Assembly (NCBI GenBank): GCA_025024175.1
Contig: QCXZ01000137.1
Location: 21,948,001 to 22,012,000, forward strand
Origin: Rhyzopertha dominica
Lineage: Eukaryota > Arthropoda > Insecta > Coleoptera > Bostrichidae
Direction of reading: 5' to 3'
DNA: 64,000 nt
Shown one piece after another: positions 1-64,000 of the stretch (position 1 is the stretch's first letter; every line of letters starts with the position of its first letter). Under the pieces are notes generated by a model. The model was not told where the DNA came from, did no database searches, and worked only from the letters and a program-made list of their open reading frames with translations. The translations under genes and the position numbers were made by a program.

Positions 1-1446
1 TATATCCCCTCTTGCATTCCTTCGTCCTCCCCTTTAAGCGATTGTTCCCTCAAGAATTTTTATTAATTCAGTCAAAATAGATTTTCTCGCCGCATCCTGT
101 TAAATTACAGTTTCTGTTCTTTCGCGCTCACCATTGAAATTCAGGCTAAAACTAAATGCTGTGTAAAATTGTAACATGAAACGAGTAAAACAATGGAGGC
201 GGCAAAGGAACGTTCCGGTGTCTCCAAGGAACCATCAGACTGCATTGCCACTGCATTGAGCGCGCCGAGACAAAGGTAGATTCTGCAGGATCGCGCGGTT
301 TTATTCCCAAAGATTAAGATGAGCTTGGAATGTAAAATACGCTAATGATACTATTCTGGGAGCTCTGTTAATATTCTCTACTCACTATTTGGAAGTTACG
401 TATTGTTTTAATAACATTAAAGATAGAAAGTTCATAATATGTGTTCTAAGAGTTTCTGATTTTAAATTGCTGGGACAGAATTGGGCACAGTAGGAAAATG
501 AACGACGAGAATAGATGTGCTTGTGAGATACAACCACCAGAATATTTATATTTTTTGTGTATCTATGCTAAATCTTATTTAAATAGGGGGTAATTGTTCA
601 AATAAATAGACTCATCTAAAATATTTGGGCCAAATCAAGTTTTAGAAAGTGCCAGCACTTCACATCCATAACCAGAAAAAATATGAAAATTAATGGCTAA
701 AGAACATACTTACATCTAAGTGTGCAATTGGCACATTTTCTACAACTGAATTATTAAACCACAAACAGTTTAAGTATAATTAAGGCTATCAAAAATAGAT
801 ATATCTATCGATGACCGAAGCTAGAAAGGTGCAAACACTATACGGTGAAGCCCCATCTAACACCACAATGAAAAAATATGAAAAGTCCGATGAAAAGTTA
901 TCTATAAGCTCACATTAAGTATGCAATTTAAATACGTTCACAAGTCAACCAGTGACTCTACGATGCTAAATTAACCTCAACATGCTCCTCGTTCAGGTCT
1001 TTCTGGCTTGAGGTGACGATATTCTTGCCCTTAATGTTTACATAAATTTTCCCATTATACAGCCAAACATTCGTCTTGCCTCATTTTCCACAATTTGCTT
1101 TAAAAAATTTATAGCGTGAAGATGGCAAGGTCTTCAGCATTATCAAATATACAGGATGTTACAACAACAGAGCACCCTTACATCCTGTTCGAAATTGTTA
1201 GAATTTTACAATGAATAATTTAAAATGTTAAAAATTTACCTGCTTTCTGTAAAAGTGTATTCTAACTTCGTTATGTTAAATGAAATATTAACTTTTACTG
1301 GATTCTGAGATTTATCGTTACTTTTACCCGTAGTTGCGAATATTGTTAACAGTTCTGAATCTAAAAATGCTAAAATGGTGCTCAAGCTGCAATTGTATAG
1401 GGGAATAAAAATGCTAGCGTTTCATTTTACTATAACAACTGGCAAA
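1..1446. other. AT-rich sequence, no gene recognised
   Basis: No open reading frame, RNA gene or repeat boundary that I can support is visible here. Positions 1-330 are less AT-rich and look single-copy. The stretch ends at the target-site duplication of the LTR element. Confidence 0.5.
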
Positions 1447-1450
1447 TTGT
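1447..1450. repeat. Target-site duplication TTGT, left
   Basis: The four bases before the 5' LTR match the four bases after the 3' LTR (5016-5019). Confidence 0.85.
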
Positions 1451-1601
1451 TGTAACGAGACGCCGCTTAAGTCCAGCTGGCCTTTTCCATCAGGACGATC
1501 AAACATCGTCTGCCAGCTGGCACACAGCGAAATGAACCGTCCCCACCACAACGTAAGAACATCCGGCGCAGGCCAGACGGCCCTACCACCGCCCAGAAGC
1601 G

Positions 1602-1607
1602 TATAAA
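1602..1607 (+). promoter_or_regulatory. TATA box of the 5' LTR
   Basis: TATAAA sits in a GC-rich context about 150 bp into the LTR, a plausible core promoter for the genomic transcript. The exact start site is not visible. Confidence 0.6.
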
Positions 1608-1654
1608 TTCTCAAGCCGATTCCTGCATCGCCCTCAGAGGTCTTAGGACCGTTG

Positions 1655-1803
1655 AGGAGACGTAGTGAGTCTCCTCCGGCCTGAACCAGTAAGCCCCGAG
1701 GTCCAGCGCCGTCGAAGAAGACGTAGTGAGTCTACTCCGGCCTGAACCGGCAAGCCCCGAGGTCCAGCGCCGTCGAAGAAGACGTAGTGAGTCTACTCCG
1801 GCC
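1655..1803 (+). repeat. 61-bp tandem repeat inside the LTR
   Basis: Units sharing the core GACGTAGTGAGTCT repeat about every 61 bp (two near-identical full copies plus a divergent partial first copy). The same array lies in the 3' LTR at about 4524-4672. Its position just downstream of the TATA box places it in the transcribed repeat region or 5' leader. Confidence 0.8.
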
Positions 1804-2150
1804 TGGATCTGTTATTGCTACGACACCGCCACACCGAGCTGCCAGCGAGAGGCACCCCGGTCCGTTCCAGCGGGCGAGGCGCCCGCATTGCCGTTCCGAT
1901 AGTCGACCGCCCGTACCCCGCCGCCAGCGAGGCCCCAGGTCCATCCCAGCGGGCAAGGTGCCCGTACTACCGTCCCGGGGACCAGACGGCCGACCCAGGC
2001 CCGCAACAGNAATATAATTCTTTAGTTTTACGTTATAAAGATATTTTAAGTTTGTATATACGTTACTTGCAATATACCTGATTGTTATGTAATTCTCCAC
2101 TGAGTTGTTTATTTACCCGCAGGCATACCACACCCAGGTGGTTACATAAC

Positions 2151-2168
2151 TGGCGCCCGAGCAGGGAC
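2151..2168 (+). promoter_or_regulatory. Primer-binding site (tRNA-Lys-like)
   Basis: The site starts TGGCGCCCGAGCAGGGAC four bases after the 5' LTR. It matches the well-known tRNA-Lys-type primer site except for G in place of A at the 11th position. It is followed by a short duplicated leader segment (about 2166-2201). Confidence 0.85.
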
Positions 2169-2336
2169 CGTTACGCAACAGCAACGACCGTTACGCAACA
2201 GCACCGAATATACCGAAGGTAATCAGCGAGAAGACCCCCTCCAGTACCGAGCGACCGCCCGGCTGCGACTGACCGAGCNCCGCCCACCGCAACCGAGCTC
2301 CGCGAGTCCAGGCCACGCCCACCGGAATACACAGCG

Positions 2337-4475
2337 ATGGCTACTGGGGCCGTTCCGAAGAGTTTTTCCGACCCAGAAGAAACTAGATCGACTGACCAGA
2401 CCACACCTTCTACGACGTGGGTCTATGAACTTTCTAAAGATCAGCTGGCCCGCTATTTACGTCGATTCCGTCTGGAAACAAGCGGAAAGATGGAGGAGAT
2501 GAGGGCACGGATGGTAAGGTTCATTCGTGACGGCTGCACGGCAGATTTGTCCGATGGTTCGTCGATCCCTGAACCGTTGCTTGCGGGACAAGCTACCGAG
2601 GCCGTCTACGACAAAATCCGCAAGTGGAACGTCCGTTTCGACGGCACGACAGACCCCGTATCTTTCCTAGAGCGGTTAGAAGAACTGCAGGCGTGCTATA
2701 CCGTAAACTGGGATGATATCCTCAGGGCTCTCCCGGAATTATTGAGAGGAAAAGCACTGCTGTGGTACCGAAATGATAAAAATGCCTGGGCCGACTGGAA
2801 CGACTTCGAAGAGGCGTTCCGAAGCCAATATTTGCCGCCCCGTCACCGGATGCGCCTAGAAGAGGACATCCGAGCCCGCACACAAGGACCCAAGGAGCGC
2901 ATTAAAGACTTCGTCGTAGCCCTGCAGACACTTATGCAACGAGTCGGCGGAATGACACCGGAACAAGTTCTGGACCGAGTATATGCGAATATGAGGCCAG
3001 AATATAAGCTCTACGTCAAGAGACGGGAGTGCAGGAGGCTGTCCGACCTAATACAAAGGGCTGTAGAGTTCGAGATTGTCCAGGAGGATAACAGGAACTA
3101 CCGACCGCCACCACCAGCCTCGAACGTATACTGCAGCGAGACAGCATACACCGGACCTAGAGGAAAGCCCGCAGAGCCCGAGTTTCACGTTGTAGAACAT
3201 GAAATTCATCCCCGGAACAAAACCGACCGCCAGAGGCAACACAATCCAAAAGTTACGGCGCCAGAGACCGCGTTATATGCGATGGAGGTCAGACCGCATC
3301 CCTGGAGACATAATGCCAGGCAGAAACCGTCCCGACCAAACAACCAGCCACGAAGTGTACCGTACCGCCGAGAAGAAGTCTGCTGGAGATGTGGCAAGAC
3401 AGGCCACTGGCGGGGAGACTGCACAGCACCCCGTAAGATGTTTTGTTCTTACTGTGGTAAGAAAAACATCCTCTCCAGAGACTGCCGGTGTCATCCGCAA
3501 TCCAGGCCGTTACCGTTGAGAAGAAGACCACCCAAGAGACGCCGCATAGATGTCGCACAGGTAGATCAGGAACCGTCCGGCATACCGACCAGTCCCATGT
3601 TTGACCGCCACCCGTTCGTGGAAATAATTGTGGGAAACCAGCCGTTCTATACCCTGTTGGACACCGGTGCTGGAAGATCGTACCTTGGCGAGCGACTCCG
3701 AGACCATCTGCTGAAGTTAGGCTACCGACCCGAAGCCAAGGCGGACTCAACAGTCAGACTTGCTAATGGCAGAGCGGCACCGATGACAGAAGAGTACCGT
3801 TTCCCGTATTCACTCCACCACGATCCCCGGAAAGGCGTGTGGAATTACCTACCGGGCCTCCTCACCGACGCTGTTCTAGGAGTGGATAATTTTCAAGGCC
3901 TCTCAATGGACTTCCAAAGAGGCTATCCCGAAGTATACCTCCATGGAAAGCCCGTNCCGACCCGGCAACGACCCAGNGCGANCCAGTTAAGTGCTTTAGA
4001 GGTCGCCAGTCCACCGATGGCTCCAGGAAGGGAGACGAGAAAACCGAACCACGTCAGGTCATCACACCGTCCAGTACGTCAACCAGAACCCCGAAGACCG
4101 CAGCAGCCGAGAACGCCACCGCCTAACCGGACCAGTCACGGCGCCTCCACCAGACCGTCTGAGCCGCCGAGAAAAAGGCGCCGCCGCAGTAGAAGGAGGC
4201 ATAAGAAGACTTTCCGTCTACGTTCCGAAGAAAGCGTAATCAGAACACCCAGGGAAGAAGCAGTCCCCCGTACTAGGATAGTCCGACCGATGCCTGCTTC
4301 TCCACCGACGGGAGGGGCGTGTAACGAGACGCCGCTTAAGTCCAGCTGGCCTTTTCCATCAGGACGATCAAACATCGTCTGCCAGCTGGCACACAGCGAA
4401 ATGAACCGTCCCCACCACAACGTAAGAACATCCGGCGCAGGCCAGACGGCCCTACCACCGCCCAGAAGCGTATAA
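2337..4475 (+). CDS. Gag-protease polyprotein of the LTR retrotransposon, 712 aa
   Basis: This is a structural protein with a retropepsin. Residues ~32-63 resemble a SAP-like helix-turn-helix seen in insect Gag proteins. Residues ~92-246 match the retrotransposon Gag domain (GKALLWYRN, FEEAFRSQYLPP). A CX2CX4HX4C zinc knuckle lies at 349-362 (CWRCGKTGHWRGDC). A second knuckle at 370-383 has Ile in place of His. An aspartic protease has DTGA at 442-445 and the second signature VLGVD at 513-517. After ~residue 545 come Pro/Arg-rich sequence and a very basic stretch (612-624, RKRRRRSRRRHKK), with no polymerase. The last ~51 residues are encoded by the 3' LTR, and the stop codon TAA falls inside that LTR's TATA box. 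Start ATG 2337 lies 190 bp after the LTR in good context. Two or three codons contain N. Apart from the missing polymerase the frame is intact. Confidence 0.92.
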   Translation: MATGAVPKSFSDPEETRSTDQTTPSTTWVYELSKDQLARYLRRFRLETSGKMEEMRARMVRFIRDGCTADLSDGSSIPEPLLAGQATEAVYDKIRKWNVRFDGTTDPVSFLERLEELQACYTVNWDDILRALPELLRGKALLWYRNDKNAWADWNDFEEAFRSQYLPPRHRMRLEEDIRARTQGPKERIKDFVVALQTLMQRVGGMTPEQVLDRVYANMRPEYKLYVKRRECRRLSDLIQRAVEFEIVQEDNRNYRPPPPASNVYCSETAYTGPRGKPAEPEFHVVEHEIHPRNKTDRQRQHNPKVTAPETALYAMEVRPHPWRHNARQKPSRPNNQPRSVPYRREEVCWRCGKTGHWRGDCTAPRKMFCSYCGKKNILSRDCRCHPQSRPLPLRRRPPKRRRIDVAQVDQEPSGIPTSPMFDRHPFVEIIVGNQPFYTLLDTGAGRSYLGERLRDHLLKLGYRPEAKADSTVRLANGRAAPMTEEYRFPYSLHHDPRKGVWNYLPGLLTDAVLGVDNFQGLSMDFQRGYPEVYLHGKPXPTRQRPXAXQLSALEVASPPMAPGRETRKPNHVRSSHRPVRQPEPRRPQQPRTPPPNRTSHGASTRPSEPPRKRRRRSRRRHKKTFRLRSEESVIRTPREEAVPRTRIVRPMPASPPTGGACNETPLKSSWPFPSGRSNIVCQLAHSEMNRPHHNVRTSGAGQTALPPPRSV
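4310..4319 (+). promoter_or_regulatory. Polypurine tract
   Basis: GGGAGGGGCG lies immediately upstream of the 3' LTR, where plus-strand priming is expected. It is read through by the Gag-protease ORF. Confidence 0.7.
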
Positions 4476-5015
4476 ATTCTCAAGCCGATTCCTGCATCGC
4501 CCTCAGAGGTCTTAGGACCGTTGAGGAGACGTAGTGAGTCTCCTCCGGCCTGAACCAGTAAGCCCCGAGGTCCAGCGCCGTCGAAGAAGACGTAGTGAGT
4601 CTACTCCGGCCTGAACCGGCAAGCCCCGAGGTCCAGCGCCGTCGAAGAAGACGTAGTGAGTCTACTCCGGCCTGGATCTGTTATTGCTACGACACCGCCA
4701 CACCGAGCTGCCAGCGAGAGGCACCCCGGTCCGTTCCAGCGGGCGAGGCGCCCGCATTGCCGTTCCGATAGTCGACCGCCCGTACCCCGCCGCCAGCGAG
4801 GCCCCAGGTCCATCCCAGCGGGCAAGGTGCCCGTACTACCGTTCCGGGGACCAGACGGCCGACCCAGGCCCGCAACAGGAATATAATTCTTTAGTTTTAC
4901 GTTATAAAGATATTTTAAGTTTGTGTATACGTTACTTGCAATATACCTGATTGTTATGTAATTCTCCACTGAGTTGTTTATTTACCCGCAGGCATACCAC
5001 ACCCAGGTGGTTACA
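4320..5015 (+). repeat. 3' long terminal repeat
   Basis: It is collinear with 1451-2146 at an offset of 2,869 bp. Its TATA box (4471-4476) overlaps the stop codon of the Gag-protease ORF. It is followed by the right TTGT duplication. Confidence 0.93.
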
Positions 5016-5019
5016 TTGT

Positions 5020-8000
5020 GAAATTTTAATCAGGACTAATGCAGATTTTTTAATACAAACATAAAGATGTTTACCAATAAGTAGGTTTTTGATTATTTTT
5101 GCCCATCTAATTAAATTTTTATAAATCAATTTTATTAAGATATTGTGTAATTTTAAATTACTTAAGTGCTTAACGTGCGCACATCACAACTTTTAACATT
5201 TCTGGAGTTACTTAATTGAATGCGACTCGTATTCTCTTTCTCGTGACCTCAGGTATCGTAGGAAGAAGTAGGTAAACATCTTTATGATGTTATAAAGCCC
5301 AATAAGAATGACTCCGGCTTAGACATTGTATTACTGGACAGGTTCATCACTATTCATTCATGCATCCTTTAAGAATGGCCGAATGGCTCAGTTTCTATGT
5401 GGAGGACCAATATCATGTAGAATTCACACAACATTGTCGAGTATTCACTAACAAAACCCTAATCTGATTTCTAAATCAACATCTGCAACGCCTGATGAAG
5501 TTGAAACGATGGTACCTGTGCTGGTTAAGAATTTTATGGATATTCGCTTGCAAGTAAAAGTTTAACTACTTACTTCTCTCTTGTGCTTACATGGTGATTT
5601 TCTTGGTCACTACTCATTACAAAATGTTAATATTTTTGATATGACTTATGGAACGTTCGGTTAAAATTATTATCATTATTTTTAAATATTTCATTAAAAA
5701 CTGATATGCTGATTTTCGTGAATCCCTGGGTATGAAAAATGCATGCATAATTTTGAAAATTGACAGCTTTTTATTGCACCCGTTCCTGACATTATTACAA
5801 TATAATATGGAAACGATAACACTTTTCTTGTCTTGGAGAGAGACAAGACGCGCACTTTTGCATTGTTTTCATTGTCATTATTAGAGGCTAGCATCAAGTT
5901 TCGCAAGTACGTATTGGAAATGTCATTTACTCGAAGCTATACCACATAATCTGATTAATTTTGTATCGAATTTCTGTTAATAATACACAGATAGGATAGC
6001 TGCAAATCAGTACTGTATATTAAAAGATCGCATTTTTTACATTATGACGTCATTTTGATGAAACTAAATGAATCGTGTGTTGCATATAAAATGTATAGCA
6101 ACAAAAAGTCAAAGTTACAAGATATTAAGAGATTTATAGATTAAAATTCAAATAGCAGGTTACAACAGGTGTTGAATACCAAAAATAGTGTTTGTTTCAA
6201 ATATTATTTTTTAATCTTTGTCTTTAAAATGTATGTGCAATGTATATAGCACCAGAGTGCAGAGAGGGTCAGTAATTTACTGTGGTGTTAAGGTGATAAA
6301 GAGAATAATGGTTCTTCACTTATGGTGTGTCTAGTTATAGATGAAAATAACAAAAGCATTTGGTCATAAACGTAAATGTGGAAATACTGTACAAGTTACT
6401 TGTTTACACAGTCCTTAAAATTTATTGAATTCTATTCTATATTAAAAAGCACTTTGATACGAACTGTTATAACACTATACATAAATCAAAAACTTTAAGG
6501 TATCTCTACAAGTAATAGAATTTGGTGGTTTATTTTGTTTTGGTTTTGAAACACACTTTTTGTTGATTTTATGTCAAATTGTTCTAAAATTTAGTTAAAT
6601 TTCATTACGCATTTAAATATACTTAAGTGTTAATGCTATATCGAATTAGTTAAAATAGAGCTATACTCTTAGATATTGATTGATACGAACCATAAAAGTT
6701 TTGCCAGTTTTTTTTGACAGATTTAGTACTATGTAAGCGCGGCTTACGTGATAAGTGTCTTTAAAGCTTAGTATTACCATAGATTAATTAAGTGGTATTA
6801 ATTTTAAACGAACTTGAATATAATTTATTTGACTCCACTTAAATGTGTATGCAATGTTTTTTATATATGTAGAGCGTTTTGAAAAACGTGAGAAACTGGT
6901 CTTTGCCTATTCACTACCATTTGTTGAGAAAAAAGGGTGTGTGAAATTTGCTAACAAAATTGTTGTGCTGGCAAAACAACTACAACTTGCAGATGTTTCA
7001 GGTGAGATTTGTAAGTAGCCGGGTGATTGTTTGAAAACAGCACAATTTTAATTAATTTAATTAAAAAAATAAATTAAGAAAATGTAAACTTTTATTTCAA
7101 GAAGGACAATTTTTGAGAACTACTTTTAATAGATAGCGCTTACCCTCTTAGTGGTGTAGACATCTTATGATACATTACGAAGTAATAGATCAATAAGTGC
7201 TATGAAACAAGTTGTTAATAAACTGCATGTTTTGGATCCTTTCATACAAAATGTAATTTTACAGCTTTAATAAAAATGTATCCTTAATAGAACTCAAATA
7301 TTAAAAAAAAACGCCCAAAACACCTAAAATTAAAAATGATTCATTTAATTTCCCTGCTTCTACAAATTCATTTATAGTTGTACAACAAAAATCTCAGTTC
7401 CGTTTCTAATCTAACGTTCCGCCTATAAGCCTGTTTTCGCTCATTTCCCAGTGTAACATTTGTTATCCTCTCCAAAAATCGTGTAATGCTTCCTAGCTGT
7501 CTGCGAAATGCATTTAAAAGGAATGGTCAGGAATATTCGCATTAATCAGTTTGAAAATTAAATTACAGCTAAGGGGGCACTCGTACGCGGAACGCATTTC
7601 ATTACTCGCGAGATAAACAAATGAGTTTCCTTATTGCGCTGGCCGTTTCAGGATTATCACATTAAATCCCAGTTTTGAAGAATTATCGTTCAGACTTACG
7701 AGTTTAAAACGTCCGACAAAAAAGGGAGATATTCCTTTTTAAAAAGTACGAATTTCCCACTTACATTTTGCGCTTTCCGCAATTCGTCCTAATTTATTAC
7801 GTTTCCAGCGGTCGCCTACTTTTTGCGTAACCTTTCATTCGTCAACCAGAAAACAAATTAAATTTTCCCTTGAAATGCTGAACGCAGGTAATTTTTATCA
7901 GTACGCCCTGAGAGTGCCAGCACGGTAGCAAGCTCCGTTCGTTTCAGATATCATTTGTAGCAAAATTAATAACGGCTGCTTCACAGCCGTGGCCCTTGTT

Positions 8001-9423
8001 AGTCTTGGCGTATGGCATCTTTTATTTTTTCTTATCGTTCAGCACCGTCCGTAGTTTTCTCTAGACTAGCCTACTGTGCACGTCCTAAGATCGCAGTTTA
8101 TTGATTGATCGAATAACAATGGTAATAACAATAACATTAAAGAACTTTATTCCATTAGACCTCGTTACATGTATATTATTAGAAAAGCAAAATCGGAGAA
8201 GTCTGTTCCAACGATTTAGTTGCTTAGCCGTATAGGGGAAAGGCAAATGTTCTTCTAAACTTAATCATATAAAACAGCTGTAGAGTGACTAACCTTTGAA
8301 TATAAACATAATTATATCTATAACTAACACTTGTGATGAGTACGAGATATACTTGTAGACAGGTATGGTGAGCAAACTGGACATATACATCGATAGTGAG
8401 CAAAATTGGGAAGGGAGTAGCCTATGTATTCAGCTGAGCAACTAATTATAACTTTACAAGGTTAATGATTCATATTATGCTAAACAAAATAACATTTGCA
8501 TAATTAGACTTAGATGCAGTAACAGAGTTGTGTTGCAGATCACATGGAAGAGAATTGTTCAAATTACCAATATTGTAATGGAAAAAAAACGCTTTAAAAG
8601 GTTATACTTATAAGATAGAAAAGATAAAGTATATTTTCTACTAGTGTTAATCTGTACGTATGTTCTGCATCTTATTTTTTCGGCCAAATAAGGAGTACTG
8701 CTTAAAATTAATTTATTAAACAAATAAGCAGAAGGAAGTAGTCTGCTTTCCTTCAAGCTGAATCATGGCATTTACCTTAATCTACCAGTACAAAGATCAA
8801 ACTCAAGCAGGAATTTCGAGAAACTTGAATCCTTCTGTGATCGCTAAAATCAGAGCAGGAACAGAAAACAGCATCAGCAAAGTTAAATAAAGACAAACGC
8901 ATAATGCCACCTAAATATAAATATTTTGCTGTAAAGTTAATAATTAGATAGATTATAAATAACTGAGATTTTTAAAGGTTTTGTCTACAAGAACTTATGT
9001 GAAGTTTTAAACTATTTTTGTTACCCAGCATTAGACCCATGTTTTTGGCTAATGAAACTTTCTACAGTTTACACACATATTCCAATGTTAAGGTTTTCGT
9101 GTAAGTTACGATACAAAGTAGGAGCAGCAAATAAAATTATTTTAGATTTCAATGGATATCTTGGATGATACATTACATAATTCCTCAAGGATTCAGGTCA
9201 ATAACTAGCATCTTTTTATTTCTTATATGCTGAGCAGAGAAAAGGAGAACTTGCGCTCTTACCAGCTGCATTAAAGTGACATCCTCCATGTTTAATAGCA
9301 GATGCAAAAACAAATGAAAGCAAAATGTAAAAGACCAAGTACCGATATCTGTGACAAAGCACAAATGACTTTAGCTCTGTCTCTGTCGGTGACATAGCTA
9401 TTGAATGTACTCAAACAATTAAA
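5020..9423. other. AT-rich sequence without recognisable genes
   Basis: I see no supportable ORF. Part of it (about 7380-7990) has a more balanced base composition than its neighbours and no repeat signature. It could be conserved non-coding sequence, but nothing in the sequence proves that. Confidence 0.4.
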
Positions 9424-9888
9424 ATGCATGTTTACACCGCAGCCAACTACAGGAAGTAGTACCCATTAAGGCAGCTAGGTAGCTTCGTCATCGTGTCAGT
9501 TCATTGCTGACAGATAACATTGACATCTATTTTTCTACTAATATCGTACCAAGCCCTTAGTATATAGCCAGTTCTATGCCATGCTGTCTGCATTAGACCT
9601 AAAGTACAGTGATGAGCTGTAATGACAGCGAAATAAATTTATCTGTAGTTGATTGCGGTGCAGACAGCATAGCATAGATAAGCATTTTTATGTATGTCGA
9701 TTCTTGTCTGTCAGTAAAAAGTACCGTGGGGGCCTGTTGTTAGGTTGATGTATGCAGGTGCATGCCAGCTTGTGTAATTACAGGTCACTTTGTTTAGAAA
9801 GTAGTACCCATTAAGGCAGCTAGGTGGTTTGCTCATCGTGTCAGTTCATTGCAGACAGATGGCATTGCCATCTATTTTTCTACTAATA
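9424..9888 (+). repeat. Retrozyme-like hammerhead repeat, ~1.3 tandem units (345 bp period)
   Basis: The segment starting near 9451 recurs at offset 345 (GTAGTACCCATTAAGGCAGC at 9456 and 9801), giving one full and one partial unit. The first 27 bp (9424-9450) are a short inverted fragment of the same repeat. The unit is the same family as those at 12.0, 28.2, 32.5 and 37.0 kb and carries one hammerhead-type fold. No ORF is present. Confidence 0.8.
9581..9670 (+). ncRNA. Hammerhead ribozyme, type I, probably inactive copy
   Basis: A 12-bp outer stem (ATGCTGTCTGCA / TGCAGACAGCAT) encloses the core. Stem II is GCTGT-AATG-ACAGC and is followed by GAAA. Stem III is ATAA-AT-TTAT, and C is the predicted cleavage nucleotide. 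The expected CUGAUGA reads GUGAUGA at 9609-9615, so invariant C3 is G with no compensating change at G8. Stem I has one mismatch. The fold is recognisable but catalysis is unlikely. Confidence 0.75.
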
Positions 9889-10476
9889 CTTAAAGAATTT
9901 TTTTCCCATTCCGTTGTAATGCAGTATGACTAACAACACATGATTCACTCCAGAGCTCCAGAGAGAAGAAGTAAGAATTCAGACCCACTAGCGAAATATA
10001 ATAAAATATATATAACCTCAATAACACACAGCAATTGATTTTTATCGTAATAATATTAAAGTGTGTTCTGAGTAAGTTCAGCTTGATCTGGGTTAATGCA
10101 AATAATATGTGGAGACGTTATAATTGCCATCTTCGTGGATTGGATGAGGTGTGCGTCCACTCGCATTCCTTATCCTTTAAGTCATGAGGCATTTAATTGC
10201 ATTTGCGCCCGTATGTTTGCTGCAGTACAAATATGTTTGATCACTTTAATCCTACTTTTCCAGAATCTTATATGCACCATGGCAATAAAGGGCGTTGAGT
10301 GGTGACCTAAGTGTTTCATCTGTGGTGATGGAAACAGACTCTAGATTATGATCCCGGCATAGCCAGTCCTACTCCTTTGATACTCTACATTGCTTGACCG
10401 AGTTGGACATGGCGATTAAACCGTACGTATTAAATGTTCACGTTTAGCATCTTGTGTTAGTGGTATTCTGGAGAGA

Positions 10477-10818
10477 TTGAATCTACTGTTTATCGCAGAC
10501 TTACTGATTAGTTTGAACCTATTCGGCCGAGAGATTGGTCAGTGTTCATTTGAAAAGTACGCAATGCCAAGAAAATTCACAGTATATCTTTATGATGACA
10601 TCAGGCCTTTTAAACATTTCGACAACTTGGTTTACTTGTGGAAGCTTTTGTACCTGTATAGCGGAGTAGCATGTTTCCTATCTCAAAAAGAGAAGAAGTT
10701 ATTTACTAGAAGCGATAAAACTTCTCAATTTCTTTACATGGATGACAATAATATTTATGGTTCATACTTGAATGGTGGACTTGCGAATAACATGTCTACT
10801 ACACCTCCTGTCCCATGA
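10477..10818 (+). pseudogene. Possible relic of protein-primed DNA polymerase B (Polinton/Maverick-like)
   Basis: A 113-codon frame ends with LYMDDNNIYGSYLNGGL, which resembles the motif around YLDANNLYG in family B polymerases of Polinton/Maverick elements and related viruses. The rest of the frame is not clearly recognisable, and nothing else of such an element (integrase, ATPase, capsid) is visible nearby. If real, it is a short broken fragment. Chance similarity cannot be excluded. Confidence 0.3.
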
Positions 10819-10849
10819 TTGGAGGAAGATACATTGTTACGAGTTTGTC

Positions 10850-12042
10850 TACTTAATGACGTGGGTAACCACAAATATAATGCAGCTTTCGTTCTCTCAA
10901 ATTATTAAATAATACAATTTACAAAAACAGTTGTAATCGTACAATTTTCTGCATTCAGATGTTTGTCGTACATTTTTTGGATATTAGAAGAATATCTATG
11001 TAGTTATAAACATCATCATACTTACGAGTACATACCTTTAGGTGATCGTTACTGGAATATTTTTATAGAGCCACTTTTTATAATAAAACTGGAAATTTTT
11101 ATAACCGAACCTCCAAATCGCGCCATTATTCAATGCACAGATGAAGTTATAAATTCCGCCGGTCGTCACATCCCATAGTAACCGGCAGTTCCCGCTCCCN
11201 CGTGTTATATTCGATATTGAATTTGCTTAATACAATAATGAAAATATAGGAGGAAGGATGAGAGGAGGTTTAATAAGGGCTCCGGCCATTGGGTAGGAAA
11301 GATAAGGGGCTTGGAGAATATGATAAAAGCTTCAGAATCCGAACTATGAGGTAAAATAGCGTCTGAAAGCAACGGGGGACGTAGAAAATCCGGAGTGAGC
11401 GGGCGAGCAAGCGGGGTTGCACCACATACACGAGCACAGGGGTCATAGGGGGAGGATTTTTTATCAGCGCTCCTGGTTATAATATGTTTACCGGGAATGT
11501 TACAAATACGCATACAAACATGTCTGGGCGATATAAGGATTTGCTAGATTCACAATACTTCCGTTGTGTTGCTGAAAGCTTTCTTTTTAAAGCTTCTTAC
11601 CAAGCGAATGAATATATTGACAGCTGCAGTGCAGCTTTATAAAAACAATGTATTTTAAATTATCGAAATGAATTAAAATTTTTAATGTTTATTTTTGTAT
11701 GTAAACAACAGCTAAGTGGTATCTGAACGCGGCCAAAATTCAAAAGACAAGTGGGAAATATAAAATGTGTATAGGGTGTTTCACTAAAATTTGCGTCCTT
11801 GTTTTTAACTGACTGACAATTATTAATAGGGAACGTGTACGCGCCCGCGTTCAGATAACTGTGGGGTATAAATAGAAATACAAATTAAATCGTATGTAAA
11901 GTGACAAGGAAAAACGGGTGTTAAATCAACGAAATAATAATCAAATATTAAAAATATTTGACATATATGGTGTTGGACGTATATTTTATAACAACACCAG
12001 ACCATCAGAGGTACTAAAGTAACTACTAATAATAACAAACTA
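10850..12042. other. No recognised genes
   Basis: This is AT-rich sequence with short meaningless frames. One slightly GC-richer patch lies at 11,240-11,500. Confidence 0.4.
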
Positions 12043-12063
12043 AATAAAATGCATGTCTATGCT

Positions 12064-12153
12064 GTGCTGTCTACACCTCAACCAACTGCAGATAGTGCTA
12101 TTTCGCTGTCATTACATCTCATCAGTACAGTTTAGGTCTAGTGTAGACAACAC
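12064..12153 (-). ncRNA. Hammerhead ribozyme, type I (first unit)
   Basis: On the minus strand a ~13-bp outer stem (one G-U pair) surrounds stem I AACTGTA/TGCAGTT, then CUGAUGA (12125-12119), stem II with AATG loop (one mismatch here) and GAAA (12104-12101). Stem III is the minimal ATAG-CA-CTAT. Predicted cleavage follows the C at 12091. All invariant core bases are present. Confidence 0.85.
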
Positions 12154-12415
12154 GGCATAGAACTGGCTTTGCTTATATACCAAAGCAATGGTATGATGAA
12201 AGTAAGAATTTAGGATGGCAATGCCATCTGTCAGCATTACACTGACATGATGACAAAGCCACCTAGCTGCCTTAACAGGCACTACTTCCTAAAGGAAGTG
12301 ACCTGTAGCCTGACAAATTGGCATGCAACTGCATATTTCAATTTGACAGCAGGCCCCCACGGCACTTTTTGTTAACGGGCAAGAACCAACATACATTAAA
12401 ANGCATGTCTATGCT

Positions 12416-12505
12416 GTGCTGTCTACACCTCAACCAACTGCAGATAGCACTATTTCGCTGTCATTACAGCTCATCAGTGCAGTTTAGGTCTAGTGTAGAC
12501 AACAC
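12416..12505 (-). ncRNA. Hammerhead ribozyme, type I (second unit)
   Basis: It has the same architecture as the first unit, 352 bp away. Stem II is perfect (GCTGT-AATG-ACAGC), stem III is ATAG-TG-CTAT, stem I is 7 bp, and the CUGAUGA and GAAA boxes are intact. This is one of the best-formed copies in the window. Confidence 0.88.
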
Positions 12506-13171
12506 GGCATAGAACTGGTTTTGCTTATATACCAAAGCAATGGTATGATGAAAGTAAGAATTTAGGATGGCAATGCCATCTGTCAGCATTACACTGACAT
12601 GATGACAAAGCCACCTAGCTGCCTTAACGGGTACTACTTCCTAAAGGAAGTGACCTGTAGCCTGACAAATTGGCATGCAACTGCATACTTCAATTTGAAT
12701 AGTTTCGAAGGTGTACTGTTTGTGAAATATGTCGAAATCATCACAAACGCAGGGTTGGAATCTATTAAGAAATTCCAAGCGAAAGTGACAATGTTTTTCG
12801 TTTAAACTGGAGCCGACAGACGAACGTCCTACCCTACATTTTGTTCTTCTGCGCAACTTCTCTCTCGCGGGTCAAGTTGTTTTGTACTAGATATACCCAT
12901 ATACATACTACAGAACACATACCACAGTATGTATTTACTTTTTTCTATTGATGGCATTAAACCAATGTTGTTTTCGTTCAGCTTCTTAAACCTGTCTAGG
13001 AAATCGATAAAAGCATATGTTTTTGCTGCCACGCGAATTTTCAGTATTATTACACCACAACACAACAATTTTTTGAGAGCAATTTTTCTTTGCTGCACTG
13101 TCAGATACTTACTTGTAAATACTAAATAACCCGATTTACTTATTCTGTATTCGGCTTTTTTAAATTATGTA

Positions 13172-14241
13172 CAGGGTGAGCAAATAAGAGAGGTGGCCGG
13201 TCATATCTCATAAACCAGTAGCCCTAGAGCTTTGAGGTAAAAAATTTCTTAAGTAAAGTGGCCAAGAGAAATTGCTGGAAAATATTTTCGAGTTTGTAAA
13301 GTGACTGCTAGAGGGCGCTGTGGTATCTCCAAATTACAAAATTAATGTTTGTGTCATTTTTTGCCTAATAAATGTCTGCAATATTAAACATTTTAAGATT
13401 GTTTGGACTAAAATCTACCATTTATTTTTAAAACATTTTTTGTAAAATGTCAAATAAAGGAGTGGGGGGCGGGTGAATATTAGTATAGAAAATCGTTAAT
13501 ATTTCAGGTTTGGCTTGACCGATTTCAACCAATGAGGTGTCGTTTTCAAGAGCTTATGTGCCCTTATAAAAAGCAATTTTAAGTGTCAGAACATTGTTTG
13601 TGTGTTGACCGCATGAGGGCGTTTTCTGAAGTTACTACCTAAATATCAATTTTTCTTGAAAATTTTAAATGCAAAAGTATAAGGCTATCTACTTCAATAC
13701 AAGAAAAAATGAATATAGATTAAAATAGTGAAAACCGCGCAATTTAAAAATTTCGAGAAAAATTGATATTTAGGTAGTAACTTCAGAAAACGCCCTCTTG
13801 CGGTCAACACACAAACAATGATCTGACACTTAAAATTGCTTTTTATAAGGGCACATAAGCTCTTGAAAACGACACCTCGTCGGTTGAAATCGGTCAAGCC
13901 AAACCTGAAATATTAGCGATTTTCTATATTAATATTCACCCGTCCCCCACTCCTTTATTTAATATTTAACAAAAAAATGTTCGAAACAAAAATGGTAGAT
14001 TTTAGTCCAAACAATCCTAAAATGTTTAATTCTGAAGACATTTATTAGGCTAAAAATGACATAAACATTAATTTTGTAATTTGGAAGTATCACAGCGCCC
14101 ACTAGCGGTCACTTTACAAACTCGAAAATATTTTCCAGCAATTTCTCTTGGCCACTTTACTTAAGAAATTTTTTACCTCAAAGCTCTAGGGCTACTATTT
14201 TATGAAATATGTTCGGCCACCTCTCTTATTTGCTCACCCTG
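13172..14241. mobile_element. Foldback (long inverted-repeat) DNA transposon, 1,070 bp
   Basis: It is an almost perfect palindrome with arms of about 500 bp (13172-13672 and 13742-14241) around a ~70-bp spacer. Ends are CAGGGTGAGCAAATAAGAG and its complement. TA flanks both ends (13170-13171 and 14242-14243), consistent with a TA target duplication of the Tc1/mariner type, although TA is also part of the palindrome. It has no coding capacity. Arms differ at scattered positions, so the insertion is not brand new. Confidence 0.88.
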
Positions 14242-14839
14242 TACGATACTAGATAATTATCTACTACCGTGGTTCCCGTATAGAGAGGGTACCGTCATTG
14301 CCGCCATATTGTCTCCAAACAAAGGAGACTGACTAGTTTGCTACTTACACTTGAAATTCATAACTTCACATTTGGACCTAACTTAACAGGTGGCCACTCC
14401 AAGTGCCAAATCGCTTCTTTTTATAAACAGAACCCATGCTTTTCTTCGCTGCTGATTTTTTGGCAGACACAATAATCTAAAACTACTCTCTGACAGATTC
14501 TTACAGTTGAGAACGCAATAACCTGGCATTTTAATAATGCCACTTCACAGTATTGCTGCAGCGGACACCATATTGTCTCCACTTAGATAACATACAAGAT
14601 ACGTGGAACTGTGCTAGCCCAACTTACTCCTGTAATCACTTATTGTCTGCTCTGGGTGCTGTATGGGGCAATTCTAGAATTGAGATACAAGAAACAATAG
14701 AACAAAAAATACCTAAAAACTGGTCCTGGCACGTGAATTTCAGTTGTCGAGTTGTTGTTCACAGATTATTAGTGTTGTTTCGGAAATAATAAACAATTAG
14801 TTATTTACGCGAGTTTTATTATTCGGCCACTGATTCATA

Positions 14840-15302
14840 ACATTGGCGACGAGTATTTTCCATGTGCCTGAACCATTAGTGTAATGGAGGAGAACGTTTT
14901 GTGCCCATTTACGAATCTTGAAAAATTTAATTTCAAGTCGTGTGACTAATTTGTTTAAAGAAAGGCTCGAACAAGTGTTTATTGTGAACAACATTAGATG
15001 CGGTAGCGGACAGAAAACGAGCAACTTTGCTCTCCTATTTAGATGAGAAGAGTTATAAGTTGTTCAGAGATTTGTGCACATCCAGTTTACCAGCGTCTAA
15101 AATGTACGAAGATCTGATAAAAATCTTAAGTGAGTTTTTCTCGCCAGTAATTTCAGTATCCGCTAAACGTTTAAAATTTTACCGAATTGTATGCAAGATT
15201 AAAGGGATCAGTTTCAACGCTGAATTACAAACTGTTCTGCGCGATATTTTTATAATTGGATTGGGCGATTGGGTAATAATTCTATTCGATACAGGTGTTT
15301 AG
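14840..15302 (+). pseudogene. Ty3/gypsy-type gag relic
   Basis: The frame at about 15000-15302 (LLSYLDEKSYKLFRDLC, then FYRIVCKIKGISFNAEL and IGLGD) matches the layout of Gag proteins of gypsy-type elements, where a conserved block around LRDL is followed by a helical region ending in R-F-x-x-G-L. Upstream sequence (RLEQVFIVNNI) continues the similarity in another frame, so there is at least one frameshift near 15,000. The motif CATTGGCGACGAG at ~14,841 resembles the leader start of such elements. No protease or polymerase follows. Confidence 0.55.
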
Positions 15303-15309
15303 AGAAAGA

Positions 15310-18217
15310 CAGCAAGTGTGGATAAAATTGTAAAATAGTCTTTACTGAACGTTCGAAACGTACTGCAAAAATTTAGTTCAGCTTCTGATAACATATGACA
15401 TTGACTGAACAACGAGCAATAATCGGCAACATCAGTTTGAAATAAGGTACATAATCGAATTTTTATTGGACTCTGTGATGGCAACAACAAAACATTGAAT
15501 AGTGCTCGGATATGTGTTCAGGACACTAACACTTTCTTGGTTCTAGTTTCATTAGGTCATAGTTGGATAGACACAGTACAAAACGAAAATGAAGCAAATA
15601 CTAAAGTGAAACCTACCTTGTAAGAAAGTAACGAAACAAATAACAAAGTTGAATGAATGAACCAATGCGTAAGTTGGCTGAAACAAAACTAGGAAATATT
15701 TAACAATCAAAATGTTAACGTTTCAGTGACGTACCTTGAATTAGTGTTGCCATCTAACGACAGTTTTTGAACTAAAATTTTGACAAAAAATGGCGGCGAG
15801 CTGAAATGCCAATCTTTCAAGTATCTTAGTAATAATAGTAGGGGTACCCTCTATATACAGGAACACTAACCTGTGCTTGCGTACGTAGCCATCCAGTAGC
15901 AAAAAATGATGACGTGCACGCCCAGGTTACTAAAATTTTTGTAGTAAAATTATTTTAAGGGTTATTCATTAGTTTTAAATAATTTTACTCGGAACAGAAA
16001 CAGAAACAACAGAAGTGAGATTGAGAGATTTTGAAGACTTTTTCTAGCTAAAATTATTTTTTAAGAAACTGGCAGTTGATTTAAAAATTTAATAATTTTT
16101 TTATTTTTGACATTTAATATAGTTATTTGTCCTGAAACTGAAAAATTTAAAAGGAAAAAATAACTTATTATGAGCATTATTACCTGCATGTATTTAAGAA
16201 ACACTGTATATTTCACAGCCGCTTGATATATCACAGTTTCTGTTGTTCCATGAAACAATTTTTGATTTGCGCTTATAGTATCTAATATTGCTGTTTAAAA
16301 TCGAGGCTGTACACAATTACGCACATGTTAAACAAGAAAAGTCAACCGAATTGATAGAAAGAGTTTCAACGGAAATACTATTATTAGGACTCGGTTATAA
16401 AGGTAATTAATTGTGAGGTTTTTTAGTAATGAGTCTTTGAGATTATTTTGTTCATTTTTTTCTTTATTTATTAGTTTATATATTATATTATATACTTTTG
16501 TCACGAACAGTTTATAATTAAGTCATCCACCTAAAATAAATTCCTTTAAACACTATGACTCGGGAACGTGGGATTAGGTCCCACAAATAACCATTTGAAA
16601 AAAGGTAAAAATAAACAATCTAACAACTTAGAAACCCATGTCGATATTAAACGTAAATTTTAAGATTCACTGTAGATTATTAAACAATTAAACAATATAC
16701 TGTCCTATTCATCCGTAAAATTTTCATAGCTTCCTATTGAGTCCACAGTTAGCAAGAGACTTATTATGTTAACCATGGATTCTGCTTCGTTTGCTAATTA
16801 TTAATCTTTCAGTGCATGTTTCTGCTATATAAAATTGTATAAAGAATCACCTTACATAATAATATGAAGAAGGAGGTAATTTTATTTAATAGGTATAAAA
16901 TATTCTACTGACAAGAAATGATGTAAATATTTGAGAGCGTATCGTTTAGACTTCTACGAGTAATCCAATTCCAATCGGATTTATTAAGCATCTTTTATTA
17001 AATTATCTTATGGTGTAATCTAATGCTAACGAAGCTGCATTAATATGTAAAAATATCGTTTGCCTATTCTTTGACTTTACAAATTAAAAGGCTAAGGTGA
17101 AGGAACAAGTGCATAGTTTGTAGGACACCACTAAAATAAATATTTACAAGCTTGCAAATGTGGCATTCTGTAAAAAATGTTTTTGTTGTTTGATGAAGTG
17201 AATAAAATTAAATCATATATCCTTGTTTGCGTTATAAGTACCTTTTATGGCTGCTATATTTTCTGATTTCATCATTTAAAACAGTCATACTATAAGAAGT
17301 GTATCTGGACTTAAAAAAACCTTGACAACATAAGCTAGTTTTGTATCGCTAATTGCATCTCTTGCGTATGTTATAAGACATTTGACAATTCCATGATTAA
17401 ATATAAGAGATACATACCTATGTTTTATTTAGAAACGTACAGTTACAGTGAAAAATATTTTGAAAGCATTTCCTGATGATCACATACATATTTTTAGAGT
17501 ATTTTTTATGATTACATAATAATCACTAAAGCAGAAACTGTTGTTAAAAGCATTTCTTTGTTTACCGATACTGATAGCTGTATTTTAAAAGTTTGTGGCA
17601 TATATCAACATTAATCACTTGTGCGAAGCAGGTACTAAAATAATCAGTTTTGGGCAGTCATTAAAAATATAAGTGCTTTCGTTCTAACTTGTTACATCAA
17701 ATAAGTATAACTTTCCTATGCCATTTGCTTGCAGTTTATATAGGCAATAACTCAGCAAATTGCAGCACTTGCGTTTTGTATGCTATTTTAACAGATATAT
17801 GAGCCAACTATATGTGGTTGTGGCGAAGTTACCGCCATGATACATGCTCTTGCACTTAGCACCCCGTAGGTCATTACCGTGTAACGTGAAGCGTAATGCT
17901 ATTGCAGTCCTGGACGTGTCACCAGCAACAGTATAAAATGTATATAATTTCCTTTGGAGCATTAAGGGAAGTGATGTATCGCCAGAAGCGACATGGGTTT
18001 TGGGACACTCGGGTTGTATTTCAAAACCAAAGCATTATGCTTCCCGTTTGTTTTACATATCATGCGTTAAGTGGTAAAATATGAGATGGAGTGAATAATC
18101 TCAAGCTGGGGGTGAAATTACATACTCATAATGCGTAAATGTACAATAAATGTTGATTATCTTAAATAGATTTTGTAGGAGAGCTGCAGTAAGATGGATG
18201 TGTTGCAACAGTAGTAT
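15310..18217. other. No recognised genes
   Basis: The sequence is very AT-rich. A short inverted pair containing GAGGGTACC lies at ~14,277 and ~15,850, flanking the gag relic. It might be a decayed element boundary, but I cannot confirm it. Confidence 0.35.
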
Positions 18218-18314
18218 AACTTACCTGTATTCTCGGGTTTTGTGGCAGAGGTTTATTGGGATTTATCCCTAACGTTTCACCGGCGTAAGTGGCGGTCATC
18301 CTCAGAGGTAAGTT
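18218..18314 (-). ncRNA. Hammerhead-like motif in a 97-bp inverted-end element
   Basis: On the minus strand CUGAGGA (18305-18299) and GAAA (18278-18275) flank a stem closed by ACCG/CGGU, followed by CGUU. Stem I can form three pairs (CCU/AGG). The segment is bounded by AACTTACCT and AGGTAAGTT. One or two unpaired bases precede stem II, so this is a non-canonical hammerhead of the same kind as those at 26.4 and 42.2 kb. Confidence 0.5.
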
Positions 18315-21300
18315 TTATTTCTTAGATTAGTTTGTGCAAATTAATATCAAATGATAAGAACAATATCTAGAACGTTCATCGTATTGGCCTGGTGTCAGTG
18401 TGGTCAGCGATGTGTGCGGGGATTCTTCCAGTCCAGTAGGGTTAACTTAGCTTAAAAACAAATATTTAGCAGCCAAAACACATCAAACTTTTTGTGTTGT
18501 TATACATAATTCGGTTTCCTTTTGAAGTCAGATGACTATGTTTTCTTTAAAAACCTAGATTACACGAGAACGTCAAGAATAATATACTTCAAATTAGTTA
18601 ACATCTTCTTTATAACGTGGCAATTAGGTTTGGTCTTGACTGTCATATAATATAGGAAAGGAGTATTGCAGATGCACAGAACAATTCACTTAGATCTCTT
18701 TTCCCAAAACTAGTCACCAGTTGATATATTACAAAAAATACCTTTTAAAAGAGAAAAGACAGACAAACACTAAGTACATCTGATATAAATGATAATATAA
18801 AAAGCCGAAGGACACAGCTTTGATGATAACAATGTTGACATAGTGAGATAAGAAAATAAACTCACAGCACGACTGAGTCTTGAAATGATAACTATAAAGG
18901 ACGAACCAAATGAATTAAATAAAAAAAGAAACATTTAACTTTAACTAGAATTTATATTGGTATAATCTGAAACTAAATTTATTTTGCGGAAACTCTCCTT
19001 GCTATGACCAATCAACAAGTGGGCTTCTTGATACTCTTCCATTGACATATCTTTGACATAGAAGCGTCTTATGCGGCACTTTGGGGGGTCATTTTTGTGA
19101 AAACCGGTAATGAGCCATATAGCGGTGTAACTTCACTAGCTACGGCGTAAGTTGGTACGGTCGGTAAGTACAGATCTACTTTTCCAAAGAAATACAAGGT
19201 AGGTATGAGGAAGGTTTCGTAAGAATAGCTGAAACGAAACAATGCTTCTCTAAATAGTTGAAAAATAAAGATTATTATCCCAAGATAATAGTCACAAGAA
19301 ACAAAAACATACAAATTATGAAAACGAAACTAAAATAGAACTCTTTTCTAAATTTAAGCGCTAACATGTTATCTGAGTTCTCAGTTATGTAGGGTTTGTA
19401 TTTCAAAATGTTTTAAAAACTGTCTGTCATAGTAAAGCAAGATAAAACATAATATGGACAGTTAAAATTAAAAACCTTACAAACCGTAATTTTCATATTT
19501 ACAAAGAAATTTATGTTTTTTTACCTTTGTTTAAGAGCTAAAATAAAAGACTTCAATTAGGTGGCCTCAGGAGCCTGTGCATAAATTTGTCATTGATTTG
19601 GAGGCCTTGTCATCAGATGTGTATATATAAACCTTATTGAGAACATTTTGCGAATGTTTGTTTATTACATATATATTAAAATATTTAATGTCAGACATGG
19701 CAGCCAGCAACAGCTGCTAAAATAGATCGGTGAAAGCTCACGTCTAGCGAGACACGTTAACATAAATATTTTTACAGAGAATAGTGCATCGTTCCTTATA
19801 CAGTCCTCATATATTTGCTTAAATGTCTACAGTTATTCCGCGGCCGAAGACTTGGTGCAGATACACGTTTTGAAACTCTATAGCCAATACATACTACCAT
19901 CTTCAGGCTCGACCCGAATTAAAGCGGGGCCTGGTGCAAAGTAAGTTTTTGCGAGGCCTTAAAACAAATTTCGTACAACAAAGCAACAATTTATTGTGCT
20001 TTACAATTTTACCGTTTATTACAGTACACGATTCAATATTAGTAGTTACAAATTAATTTCAAAAACGTTTTCCTCTGCTACCTGGCTGTTTTCTTGTTCT
20101 TCATTTTTAACATCGTTTTCATCTTCATTAAGACAAGGAATGGATCTATTTTTACGATGATTAGGATTGTTTTCCTGGATATCAGTGTAATAACCCGAAA
20201 TTTTTGGAAACAAGAAATTCCGTAGTTGCTTCTTCCAAATTGCTGAGTAAGTTCCGCTCCGATTTGCGAGCAGAAGGCTTAGCAACAGGAGGTAACGACC
20301 CGCGTTCTCATGAAAATTATCGTAGATCGCGNGCNCCGCCTAAGTTTGACGGGAAACGCTATCTATGCATTTTTGGCCAAAATTTTTACTTTTTTCAAGA
20401 AGTCGATAACTAACCGTCAAGAGGGTAAGAAGCAAAATTCTAAATTTAACCTCGGGTCGTTAACTTCCTAGATATTTCCTAATCTTAATAGATTAATACT
20501 TGTTATTTGCTGGTATGATATTTTTCTTTTCGTGTGATAATTTTCAGATTTAAGAACTATATGAAAATTCATTGTTAGTATGAATAGTGGGAATTTTTTC
20601 AAATAGATTGGGGATTTTTTTCTCCTCACAGATATCATAACTTTCGAAGCGACAAAGCAGTGCGCGTATAAGTGAAATTTTGACCAAGAAATAGTAAGTA
20701 TCTGAATGAGATAATTTATATAAATTGCTATCGATCTAAACTACTTAACGACTCGAGAAACGGCCGATTTCTAAAGTGTGGCAGCGAAAATAAAAAATCA
20801 TTCTTTTGTTCTTTTTTTAACTTGCGACCACACGTTCAGTTTAATAAAGTAATAGGGGTGGGTACGTAACACCAGATAGCATAATTTCATTTATATCTTT
20901 TTAATTTTGCATGAAAATTACTTTGTGTTTCGATATATCGTTTCTTTTTCCATTTACTTTTTATATAAAAAAAGTCTTAGCTGTTCTGATCTCCATCTCT
21001 GTTTCTACTAGTCAAGTTGCAAAATAGTTCAGATACACTATTTACTATAAAAAGCCATACACACTACAAGTATAGAATAATAATTTATTAAAATAAAGTA
21101 AACAGTGTATGAAATAAGATCTTAGTTGTACATCTATTATTAACTTTTTTATTTTCACGAAACCAAACAAGTAAAGCGCCAAAGGTTTCTAGATACTTGT
21201 AAAAATAATAATATACTTTTATAGCCATCAAACTCACGACCGTTGTAGCGAAATATAATCAGCAGTCAATAGGAATCGTAAAATATGTATATGATTTTAA

Positions 21301-23877
21301 ACAATATCTTATACTGAATACCGCCCAAAAATGTGAGTGGGCTGTTTCTTAGATACACCCTTAATTTTAACCTGGACACGTTGTATTTTTCATCTTTTGG
21401 CACTTGAAAACAGTGCAATTTTGCACTTTTCCGGCATGCTTAGGCATATATTTAAAATTAAACTGTAATGAAAATTTTATAAAGGTATAGATGCGTTTTA
21501 CAACTATGCTTGTAAACTCATGTACACATAGGAATTTTGTGTCGAAGTACCTATGCTTCTACAGTTGTATGAATCTTTCAATCATACGTTGAAATTACAA
21601 CTAACAATTTTGCACAATGAATTGGGATGAAATAACGCTAATTGGTAATTGTTGACTTAATAACTTAACACACTCGATTCCAATTTCCGAGAAGACGCGG
21701 ACTATAATTTTTTTAACCGTCATTGCAATTATCTTTTAGCATGTCGAACGTTTTGTTTCGCCATTTCCTTTTTACGTTAAAATTATTTACCACGTATGCG
21801 CAGTACTTGGATGGTTTAACTTTAAGGGAAACTGTATTTTAACGTAATACTGCAATAATTCCTTTATGTTCCGATATCGCTGCTTGAATGATATAAGTTA
21901 TGACATGTGACCTTGTAAGTAAAAGCATCGGGAAAGAATCGTGCCCTATTTATAACAATCAGACATACGTCTTTCATTCACCTATTGTATTGGTCGATTA
22001 CAGCGAACTGTAAATAAGCTGATATCAGATAGGTACCCCTACTAAGGTTCTGTATATATAGAGCCATATTTCTACTAAATGCTAAATGGTGTTGCCCTAT
22101 TAACCTCGCTAGATTACATCGTCTGTCGGTAGTAATTCACGGAATGTACACCAAAAGATAAGACGTATTTACGTCAAATTTTTGGGCTTTTTAAAATTAG
22201 TTACTGACGCCGCGGGATCTATAGATGCGCGGGGTCGTGTGCGTTTTAATAGTGCGCTGTTGTTCAGTCTTCAACCATACAATAAATAAAATGAGAATGA
22301 AGATTATCAGTATTTGTATGAATTCCTAATAAAGTCAATGCAATAAAAGGTTAATATGTTGTGTGCACCAGGAAAGAAGGCGTATTGTCACGAGACATTT
22401 AAATCATCAGCGTGCCAGCCATTATTCAGGGTCACAATTTCAGGCTAAAGCGGCGAATAAATGTATTGACTCGGCCCACACATGCGATTCTGTTCAAATT
22501 GTAGACGATGTTACATTCCTAAGGTGCGACTTTTTTCCTGGCGCGCACTTAGTGCAACAACTCACGCATAGCTTGGCATGGAATAGCAAGCAAACAGCAT
22601 CAAAGCACAATGCAACAGTCATAACAATGACACGGGCAACTGATGTCTNTTGGGTTAATGCATATANAGATCGAAATAAGTTTGCTTGCCTCACTTGCTT
22701 TAGNTGTAACTTTGGAGCGGTATCCATATTTTTAGAACGGATTGCCCGATTTAAATTTAGATATTGTAGCAATACTTTGGATTTTGAGAAAAAATATATT
22801 ATCTTTCAAAAGAGACCATTTTTAACGATTTTACCCAGATTTTATCGAAGCTTTCAAGTTAAAGCGCTCTTTAGAATGGTAGGGGTAGACTTTAGGCACA
22901 CACGTATACTGAAAATTCTCTTATTGAATTTATGAAAAAATTAATTGTCAACTATCTTAGATGGAGATTCATCTTCATGCGCATATATTTAAACACAATT
23001 AGGAGTTAAGTAATTTCACCAATTTCATTTCAATTTGGTTTCGCCCATGTCTACAGTGAGAACTAACAGGCCTTATTCGCCAGCTGGCTCAATAACATCT
23101 CGTTAACAACTTCAATTTCATCAAACGAGTAATTACACCAACCTCTTGGGTAGGAGATGTAATCTAGCTACATACGGCACAGGTACAAAGTTTGAATTAA
23201 TTCGAAGGCTGTCTGTATAATTTCCACTTTATAAGCGAAACAATGTGATGTTACTTGTCTGGTATTATGAAGTCAGGTGATGAAGACAAATAATTAGTCA
23301 GGGATGATACCCTACCAAGCCCCTTTGCTATTAACACTTTCACCGCGCCAGACCAGCTTCTCGAGGGAATGTGAGAGGGCGAGCTAGAATGAAGCAATAA
23401 ATACTAAAGTAAGCTCATTCACTCAGGTGGCTAACAGTGACAAACAGTGGTTGGTTATTTTAAATACATTGCGAAAGGACCAACCTCGCGCACTAACTCA
23501 GTCCTTTCGCAAAGGTTTAGGAAGCAGTTTACTTTTTCTCGACAATGTTATTATTATTTGTTTCTTCTTCAGAGTTTTTAGATTAAACAAATAAAAATAT
23601 GCCGATCTCGTTTGTAGGTTTGGTACGTAAGCACTGAATTGATTTGTACTTACATTACTAGAACCAATACTTTGATATCTAATACATCTAATACAATCGT
23701 ATGTAATAATAGCTATAATATTTATCGTGTCTGCTGTGATTATTTGGTAGTCGCAAATCTAACAAAACAAACCTTTTCTAGTTGCAGAATAGTCAGGCTG
23801 GTCAAGCCACACAAAAATGCATTAACCGACATTAAACGGATTACTAGCTGTTTTTTGCTTATATGATTTGGATATGT
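18315..23877. other. No recognised genes
   Basis: The longest frame (22363-22935, 190 codons with Ns) has no domain or motif I recognise and no supporting splice context, so I do not call it a gene. The rest is AT-rich sequence. Confidence 0.35.
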
Positions 23878-24328
23878 ACTGGTAGCAGTGGCAGCTCGTG
23901 ACTGTATCGAAAGGTAGCGCCAAAAAATCGATATGTTACAAACGACAATAAAACTAATGAGTTAAATTATAAAATAGTAGTTTAATGTATATGTCCCAAA
24001 TCTTTAATGCCACTTTTTGTCCACCATACAAAACACAAGGAAAACAAAAAACGCTTGCACGTCACACCCAATTGTTTTTTCATACAAGTTTCTATTAAAC
24101 TTTCTGGTTCAACCTTTCTGCTGCTATTGTAATTCTAAATTAGGCATAGGCCTCCCTAAATCCTTAACTTCCTTTTTTGCCTCCAACGTCAACGTGGAAA
24201 AAGGAGTTGCAATAAATTCGCGATTCGATTCATTCTGATTCGACGTACGCATTTAAATCGCGTCGACTAAAAATTGTCGCCCCGAAGTCCGGAACTGCAT
24301 CCGTGCCAATCTACTCACTGGCACGAAC

Positions 24329-25000
24329 TACAGCCACTAAATAGAATACAGTACCGCAAGGTTATGTTCCAATGAGTCAGAGAGAGAGAGGCATTGATTT
24401 TCACTCCAAATATGGCGACGCAACTACTTACTTGTCATTTTTCCTTTGTTTTCTGTCAAAATATGACATTTTTCACTTGTCATTTGTCATCTGATTACTA
24501 CTAACAGCAACTTTTGTGAGCTTTGTTTGGCGTCACGTTTAAAATTATATTAAATGTATCGTGTACCTGTTTCTTTTTCGTGTCGTGGTAAAAGAAAAAT
24601 TCCCCATTATTGCTGTATTACTTCGTGTAAAAACAATGTCGCAAAAGGTTATAGACCATTTAAGATTCCTACCAATGCGAACATTTCACCCCTTTCCTTA
24701 TACCCTACTTACCTCAAAAACAATAGGTTACTTTGGGTGGTTGAGATTCATACGTATGCCAAATTGAAGTTCATATGTTAGGTCTTTCGAAAATTATCGC
24801 GTCCACACAAAGACAACAAATTTTTTTGCTCAAATTTTGTTTTTGAGCGTTTTCGAGCATTTAAAGTGATTGAGAAATACAATACTTCTCATCTGTTGGA
24901 TATGGAAGTAATTAATATTTGGAAATTTGGATGTTCCCACCAAACCTTTAACTCCAAATATGGCGGACGTTGCGGTACTGTATTCTATTTAGTGACTGTA
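24329..25000 (+). mobile_element. P-superfamily-like transposon nested in the hAT element, 672 bp
   Basis: Terminal inverted repeats of 31 bp (24329-24359 and 24970-25000) match at 30 of 31 positions and begin TACAGYCACTAAATAG. An exact 8-bp duplication, GCACGAAC, flanks it (24321-24328 and 25001-25008). A 31-bp terminal repeat and an 8-bp target duplication are the hallmarks of P elements, and the interior encodes the start of a THAP domain. It is an internally deleted copy. The insertion postdates the hAT host element. Confidence 0.85.
24554..24781 (+). pseudogene. THAP-domain fragment of a P-type transposase
   Basis: The 75-codon frame contains IPHYCCITSCKNNVAKGYRP followed by FKIP, which fits the N-terminal half of the THAP zinc finger (C-x4-C, then a conserved F-x-x-P). 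A Trp occurs where the family has its invariant Trp (LLWVVEI), and a terminal IC precedes the stop. The expected C-x2-H half is missing or split by an intron. THAP domains are the DNA-binding module of P-element transposases. The fragment lies inside the 31-bp inverted repeats, supporting a transposon origin over a host gene. Confidence 0.6.
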
Positions 25001-25292
25001 GCACGAACAGCCACTTAAACTTGCGTACTCCTCGCATCCTCTTGCTGCGATTCCGTGTCAATTCAGAGCTGGCACGGACGTGAAGTTGGATCGAATGCTG
25101 GTGCTGGGCGCGGGCGGTAACCGTGTATGAGTGGATGGGTTCCGCAGTTCCGCCGGTGTTCTCACAAATTCAACCACTTTGAGATAAATTATTATAATTC
25201 AATTTTTGATTGTTAAAAAATATTTTGCTACAGTTTTGCTGGTAGTGCCATGGCACGTTGGCACTTATTGACCAGCCGCCACTGACTGGTAG

Positions 25293-26281
25293 TACTACGA
25301 TCTTTTAGCATTTGTTTTGTCGACAATATTTTAGACAAATGAAATTAGGTATAAAATGAAAAATCCATTTTGTTAATAAGTTTTTGAAATACAGTTCTTC
25401 TAAAAAGTTTTTGTCATGTTCCGAATTGGATACTGACATCATTAGAGCTGCCATCGCCAAAACTGCCTCCATCGCCTCGTCATCGGAGAAGATGTGGACC
25501 AGCTTGTCCTGCTTCGGGTTCCCAATGAAAAACATTTATTTCCAGAAGAGTGACAAAGGAGAGCCAGACATCCACTGTAGCTTCACTTTGTTCTCCGGAG
25601 AAACCTCTAAATACATTCTCGGCTTAATCATGTTTATTCAAGCACTTAATACTTTTTTAAGCGGCTTCCACATCCATCGAACATTCATACAAAAATGATG
25701 CCTTTACTGACATATCCGCCATCAACAACTATGTGGGTGTGGGGCAAGTGTGGGGTGTGGGCGTCTCGTACCTCGTACGGTGTTCGTAGGTAGAGATTTG
25801 AATGATGAACACAAAGCTGGCATAGCGACATGGTACTTGGGGCTAATTCGCAGTTGACGTAGTTTTCCAGTTCTGCATAAGATTTTTTTGTGATGTTAAT
25901 GTATTGATGTATTTTTAAGGTAGTATACAACTTTATTTCTATATAGGACTGCATCCTTTTCTAGTCCGTTTCAGTGCGTCAAATTTACAAGTTTCCCTAT
26001 TGTTACTAATAAACGAAGTATGCAATTTTAAGTAGGTTTTTGAAATAAGATATAGAGGTAATTACTATATTTTAAAAGACGCATTGGTATAGCTGCAAAA
26101 ACTATATAGTTCCATTAAAACAAAGTTTTATGCTACACTGAAAATATGTAACACACATGGGAACATATTTGATAAGAAGCGTCGATTTTCCATAAGCTTC
26201 CACATGATTTATTACAAATTTCTGTATTGTAAGTACAAAAGAGACAGTGTGGGTTGTTTTCGCAGTAATTAAAAATACGTA
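25293..26281. other. No confident gene
   Basis: A less AT-rich patch at 25,400-25,600 has overlapping frames on both strands (25384-25698 plus; 25305-25535 minus, with an acidic SDDEAMEAVLAMAAL segment). The minus-strand frame faintly recalls the acidic N-terminus of Harbinger-type nucleases, but there is no catalytic motif. Confidence 0.3.
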
Positions 26282-26297
26282 CTTCGTTGCTATCGAT

Positions 26298-26471
26298 TTG
26301 AAGGCTTCCGTGGTTGTTGTCGATGACATGTTGTTTTCGGGGCTGGTTCCCACGTTGCTTATTTGACCTTGACGTTTCCACACTCAGTATTTCTGAGGAA
26401 GACACCGACATGAGTGTCGAAACGTCAAGGTCAAATAACCAACGTGGAAACCAGCCCGGAAAACAACATCT
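26298..26471 (+). mobile_element. Short hammerhead-bearing retro-insertion with 16-bp target duplication
   Basis: The 16-bp segment CTTCGTTGCTATCGAT (26282-26297) is repeated at 26472-26487 (one N). The 174-bp insert starts TTGAAGGCTTCCGTGGTT and ends GGAAAACAACAT, as does the insert at 42133-42253. Its centre is palindromic: arms of ~58 bp (about 26330-26386 and 26411-26468) place an inverted copy of the hammerhead's 3' half next to the direct one. Long, variable target duplications indicate insertion by target-primed reverse transcription. The hammerhead suggests a Penelope-like element terminus. Confidence 0.78.
26393..26426 (+). ncRNA. Hammerhead-like motif
   Basis: CUGAGGA (26393-26399) satisfies the CUGANGA box. 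One unpaired A follows, then a 5-bp stem II GACAC/GTGTC, GAAA (26419-26422) and CGUC, where ACGU is the short palindromic stem III typical of Penelope-like hammerheads that act as dimers. Stem I is short (AAG with UUU). The extra A before stem II is non-canonical, so activity is uncertain. Confidence 0.6.
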
Positions 26472-26487
26472 CTTCGTTGCTATCNAT

Positions 26488-28162
26488 CAACAAACGTTTT
26501 TTGCCATTAAGATTTCCTGAAATCTTTGTTTCTTTAGCAATCAAAACTTAATTATAAAGACAAATCTAAATTTTGCTAAACGCTCTTTTCTTGGTAGTTT
26601 CTTATGCGGAAGGTAAAAAACATAAAGCACAACCTCTTTTGTTAAGAACAATATTCAATCTTCTCAAAAATAAAAATAAAATAATAACAAAGGTTCTACA
26701 ATTTTAAATGATTTTTGTAATTTCAATTGTCCAGCACTAAATTATTTATTCGATCATTAATAATATAACAATTATATTGCTGCTATTGCTTGTTGGTATG
26801 AAATCAAGTTTGTTTCCATCATTGTTGTCTTTAATTTTTATTTTTGGTACTACCGAAGGTCTGGGTCCCCCTAAAGTTTTCTACGGTACTGTATATAAAA
26901 ATGGTTGCAACTTTAAGATTTTTACTCGAAATCGATCAGTCTTCAATGTTAAATGAAGCTAGTGAAACAATTTTATTTATTATAAACTGATATTAATGTA
27001 AGAATCCACTGTCAAATCGATTGTTGCGGTTTAAACCTGTTAATTATTATATTATATGGTATATAATGGTAATGGTTATGGTAATACCTGCCTACTTTAG
27101 GTGTAATTGTAATATTTTATTTATTTATTTAGGTATTTATTTATTCTCAAAATATATTAGAAGTGGTTATGCATAGTAATTACCCTGGGTTTGGGCAGCA
27201 AGCCCAGGATTGAATTAGGACAGATGTTAATAAATACTAGCCTTATCAAGCAAACGGTTGGTTTGTTTCCTTTTCCAACGAAGGGTAATTACACGAAAAA
27301 GAATGTGGCTCAATCCTAAAACATTCGCAGCTCTGTTATCATTAGTAGCAGACTAATTCGCAGCTTCAAATTTACTGGAGATCTTCTTATTGTCACTACC
27401 GCCGCGAATTTTAATTTCGTAGATAAACGGCTGAACAAAACAGTTGGCGCCAGAAATCGCCTTAAACAAAAGAATCACGTAGCTAGAAGACGATCGCGAC
27501 GAAAATATTTTAGACACTCCTGTTATATTGAATTTTACTCGTAATAAATGGATATAGGAAGCCAAGCCGTGCGCCACCTGCAAGGAAACAATAAGGATTC
27601 CTCCGAAAATATTATCTTTTTATTACGTTCTGAATAATGGGCTTACTGGCTTAGACAAAATTGGGTCTTAAAAGATTATTCCGCTTGCAATAAAAGAACT
27701 TCCGTCCATGTTTTGCTTATTAATGAGATATGTAAACAGATATTGTGATTCTATTTAATATTTTGTACTAGATGTAAAATCGTAATGAAAATTAAGACAA
27801 TAGATAAAATTCTTACTGGTTTGAATATTGGGCGGGCCGGTAGTGTTCTAAAGTGAGATACAATTTGGAATATTGTCAAGTAAAGTACATAGATATATTA
27901 TAATGAAGATATATCTGCATTAGTCCACCCGCCGCGGTCAAGACGATGGTCTGCTTTGGTCAATTTGCTCCCTACCCCTAATTGACGAGAGAGTGAATTG
28001 ACCAGGGCAGATGATTCTTTTCCTGCTTACGGGAGTAGCTTCTCCGACGCCATCTACAGGAACCTGCACTAGGTCGATGTCTATCACAGTTATAAACCGT
28101 CTAGCTCGCAGAGTTCCGCTTAGATAGCACTGAGGGCATTAGCTCTTGTATGAACGTAAACA
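26488..28162. other. No recognised genes
   Basis: This is AT-rich sequence. A 27,230-27,600 patch is compositionally more balanced and looks single-copy. Confidence 0.35.
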
Positions 28163-28453
28163 TGCTGACAGACGGCATTGACATCTAAATTTCTACTTAC
28201 ATCATACCAAGCCTTTGGTATATAGGCAAAACCAGTTCTATGCAGTGCTGTCTGCACTAGACCTAAACTGCACTGATGAGCTATAATGATAGCGAAATAG
28301 ATCTATCTGCAGTTGGTTGCGGTGCAGACAGCACAACATAGACATGTATTTTATGTAGGTGCATGCCAACTTGTCAGGCTACAGGTCACTTCCTTTAGGA
28401 AGTAGTACCCATTAAGGCAGCTCGGTGGCTTTGTCATCATGTCAGTGTAATGC
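28163..28453 (+). mobile_element. Retrozyme-like monomer
   Basis: A single unit of the 12.0-kb repeat family in the plus orientation, with an internal deletion relative to the 352-bp unit. It starts and ends at the same point of the unit (TGCTG at both ends), as expected for insertion of one circularly permuted unit. It carries an intact hammerhead. Confidence 0.8.
28245..28334 (+). ncRNA. Hammerhead ribozyme, type I, intact
   Basis: Outer stem GTGCTGTCTGCAC (28245-28257) pairs perfectly with GTGCAGACAGCAC (28322-28334). Stem I AACTGCA/TGCAGTT is 7 perfect pairs. CUGAUGA is at 28273-28279. Stem II GCTAT-AATG-ATAGC differs from other copies by a compensatory C-G to U-A type change. GAAA is at 28294-28297, stem III is ATAG-AT-CTAT, and cleavage is predicted after C28307. 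Confidence 0.9.
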
Positions 28454-28606
28454 TGCACCGTGATGAAATGACTCCATGGACTGACATATTGGGAAGCATT
28501 AAACCGCCACGTAAAATTCCAAAAAATTTTTTTTACTGTTCCAGCGCTTGTCAAAGTATGGTGGGCGTAAATTGTATCAAATCACGCCGCTAGAATGTTA
28601 TTTAAA

Positions 28607-28745
28607 GGGCCTCTTNCACANACGTGGATCAAAGTTAATCCGGGATAAATCCATGGTCGAATCCGGTGTTCTGATTGGTATAACTATAGCAACGACCACG
28701 GATTAAACCCGGATCAAATTTGTTCTATGTTTGTGCAACCGGGCC
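28607..28745. mobile_element. MITE with GGGCC ends, 139 bp
   Basis: The inverted ends resemble GGCC-x3-TTGCACAAAC (several Ns on the left). AAA flanks both sides. It has the same general terminal style as 46670-46775. It has no coding capacity. Confidence 0.6.
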
Positions 28746-28748
28746 AAA

Positions 28749-31200
28749 GAGTTTAAAGTTGATTTTTTTTTTAATTTTATTGAATCTGTTTCAGTTTCTT
28801 ATATAAAAGTATGCGCAAATTTGACCATTTGCAACTTGTGTATAAACCTTTTAATCCCAAGAGTGTGCTCTGTGCACTGGTNGAGTTACCTCAGNTTGTT
28901 NCAGCGTATTTAATAAAATGGTGCAAAGTAACTATAACAATTNGTAGACTTNTCTCCACCTTTCATTAAAAAATACATTAAAACGTACTTTATNTACTAG
29001 TTTTCTGTTTTCTGCTGAATATTNAGTCCATTCACTAAATTTTATAAAAAGTTCCTCNTTCCTACTCTNTTCTAAATTACGGTTTAGAAGAATAATTCCG
29101 GTGAATTCAATAATTCGGAGNAAATTAACCCCAGCTTACGGCACAGTAAATTATTTGCGATATAGTACTCGTACTATATTATAAAGTGCTGCTGTATTTC
29201 TTACTTGTTTCACCATAGGAAGCCCCGATTTGATTACATCTGTTCATGAATATTGAAAATCTGCAGACATGCAATCATGCTTGTACATGAAATTGTCATA
29301 AATGAGGACTAATTTAGCCGATGTGTAACGTTTGGCCAGTGCGCTTCACCTGGGAAATCAAGTGGCGTCGCAGCATGGCGAGATTCGAGTCTAAAACCCC
29401 AGAGACAGTTGATCAGGATACATGAATCCACAACTTTGTACCTTGTTGCCTCAAGTGGCCATCATTGCCCTCGGCGTGGCTAATAACGTTTAATTTTGTA
29501 CACTGCTGGAATCACCACAGCGGTCTGACTGTCCGAAAAAAAACTGTTCAATTTGCCAACCCTCTTCGTGAAATTAGTTTTTCTGCTGCTGGACTGGCGT
29601 CGTTAAAGCAAACGGTTTGTAGTTTTTCTCTTTTTGTCGAAAGTATCCTGAATGAAATGGCATGGTGGCACTTGACAGTTACTGAATGGGAATTGGCCCT
29701 CGATAGGGCACTATTGAAGACGGCAAACGTTTAATACTTATTCACTGCGTTACATTTAGATAATATTACAAGAAGTTACAATATATGATGTTTCATGTTC
29801 AATTATCTATATAGATAAAGGTTAAATACAGGCAAAGTCGACGATCTATTTTTTTTCTATTTTTTGAAGTTTTGGAAATAATAGGGTCGGCCCACACATT
29901 AAAATTTATAGTTTTAACCTATGCCTTTTATTGCTTACATCATGAATACTAGTGCTACGCTTCTATTTTGCTTTCATTCAACACGTAACAAACGGCGGTA
30001 GAAAAATTACCCTGTTTCAAACATTGTATTAAATCCGCTAACAACTATGCAAAAGATTCCTAGTTTCCGTCATGCGCACGGTTACAGCTCCCTAGGTAAC
30101 AAGGTGCTCACTGTTGTCAGTTGTATGAATAGCGAGAGAAATACGAATAATGCAGTGAGAGAGAGGGACGAAGGTATAGCCATCAACGTCAATATAATGT
30201 TTGTAAACATAAGACATAACTGTTGCTGCTGTTTTGTTGCGTAAGGACGCATTTTATTCAAGGATAATCTCGTAACAGCTTATTTCTTGCTGTAACTGCC
30301 ATTCAGCAATTGAGGTACATACTGCTTGAAACCATCGAAGTCGGCAATTCTTCTTATATATAAAAAAAACAGAATACCCAAATACTTCGACAACGTCTTG
30401 TTCAACAACTTAATCTGACAAATACGAAACCCGAAAGTTTGACCAAACTTATAACTTATACCATTGACTAATCAAGTGATTAGTCAATGCTTATACTTAT
30501 AAGCTATCTACTAGTATCCGAGTATCTATCACAGCTTAGTTTTCTTATGGGCATCACAAGATAAAAACAAACAAATGTATGCCAAAAATTAACCCCTAAA
30601 AGTACAATCATGTTTGAATTGAATATTCACTTGGCAGAACATTTTTACTGTTACTAAGACAATACACTACACTTGTTACTTCATGATGTAATGAACTAAA
30701 TTTGCAATATTTGTTTTATAAGTAGGTGTCTGTACTATATTGGTGGGGTGGGTGTACAAGGTTGCCAAGATTTTTATAAAATTTGTGGTAAAGTGAAATT
30801 CGGTTGATCATTTACCTACGATATTTTTATCACAAGATACTGCTTTTTTCAATTTCGAAATTTTCTAACAAAGACTTTGTTTTTCCTTTATTACATACAA
30901 GCAAATTAAAATCAGGTGATAATAAAAGTATAATTAATCAGGTACTTGCTAAAAGTACTTATTACAATCTTGAGCAAATGAATTCTAAAATGATTAGATA
31001 GATGCGCAGGAACGATTACACTAAAGCAAAGTTGATTATGATTACTCGCTGCCGAAATACGTACCAAATTACAGACATCATTAGTGGAAAGCTTGTAATA
31101 AATGCCTTAAGGTTGCACTTTTGTTTATTTTGTTTTGATTATTAATAAACAAAAAAACTAAATAATTATTATTTTTGCTTTCACATCCGTGAAAATGAGG
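28749..31200. other. No recognised genes
   Basis: Numerous single Ns occur at 28,880-29,130. Less AT-rich patches lie at 29,340-29,740 and 30,000-30,240, with no frame I recognise. Confidence 0.35.
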
Positions 31201-31214
31201 AGAAAAGGATCACA

Positions 31215-31272
31215 CCACTAAAACACCTCTGACGACGTTTTGATGTCGATGGGTTGACTGCTTCAGGCTTCA
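31215..31272 (-). ncRNA. Degenerate hammerhead-like relic
   Basis: On the minus strand CUGAAGC and AAAACGUC occupy the places of CUGAAGA and GAAACGUC around a weak GUC/GAC stem. The last A of the first box and the G of the second are mutated, so it cannot be active. It is recognised only by comparison with the 26.4- and 57.3-kb motifs. Confidence 0.3.
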
Positions 31273-31734
31273 GGCACTTGCTGGTTTATGTCACCATTTA
31301 CTATTATCATCCAAGGGAAGTGGCCACCTGCTTTCCTTTTACTTTTTCTTTGGCTGCTTTATTTCAGCAAAATGCGTAAGGAACAATGTATTAATGAAGA
31401 TAAGCGTTAACGATAGTTGCCATCACTACATGTATTCTAATATGTGGTAAATGTGCAGTTCATGCAGCTTACAATATTGATTGGGCCGGAACCGTACAGC
31501 GGAAACTATAAATGAGCTTTGGACGATGCATTAAAAAATGATAAAACATGTTTGCTATCCCCTAATCACATATTCACAATCCCTCCATGCTGCGCACCTG
31601 TAAAAACAACGAAAAGTATTTACTATTTCTCCGTTAATTTTGAATATATATATTTAAAGCTCAAAGATAATGACCACCTGATTGTATTTTAATTAATATA
31701 AGATATTTATTGGGAAAACAGTCCTATGTACTTA

Positions 31735-31830
31735 TTGAAAAAGTATTGCCAGGTTTGACCAGGAATCGAACCCGGGACCTTTTGTTTACTAGTCAAATGT
31801 GCCAACCACGTCACTAGCAAAGTCCTATTC
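31735..31830 (-). repeat. tRNA-derived SINE, copy 1
   Basis: On the minus strand a box-A-like GTTGGCACATTTGACTAG is followed by box B inside GGGTTCGATTCC and the tail TGGCAATACTTTTTCAAT. The tRNA-like head (Pol III promoter boxes) plus the shared GGCAATACTTTTT body defines a SINE family with at least four copies here. The body continues toward ~31,640. Confidence 0.72.
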
Positions 31831-32009
31831 AAATGCCAAGTCAATGTGACATACTCGTATATAGGTCAAAATTTTCATCATGTGATGTTACTGAATACTA
31901 TCCGGCGCATTTGCAGCTGAATCTTTCGTCGCTCAGTATTGTCGAGCTTCGAAACGCAATTCGTAATAATGACGTATTTATACCATTTTGACCTGGAATT
32001 TGAATATGC

Positions 32010-32130
32010 ACCATCGAGGTGCAATGGTTAGCTCATTTGACTACTAATCAAAAGGTCCCAGGTTCTATTTCTCACAATACTCTTTCAATACATATATAGG
32101 CCTGTTATCTTAATAAATATCTTCAATGTT
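32010..32130 (+). repeat. tRNA-derived SINE, copy 2
   Basis: Plus-strand head GGTTAGCTCATTTGACTA, then AAAGGTCCCAGGTTCTAT (decayed box B), then CAATACTCTTTCAATACATA and a body with AATAAATATCTTCAATGTTC shared with copies 1 and 4. Confidence 0.7.
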
Positions 32131-32269
32131 CATTTAAAATACATTGAGGCGATTATTAACATTGATCTTTATAATATAATTAGGCTGATAATTAAGTGCT
32201 GGTCGCCAGAAGCTGGAAACCGTAGCGAATCACACTCCGAAGTTCGACTATGCTGAGCGCTGAGCGATT

Positions 32270-32400
32270 CCGCTAAATGCGCGGGATGTCCTTGATGTTG
32301 CAGTTAGCACATTTGAGTAGTTGAGTAGTACACAGGCGGCTCCCGGGTTCGATTCTTGGAGAACTGGCAATACTTTTTTAATACATATATACATTTTACA
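32270..32400 (+). repeat. tRNA-derived SINE, copy 3
   Basis: GCAGTTAGCACATTTGAGTA is followed by CCCGGGTTCGATTCTTGG (good box B) and CTGGCAATACTTTTTTAATA. The head is more diverged than in copies 1 and 2. Confidence 0.68.
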
Positions 32401-32469
32401 CTTTAGGTAACATTGGAGGTAACTACATATTCAATTCAATTCATAAATAGTTTCTTTCTGCTTGCACCG

Positions 32470-32690
32470 CAATTAAGAACAGACAGATCTGTCTTGCTAT
32501 TATTGTAACTCTTCCGTGCCGTGTAGGTCCAGTGCAGAAAGCATGGCTTAGAATTAGTTTTAGCCATGTATCAATGCAATGATATGATGTCAGTACAAAA
32601 GTAGATGGCAACGCCATCTATCAGCTATAAACTGATATGACAATATAACCACCTAGCTGCCTTATCGGAAAACATCCTTTCCTATACTAA
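32470..32690 (-). repeat. Degenerate retrozyme-like copy
   Basis: It matches the 12-kb repeat family over the region ending CCACCTAGCTGCCTTA and over the hammerhead region. The CUGAUGA box reads CGGAAGA and stem II has collapsed, so the ribozyme is dead. It is the oldest-looking copy. Confidence 0.6.
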
Positions 32691-32699
32691 ATTTAATCT

Positions 32700-34290
32700 C
32701 CACTACGCTATCAGTCATATTGAAATTAAAGACGAACTTATTCGGAATAGTTGAAATTAGTGATGCCAGATTGGATATAACAATATTTTTCCAATTCAAC
32801 TTTTCTAGTTTAAATCAGAGTATGTACCAGAAATATTAACTAACGTTCAAAAATATTTTGCTCGAACATCTCAGCAGCATATAAGCATTTCTTGAAAAAC
32901 TTTACATAATTACTGTTCAAATATTACCGGTTTACTTATTTATAGCGAAGCTACGATTGAGCAAATCCAGCATGCAATGCATCACACCGTAGAAATTAAT
33001 TGGTATTTCCGGTGAATGAGTTTGAGCGAAATTAATATCATATTTGCGTGCTCATGCTGAAATAAACTATGGGTGTGTGTTTAGCCATTTAATATCTTAA
33101 TTTAATAGTTTGAACTGCACAAATAATGCTTTAGGTGTGCAATTTGTAATTTTGCGCGACAGCGTGAGCAATCGACATATCATCCGGTTTTGTAGGCTTT
33201 AAGCTCTGGATGACGGCCATATAATAACTTGTGGATTATCCTTCCATACAACTAAATGCGGACGAAACTGTAAATGGTTAATTAATGAGGGACCGTCATT
33301 GACGTGCGTAACGTAATTCCAATTGCCGCAGCCATCCGGGAATTACAGTCCGGTTCATATATTTTACATCACAGATCGTTAACAAAACAGATTCGTGTTT
33401 CATCAGAGATCTATATAAATACATAAACATGCAGTAGGCGTACCAATAATTTCTGTATCAAAATTGCATATTTTGTCTTTATGGATCTGTCATTAAAAAT
33501 TAGATTAGTGCATAATTAAGCACAAACAATTTTTCATTGATTGACATAAAAAATACTAAGTCATTTTTAGGTGTCTACTTTCTATATAGAGAGTTAAAGG
33601 TGAGTTATCACTGAACCTTTGCAAGTAGTAGAGAGTCCCGTCCCAATGTATTTCTTTCAAAATATTATAAAAGGCTCTTTATCCTGTTGGGAATATAACA
33701 TATACATTATATTCCCACCACGTTCTCTACATTGCTTGTCCAGATTATTGAACTGGACATTCTAAAAATATTTTTAAGGACTTCTGGTTATATCAGAATC
33801 GTATACTAACTTTGCTATTTTAAGTGCAGCATCCTATATATTATTGATTTTTGGATTCCTCATTAAATTAACCATACATATTACATTCAATTTTGTGATA
33901 AATATGACGTTCGCATTGTTCAAGACAATCAAGCTAAAAAAAAGGTAAATATTTTTCCGCCGCCTGATAGAAGAAAGAAGTGCTGTTTAGCCACTTTTGA
34001 TAAACATTAGAGACTGGTAAACATTTTTTCTGGTTTAATCCATGCTACTGCAAATCAGGTTAAGGAAAACAGGACTAAAGCTACTAAAACTACAAAACAT
34101 ATACGTTGTATTTTCACAATTAAAGAACGTGGACTATTTACACTTCTTTATAATTCCGTGAGTTACTTTTTCTAATAATACTTAGGAGTTGAAAAATGTA
34201 TGAAAACCCAGCTTTCTTCTTCTTTCTTATCAAGAAGTTATATGCAAAAAACTGCCCATAAGTGGCGACATACTAGATAGTGCTACCTAT
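32700..34290. other. No recognised genes
   Basis: AT-rich. A balanced, apparently single-copy patch occurs at about 32,980-33,370. Confidence 0.35.
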
Positions 34291-34299
34291 AATTCTTCT

Positions 34300-34480
34300 G
34301 TCAAAAACGGTTGTTATTTTATGGATCGTACGATTGACGTCTCTCAAGGCACGATTCTTGGCCCGCTATTATTTATCACTTTCATAAACAATTTTGCTCG
34401 CCATCTGGTCCATATCGGTAATGATCCATTATATGCAGATTATAAAACCTTATGTAGTGGTGTAGAAACCTGCTTGTGAC
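34300..34480 (+). pseudogene. LINE reverse-transcriptase fragment
   Basis: The translation contains VSQGTILGPLLFITFINN followed ~15 residues later by LYADYKTL. This is the QG-x-x-LGPLLF and Y-A-D-D region of non-LTR reverse transcriptases, with the second catalytic Asp replaced by Tyr. Frames break on both sides. It is a dead remnant. The clade cannot be decided from this length. Confidence 0.7.
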
Positions 34481-34614
34481 AATTGGGTATTATCACTTTT
34501 TTTGAATATTACGTAAAATGAATCTTGAAGTGCATATATAACGTACGCCATGTTAAAAAACAAAAAAAAATATTTGTAGCTAGAGAATTTCAGGTTTGAA
34601 ATTCGAATCTTAGG

Positions 34615-35588
34615 AGTCCCGCCAAAACGCTTCTATCCAAGGTTATTCAACTCGTGACGTCAAGTGTCACGTAAACATTACCGAGGAGCGTGCTGTGTAA
34701 TGGTGTAGTATCATTCTTGTATTGGAAAAGCTTTTGTGTGGTGGTTATTGAAACGACGGTGTAAGAGGTCGCACCAAAAAGAGTTTATGTGTAGTTTCAC
34801 AAGCATCTATTTTGTCGTTTTGTATATGATTATAAAAGTACTTCAGTCAGTACAGNTAACATAATTTTTGTAACCGATCCTCGAGATTATCAACGTATGA
34901 AAAAGTTGTTTAAGGTCCCTAGACGTGATATGCCGAAATCGCAAAGTTTGTTTTTCTGTTGTGAAGATCATCTTAATTCTTACTGTACGTTTTATTATTC
35001 TTTTTGGGGTTATAAGTATTTACCATTCAGTTTCCATTTTGTTATAGCTTGAAGAGGATGTGATAAATTATATGCGTTGTAAGTTGATAGAGGTAAACGT
35101 TATAATAAAGAACCACCTTGTTCCCCATATCTTCGACTGCCAGCCAGACTGGAAACGAGCCGCAAGAGCCCGGAAAATAAATGGCAATTTATATTTATTC
35201 CGATCTTTTTTGATTCTTACATTTTTATGTTTGTAAATAGTATGTTTGCAACAACCCACTGAGATCAAATTATCAATGCTTCGTTAATATGATAAAAAAG
35301 TTCGCTTATGCCGTTGCTTTTACGTTCCTCATCTCCGCCGCGTTGAACCGCTCGTCACTGTACACGAATTTCATAACAATGAACATGCCTTCAGAAGCCA
35401 TAATTCACAAGTATTTCACTTTTTCTTGGCGTATTTTAATTCGCTTGTCACAAAATGAACGCAAACAACAAACTGATAAATTGACGGGCTGAGGCTGACG
35501 CGTGACGCGTTGACCCCAGATGTAAATAAGCGGCCATTTATAAGACACCCGACGTCACGGCCAATATGTTCGCGTTTTGGCGGTCCCT
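34615..35588 (+). mobile_element. Second THAP/P-like transposon remnant, ~970 bp
   Basis: Inverted ends share CCGCCAAAACGC (34619-34630 and the complement near 35570-35582), with GACGTCA further in on both sides. The interior encodes part of a THAP protein. I could not find a clean 8-bp duplication, so boundaries are approximate. The ends are unrelated to those of the 24.3-kb P-like element. Confidence 0.6.
34850..35190 (+). pseudogene. THAP-domain protein relic
   Basis: The frame from about 34,872 reads DYQRMKKLFKVPRRD, MPKSQSLFFCCEDHLN, the C-terminal half of a THAP finger where C-x2-H is CEDH. A second segment from ~35,050 reads EEDVINYMRCKLIE and HLVPHIFDCQPDWKRA, a typical continuation in insect THAP-domain proteins. 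The two lie in different frames, separated by ~60 bp that starts GTACG and ends TTATAG, possibly an intron. I could not join them without a stop. No P-transposase catalytic core follows. Confidence 0.6.
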
Positions 35589-35589
35589 T

Positions 35590-36930
35590 TAAATATTCAC
35601 ATTTTTAATATTAAAAATACATTTTACGATCCATTTTTTTTGAATTTATAAGCTATCACAGCTGTTTTGTGGATTAGATGCTACCTATTAATATGCAATT
35701 TAATAAAATATAAATACATGGCAAATACCCAATCAGTGTAGTTTATACTCTGAAACAATATAGGAAAATTACTACTTCACAAAACACATTCAATATATTG
35801 AACCTTTTAAGGCTAACTATAGATTCCAAACCGTTGTAGAATTTGTTTGGGGAACACATAGCTGAAATAACAAAACATTTTCCAATTTTTTCTGAGCGTC
35901 TTAAGGACAACTTAATAGATAATATATTTAAGTACTGTCTTTTGATCTGGGGACACTCATCATTATGTCGCTGTTCTTTTTTTGCAGAGAAAGGATGATG
36001 GAATTCTAGCCAGCGTATTCTACAGAGCTGACTTTCAGTTCAAACATAATGATACTACCGTCTATGTTTATTATTAATTGTTATATGCGTTTTAGAAAAT
36101 CTGTATCCTTATTCAAGATTCATGAAAATGTACATACATATGTTACTAGATCTATACAATGTGGTATTTTTTCTTGTTTGATTGAGCACAGACTTCATGC
36201 GACAAAAAGATTTAATGTACTTGACAACCTAAAAGGTGTTTGTAGACCAGGGATAGTAACGGAAACCTGGATACCCGGGTACCCGATAAACGTGTTAATC
36301 GGGCACAAACTATTGGTATGCAACATTTGATAGTATCTGAAAACCCGAGAACTATGCGTTAAACGCTAACTACGCGATATCCGTTAAGAACCCGATAAAC
36401 ACTGCAGCGAGAAATCCGATATTCAAGGTTACATCAGTACATACTTTGCGCCACCGAGCACCTAGCCGTGTTTATACGAAGTACTTCGGAGATATACCTA
36501 TTTAATTGCGTACGATTTAATTAATTTTTGATTACTTTTATTAGTGTAAAATGAGTTTTTATTGGATATCCGATGCTTATCGGGTATCGACGTATCGCGG
36601 GTAATAAAATTATCGGGTATCGGTATCCCTAGTATATTTTTAAGTTGCCCTAAAACTAGAATAGAAATATCTCTGATTAGCAATGCCTATTTTATGCATT
36701 TTATTTTGTTTTTTACTTCATTATGTCTTATTTATATTTTAATATTAACCTTGTGCAAAAATATTTTTGGGTGAGGTATAACTCAAAATAAAAAATTATC
36801 TCAATTGCTAATGATATCTTGATGATGATCTGGATAAGATAAAAGAAATCTCAATTTCTTATAAACATTAAGTAACAATCAAAATTTAAAACATGATTTA
36901 AAACATAATAATAATAACAAAGTTGTGTCT
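35590..36930. other. No genes; possible decayed inverted-end element
   Basis: At 36,249-36,632 inverted ends of the type AGGGATA with ATACCCG (repeated internally as TACCCGATAA / TTATCGGGTA) suggest an old DNA transposon. No convincing target duplication is visible. The rest is AT-rich. Confidence 0.35.
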
Positions 36931-37140
36931 ATGATATGTCGCCTGTTTGAAAGCAATCTGTGGACAGCTATTTCGGCTTATAAAGCCTCCTCAGCACAGC
37001 TATAGTCCCAACGCAGGCAACACGGCATAGATCTGGCTTTCCTTATAAACGCCAATGTAGGCGATGTGTATGCGAGAATCAGAATGTGGATGACACCGTG
37101 CCATCTAGTGGCAATACGGTATCATCTATTCGTCTCTGTG
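36925..37140 (-). mobile_element. Divergent retrozyme-like copy with intact hammerhead
   Basis: It shares with the 12-kb family the stretch around GGCATAGATCTGGCTTTCCT and the positions of the ribozyme stems, but it is diverged elsewhere. The ribozyme core is conserved by compensatory change. Confidence 0.7.
36937..37022 (-). ncRNA. Hammerhead ribozyme, type I, divergent but intact
   Basis: On the minus strand the outer stem TGTTGCCTG pairs with CAGGCGACA (9 bp, one G-U). Stem I is GCTGTG over CACAG (5 bp). The box CUGAGGA (36994-36988) fits CUGANGA. Stem II is GGCTT-TAT-AAGCC (5 bp, entirely different bases from the other copies). GAAA is at 36974-36971, with predicted cleavage after the C at 36963. 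Stem III is very short. Confidence 0.8.
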
Positions 37141-37289
37141 GAGAACTAATTTGAAAGGTATTCCACTATGTTGTGGGCGTTCAAAAAAGCGGCAGACGTT
37201 CCCAACAACGATTTCTGCAGTTCTCAAGCATAATAATGACAAAATTACGTCTATGTCATGTTCTAATTCTCGCATGATGGTTAAAATGT

Positions 37290-37850
37290 CTACTATATTT
37301 TACGCAATGGAGAACTTGCACAATTTTCAGAAACGTGCTAGTCCGTAAGAGAGTCAAATTTGGGGATATATGTCGGAAGAAAGAATTAAATCTGTCCTCA
37401 AACAAGCTCAAAATATAAATAATTAATTTGTAACTGAAGCCACGCCTCTAAAACGGACTCTGACATCACTTGCCGTACGGTGCAGATCTTAGGTGCGGAT
37501 CAAAGGTGCGGATAGTCGCGAAGCTAGGCAACGAGTTTTGCGTTTCTCCATTTTAGTCATTAGTTGAATGGACGGCGTTGTTTTTGCTAGCAATTATATG
37601 CACTGCAAGCCGTTCCTAAAATACGCACCGTGCGCAGACCCGTCCGGCACGTGACGTCAGAGTCCGTTTTAGAACGGTGGCTTTACTTCAGATTTCTAAT
37701 TCATATTGTGAGCTTACTTGAGGACTGATTTTATTTTGTTTTCCACCATTATGTCATCAAATTTGATTCTCTTTCGGGCTAACAACTATATACTGGCATT
37801 TAAAATTCATGCAACTTCCCCATTGTGGTGTTTTATTCGGGAGAATAATA
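37290..37850. repeat. Imperfect inverted repeat, ~560 bp
   Basis: Two arms of ~250 bp meet near 37,560. The best-conserved part is CTAAAACGGACTCTGAC at ~37,448 and its complement at ~37,652. Outward the similarity continues through TCAAATTTG and CAATGG-x-GAA. Arms are perhaps three-quarters identical by eye. No coding function is recognised. It may be an old foldback transposon. Confidence 0.7.
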
Positions 37851-37936
37851 TTGCTGCAGTCGAAGTAGTGGTATTGTATGAAAGCTTCTTTTGTCTCACC
37901 AAATCTATTGGGGCTATCTTTTTACGCAGAATGTAA

Positions 37937-38792
37937 ACGTTCATGGATTGCTGTGAAAGCCTTCAATTTTGAAGCACATAATTTGATAATTCTGATAATT
38001 TAAGTAAACGTCTATACCATTTTGTTTTGATATGAAAAGCAATCTTTGACCTTGTATCTCAGACAAGTTAAAGAAAAGGTTGGAAATCTGCATTGTAAAA
38101 GTACTTTCTTTCAAACTTTCTTTAACATTTCAATTATCTGTGGTCAGGACAGACAACTGTAATACTTTGAATAACATATCTTTGATGCACAGCTATATAT
38201 TGCCCGAAAATTTCTTAAGCTCCATGCNGCAGAAAATCTCATTTGCAGCTCATTTTGTTTATTACTTCTCTAGAGTATCCCGGTTAGGTGAGGGTGTACC
38301 ACGAGTGGGTGTGTAATACAGGGCAACTAACCAACGCCCTCGTTCGCTTTGGTCTTATCTGGGCGCGAATAATTTGCAATCCTCTGCAGAGACATCAGCA
38401 TACACGTAGGATGTTAGAATGCGAGTGTCTGGAATTGAATGCCTCCGATTCCCTGGAGGACGATCAGAGTGGGGTTAGGCTTGATAGGGCGCGTAACAAA
38501 GTACTCTGCGACAAAGTCACCATGCAGGAAACATCCACGCCAAGGAAGATTATTATCTGCAGTTGGACTGACGGGGTCAACCGATTCTCATCCTGCTCTT
38601 TTTTGCCACGGGCAATTCGGCGAGGACTTTACGAGTTGAGAAAGGGCGTGTGTATAAATCTGGGGTTTGTCCATAGGGAATCATTAAGAAGGTCGCTCCT
38701 GCTCCTGCCTATTTTTAAGCAGAAGGCTTTTTACTGGATTGTAGCGGTGTACTATAAGGTTTCGTTGACAAATCATTAAAGGGTCATTGGGA
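37937..38792. other. No confident gene; unrecognised 163-codon frame
   Basis: A less AT-rich stretch (38,280-38,780) contains a 163-codon plus-strand frame (38288-38779) and a 66-codon frame within it. Neither shows a motif I know. The composition suggests a decayed coding or repeat-derived segment rather than neutral AT-rich DNA. Confidence 0.3.
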
Positions 38793-38800
38793 TTCATAAG

Positions 38801-39665
38801 CAGTGATGGGCATTAACGCGTAAATTACAGTTTTCTACGTTACACGCGTAGAAAACGTAGATAAAGCACTTTGGCTTAGATTTTGAGTAGAAAATGTAAG
38901 ACGAGTATATTATTTAATTTTCCTGCCTTGTGTGTTTCTACATGTGTCAAATTTCTTAAAATGTTTAAGATTTAATAAAGTTTTTTTAATATCTATATTA
39001 CAAACTTACACAACATATTTTAGTAAGTCATCATGACATTCAAGCGGTTTTCTTGCTTCCGTATTCTATTATTATTATATCTATTGAATTCTGAACCGCA
39101 TGCTTGTTGATATATCTCCAAAGAAACTACCACTTGCTCCTAACTGTTTCAGATCAATGTGCCTAGATCAGCAAATAGAAGTGCTGCCTGTCAATATAGC
39201 ACAATAAAATTGACCTACGATTAAAAAGGTTGCTACAAAAGAACAATGGTGGCGTATGAAATTGCCTGTCTGTATCATTTTATAAAGAGGAAAAACAATA
39301 AAATCACTGTTTACAATCACGGAGGATTCCATGTGACCGACTCAGGTCTCCACAGTGACTATGGTGACACGCTTGCCCTGCTTAGTCTGGTTTTCTGGCT
39401 ATAATTAAAGTATGCCCAATCGCCCAAACAAATTAATATTGTTTAGACATTTATCTAGTTAACTTAATTAAAACAGGGTAGTATTTCGCTTAGATAGCAA
39501 GGAATAAAAATACTGATGATGAACGGCATTAGAAAACTAAATATTTCAATATTTCTGTTTATCTACGCAATATTTTCTACAGTAGATTTTCGAGGTAGAA
39601 TATTACATAGTTTACGCGTAGATAATAGCGTAATCTACATGGCGTATTTTACGAGCCCATCACTG
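38801..39665. mobile_element. hAT-type DNA transposon, non-autonomous, 865 bp
   Basis: TTCATAAG occurs at 38793-38800 and exactly again at 39666-39673 (8-bp duplication). Both ends read CAGTGATGGGC inward. Subterminal ACGCGTA motifs repeat near both ends. No transposase frame is present. Confidence 0.92.
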
Positions 39666-39673
39666 TTCATAAG

Positions 39674-42118
39674 ACATTAAAATAGCTATAAAAATTACTG
39701 GTCAGATACTACAGTATATATAAAATATAAATACAACTAAACGGATTCTTTCAAGATTCCTAGTTATCTTGAACTGCTAGATTCAGATCAGGGAGAAAGA
39801 GGGCAATATTATCTGGTAAGTCATTTCAAGAAGAACGACACAATCTTGTGCTTATTATAAGCACTAAGAAATGTTTGGCATGTGGTCCATATATTATTTA
39901 AAATAATAGTATACATATAACGTACATTGCAAGTCTCCTCCCACCCTAACTAGAAGCTTCGAACAAAGTCTGGCTAGGATCGTTGATCTTAAAAGTGATA
40001 CTTTTTTCAAGATCTAAGTTGGCGCCACCTGCTACCATTTCAAAATTTTTAAATACCAACTAGGATCACGTTACACTTCGTTTGGAAACCTCTTTCATAA
40101 TCTACATACTCGAGTTCAGAAAATTGAAAACAGAAAATCAATTCTAAAGTTGTGGAAGTTTCAGTTTAACAACGATTGTCAACCGTATATATCGGAGATG
40201 TTACGGAGGTAGTTGTATCGGAACACCAACATTGTTGAGCACCGATAATTTCCATTTAATAAAAAATACACTTAAAATAGGTCAACTGCAGCTACACTAT
40301 TACAAACAAAAGACCTGTTCATTAATTTTTTATCGTTTCCTCTTTCGTCTAATTCTTTTCTCGCTTAAGCGCGATAAAAAAATCGCTAAATCGCTGAAGC
40401 ACTAGTATAACCTAAAACATCCAGGACATAAAAAACAAATGCCTATAACGTAGTAAGATACAAACTTGAATTGTTGCGTTGAGTTTTCTTGCTGTAAGAA
40501 AAACCGGTTTACTCAAAAGATGTCTTAAAGGACGAGGATTATTTATATTGTTTGTTGATTAGTTGGTCATTCATTTGTCAATACTATGTTATAGGCATTT
40601 GATTTTTTATCTCCTGGGTGTTTTAAGTTATACATGGTGTTCAGAAGAAGTCATACAGTTGCGATTTGTGGTACAAAAAATCTTGGGAAACGGGACTACC
40701 TTGTAAGCTCACTGGGAGAACGTTTCGCAACAAGAACACAAAAACCTTATAAAAGAAATAAAATAAGAAGAGGATCGCAGGTCATATTAGACAAATTACC
40801 ATAAGTTTAATAGAAAGGAGAAACATAATCCTGTAATTTCTAAACTACTTCGAACAAAATGACTCATGGAGAAGGAAATAGTAGCCTACATAGAATAGAA
40901 TAGAAGGGCACAATAACATTTCAACCTTCAAAGGATTGGACGAAAAGTGGGACACAGAGCACAGAGCAACAAATAAACATTGTCTACAAACTTCAAGGTG
41001 ACGTAATAATCATGAAGCGCCATAGTATTAAATGAAACCTAGAAAGGCTATCCACAGAAATATGGATAGTCGTAAAGAAACTCTGATAGAAAGATCTATC
41101 TAGACCTCGAGCAAGCGAGCGGAATAAATGCATACCAAATCGCCCAAAGAAGCGTCGACACCATCACAGAAGAGCAGCCTAAGCAAAATGCAGGAATCAA
41201 AATTGCCACTTGCAAGCCAGAGCATGTACATACCTAAAAAACGTAATCAGAAATTGCAAAAGGCAAGAAATCAAATATAAAGAGAGAAAGTAGGTTATCG
41301 GGAAGGGGGCGAAATTGAGGAATAACTACCTTTTTGCAAATTTTTATTTTTTTTTCGTGATTACTAGTATAACTGCGAGTATTATTCGTCCTTATAAATT
41401 TTCGGTGTAACAAATTGTTTAGATGTTAGCAAAAAAGCGTCACTTAAAGACAACGGTTTTTGCTAAATATCTCAGAATATATTTAATGTATTAAAAAAAG
41501 TGTTTTAGAAAATTTATATAAAATTTTGAAAATTTCGAAATATTTCCAAAATACGTATTTTGGACCCCGTTCGTACGATTTTTTTTTAAATTTTAGTATT
41601 ATATAGAAAATCAAATTTCTGATCGGAAAGCACTTTTATTTGGAAAAAAAACGATTTCAAAAATTTATGTATTTTGCTAATATCACGAGGACCGTTTCTC
41701 TTAGAAAAAATGTGTAGAGAGAAAAAATGGTCAAAATCTGATTACGAATCGTATAGTATAAAAAATAAAAACGTAAATGTCATTTTGACAATTGGATGTG
41801 GAAACAATGATTCAATTTGCAGCGGTTGTTATAAAGCTTTTGGTTACTACACTGAATTATTTACGTTTTTAGCCTTTATCGTAAAATATATTTCTTATTA
41901 ATTGGAACAGCAGCTCTAATCAGAGTAATAAAGCTTTTTGATATTGAACGCTAGTATGAGAAAACTCGGAACAACTTGAAATTTTCAATGAGTTTTGGTG
42001 CAGTCTCAGTTTTTTTCTTGAGACGGTTCAGCACGCGCTTGATCTCAAGCTGCCAAAAGCTCATCATTGCCAAAAAGACGTGTTCCTTTAAGTTCATTCT
42101 TTATAACTGGAAACAATA
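39674..42118. other. No recognised genes
   Basis: AT-rich sequence. The stretch 40,700-41,300 is purine-rich on the plus strand and could be a decayed retroelement ORF, but no motif survives. Confidence 0.35.
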
Positions 42119-42132
42119 CAAAATCACAGGGC

Positions 42133-42253
42133 TTTTTTTTTGGTTTGAAGGCTTCCGTGGTTTCAGAGCTACTTCTGAGGAAGACACCGACATGAGTGTC
42201 GAAACGTCAAGGTCTAATAACCAACGTGGGAACCAGCCCGGAAAACAACATGT
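42133..42253 (+). mobile_element. 121-bp hammerhead-bearing insertion with 14-bp target duplication
   Basis: CAAAATCACAGGGC (42119-42132) is repeated exactly at 42254-42267. The insert begins with a T run, then GGTTTGAAGGCTTCCGTGG, and ends GGAAAACAACATGT, matching the ends of the 26298-26471 insert but without the inverted segment. It is the minimal form of this mobile unit in the window. Confidence 0.85.
42175..42208 (+). ncRNA. Hammerhead-like motif
   Basis: CUGAGGA (42175-42181), one unpaired A, stem II GACAC/GTGTC, GAAA (42201-42204) and CGUC. Stem I can form CUU/AAG. The core is identical to the 26.4-kb copy. Confidence 0.6.
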
Positions 42254-42267
42254 CAAAATCACAGGGC

Positions 42268-44639
42268 GCCAGATCAGAGCCATAAGAAGTAAGATGATCT
42301 AATATCGTAAGTCGAGAGTTTTACGAAAATGTCTGGGTAACCTTTGCTCGGTGTACCAATGGGTAAATAAATATTGATATACCAGAAAGCGGTAACTGTG
42401 CCCTGTATTCCATCAGCACAATGCTATCAATTATTCCTGTATACTGTATCAGAAAAAAATACCACGGTCATTCTCTTAACTGATCGCAATGTTCGAACTT
42501 GCACACAAACTGGAGGTGCAGCAATCTTCAAAATCTACTCTACATATATCTATCGATTTGTGATACGGCAATCCACTATCAATAGTTTCTCCACTCTGAG
42601 CTATGTTTCCTGAGTTACTGATTCTGTAGGTCGTCCTGCAGATTAAAATTCGTTATTGCAAATTCTATGTACCATCAAAATACTGTTATACAATGGGAGC
42701 AGTTCTCCTTCTACACAGCCTTCATCTCATCAAGACTCTCATATATGACCGATCTGTTTTCAGAGTTTAGCGAATAACCACGTTAATATTGTTCCGCCAC
42801 CAGGATACCGCATCATTAACTTTGAAATTAAGTCATGTGTGAATTTTTGGTATTCGCGTTAACTGCTTTAGCAAACCTCATGGCAATCAGACATTTACAG
42901 ATTCAATTGTTACCAAAATAGTGTATTACAAAACTTTTATAGCACCCTATGTAGTTTAATGCATTGGCACCCATTTTCGTTCAGTAGGAATATAAATACA
43001 TGTTGCTTTAACCCTGTTAGGAATAAATTCTGGGTGAAAAAATAGAAAACATCGAAACAGCGTCGTAGTTTGTAAACGTTTCTCATTTATCAAAGTGATG
43101 CATATACATAATACCGTTCTGCATATACGCATCATGCAAACCGTCCATTAATAAATCGGTCGGGCATCATTAGCCACACATCGTTCGGTACACAGTTTAT
43201 CGAGCAGTTTCGCTTTCTGCGCACCTTGCAGCTACTGGTAGCGGACCGACAGCAATCACCGTTATTGAAATTGCTCCCCCAATTTTCGGTTCAACCAGAC
43301 GTCGATAATGAATCAATTAGCCCCATGCCGAATCTGAACATCGATTTATCCTCAGTCGCACTGGAAATGCTAATTTCCAGCAACAAAAACAGCTTTCAAT
43401 TAGTGTGACAGCGTTTACCATTAGCGCGGATATAAATCATTGGATAGCATTAATGGTTTTTAAAGTTTCTGATGAATGAGCCAGTCTATATAAATAACCG
43501 TACGCCTTTAGCCTACTGCATAATAGCTACAACAAAAACAACGGCCGTCATTGCAATTCGGATGTTCCACCAGCTCCCACTGAAACCTTATTCATTCGAT
43601 TAGAATTATGGCCGAGGGGCGGCACGAAATGAATGAGTAATCTGATTGGAAACACGCAGTGGGCAACATAAAAATTGAAGTTGTTTTCCTATACGATTTT
43701 GGATTGCAGTACAAGCAACTTTGTTAAAACAGCATTCTGTAAGAGGTTTGTCTGTAAATATGAATTTTATAAAAAATATAATGTGTAATAATAGCTATTT
43801 GTTTAATAGGGCAACAAAGTATAAATAAATGCCGCGGCTGGCATTGTTCGTCTCTGCCTTGAGCCAGCTAACGCATTAAATCTTTGTTGTATTGCCGAAT
43901 TGAATATATGATTTTTCGCCGATTATTTACGTTCTATCTTTTTAGTGTTAAAATCATAAAAATCCGAAAATATTATTGGTATTTCTCCTATCTGGTGTTT
44001 CGGAGTCAGACAAGTAGAATGCTATAAAAAATGAGTAGTAGTGATGGTGAAGAATTAGCAGAAGAAATCAAACCAGCAAGAAGTGTAGAAATGAATTAAC
44101 CGCCAGAGAAGCCTCGTTGGTGTATTTTTCGAAATTATAAAAAAGGGAGAAACCTTTCTCGTCATAGAGTATTTACTCAATTTACTTACTTACTTTGAAC
44201 ATCAACAACAACATCGATGCGACTAAATACCAAAAGCTCATCGCTTTTATAAAACTTCACTGAAATGGATACAAAGTAAAAATCAAGAGTATTGCAACAA
44301 AATGACGTTGAAAAATTTCTTCGAAGGGTAAGATTTATTCTAGAATATTTACGTAACATATTATTAGTTTAGGTGGCATTAATCTTTGGATTGGCAGGAG
44401 CAAATACAGATACGACGAATTCTTGAATGTCTATAAACCTATAAGATATTCAGGATTTATGAGATAAATTGTTGATGACATTGCCAGACACAAAAAAAAG
44501 AAACCTAGATCGTTGGTGGTCAAAGATTCTTTAGAAACTAACTGATGTGGACCAGCTTGGCTCGATCAGTTTGGATATTTGTAAATTATGGACAATTGCA
44601 CGCAGTTATAGAAATTGTTGCATCCTTCTTAAAATGTAA
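42268..44639. other. No recognised genes
   Basis: AT-rich with short frames. The patch 43,130-43,650 is more balanced and appears single-copy. Confidence 0.35.
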
Positions 44640-44799
44640 AATTTCAGACTCCGTCGCGGGACGGTTTCGGCAGTTCTTTCGTCTGCTGATGAAGTTTTCA
44701 CAATATTCTGACCTCGAAACGTCGATTTTTGACATCTCCGCCGTGAGGCGGTTACGGCAATATGTTACATTTAGAAGTTATACCGTTTGCTGATATATT

Positions 44800-44812
44800 T
44801 TCCAGAATGTTC
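44800..44812 (+). promoter_or_regulatory. Heat-shock element (perfect triplet)
   Basis: TTCCAGAATGTTC has three alternating nGAAn modules at 5-bp spacing, the consensus for HSF trimers. Further TTC/GAA modules follow within 40 bp. Confidence 0.55.
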
Positions 44813-44902
44813 TATAACGTTCTCGAAACGATTATTTTCGAATTTATCACCGTGAGACAGTTTCGGCAATATGTCACACACTTGGGGGTCGTCATCTAAA
44901 TT

Positions 44903-44915
44903 TTCTAGAATGTTC
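44903..44915 (+). promoter_or_regulatory. Heat-shock element (perfect triplet)
   Basis: TTCTAGAATGTTC, at the same position within the next satellite unit. Confidence 0.55.
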
Positions 44916-45720
44916 TGTGAGCTTCACCATTGCAAGAAGTTTTCGGCAAACGGCCACACTTAAGGGGGTATTCTCATGTGAACGCATAAATTTTACCTCT
45001 TTTTAGGGATTTTTTTTCATAAGACAAAATTCAATCATTTTATTATCTTGAACTGTATAAAAATATCTTTTTTGTCTTTTTTTACATTATATATATATGC
45101 CTGCAAATCCCAAGAAAATATCGCATATGCTCATTTATAATGAATTCAGGCGGTAATTAATTATCTTTCATTATATATATATATATATATATATATTGAA
45201 AAACATAGAAAAACTAGTGCGGGAATAATCAAGAAAAACTTACATTATCGCCGCCTTCATCCGTGGGTCATAACAATACGGTCACTCCGGTGGATAGACA
45301 AGGCGGTTTCACATATGCGCGGGAGATGCAAAAACAAAACATAAGTTACTCATCCATTAAACTCAAACAGATACAGTTAAAACTCACAGAGGGGTTTTCA
45401 CCCCAGGGCCTCATCCTTGTCCTGTCTATGGCTTCATCCCTGAGATTACGTCTTTATCAATGGTGGTTATGAATACCTTGTTAGTTTTCTCTCTTCAACA
45501 ACTAGCTAGTGTCAACCTGAAATAGTAGAGGCTTCCCCGAACGCTCACCCTAAGGCCTATAGGGTCGCATTCCAATAGCCCGGATCGGGGGCACCTAATA
45601 AGGCTACCCTCTCCACCAGAACTATGTCATTCGAGCAGCCCGCATTACCCCCGGAATGCAAGTCACCCACTCGAAGGAACCACGGCTGTTAACCGGGCAC
45701 TCTGCGCTAGGGGTTTAAAA

Positions 45721-45834
45721 CTGCCTGAGGCACATCATGGCCAAAGACCTTACTCTCACTGCCTGAGGCACATCATGGCCAAAGACCTTACTCTCACTGC
45801 CTGAGGCACATTATGGCCAAAGACCTCGCTCTCA
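45721..45834 (+). repeat. 38-bp tandem repeat, three copies
   Basis: CTGCCTGAGGCACATCATGG begins at 45721, 45759 and 45797 (third copy slightly changed). The copies are nearly identical, so the duplication is recent. Confidence 0.93.
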
Positions 45835-46078
45835 CTGAGCCAAAATCAAGAACATTTCTCTCTGTCAAAAATTACACCTCAATACCCATTGCCTACTTTT
45901 GCATCTCCTCGCGACTCTGATATTTCTCGCCAAAACAATTAATCGCACGCATACGCATTCACTTCGATATTAGTATTTATCTTATTAACAGCGATTCTAA
46001 ACATAGCAAGAAATTAATAAACGTACAAAAACACCTTTTATTTTAATAATAACGCAGATACAAAAATTGACATTTAAC

Positions 46079-46184
<106 letters not shown>

Positions 46185-46669
46185 TAAATTAGACACCAAA
46201 AAAAAGCAGAGCACTGGTCATGGTAATAGCGGCTGTTCATGTTGTCTTAAATAAAAAAACCAAATGGATTATTGCTCAGTAGGTTTGTCACTGTCGTCCC
46301 TACCAAAATTAATTACTTTGATGGAAAAAATAAAAATGACGGACTTTAGAAGAAAAGTTATGAAAATCTTGTTTTTTTTTGGTTAAAAATCGTTTAAAAA
46401 ATAAGAAATTATTTTCAAAAATAAGCAATTTTGGTACGGACAATAACTATTAAACATATATTAATTTCAAAGCAATCGGTTGAATAGTTTCTTTTTTAGG
46501 ACCATGACAGTTTTAAAAAATAATGTTTCGAGAAAAATGCGTTTAGTTTCAAGATCAAAATTTTCGTGGAAATTTATACTTAGACTAAGACCGGTGAAAA
46601 CAATAGAAACATAGCAGCCGCAAACCTGGCACGCGGCAGCCAAGTTGCTTACAGCATGTCGGCGACTAT

Positions 46670-46775
46670 GGCCCCGTTTCACAAAAAGCGGTCAGCAGGC
46701 AGTTGCCATAGAAACGTTTCTTTTTAACCGTATGTTAACCAGAGTCCGGTTGACCACGCTTTGTGCAATTGGGCC
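46670..46775. mobile_element. MITE with GGCCC ends, 106 bp
   Basis: The left end GGCCCCGTTTCACAAA is matched by the complement of TTTGTGCAATTGGGCC. TAT flanks both sides (46667-46669 and 46776-46778). It is similar in style to 28607-28745. Confidence 0.75.
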
Positions 46776-47084
46776 TATGAGTTATAACTTATTTAATGCA
46801 TGTTTTTGATATGTTTTACTGTCAAAATATAAAAAAAAATCGATTTTTCGAAATGGTCACATGGAAATACCCCCGTAAAGATTCTATCGTTTTTGTATTG
46901 AACCTTCCAGAAAAGTTTGATATCTCGAAATGTCAGATATTCCATTTCCTCACTGCAACAAACTTTCCAGAATGTTGCTTCGTTTTTTATTGAATGCTCT
47001 AGATTTAGAGATATTTCTAGAATGTTTTATGAACTCAAAACGTTGATGCCCGACATTCAGAGTCCTTTCTTTTGCTTACGAATT

Positions 47085-47097
47085 TTCCAGAATGTTC
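47085..47097 (+). promoter_or_regulatory. Heat-shock element (perfect triplet)
   Basis: TTCCAGAATGTTC. Near-perfect versions lie at 46975 and 47015 (last module altered). Confidence 0.55.
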
Positions 47098-47191
47098 TAT
47101 ATTTTTCTCGAAACGTCGTTTTTTGACTTTTCATCGAGAGACATGTTCGACAATATGATACACTCGGGGGTTCCCTGGTCTTCATCAAATT

Positions 47192-47204
47192 TTCTAGAAT
47201 GTTC
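47192..47204 (+). promoter_or_regulatory. Heat-shock element (perfect triplet)
   Basis: TTCTAGAATGTTC, at the equivalent position of the next unit. Confidence 0.55.
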
Positions 47205-47374
47205 TGTGACTTTATCGACCCTTCAGTTTTTGAGTTCACCACCGCTAGAAGGTTGCGGCAAGCTGCCACACACACTAGTGAATCTTCCATAACATTCTAT
47301 GATTCTAGAAATATTGATATCCGACAACACCATCGCGCGACGCTTACGGTAATGTGCCACACTTAATTGGGGGT

Positions 47375-50300
47375 TGTACACCCGCGGACATAGAAAATGA
47401 GACGACCTAGCCGGGCTGCATACTGGGCGGGTTATTTTGGATCACAACCCTTACGTTATATCACTGGAAGGTATACTACCGTTATAACACTCCTCTGCGT
47501 TTCAAGTTTCAGATATTATTCGAAAATTCATATGCTTGCTTGCTTGCGTGCTACCCTTACTAGTTTAGCCTGCTCCGCTTGGTTGGCCAGGTTTCAGTTT
47601 AATTTATTTGTTGGCACCCAATGATGATGTTTAGCATATGTGAATAATTATCACGACTGACAAGCAGACAGGGGAAAATACGACTTATTTTTTAGTAAAA
47701 GTAAGTTTATGTTACTTACATATTTACTTAACTATCCATGAGCACTTTGGAATCTTTCTAAACTAAAATCAGGATACATTATTTAATAACATTAGCTGAC
47801 TTTTAAAAAACAAATTGTTTTTTGCAAAAAAAGTGGGGCAAAGACATTGCAATGTTACAAGTTGCAAAATAAGATTTCTACAAATAAGTACTTGGGAAAT
47901 TTAGATTTTAATGAAAATATCAAGCAGTGATATATATACAGTATAAAGGATATATTAAATGTGATCCAAACTGAATATAATAGAAACATTGATATATAAC
48001 GTCAATATAAGTAAGAGAATCTTATTATTATTATTATTAGTTTGGAAAAGATTTTTTTCTCACCAACGGTTAACTTTAGACAAATTTGCAGAGATGCGAA
48101 AATTACATACTTAAAGCGCCTTTACAATGAAGTAAATTAGCTGTGATTATTACTATAGCGTACCCCAGAAGCAAAAGGAACAACTTCCGGTTCACGAAAT
48201 GTGTCAAATCTTTTATGAATAATGTTTCTAAATAAGTCATAATCAACTGTAAAAATTTACTAACGTATGTTATTTTTTTACGTAGTTATAAAAAATGTAT
48301 TTTTGTTCAATTCTGGAGGGCAGTTACTTACCAGAGTTTGGAATTAGATAGGCAATAAAAATTTATGTTTGTTGTAATAAGTTACAGCAGATATTGTATT
48401 CTTTTAAGTTGTAGTCTAGCACTGTCATCCTCACACAGTACTATTTATTCAAATTTGATATGGTTTAGACGGTTTGATTGATCAATATGAAGCAAACACG
48501 CTTTTTAAACTAGAGTAGTATACAATGGTCTACCAATTTTTAAATAATATGTATTTTGCTTACCGAAAATATGTTACATTTCCTTTATTATTATTTTTTC
48601 TAAAATCATGCTTAACAGTTATTTAACAAACTGAAGCTTTTGCATTAAAAAATAAAAGTGCATTCTTAATGATAATCATTTGGAACACTAGCAAACTAGT
48701 AAGTGAAGATTGCACCTTTTCCGGAGCGATCTAGTAGCAGCTAATGAGATTGAGTGATACAAAAATCGTGTGTAGTAATTTGAAACTGCATCCACATTCA
48801 GGTAATCATGCAATAAGATTCGAGGCGCGTAAGAAAGCTTAAGCACGTTGTGGTCTGTTATTACCTGATTGTTCTGCGAAACTCGATGCAGGTAAGAACA
48901 ATATTGCATTGTCACTCATCTGTATTTGTGATGGACTACTTACCTATACTTTCTGGTATTAAAACTTTTATGGCCCTCCGGTGACGTAAGCGGACGGCCC
49001 GACAGATAACATGTTTCCCGGTAAAATTTTTGTTCTAGCGTTTGCCCGGGCTTAGTACACCCATCGCGAGAAAAATCGTAATCAGTTACGAGAGACATTC
49101 TGAACTATGTTAAAAAGCAAAAGTCCTTATTGTTCTTCACAATAATTGCTTTTATTGACTTTTACGTGTAATGGTAAAAGTTTTGTTATAAGTAATTTTA
49201 TCCTATTTTCAAATGTGTCAATACGAATAAAATTGATTTAAATATTGAAAGACGGTATGGATATATATTAATTAACTTTAAAATGAAATATGAAATTGAT
49301 TATAGTATTGTTTCTGCGAGGGAGTCCGTGAATTTGGAGAATTTCTGGAAAAGTGTATCCATTTATTGGTATAGGTATAGTTTTAGCAACTCAGATGACA
49401 TACTATATAACTTAAATTCTCATTTGTGCATCAATATTAAAAATACGAATGTTAATTGCGTTTATGTGCAAGTGATATTGAACTATTTTTGCTTTTTAAC
49501 TTTATTTCTGAATAGTTCTCTGAATTATCAAACGTTTAGGTTATAATCTCAAAGTCTCGCGACTACGATTTTTCTGATTAATAGTTCTCGCAATAGGTGA
49601 AATAATTTGGGGCGGGCGCCCAAACAAAAATTTTGCCGGGAAACATGTTATCGGTTCGTCCGCTTGCACCGCCGTAGGGCCATAAAATTTTAATACGTAG
49701 GTAGTGGTGAGTAATCCTTCACAAATACAGAGAAGTGGTATGCTATATTGTTTTTACTATAATTTAAGGCGTACGAGTTTCGCAAAACAGCCGGGTAATA
49801 ACAGATCCCAATGCGCTTAAGCTTCTTACGCGGCTCAAATTACTACAAATGAACAAATGGTACTCTTTTTGTATCACTCAATCTTATTGTAAACTGAGGG
49901 CAGCTATAACAGATCCCTCCGGAAAAAGTGCAGTCTTCGGTTTACTAGTTTGCTAGGGTTCCAAATGCTTATAATTAAGAATGAAGTTTTAATTTTTAAT
50001 GCAAAAACGTCAAGTTGTTAAATAACTTAGGGATGCTTTTATCAAAAAAATATAATAAAGGAAATGAGGCACATTTTAGGTAAGCAAATGCCTAATACTT
50101 AAAAATTGGTAGATCACTGTATACTACTGTAGTTTAAAGAGTTGGTTTGCTTTTATATTATATGCTATACATCAATGTAAATGAATACATCAATGTATGC
50201 AGTAAAGGCGCCTTAAGTATATATTTTTTGCCTCTCTGCAAATTTGTCCTATAGTTAACCGTTTCTGAGAAGAAGAATCTTTTCCAAACTAATACTAATA

Positions 50301-50850
50301 ATAATAAGATCCTATTACATATATTGACATTATATATGTTTCTGTTATATTCAGTTTGGATCACATTTAAAATATCCTCACCACTGTTTCTTAAATTCAT
50401 GTAATGTTATTAAATAATATAGGCGGATTTTACTTTAGAATAATTCTAAAGTGCTCATGGATAGTTAAGTAAATATAAAAACTTACTTTCAATAAAAAAA
50501 AGTTATATTTTCCTCTGACTGCTTGTCAGTTGTGATAATTATTCACCTTTGCTAAACCTTATCATTGCGAGCCAACAAATAAATGAAACTGGAACCTGGC
50601 CGACCAAGCGGAGCGGAAAAAACTTGTAAGGGTAGCAAGCATATGAATTTTGGAATATCTGAAACTTGAAACGCCGAGGAGTGTTATAACGGTAGCATAA
50701 CTTTTAGCGATATAATGTAAATGGCTCTACCTGCGCCGCTATGCGGCAACTAACTGTACTGATTTCACTGAGAAGAGTTGTGAACCAAAATACCCCGTCC
50801 GGTATGCCGCTCGGCTAGATCGTCTCATTTTCTATGTCCGCAGGTGTACA
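47375..50850. mobile_element. Giant foldback transposon, ~3.5 kb
   Basis: The left arm (~47375-49095) and right arm (~49550-50850) are inverted copies of each other. Ends read TGTACACCYGCGGACATAGA inward. Corresponding internal blocks include the AAGCATATGAATTTT region (about 47,530 / 50,640), the TAATAATAAT run (48,030 / 50,290) and AACATGTTTCCCGG (49,010 / 49,640). Arms differ by many substitutions and indels (about 80% identity in stretches I compared), so it is old. No transposase is recognised. The ~450-bp spacer contains an unrecognised 87-codon frame. No target duplication is seen. Confidence 0.82.
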
Positions 50851-53800
50851 TGCGCGAGAGTCTTTCAAATAGAACGAATGTGTAAAATGCCCGGTGCTGA
50901 TACGACTCCTTTGTCGTATAGGTACCGGTAACACACGCCAGCACACTTGCCTCGACCACACTTCTACGCTGTGTCACTGTGCGGGTGTGCGGCAAATTTT
51001 GAGGTTCTTGATCTTTGACAAACATTACAGGTGTAATCGAAACGTCAGACTTATAATTTTTTGTCAGTGTTTTCAAGAGACAGCGATCTTTCCGAAAATA
51101 TATTATCTTATATTGTGGACGCTGAAAGCATTCACCCACGTAAATAAATTGTTCTGTTGTAATTGGGTATTACCCATTTTTAGGTCACTATAATGTAGTT
51201 TTTTTTTGCAAAAAGCAAAAGCAAAGTCGTGTCACTTTACTGCTCGGCAGCTGTCACTAAAGTTAATCATTTAATGTAGATCAGCGAAAATGATCGGAGT
51301 GAAACATGCTATTTTTTCTCCAATCATAATCGTCCGTTTAACTATTGATTTTAACAAAATTAAAATGGAATACGTTTGTTGCTAAAAGTTACTTTTTTAA
51401 ATAGTAAGGAAATGTCAGAGCTAGAGACCCCTGACAGTAAAAAAATTCTTATTTTTGTACCGCTTGGAGGAAAACGTTTTTNATTTTCACTTCACTTCAT
51501 TAATATTTGTAGTGTGTCGTTTAATATTTTTCATAAATTTTCTTCTTGGATCCGATGGAGAAGACTGCATTTTAACTGTAAATAAAATGGGTGCATCACG
51601 GTTCTAGTTGCCATGTAACCGTTTATCAACAAGTTTATTTTTTGAGTTTCCATCTTTCTAGAAATTTGAAAATCGAGTTATCAGAAGATATATCAAGATT
51701 TCCACAATCCACAAGTGATGCAAAAGCAAGAATGCAAAGATGGTTTTAATGATGATGCTTACACAAAGGGGTAATACAAAGTACATTTTCGAACGTCGTT
51801 GTGCGCCAAGACCAAGATATTAATGTTGAAACTCGCTTTGAAAATTTACAGGTTAAAATACTAATTACTGTTGATTGATTTTTTTAAATACTGTTCTACT
51901 TAAGGTTCTTTTAATGTTGGGAATGACGCGCTTATTGAGTTGCCTGTAGATGTTTAAAAAAATTCTAGTTCGAAACTTTGGTTGCACATGCTAAAAACAA
52001 AAGTTAGAGCATTCGTGATTTCAAAGAATTCAGACTTGTACAAAAAATTTGCTGATCTGCAACCTTCCAATATCGAAATTCGTCGATTTTTCCTTTTTTA
52101 CAGAAATGGTAAATGTTGTGGATGTCATACTGTAGAAAGTGTCTTAAAATTTTTAAGATTTAAGGATCCGGGGGTCTGCATAGAGTACTCGTTTTGGAGT
52201 TCGTCAACTACGATGCTTGGGGAAAGTGCTGATGATCTGCTATCACTGAAACAACTTAGACTTTGGAGGTTGGAAATCCTCTGCGGTTGCAGAAACGTGC
52301 CTGAGAACTCTTTTTCCCAGAAAATGTAAATAACGAAATAAATGTTTCAAAAGTGTGAAAATACCGCTGCTACAGTGACAACTACAGTATCTACAAGCAC
52401 AACCGCTACTGTTGCGCTAAATTTTCTATTGATGGATTACGAATTGTAAATAATCACAGTTGCGAGGTAAATTTTCACATATATAAAGTAAATAGTTGTT
52501 TATATTAAAATGTAAAAATCAATCAATACATCGTTCATGAAATGGTAATTTTTTTATTCCGAAAGTGTTTAATCCGGTACATGCAGTCCTAAACGGCTGG
52601 AAATCGTTATTATCTTTAACGGACAGTCTCTTTTACGTTACTTTTAACCTATCAATTGAGTTTTATTAAATTGAAATAATGGGTTAGGATTACTAAAAAA
52701 ACCATTACGCCTTATATTCGCTTGGACCAGGATATAAATACCTAATAAATCAGTTACCTTATTTTTTATTCCATAAATGTAACGTTATAACATGAACATG
52801 AAGGCTAAAAATGTAAAAAGCTGAATATTGATTAACTGAATTGGTTTAGCCTTTGGCAAAATTCGCCAGTGGTACATAAATTTATGAAAATGCTCCCGTA
52901 TTACACTACCCTGCTGTTTGTTACTTTATTTCATCTCTGTAATGCGGTGCGTTGCAGCCTACTATAAAAGCAGATAATAAAAAGGTTTATGTGCGTACCT
53001 TAATAGCGCTTCCCCAATTCCTTGTTTGAAGCGCCCCTGCGACCGTTGGCAGTTAATTTCCAAGGCCAATTAAAAAAAGCCTGGTTGAAACTCGGAGAAA
53101 AATTGCCTCGAACACCGTAGGACGTGAAATTAATCGAATAATCGTAAATTTCGTTATTCTCAACCGTAAATGATCTATCTACTCTTTTAAATTTTTCTTT
53201 TGAGGATGTAAGTGTTCTAATTATGGAATTATGATTTATCATAATATTCATTTTTCATGCAAAATTCGATATATGGCTTCATAGTCGTCATTGAGTGATG
53301 CTGAGTATGATGGTGCATGTCAGATTTTGGATTAAGCCTCTGAAGAACAAACACCATGGTACGTTAAATTTGTTGATAAATATTGTTCTGTCATTGGAGT
53401 GTTGCGCTGGCAGCACTCATGTAAAAAAGTGTAGTGGCAAAAAAAGACATAAAATAGACAAGAAAAGGATTGTATTTCCTGTCAAAGGTAAAAAATTCGA
53501 AGAAAATATTAATAGTTTCTACCATGTCAGTGTCCAGCTTTATATTACTTTCTCTAACGTGTTTAATAAATATCCCATATGAGTGCTTTTGATAGTCTAC
53601 CTTGTGAGTTGCTATTTAGCTTATACGTTTCTTACGTTTTGTGTATACTGAAACAAGTATTCTGATTTTTTTATTGTTATATCATCAATAATTCTTAATT
53701 AAACGTTTCTTTTGCTTGAAATAGTTTAAATCAAATATTGCACTAATGAAACTCTCTTTGGTACACAAGTTTACGACATACTTTGTATTTATTGGTGGTA

Positions 53801-54760
53801 TTCACAGTGTGCTATCTGGTTGATATAAATGTATTAAATTTAATTTAGCTTTAGAATAAAATAAAATTCTTTAATATTACCCTTCCTTTAAAATTTTATT
53901 TTAACGAACGATTCCCTCTCAAAGTGATTGTTGGTTTAGTAGGTGGGAATAAAACAATTTTTAATGTTTTATAACCAGTTGAACATTGAGTCTCCACACT
54001 TGAACTCTGGCTTGCTATTAAAAGTTTTTAGTTTGATAAAGAAACACATGTCTGTAAGTCTTGTTTAAACGGATATTTCTCTTAAATCCTGTGACGACAA
54101 CCTGGCTAAAAGTTGGAATAGTTTTAACACACTTTATTCGTCCCCTTTTAATCAGTTTAATGGCCTCGATCCGAAGTTGCAATGAAGGCCGAGTCCTTTA
54201 ATGCAATTCAGTTTGTACAGTTAAGCAATTACAACAAATAGAATGGCGTAGGTAAGCCTGAAATCGATAGCCATTTTGCCTTCTCTCGGAAATTTTACCA
54301 ACGTAGCGTCTCAACTTAACGATCATTGTCTGGAGGGATCAAGAACGAAACTTGAGCTAACGCAGTTAGGTAATGTTTACGAGTGTAGCACTTTTCTATA
54401 TAATTGCTATGTATTTACTATTTCATAGTTAGTTGCAGTACTGCAGTACGTAGAGTATTAATTTTAAGATTGTAGCATAGGTATGCGCTACAGGCAACAT
54501 AGAGTTGCAGGAATGTAAATTATATGTGATGTCAAATGCAGTGTCAGTAAAGAACCTATTAGGTATTTATAACTAGACGAAAAAATAGCGTATTCGAACG
54601 TGGAGTTTAGTCTACAGAAATACCAAGAGCTTTAAAGACTTAGGTATATTAGCTTGAGATTTTGTTTTCTGCTTACGTTAGATTACGCCTTGTATACTTC
54701 GTTGTGTAGCCCGTTTTATACTACAAGCGTTATTACTATCGAACGTGTTTACACCAAACT
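50851..54760. other. No recognised genes
   Basis: Frames at 51376-51585 and 51982-52329 have no motif I recognise. The patches 52,980-53,170 and 54,080-54,360 are compositionally balanced and look single-copy. Confidence 0.35.
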
Positions 54761-54769
54761 TTTCCACCT

Positions 54770-55041
54770 AGATGGGCAAGAAGGGGCGAACTTGTATTAT
54801 GCCCTTAAAATCGCCTAATTTAAACCGCCTAGATTTCTTTCTTTGATGGGGATACTTGAAAATATTAGTCTATGGTACTATTGTAAATAGCCTCGAGAAG
54901 CTGCAGCTACTAATTAATAAAAAATACCTACAAATTCGAGCTAATGAGGGAGTTTTAGAAAAAGTTCGAATATCCTTCAGACAAAGATGTCATGCATGCT
55001 TGGAAATGGAAGCACTTAAGGCACTTGAACACCTCATGTAA
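54770..55041 (+). pseudogene. Mariner/Tc1-like transposase C-terminal relic
   Basis: The translation reads SPNLNRLDFFL-stop-WGYLK, then VNSLEKLQ and VRISFRQRCHACLEM up to HL. It matches the C-terminus of insect mariner-type transposases (SPDLTPLDFFLWGYLK, with the last catalytic acidic residue in this block). An in-frame TGA (54844-54846) splits the signature and the first Asp is Asn. Upstream catalytic blocks are not found. The 3' end (CATATCTCCGAAACCG) resembles the usual terminal sequence of such elements. Confidence 0.72.
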
Positions 55042-57270
55042 CTTTGTACATAATAAATAAGTAATAAATAATTGCGAATAAATGTTTTAAAAAAATCTTT
55101 CATATCTCCGAAACCGTTACTTTGTGGACTTTTCTGCTTATTTTTGTCAATGCTATTACTTCTTTAAATATTTTATGCTAAATTCTTTACATCCTGTTTT
55201 TATTTTTATTTTTAGGGAGAGATAGAATAGTGATTTATAATAGTAGACTTTTCCTTTCAGATTAGGCAATAGCCACTCTGGCCCCTCATCTAGCTGCGCC
55301 CATGGGTATTTAACTTTAAGATAAAAAATAAATATGACAAGGGGTGATCATTCCAAATAATTTTATTTCTCTGGGTTCTATTTTTCGCTGGACTTTTTCG
55401 ATGGGCTCAAACGTTCATTCGATGTAGGTCTCTATACTTACTAACCGTATAACAACCTTGGTCGTAGTTCGTAAAGTCACCGTTCGATGACATATTACTG
55501 ATTTTTACAAAATGACTGGCAGTCGGGAATGTAGGTCTCTATACTTACAGATTGTACCATCCTAGTTCGTAAAGCCAGATGACTGATAAATGATTTTCAT
55601 AAAATGTCCACGTAAAAAGTAAAGCTTCTTGCTTGCTAAACGACCAGGAGAAGATTTATGTTGACTGCCCGGGAGCTTAGCGTGGCTATAACAACTTTGC
55701 AAAAAATATGTATTCCTTTCATAATGTCCAAGATATTGAAGATTATACAAGTGAATAGTTTTTGAGTATTGTATGGAATAATTGATACTATTTTATTTTA
55801 TCTTGAACCCACTTACCTTTTATCCGAAACACTTAATTATTTTCAATCGCTTATTATTCTAGACTGTCTGCAAAGCGCGTGCTGACCGATTAAGGGCCTG
55901 GGCACTGTAGGTTGAGAGGGACCCTCAGGTGAGAAGACCGGAGAGAATTTTTAAGATCAAATCCTCATAAATGAAGAAGTGGTTACATAACATCATATTT
56001 ATTAAAACCGAGTAATTAGTGATCGTTAAAGAAAGTAAAGTAAAACGCGAAAATAAAATGTGTGTAGACATATTAAATATATACTTTGACTATATAATTG
56101 AATTTGTCAGTTTCAGTATGAGAGCAGATACTGCTGCCAATTTTCCTCATCATTATAATTACAATCATCGCTACATTTTTCATTTTCAATTCACACACCG
56201 AAATAGTTCAGCAGAACAGAGAGTGTGCTAGTTATGCCAGCTTTTCACATTAGAAAAAAAATTTCTGTTTTTGTAATTATGACGTTCCTATAGCATTATT
56301 AAACTGCATCTACTTAAAAGTAAACAACTCGTACGTTATAAAAAGTCGAAAAACTCATGTATGGTTGCCCGTTGAGCGACATTCGATTTTTTTAAAGTTA
56401 AATTAGGTCTCCCATTAGCAATCCTACATATCTTAGCCTACAATAAGAAAGCTTCTTTTCAGTACGTATAATGCATTCATAAACAAAATGTGATTTATCT
56501 AAAAGATGGCTGTTTTTCGATTGTTAACGATTGTATAATGTTTACTTACAACTGGATGTAGTTTAACAATAATGTCATGAAAAAGTCTTAACGATGAGGA
56601 CAAAGAGCTAGATGATTTTTAATATAGAAAAGCTGGCCTAACCAGCTCTCTCTATGTGCTGGAGCAAAATAGATATATTAATATTGGCTAAAATCAACCT
56701 ATTCATTTTTAAGTTACTGACAAATATTAATTCGCTGTACAATAAAAAAGAACAACGTTTAAATAATATATATTGTACGTGATTGTTCTTTTATGAATTG
56801 ATGTCTGTTAGTTACCAAAGACATTGAACTAAAATACTGAAACAGTTTTTATATGCGTAAGATGAGTATTTTGTTTGTGATGGTTATACCATTCTCAGAA
56901 CGAAAGATAATTGAAACCGTCGAATGTAGGAATGATTTGCTAAGGCATGCTGTACAACAACAGGTCAAGTTTATCTCTCTGCAAAATTAAAAAATAAAAA
57001 TACTTATCAAGTGTTTATCAATATTTCATGAAAATGTCATTAACAAGAGTTATTGACAGTTACGATGTCTACAAATAAATACTATCAAAAATTTTCAGTA
57101 GTTTAATATTTACCGAGATATCGTTAAAAAAACTATTTCGTCCGTTATTTTTCCGAATGGCAGCTAATGGGCAGGATTGCAGTGCTACAAACTGGGATTT
57201 ACATTTACCACCCATCTATAGAATCGTTGCCTATCCCAAATGTTTAGCAAAGTATCGATGGACTGGATAA
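55042..57270. other. No recognised genes
   Basis: AT-rich. A short direct repeat (GTAGGTCTCTATACTTAC at 55,424 and 55,531) is visible. Confidence 0.4.
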
Positions 57271-57274
57271 TAAT

Positions 57275-57380
57275 TCTAAGGCTTTCACGCCACTAACTGG
57301 TTGCCTGAAGCACTGAAGATGCCACCAGTGACGAGTGGTGAAATGTCTGTGTTACATTAACGAATACCACGGCATAAGAG
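57275..57380 (+). ncRNA. Hammerhead-like motif
   Basis: CUGAAGA (57313-57319), one unpaired U, stem II GCCAC/GUGGU, GAAA (57340-57343), then UGUC. Stem I is short (CA over UG plus a G-U). The upstream GGCTTTCACG recalls the GGCTTCCGTG at the start of the 26.3- and 42.2-kb inserts, suggesting a diverged family member. No target duplication was found. Confidence 0.5.
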
Positions 57381-58226
57381 TTTAGAAACTTGGATATTTA
57401 TTTGACTTGATTGACCTGCTGTCTTCGGTATAAAGAGGCATCATGCACAAAAATGGCACTATAAAAAGTCTGCAAAGTATGTAAATATAGTAACGTTTAT
57501 TGTTCACAGAATACATTTTATGAGCTTGACAAATTACTAAACTTATTTATATTAGTACAATTATACATACATACAACTTAAGTAAGAAGTGATCTACACC
57601 TAACCAGTTATTTTTTCAAATTTTTCGGTGAGCAAACAGTTATTCTGATAATGGTTATTGACAATCCAAAATTGTAACTGCGGTAACATTTGCCATTACC
57701 AGTGCGCTGTAATACTTCATTGACAAATTTCCACTAACACCTACGTTTTGTACCTATGGTAGTATTTACAAGTACATAAATAAAATAGAGGATGACATTA
57801 GGTTAACAGTTTCAATATCTACAGCACGACAACACATTGCGGCGAGTCTGAATGAATTTTGAACGACCTGCCGAAATTGCGCTAGAGTCAGATTTGGGAC
57901 GTATCAGTAACGCTTTTCCGTTCTTTGGCGTCAGAGCAGTGTTATTTAGTACAATTCGATTGTCTTTTTAAGTATNAAATGTTCTTATAGTTATTCATTA
58001 TTCATAAAAAATATTTATTACAAAAGTAACAAAATTTCTCATCATACTTGGCTTATTTTTTTTTGGTTTCGAGAGCCGGCCCGCTAGAGTTCAACGTGTT
58101 GAACCCTGAGTGTGATCACAAAACACAATTCTACAATACAATACTGTTTTACCAGCACTTGACACGTTTGCGTGCCTGCCGTATTCGCGCGATAGAATTC
58201 ACATTCACGGCAAACCCTGAGCCTAC
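57381..58226. other. No recognised genes; downstream side of the TSP1 exon
   Basis: If the exon at 58227-58419 is real, this is intron on its 3' side. No further exon is recognised. Confidence 0.35.
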
Positions 58227-58419
58227 CAGTTGAAGTACTCTTTGCTGCAGGAGCGCGCTGATCCGCACCATTTGGTCTCGAGCAGGGGTGGACATTCGCG
58301 CCCGCCTCGCCTGGCGTGTTTCAGGACTTCCCTGCGTCGTTGCATTTCACCTATCCCGCAGGACTTGCTGCATTCACTCCATGACGACCATTCGCTGACG
58401 CGGCAGTCTCGTGGTAGTC
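58227..58419 (-). CDS. Thrombospondin type-1 repeat exon (SBSPON/spondin-like protein)
   Basis: On the minus strand a 193-nt exon encodes one TSP1 domain. It starts CRVSEWSSWSECSKSCGIG, with the WxxW C-mannosylation motif and CSxxC core, continues with RRRE, then GGRECPPLLETKWC, and ends near GSARSC. Such domains occur in secreted or extracellular adhesion proteins. An upstream AG (TTGCTTCCAG) and a downstream GTAGGC serve as splice sites. The exon would start with two bases of a split codon and end with two. GC content and codon use stand out sharply from the AT-rich surroundings. The short R-x-C-x-V-x-EWS lead and the GGxxCPPL block resemble somatomedin-B/thrombospondin proteins (SBSPON), but other TSP1 proteins are possible. 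No neighbouring exon was identified, implying long introns. Confidence 0.78.
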
Positions 58420-59225
58420 CTGGAAGCAATAAATGGATACAGCATTCCTATCGGAATGTAAACCGTTGCTGTTCATATTGGAACTTGGAACGATATTTCA
58501 ATATTCTCTCGTCCCTTATGCCACATATATTTTATCATTGACCGTCGAGAGGTTTATGATTTGAACTTTATATTGCAGATAATATATTGTTTTTATCGTG
58601 AAATCGACGTGATAATTATTAGGCTTTTAGGATTACGTCATCCAATATGGCTTCCGAGAGGCACCCATGAAACCATGGAGACTCAAAAAATACTGACGCA
58701 TGACTGATGGAGTTGGATCATTCATAACGTAATTGAGCGATTCATGGTTTGACTTGTTCGATTCGGCGTCGTGCGACGTTCATAGTAAACGAGACGAGAG
58801 CACATCATAATTATATGCTGTGACGAGAGACTTCTTTCACTTTCTATTCGTGATCCATAAAAATAACCCTAAATCAGTTAAGAACAACCGGCCTTTGACG
58901 TTTGAGAAGTGTAAGACCGTCGGACTGGTTTACCCGTATTTTACGAGAACGGATCTGTTTTGATTAACGAATATTAAAGCTGTGCTCACTTGTAAGGTAA
59001 ACGACTGTTGGAATCCTGTCGGGACACACATTGCGCTGTCTAAACAGGTCTAAGGTCTAACAGCTTGGTAATCGTTATCGGTAATGATTCATGAACGGCT
59101 TGAATGATCCGAATCGATACGATTCATTGAACGATTTGAATTGAATCGAACGTCCCAGCTCTATTGACTGGCGTTAGCATTAAGTAATAGGGTTTCTATG
59201 ACAGCATATTAGAATCTGCATTGTT
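58420..59225. other. No recognised genes
   Basis: This is the upstream side of the TSP1 exon. The stretch 58,690-59,165 contains GATTCAT/ATGAATC-rich repeats and may be a decayed hAT-like element (right end complementary to AGAGCTGGGACG), without a clear duplication. Confidence 0.3.
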
Positions 59226-59233
59226 TTGACAGG

Positions 59234-59914
59234 CAGTCGCGGCTCGTCCGGGTCGGGTCGGGTTCATCATTTATTTCAATTATTTCAAGTTTTTTTTAAT
59301 CAATCAATTATAGTTCTGTTTTCTACTGAGCATTACAAATTATCTGATTGACACCCTTTACATGCTTACAGACTGAAATCACGAAAAACTACCTGAATGG
59401 TCTACGAAATTTTTCATTTTCCCAAGATTATTGTAAGAGCTATCCTCTTAAATAAACAATTTTAAGCAGATACCTTCAAACATTTAACAGAATTAATTAA
59501 ATACATGTTATAAATTTAGTCAGACTGAAATCATTGAAGAATTTCACACAAAAAGAAAATAACAAAATAAGTAAGCGCCAATACCCATATAATCGCTTAA
59601 TGCTGTCTGCCGGACTTCCGAATACATCTTCGGACTGTGTCGACATATATCGACTTCTCCTCTCCGGTGCAGTACAGGTGCACGCTTAACGTTGAAATTA
59701 TGTAGCTAGTTGCCAGAGTAGGCTATTTGTTACCAAATGAACTATCTTTTTAACTTGCGGCGATATGAAAATTTACAGAAGTAGCAAGTAATAAACAACA
59801 ACTACGAGTATATACAAACTTATTTACTAATTTATAAATAAATAATATTGACTAACTAGAGTAGACCAAAGTTTTTACTGCCGACCCAACAGAATTTGTC
59901 ACCAGCCGCCACTG
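59234..59914. mobile_element. hAT-type DNA transposon, non-autonomous, 681 bp
   Basis: TTGACAGG occurs at 59226-59233 and again at 59915-59922. The left end CAGTCGCGGCTCGTC and right end CAGTGGCGGCTGGTGA (read inward) match the ends of the 23886-25284 element, so both were probably moved by the same transposase. No ORF is present. Confidence 0.9.
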
Positions 59915-60239
59915 TTGACAGGCGCCCCTCGACAGCCACTTTGAAAGTCACGTGTTCTAAAAAGCCTAATGGCTTTTATGTTCGACCTAACCTTAGACAT
60001 ATATTTAATTATCGAGCGTTCGTAGTGCAGCATTTTATGGTACTAGTGCCTTTTACTTTATTAGAGATGCGCTAAAGAACTGTATGGTAGACGTCAGATT
60101 TGTAGAGTAAGTTTTTACCTCAGGCCTGCTCACGACGTGTTTTTAACCTCCAATTATGTACACACAGCGCAGTTCATTCTTTTTTTTTAATTTTGAACAA
60201 TAATTTTAAGTACAATAAAAGATAATTCTTGCCTGAATT

Positions 60240-60335
60240 AAGTTTTTAATGAACATAGATGATATTTTAATGGGTTTCCAGCACTGATCTCTAAATAACT
60301 GGATGTCGCTTACATACCAAAATGCATGTAAATTA
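60240..60335 (-). repeat. Truncated SINE copy
   Basis: On the minus strand GCGACATCCAGTTATTTAGA joins AACCCATTAAAATATCATC, matching 60,668-60,815 but lacking the tRNA-like middle. It is an internally deleted, inverted relative of the next entry. Confidence 0.65.
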
Positions 60336-60609
60336 CTTGTGATAGATTTAAGCCACCTTAGCGCTTCTAACCGCTGGTCCTTGTACTAAAATTTTGACAA
60401 AGGTTCGCTTCTGCGATAAATATGACGTTAATGATTGGCGGTTAAAATCGTGAACTCATCACCTGTCTGTAGATTTCCAAAAGATGATCATTGTAGTGTT
60501 TGAATGAGAAACATGTGCCGTACAAACTGGATGTTACGTTTATCATAACCATATTATATATTTAAGGATCGAACCTAAAATTTGAATGCGCCGTTAAATT
60601 GATAGTACG

Positions 60610-60830
60610 AGTACCAGCGGCATGGTGGCGCAAAGGGTTTCTACTTATCACAGTTTTGAATGACTTGTGCGACATCCAGTTATTTAGAGATCAGTGGTTT
60701 ACAGGCATAAAACTAGTATTCAAAAGGTCGGAGTTCAAGTCTCGGTCAAGGCTGGCAATACTTTTTCATTTCATCTTATGCCTGTAAACCCATTAAAATA
60801 TCATCTATGTTCATTAATAATTTTAAGGTT
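60610..60830 (+). repeat. tRNA-derived SINE, copy 4
   Basis: Box-A-like GGTGGCGCAAAGGGTTT, box-B-like GGAGTTCAAGTCTCGG, then GGCTGGCAATACTTTTTCAT and a body with AAAATATCATCTATGTTCAT. It shares the tail block with copies 1-3. Confidence 0.68.
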
Positions 60831-62920
60831 CTTACATGGTAGATATTTGACCGAATCATGCAAAAACACGGTCATCATCTGTCAAATGTTAAAAGTAGCA
60901 ATTATGCAACGTTGTCAAATGTTAAAATATTCTTTATATTTAAGAACTTTAAGCTGGAAATGTGCCATATAATTTTTTTTTCGAGTAGAACATAAAGTTA
61001 AACCAGTCATGATGTAGTCTTATATTATTATACTTAATGTTGTGCTTTATTCCCGAGATAATTATTGTAATCTGTTTCTTGAGGCCATTTGCTATTATCT
61101 GACATAAATCAAGGTGATTTAGTAACTACTTCTAAATATTTAAAGAAGACTGAGTTACTTATTTCAAATAACATATCACTACTTTACACAAAAAAAACAT
61201 ATTCTGCTGAGCCAAAAACTCAGACTTACAGATTCACATTTTAACAGCCTGCTATTATCTAAATTCTCTGTTTTAAAAAAGATTTTGAATACGTATGCTG
61301 CTTTTTCAGGAATTCTGAAATTTTTTACTTAAATGCTGCCAGTTATTATAACTAGATTCACCACGAAAGCGAAGAGACCTGAAATTGAGATCATCAAAAA
61401 TTTTGTAACAGGAACATTGAGTACACTGAACTTTTGTTTCGCAATACGACAGTAAAAAAACTATATATCTTCTTTACTCTGTAGAAAATACTATTGAAAG
61501 TCTACCCTGAATTACTGTGGAATAAACTTTTTTTAACCCTCTAAGTACTACTACTGATTTTGCACTTACGAACGAATTGCTATTTAACTTAAAATCAAAA
61601 GTTTTTTGTATATCTCATAAACTATCAATGTTTTTTCAACAACCTGTTAAAAAAACAGTAAAATTATAAGCCTTTTGTAAATAGCTCCGAAAACTGCTTA
61701 TTTATTTGTATTGCAATAAAATAGACATTATAGGTACAATTAAATTATTATCCAATACTTAATTTATGTTCGTGTTCATCGAATTTGACGCGCAGATGCG
61801 ATAATCAGTGGCTAATAAACCCTAATATAGTTAATTACTGCGGTTTTTATAGATAGCATGATATTGTCAGCTACAATAGCCCCGTAGAAAAGTCTACTAT
61901 TTTCTTCTTGCATTACTAATAGTTTGTACTAATATCTGTGCGGGTGAAAATTGCGGATGCCTGCGTGGACGAAGGACTAAGAACGCATTCGGATAGATAA
62001 GGATACCAGATACACGCTGCATCGGAAGTCGTAACAACGTGTATCGACATACATGCTGTGTGGACGAACCACAGTTTTATATTTAAAGTGTTTGATTATG
62101 CTGAACACATTATGATTCCATATGCCCAACTGAAATTAATTTACTGTCCGTAAAATAGTCACCTTTGNAATACGTTTTTGTTCCATATAGAATATTTTCC
62201 TTTATCATGTGTGTGGTATTATGTGTATGATTATCGTTTTCGTTTATACAACCACCTTAAACAAAAGTGGGCAGGAGGAGCGATTTCGCCATCTTTACTA
62301 TTGACGGTTTTGCTCACAGAAGTACAGAACATACGTTTTGCTGCTGCACTGTTTTTCGTGATTCGTGTTGCGCTATTTTATTTGCATTATTGCATTGCAA
62401 TTTATTTTGGTGCTACCATTTGCCTACTACAACATAAGTCTTCAAATTAAGGTAAGTTCATCATTATTTCTTGTAATTTCTCATGGAAATATGTAAGACA
62501 TCTAACCTAAAAATGATCGCATCGCATCAACATCTTCAGGGGCGATCACATTCACAGCTATACAAATACAGCGCGTGACAAGGCATATTGTGAGTTATTG
62601 GGTGGGAAATGCCAGTCTTCAAACTGAACCATTTTAATTATTTTAATTATTAATTTATATTTATTAATTATTTTTTAATTAATTTTTGGATAATGTGTTG
62701 AATGCATGTCTCCTATACCGAAATAAACATTTATTTAATAAGACTTTTTTGTTTTATTTATAGCAACATCAGTTTCAGTCATAATAATTGTTACTACATT
62801 TTAGTGCGTTTTGTGGGAATATAAATAAGTTGTATAGTTTTAACAAAGGTAAGTAATACAAACATATTTAGTCAAACACACTTGTATGATGCTACTAAAT
62901 ATGTTGTCTATGCGTGGCAA
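60831..62920. other. No recognised genes
   Basis: AT-rich. The patch 61,925-62,060 is less AT-rich but shows no frame I recognise. Confidence 0.4.
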
Positions 62921-62922
62921 AA

Positions 62923-63955
62923 CTAAACATATGGTATTGTAGCAAATACCAGGTTTATAGTTAACTGAACCATATTTTTTTTCCCAGTGTAAGGTTCCCA
63001 ATCAAATGTTTTGAAAAATTCGTCACATAGCGGTTCAACCTTGCCCAAATTGAAGTCTACGATTCTGTCTGAAACAAAGTGCTTCATTGCAGCCCAAACC
63101 ATCTCAATAGGGTTCAAGGTGAAAGGGTAGAAGTCGGAGAAAATCGTGGCCCTTGTCATTTAGCAATTTGTGAAAGAAAAGTATTTCTCTTTCGCAACCA
63201 ATCCATTATTTCTTCTTTCTCTATACACATATTAGGGCATTTTTCGACTTCCACATAATGGTAAGGCTCATTTTTTTTGTGGCAATTTTTGCACCACCCA
63301 TTTTAATAATAGTTTTGGAAGTTAATCTCATTGTGGTAATCACCAGATTTACCTTGCGACTTACACCTCAAGTAAGCGTTTGGTATACAACTATTTTCGT
63401 TCCCTGCGCCTAAAATAATTAGCCTTTGGCCCTTATTAGAAACAGGTTGGCGCAAAAAATTGTTTGTACCTTCGCTCCAGGATTTTAAATGAGTGTGAAA
63501 TGAATGGATATATGTTTCGTCCATGTATATTGTTGGTTTATTTTCCTGACGATATTCCTTTATCCTACGTAGATAACTAAGACGCATCTGTTGAATATGA
63601 GGTTTTTCCATAAGCCGCTTGCAACTAGTTTGTGTCTTCACCCATTTAAAACTCATTTTCTGCATCACTCATCTAATACTAGTTTCAGAACCAGTACAAT
63701 TATTTTCAGTATTGAATTTTTGGCGGATTCTGTTCACTGTCAATGTCTAATAAACTAAAAATGAGCATGTTTTGGCGAAACAAATAAAATAATTATGGGC
63801 ATATTTTCATAATACAAAAGAGTCGTGACTGTAACCAAACCATATCCTTTTTCCACAGTGTACGAATTGATGATGATGCGACGAAGAACCCCCATGTCAA
63901 AATCGTCTAAGTCCGTTATGGTTGCAGTCTTTCTTCGTTTTTTGTCTGACGTCAA
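62923..63955 (-). pseudogene. IS630/Tc1/mariner-type transposase pseudogene
   Basis: Three minus-strand blocks in order form one broken transposase. 63955-63755 (KKRRKTATITDLDDFDMG) is an N-terminal start. 63668-63303 contains PTIYMDETYIHSFHT, holding the first catalytic Asp, and QRLIILGAG with KSGDYHNEINF. A decayed stretch at 63302-63165 contains EPYHYVEV, where the second catalytic Asp of the usual DNAPYH motif is lost. 63159-62923 carries FTLNPIEMVWAAMK with the third acidic residue. Frameshifts and stops separate the blocks, and the DDE triad is incomplete, so it is inactive. Terminal repeats are not seen; the element may run past the window end. Confidence 0.85.
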
Positions 63956-64000
63956 AAAACTTCCTTGTTCACCATCTTAATTGCTTTCATTTCTTTAGCG
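63956..64000. other. Window end
   Basis: Short sequence beyond the transposase start, with no feature seen. Confidence 0.5.

What the first reader, a model, noticed from the sequence alone, without database searches (positions are those of the whole stretch)
12049..12696. Retrozyme-like tandem repeat with two intact type I hammerhead ribozymes
Two head-to-tail units (352-bp period), each non-coding, each contain CUGAUGA, a 5-bp stem II, GAAA, a minimal stem III and a long extended stem I. This is the organisation of retrozymes, which are thought to spread via self-cleaved circular RNA. The boundaries, host polymerase and mobilising reverse transcriptase of such elements in arthropods are poorly known.
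Basis: partly seen in the sequence, partly recalled or inferred. Interest (0 to 1): 0.88.

Follow-up and report, generated by a model that had tools for sequence, protein, structure and literature searches.

The report
Ribozyme-bearing RNA parasite of Penelope retrotransposons
The repeat is one copy of a large family of tiny non-coding jumping elements whose RNA carries a self-cutting ribozyme, and the way its copies sit in this animal genome suggests that single RNA molecules, probably closed rings, are written back into DNA by the enzyme of Penelope-like jumping genes.

Summary
The repeat is real: window 12045-12698 (minus strand) holds 1.86 non-coding 352-bp units, each with a type I hammerhead; the downstream one has a stem II mismatch. 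It belongs to a dispersed family with 2,522 exact ribozyme cores in the 479-Mb assembly: a metazoan non-LTR retrozyme. What is new is how copies are inserted. Of 52 loci read, 36 are head-to-head inverted arrays; in 31 of the 32 whose two outer ends could be classed, one end lies at site A (about U302) and the other at site B (about U148), neither at the ribozyme cut. In the first 28, 24 share flank matches of 10 bp or more (control 5 of 1,560), and both arms usually copy one template variant. The host's GIY-YIG Penelope-like elements (PLEs) show the same anatomy: 20 of 21 close pairs are head-to-head, and the 7 read have one tailed and one tailless end. Best reading: a PLE-type enzyme cuts both target strands and primes twice on one retrozyme RNA, probably a circle. 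Not shown: RNA cleavage, circles, or which PLE. The window copy itself is single-orientation, ends at A, and has no clear duplication.

The parts
12045..12698 (-). retrozyme array, 1.86 units of 352 bp; 5' end at U1 (12698), 3' end at site A (12045)
12400..12513 (-). upstream hammerhead with extended stem I (U186-U299); expected cut 12443/12442
12048..12161 (-). downstream hammerhead with extended stem I; one stem II mismatch; expected cut 12091/12090
12045..12046 (-). site A (about U302), where this array ends; in the family one of two fixed cDNA start sites
12548..12555 (-). site B (U144-U151) in the upstream unit; second fixed cDNA start site in the family, not used as an end in this copy (also 12196-12203 in the downstream unit)
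12524..12531 (-). TATATAAG (U168-U175), candidate TATA box (also 12172-12179); function inferred only
   Evidence: TATATAAG in 126 units, the next five variants 6 in all (top six printed)
9421..9886 (+). older copy, about 80% identical; plus arm 9451-9884 ends at U146 (site B); a short minus arm with an A end at about 9421-9450 and a diverged 13-bp duplication (9408-9420 / 9887-9899, 11 of 13 alike) were read by eye
28162..28455 (+). copy of a variant lacking about 52 nt after site A; hammerhead complete, with compensated changes in stem II
32458..32668 (-). decayed copy, about 72% identical
36926..37117 (-). decayed copy, about 65% identical

Best explanation
A non-autonomous, non-coding retrozyme family. 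Inferred from anatomy and prior work: an array is transcribed, hammerheads cut the RNA into 352-nt monomers, and a host ligase closes them. Shown by the insertions: cDNA is primed on sense RNA at two fixed internal sites, A and B, one from each strand of a target cut with a stagger of about 10 bp; both arms of an insertion usually copy the same RNA variant, often for several rounds; the two cDNAs are joined head-to-head at short microhomology. Inferred: the template is usually one circle, and the enzyme is a GIY-YIG Penelope-like element (PLE) of the host, so that the retrozyme parasitises the PLE reaction of priming on two strands at two RNA sites.
For: 36 of 52 loci are head-to-head inverted; 31 of 32 fully classed pairs have one A and one B end. 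Copy number falls from 3,649 to 562 across A and from 2,653 to 1,803 across B. Flank matches of at least 10 bp in 24 of 28 inverted loci against 5 of 1,560 mismatched flank pairs, and in 5 of 8 in the second sample by script. Median unit divergence 0.5% within and between arms of a locus, 2.6% between loci; arm-level variants agree 27 to 9, 0 of 2,000 shuffles as high. About ten units in L049 with one segregating column. Host PLE: 20 of 21 close GIY-YIG pairs head-to-head, none tail-to-tail; 7 of 7 read have one tailed and one tailless end, 5 of 7 with flank matches of 12-16 bp by script; one carries RVT_1 and GIY-YIG. A purified PLE cuts and extends both strands from two internal RNA sites (PMC11167929, parts 1-2 of 4).
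Against: The window copy itself is single-orientation, has no clear duplication and its units differ at 8 positions. Only 2 of 12 single arrays of the first sample have a flank match of 10 bp or more. Exceptions to A+B: one B+B (L038) and four inverted loci with an unclassed end (L049, L060, L066, L069), of which L049, L060 and L066, and L038, also lack the duplication. Nine arm-level variants disagree. A and B lie 155 or 197 nt apart, the two PLE ends about 40 nt. No sequence likeness between the unit and the PLE locus compared. In the published PLE the ribozyme was not needed for insertion and unprocessed RNA was the main substrate, which speaks against a required circle. No RNA data.
Confidence: 0.7

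Rival explanations
1. Same PLE-type priming at A and B, but on linear, uncut multimeric transcripts of a genomic array instead of circles.
For: The purified Anolis PLE mainly used unprocessed RNA. 5' ends of single arrays gather near U1 (7 of 15 within 6 nt), which could be a transcript start. In L001, L034 and L043 the two units differ by 1.6-2.7%, as if copied from two genomic units or simply old.
Against: 137 of 139 ribozymes are intact, so multimers should be cut; both arms of an insertion carry one variant; young insertions of 5-11 unit pieces have 0-2 segregating columns (L031, L044, L045, L049, L064). Newly made arrays would be uniform too, so this is not decisive.
Confidence: 0.2
2. 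A LINE enzyme moves the retrozyme, and the inverted copies are ordinary twin priming.
For: Twin priming by LINEs makes inverted insertions with duplications (recalled); LINEs of this genome were not examined.
Against: In LINE twin priming the second primer anneals at variable internal places (recalled); here both outer ends are fixed. The host's PLEs show the same A+B-like asymmetry.
Confidence: 0.07
3. Inverted arms arise by snap-back self-priming of one cDNA, as proposed for rotifer PLEs.
For: Self-priming was proposed for PLEs with palindromic junctions (PMC3846280, passages).
Against: It predicts the same outer end on both arms and matching inner positions; observed are A on one side, B on the other, and unrelated inner positions with short microhomology.
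Confidence: 0.02
4. A satellite DNA spread by unequal exchange; the hammerhead is a relic.
For: Tandem arrays of one period.
Against: Dispersed short insertions with duplications and fixed ends; 82 clusters in 18.7 Mb of one contig; 0 of 400 majority changes in 10 core positions over 40 loci; changes on both sides of 4 base pairs spread over three helices.
Confidence: 0.01

Closest known systems
Metazoan non-LTR retrozymes (Cervera and de la Pena 2020, PMC7229834)
   Same: Type I hammerhead, non-coding unit within 170-400 nt, low GC, dimers to multimers, duplications longer than 4 bp when present, coexistence with PLEs.
   Different: Described there as tandem repeats; inverted head-to-head copies with two fixed ends are not mentioned ('inverted', 'orientation', 'head-to-head' absent from the main text). 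Circles were shown there, not here.
Endonuclease-bearing Penelope-like elements (PMC3846280 passages; PMC11167929 parts 1-2 of 4)
   Same: Head-to-head inverted ends, duplications of about 8-10 bp, one of the two ends longer by a tail, start of cDNA at two internal RNA sites, both target strands extended, AT-rich targets.
   Different: PLEs encode RT and GIY-YIG endonuclease; the retrozyme encodes nothing. The two PLE ends are about 40 nt apart here, A and B 155 or 197 nt. The HHR of PLEs is a minimal variant; this one has a long stem I.
Plant LTR retrozymes (PMC7761336, passages)
   Same: Ribozyme-bearing non-coding RNA with a circle as proposed intermediate.
   Different: Type III hammerhead, LTRs of about 350 bp, PBS and PPT, 4-bp duplications; none of these was seen here, PBS and PPT not being searched for.

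Membership tests
Metazoan non-LTR retrozyme | Type I hammerhead with intact core | tested here: met
   137 of 139 units intact by rule; Rfam HH9 full-length match below gathering score; core conserved
Metazoan non-LTR retrozyme | Non-coding unit of 170-400 bp, GC below 50%, in tandem of two or more | tested here: met
   352 bp, GC 43%, longest open stretch 67 codons; arms of 0.1-6.7 units
Metazoan non-LTR retrozyme | Dispersed in many copies, with target duplications longer than 4 bp | tested here: met
   2,522 exact cores; 24 of 28 inverted loci with flank matches of at least 10 bp, but 2 of 12 single arrays
Metazoan non-LTR retrozyme | Self-cleaving RNA and monomer circles in tissue | not testable with these tools
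   no RNA-seq or bench work here
Penelope-like element | Own RT and GIY-YIG endonuclease gene | tested here: not met
   the unit is non-coding; so it is not a PLE
Works like a PLE insertion | Head-to-head inverted copies with two different fixed outer ends and a short duplication | tested here: met
   for the retrozyme; 56, 68 for the host PLE
Works like a PLE insertion | Sequence or structure signal shared with a host PLE at the start sites | tested here: inconclusive
   no likeness to one PLE locus (L070); other PLE families of the genome not read
Plant LTR retrozyme | Type III hammerhead in LTRs, 4-bp duplication | tested here: not met
   type I topology; duplications longer than 4 bp

The most novel reading that the evidence does not exclude
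Animal retrozymes are RNA parasites of Penelope-like elements: one closed RNA ring carries a two-part initiation signal, and two enzyme subunits start at A and B from opposite target strands and run round the same ring at the same time, laying down inverted multimers. The same anatomy would be expected in retrozymes of other animals and would define their long-missing ends and their enzyme.
Probability: 0.5. Interest if true: 0.85.

Novelty: new variant of a known kind. Interest (0 to 1): 0.74.

Why it matters
Which enzyme moves animal retrozymes, and whether circles are its template, is open: a 2024 review still says 'LINEs or PLEs' (PMC11722881, passages). The insertion anatomy gives an answer that can be tested in vitro: two defined start sites, one 352-nt RNA, one enzyme class. 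If the share of inverted copies in the map-ordered sample (8 of 12) holds for the family, the genome keeps many hundreds of natural records of two-strand priming by a PLE-like machine, a mechanism that is little known.

Tried and rejected
Rejected: simple satellite; snap-back self-priming; an antisense template (both outer ends are sense 3' ends, so both strands prime on sense RNA); usual run-off at the ribozyme cut (0 of 15 single 5' ends and 1 of 56 inner ends of the first sample within 3 nt of U257; the 9-kb window copy, read by eye, may be another). Rfam microRNA hits at inverted junctions are by-products of long inverted repeats. A hammerhead in the host PLE was sought by a pattern in L070 and by Rfam in L071, L074 and L076: none found; its 3' region has GGTCGAAACGTC, which recalls PLE hammerheads (recalled), without a recognisable CUGANGA box. 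Likeness of retrozyme and PLE sequence: none in L070. The host was not identified. The bacterial-type promoter scan is uninformative here.

Corrections to my own counts: one search left gaps in L039, L048 and L059; one search shows that these belong to the arms, which moves the B-arm median from 353.5 to about 453 (by hand), against 851.5 for A arms. Junction microhomology of at least 2 bp: 19 of 24, with those three loci and L057 dropped; null 16.7%. The list typed into one search had 23 rows, one row without microhomology left out; its inner-end list carries the corrections.

Biases: the first 40 loci are the best-scoring 40 of 1,760 candidates, so biased to young, long copies. The 12 further loci follow map order but need an exact core. 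The 7 PLE loci come from 20 head-to-head pairs and were chosen mostly for small size. The flank comparison includes 14 bases inside each end, in data and control alike. The drop at A is partly due to greater variability downstream and to the deleted variant seen at 28 kb; the B-side 20-mer before B ends some 10 nt short of it.

Full report
What is there. On the minus strand, from 12698 down to 12045, lie 1.86 copies of a 352-bp unit. I number the unit U1-U352 from 12698. Each copy has CUGAUGA at U222-228, stem II 229-233/238-242, GAA at 243-245, a short stem III (246-249/252-255), the expected cut at U256/257 and a long interrupted stem I (186-221/257-291). Rfam finds nothing at gathering thresholds; at relaxed thresholds Hammerhead_HH9 fits the upstream copy over its full length (27.2 bits, gathering score 52, E 2.6e-4). 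The downstream copy has one mismatch in stem II. Both fold better than 200 of 200 shuffles. As a circle the unit folds to -137.9 kcal/mol, against -85.8 (sd 6.0) for 60 mononucleotide shuffles.

It is a family. The window compared with itself shows four more copies of different ages, in both orientations. The window lies in a 479-Mb assembly of 138 contigs. There the exact 28-base ribozyme core occurs 2,522 times, the reversed pattern 0 times. Of 139 units that cover the ribozyme in the first 40 loci, 137 are intact by my rule, and the base before the cut is C (128) or A (11). Ten core positions carry no majority change in 40 loci (0 of 400; whole unit 1.03%); unit by unit, 4 of 1,431 core letters differ, against 688 of 42,635 outside the ribozyme. 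On 35 aligned copies the three helices show changes on both sides of 4 pairs (5 cells; shuffled mean 0.7 each; as high in 4 of 500 shuffles for pairs, 0 of 500 for cells); slid versions of the structure gave 0-2 such pairs.

How copies are inserted. I read the 40 best places. Twenty-eight are two arms facing head-to-head, minus arm left, plus arm right. Their outer ends are sense 3' ends and fall at two places: A (about U302) and B (about U148). Twenty-three loci have one of each, one has B twice, none A twice, four have an unclassed end; the twelve single-orientation arrays all end at A. In a second sample of 12 consecutive places on contig C1, taken in map order from the exact-core list, 8 are inverted, all with A and B (the left arm of L082); 2 are single and end at A, 1 is single and ends at B (L080), 1 is a fragment (L088). 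Together 31 of 32 fully classed inverted loci are A+B (p 7.7e-9 against free choice with equal odds). In the whole genome the 20-mer just before A has 3,649 copies and the next one 562; near B the counts before and after are 2,653 and 1,803. Among the first 100 listed B-side 20-mers, neighbours within 1 kb are minus-plus 22 times, same-strand 9 times, plus-minus 0 times; among the first 100 cores, within 1.5 kb, 10, 8 and 0.

Target duplications. Left and right flanks share an exact stretch of at least 10 bp in 24 of 28 inverted loci; of 1,560 pairs of flanks from different loci 5 do. Of the 8 inverted loci of the second sample 5 do by script; in L082, after its left arm was found, I read an 11-bp match by eye. 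Of the 12 single arrays 2 do. The first 12 bases outside A and B are 75% and 78% A+T, against 64% and 69% further out. So most inverted copies are one event: both strands cut with a stagger of roughly 10 bp and both 3' ends extended. Arms meet at varied positions, with microhomology of at least 2 bp in 19 of 24 (null 16.7%, four rows dropped).

One template per insertion. Units differ by a median 0.5% within an arm, 0.5% between opposite arms and 2.6% between loci. At 16 variable columns a minor letter in one arm is shared by the opposite arm in 374 of 410 comparisons, by units of other loci in 1,024 of 7,481 (3,000 sampled pairs). With one vote per arm, 27 variants agree and 9 disagree over 26 loci; shuffled pairings agree in 9.6% on average, at most 28.6% in 2,000 tries, against 75%. 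L049 holds about ten units in two arms with one segregating column, though it has an unclassed end and no clear duplication. A multimer of that size with intact ribozymes is unlikely to survive uncut, so I favour one small circle copied again and again; this step is inference. cDNA ends do not pile up at the ribozyme cut (1 of 71 within 3 nt), so cut linear monomers are not the usual template.

The likely enzyme. The genome holds many GIY-YIG matches (144 listed, a lower bound). Of 21 neighbouring pairs within 6.5 kb, 20 are minus-plus, 1 minus-minus, none plus-minus. In L070 one frame carries RVT_1 and GIY-YIG. I read 7 of the 20 pairs: all are head-to-head, and in each one outer end carries a tail of about 40 nt (..ACACCAACAACT) that the other lacks (six by script, L070 by eye); the script finds flank matches of 12-16 bp in 5 of 7. 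This is the known PLE anatomy: an inverted pLTR, duplications of 8-10 bp and a tail on one of the inverted ends (PMC3846280, passages). The purified Anolis PLE cuts and extends both strands of its target, starting at two internal RNA sites that delimit the tail (PMC11167929, parts 1-2 of 4). The retrozyme has the same two-ended signature with a wider spacing. I found no sequence likeness to the PLE locus compared, so the partner PLE is unknown.

What is known. Animal retrozymes with type I hammerheads, tandem non-coding units and circles are known, and PLEs are suspected because they coexist (PMC7229834). A 2024 review leaves LINEs or PLEs open (PMC11722881, passages). My searches, in an open-licence library only, listed no paper whose title or abstract start describes inverted retrozyme insertions; most listed papers were not opened, and subscription papers and supplements were not seen.

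Limits. The window copy lacks the inverted arm and a clear duplication, and its two units differ at 8 positions; it is a single-orientation member, not the best example. Its 5' end at U1 is shared by others (7 of 15 single arrays within 6 nt): a transcript start or a strong stop, not resolved. Cleavage, circles, expression and the host's name were not tested.

Noticed in passing
1451-5016 (+): LTR element: direct repeats 1451-2147 and 4320-5016 are 99.6% identical; the 712-aa frame 2337-4475 has a gag domain (E 1.7e-12), zinc knuckle and protease only below their cut-offs, and no pol match. It looks like a young gag-only, non-autonomous element.
   Followed up: partly
12441-12452 and 12089-12100 (-): Stem III plus loop is a palindrome in the family (UAGUACUA), and by eye also at 28 kb (UAGAUCUA), 9 kb (UAAAUUUA) and 32 kb (CAGAUCUG). 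The two window copies each depart from it, but are exact complements of each other (UAGUGCUA, UAGCACUA), as a ribozyme acting as a dimer would need. One case only.
   Followed up: partly
12698 (-), U1: 5' ends of single-orientation arrays gather within 6 nt of U1 in 7 of 15 loci (p 4.6e-7); inner ends of inverted arms do not (3 of 56). Transcript start or strong stop of the enzyme before the G-rich stretch.
   Followed up: partly
28162-28455 (+): A variant of about 300 nt that lacks some 52 nt just after site A and starts and ends near U110-U115, not at A or B. How common it is was not measured.
   Followed up: no
L080 342-837: The only single-orientation array seen that ends at B (U146); it starts at U3 and has a 12-bp flank match.
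   Followed up: no
47375-50850: Several long inverted repeats (73-88% identical pieces), perhaps a palindromic transposon.
   Followed up: no
46081-46179: Perfect (TA)49 repeat.
   Followed up: no
63303-63668 (-): 121-aa frame that recalls a DDE transposase fragment (recalled); no Pfam match at E 0.01.
   Followed up: partly
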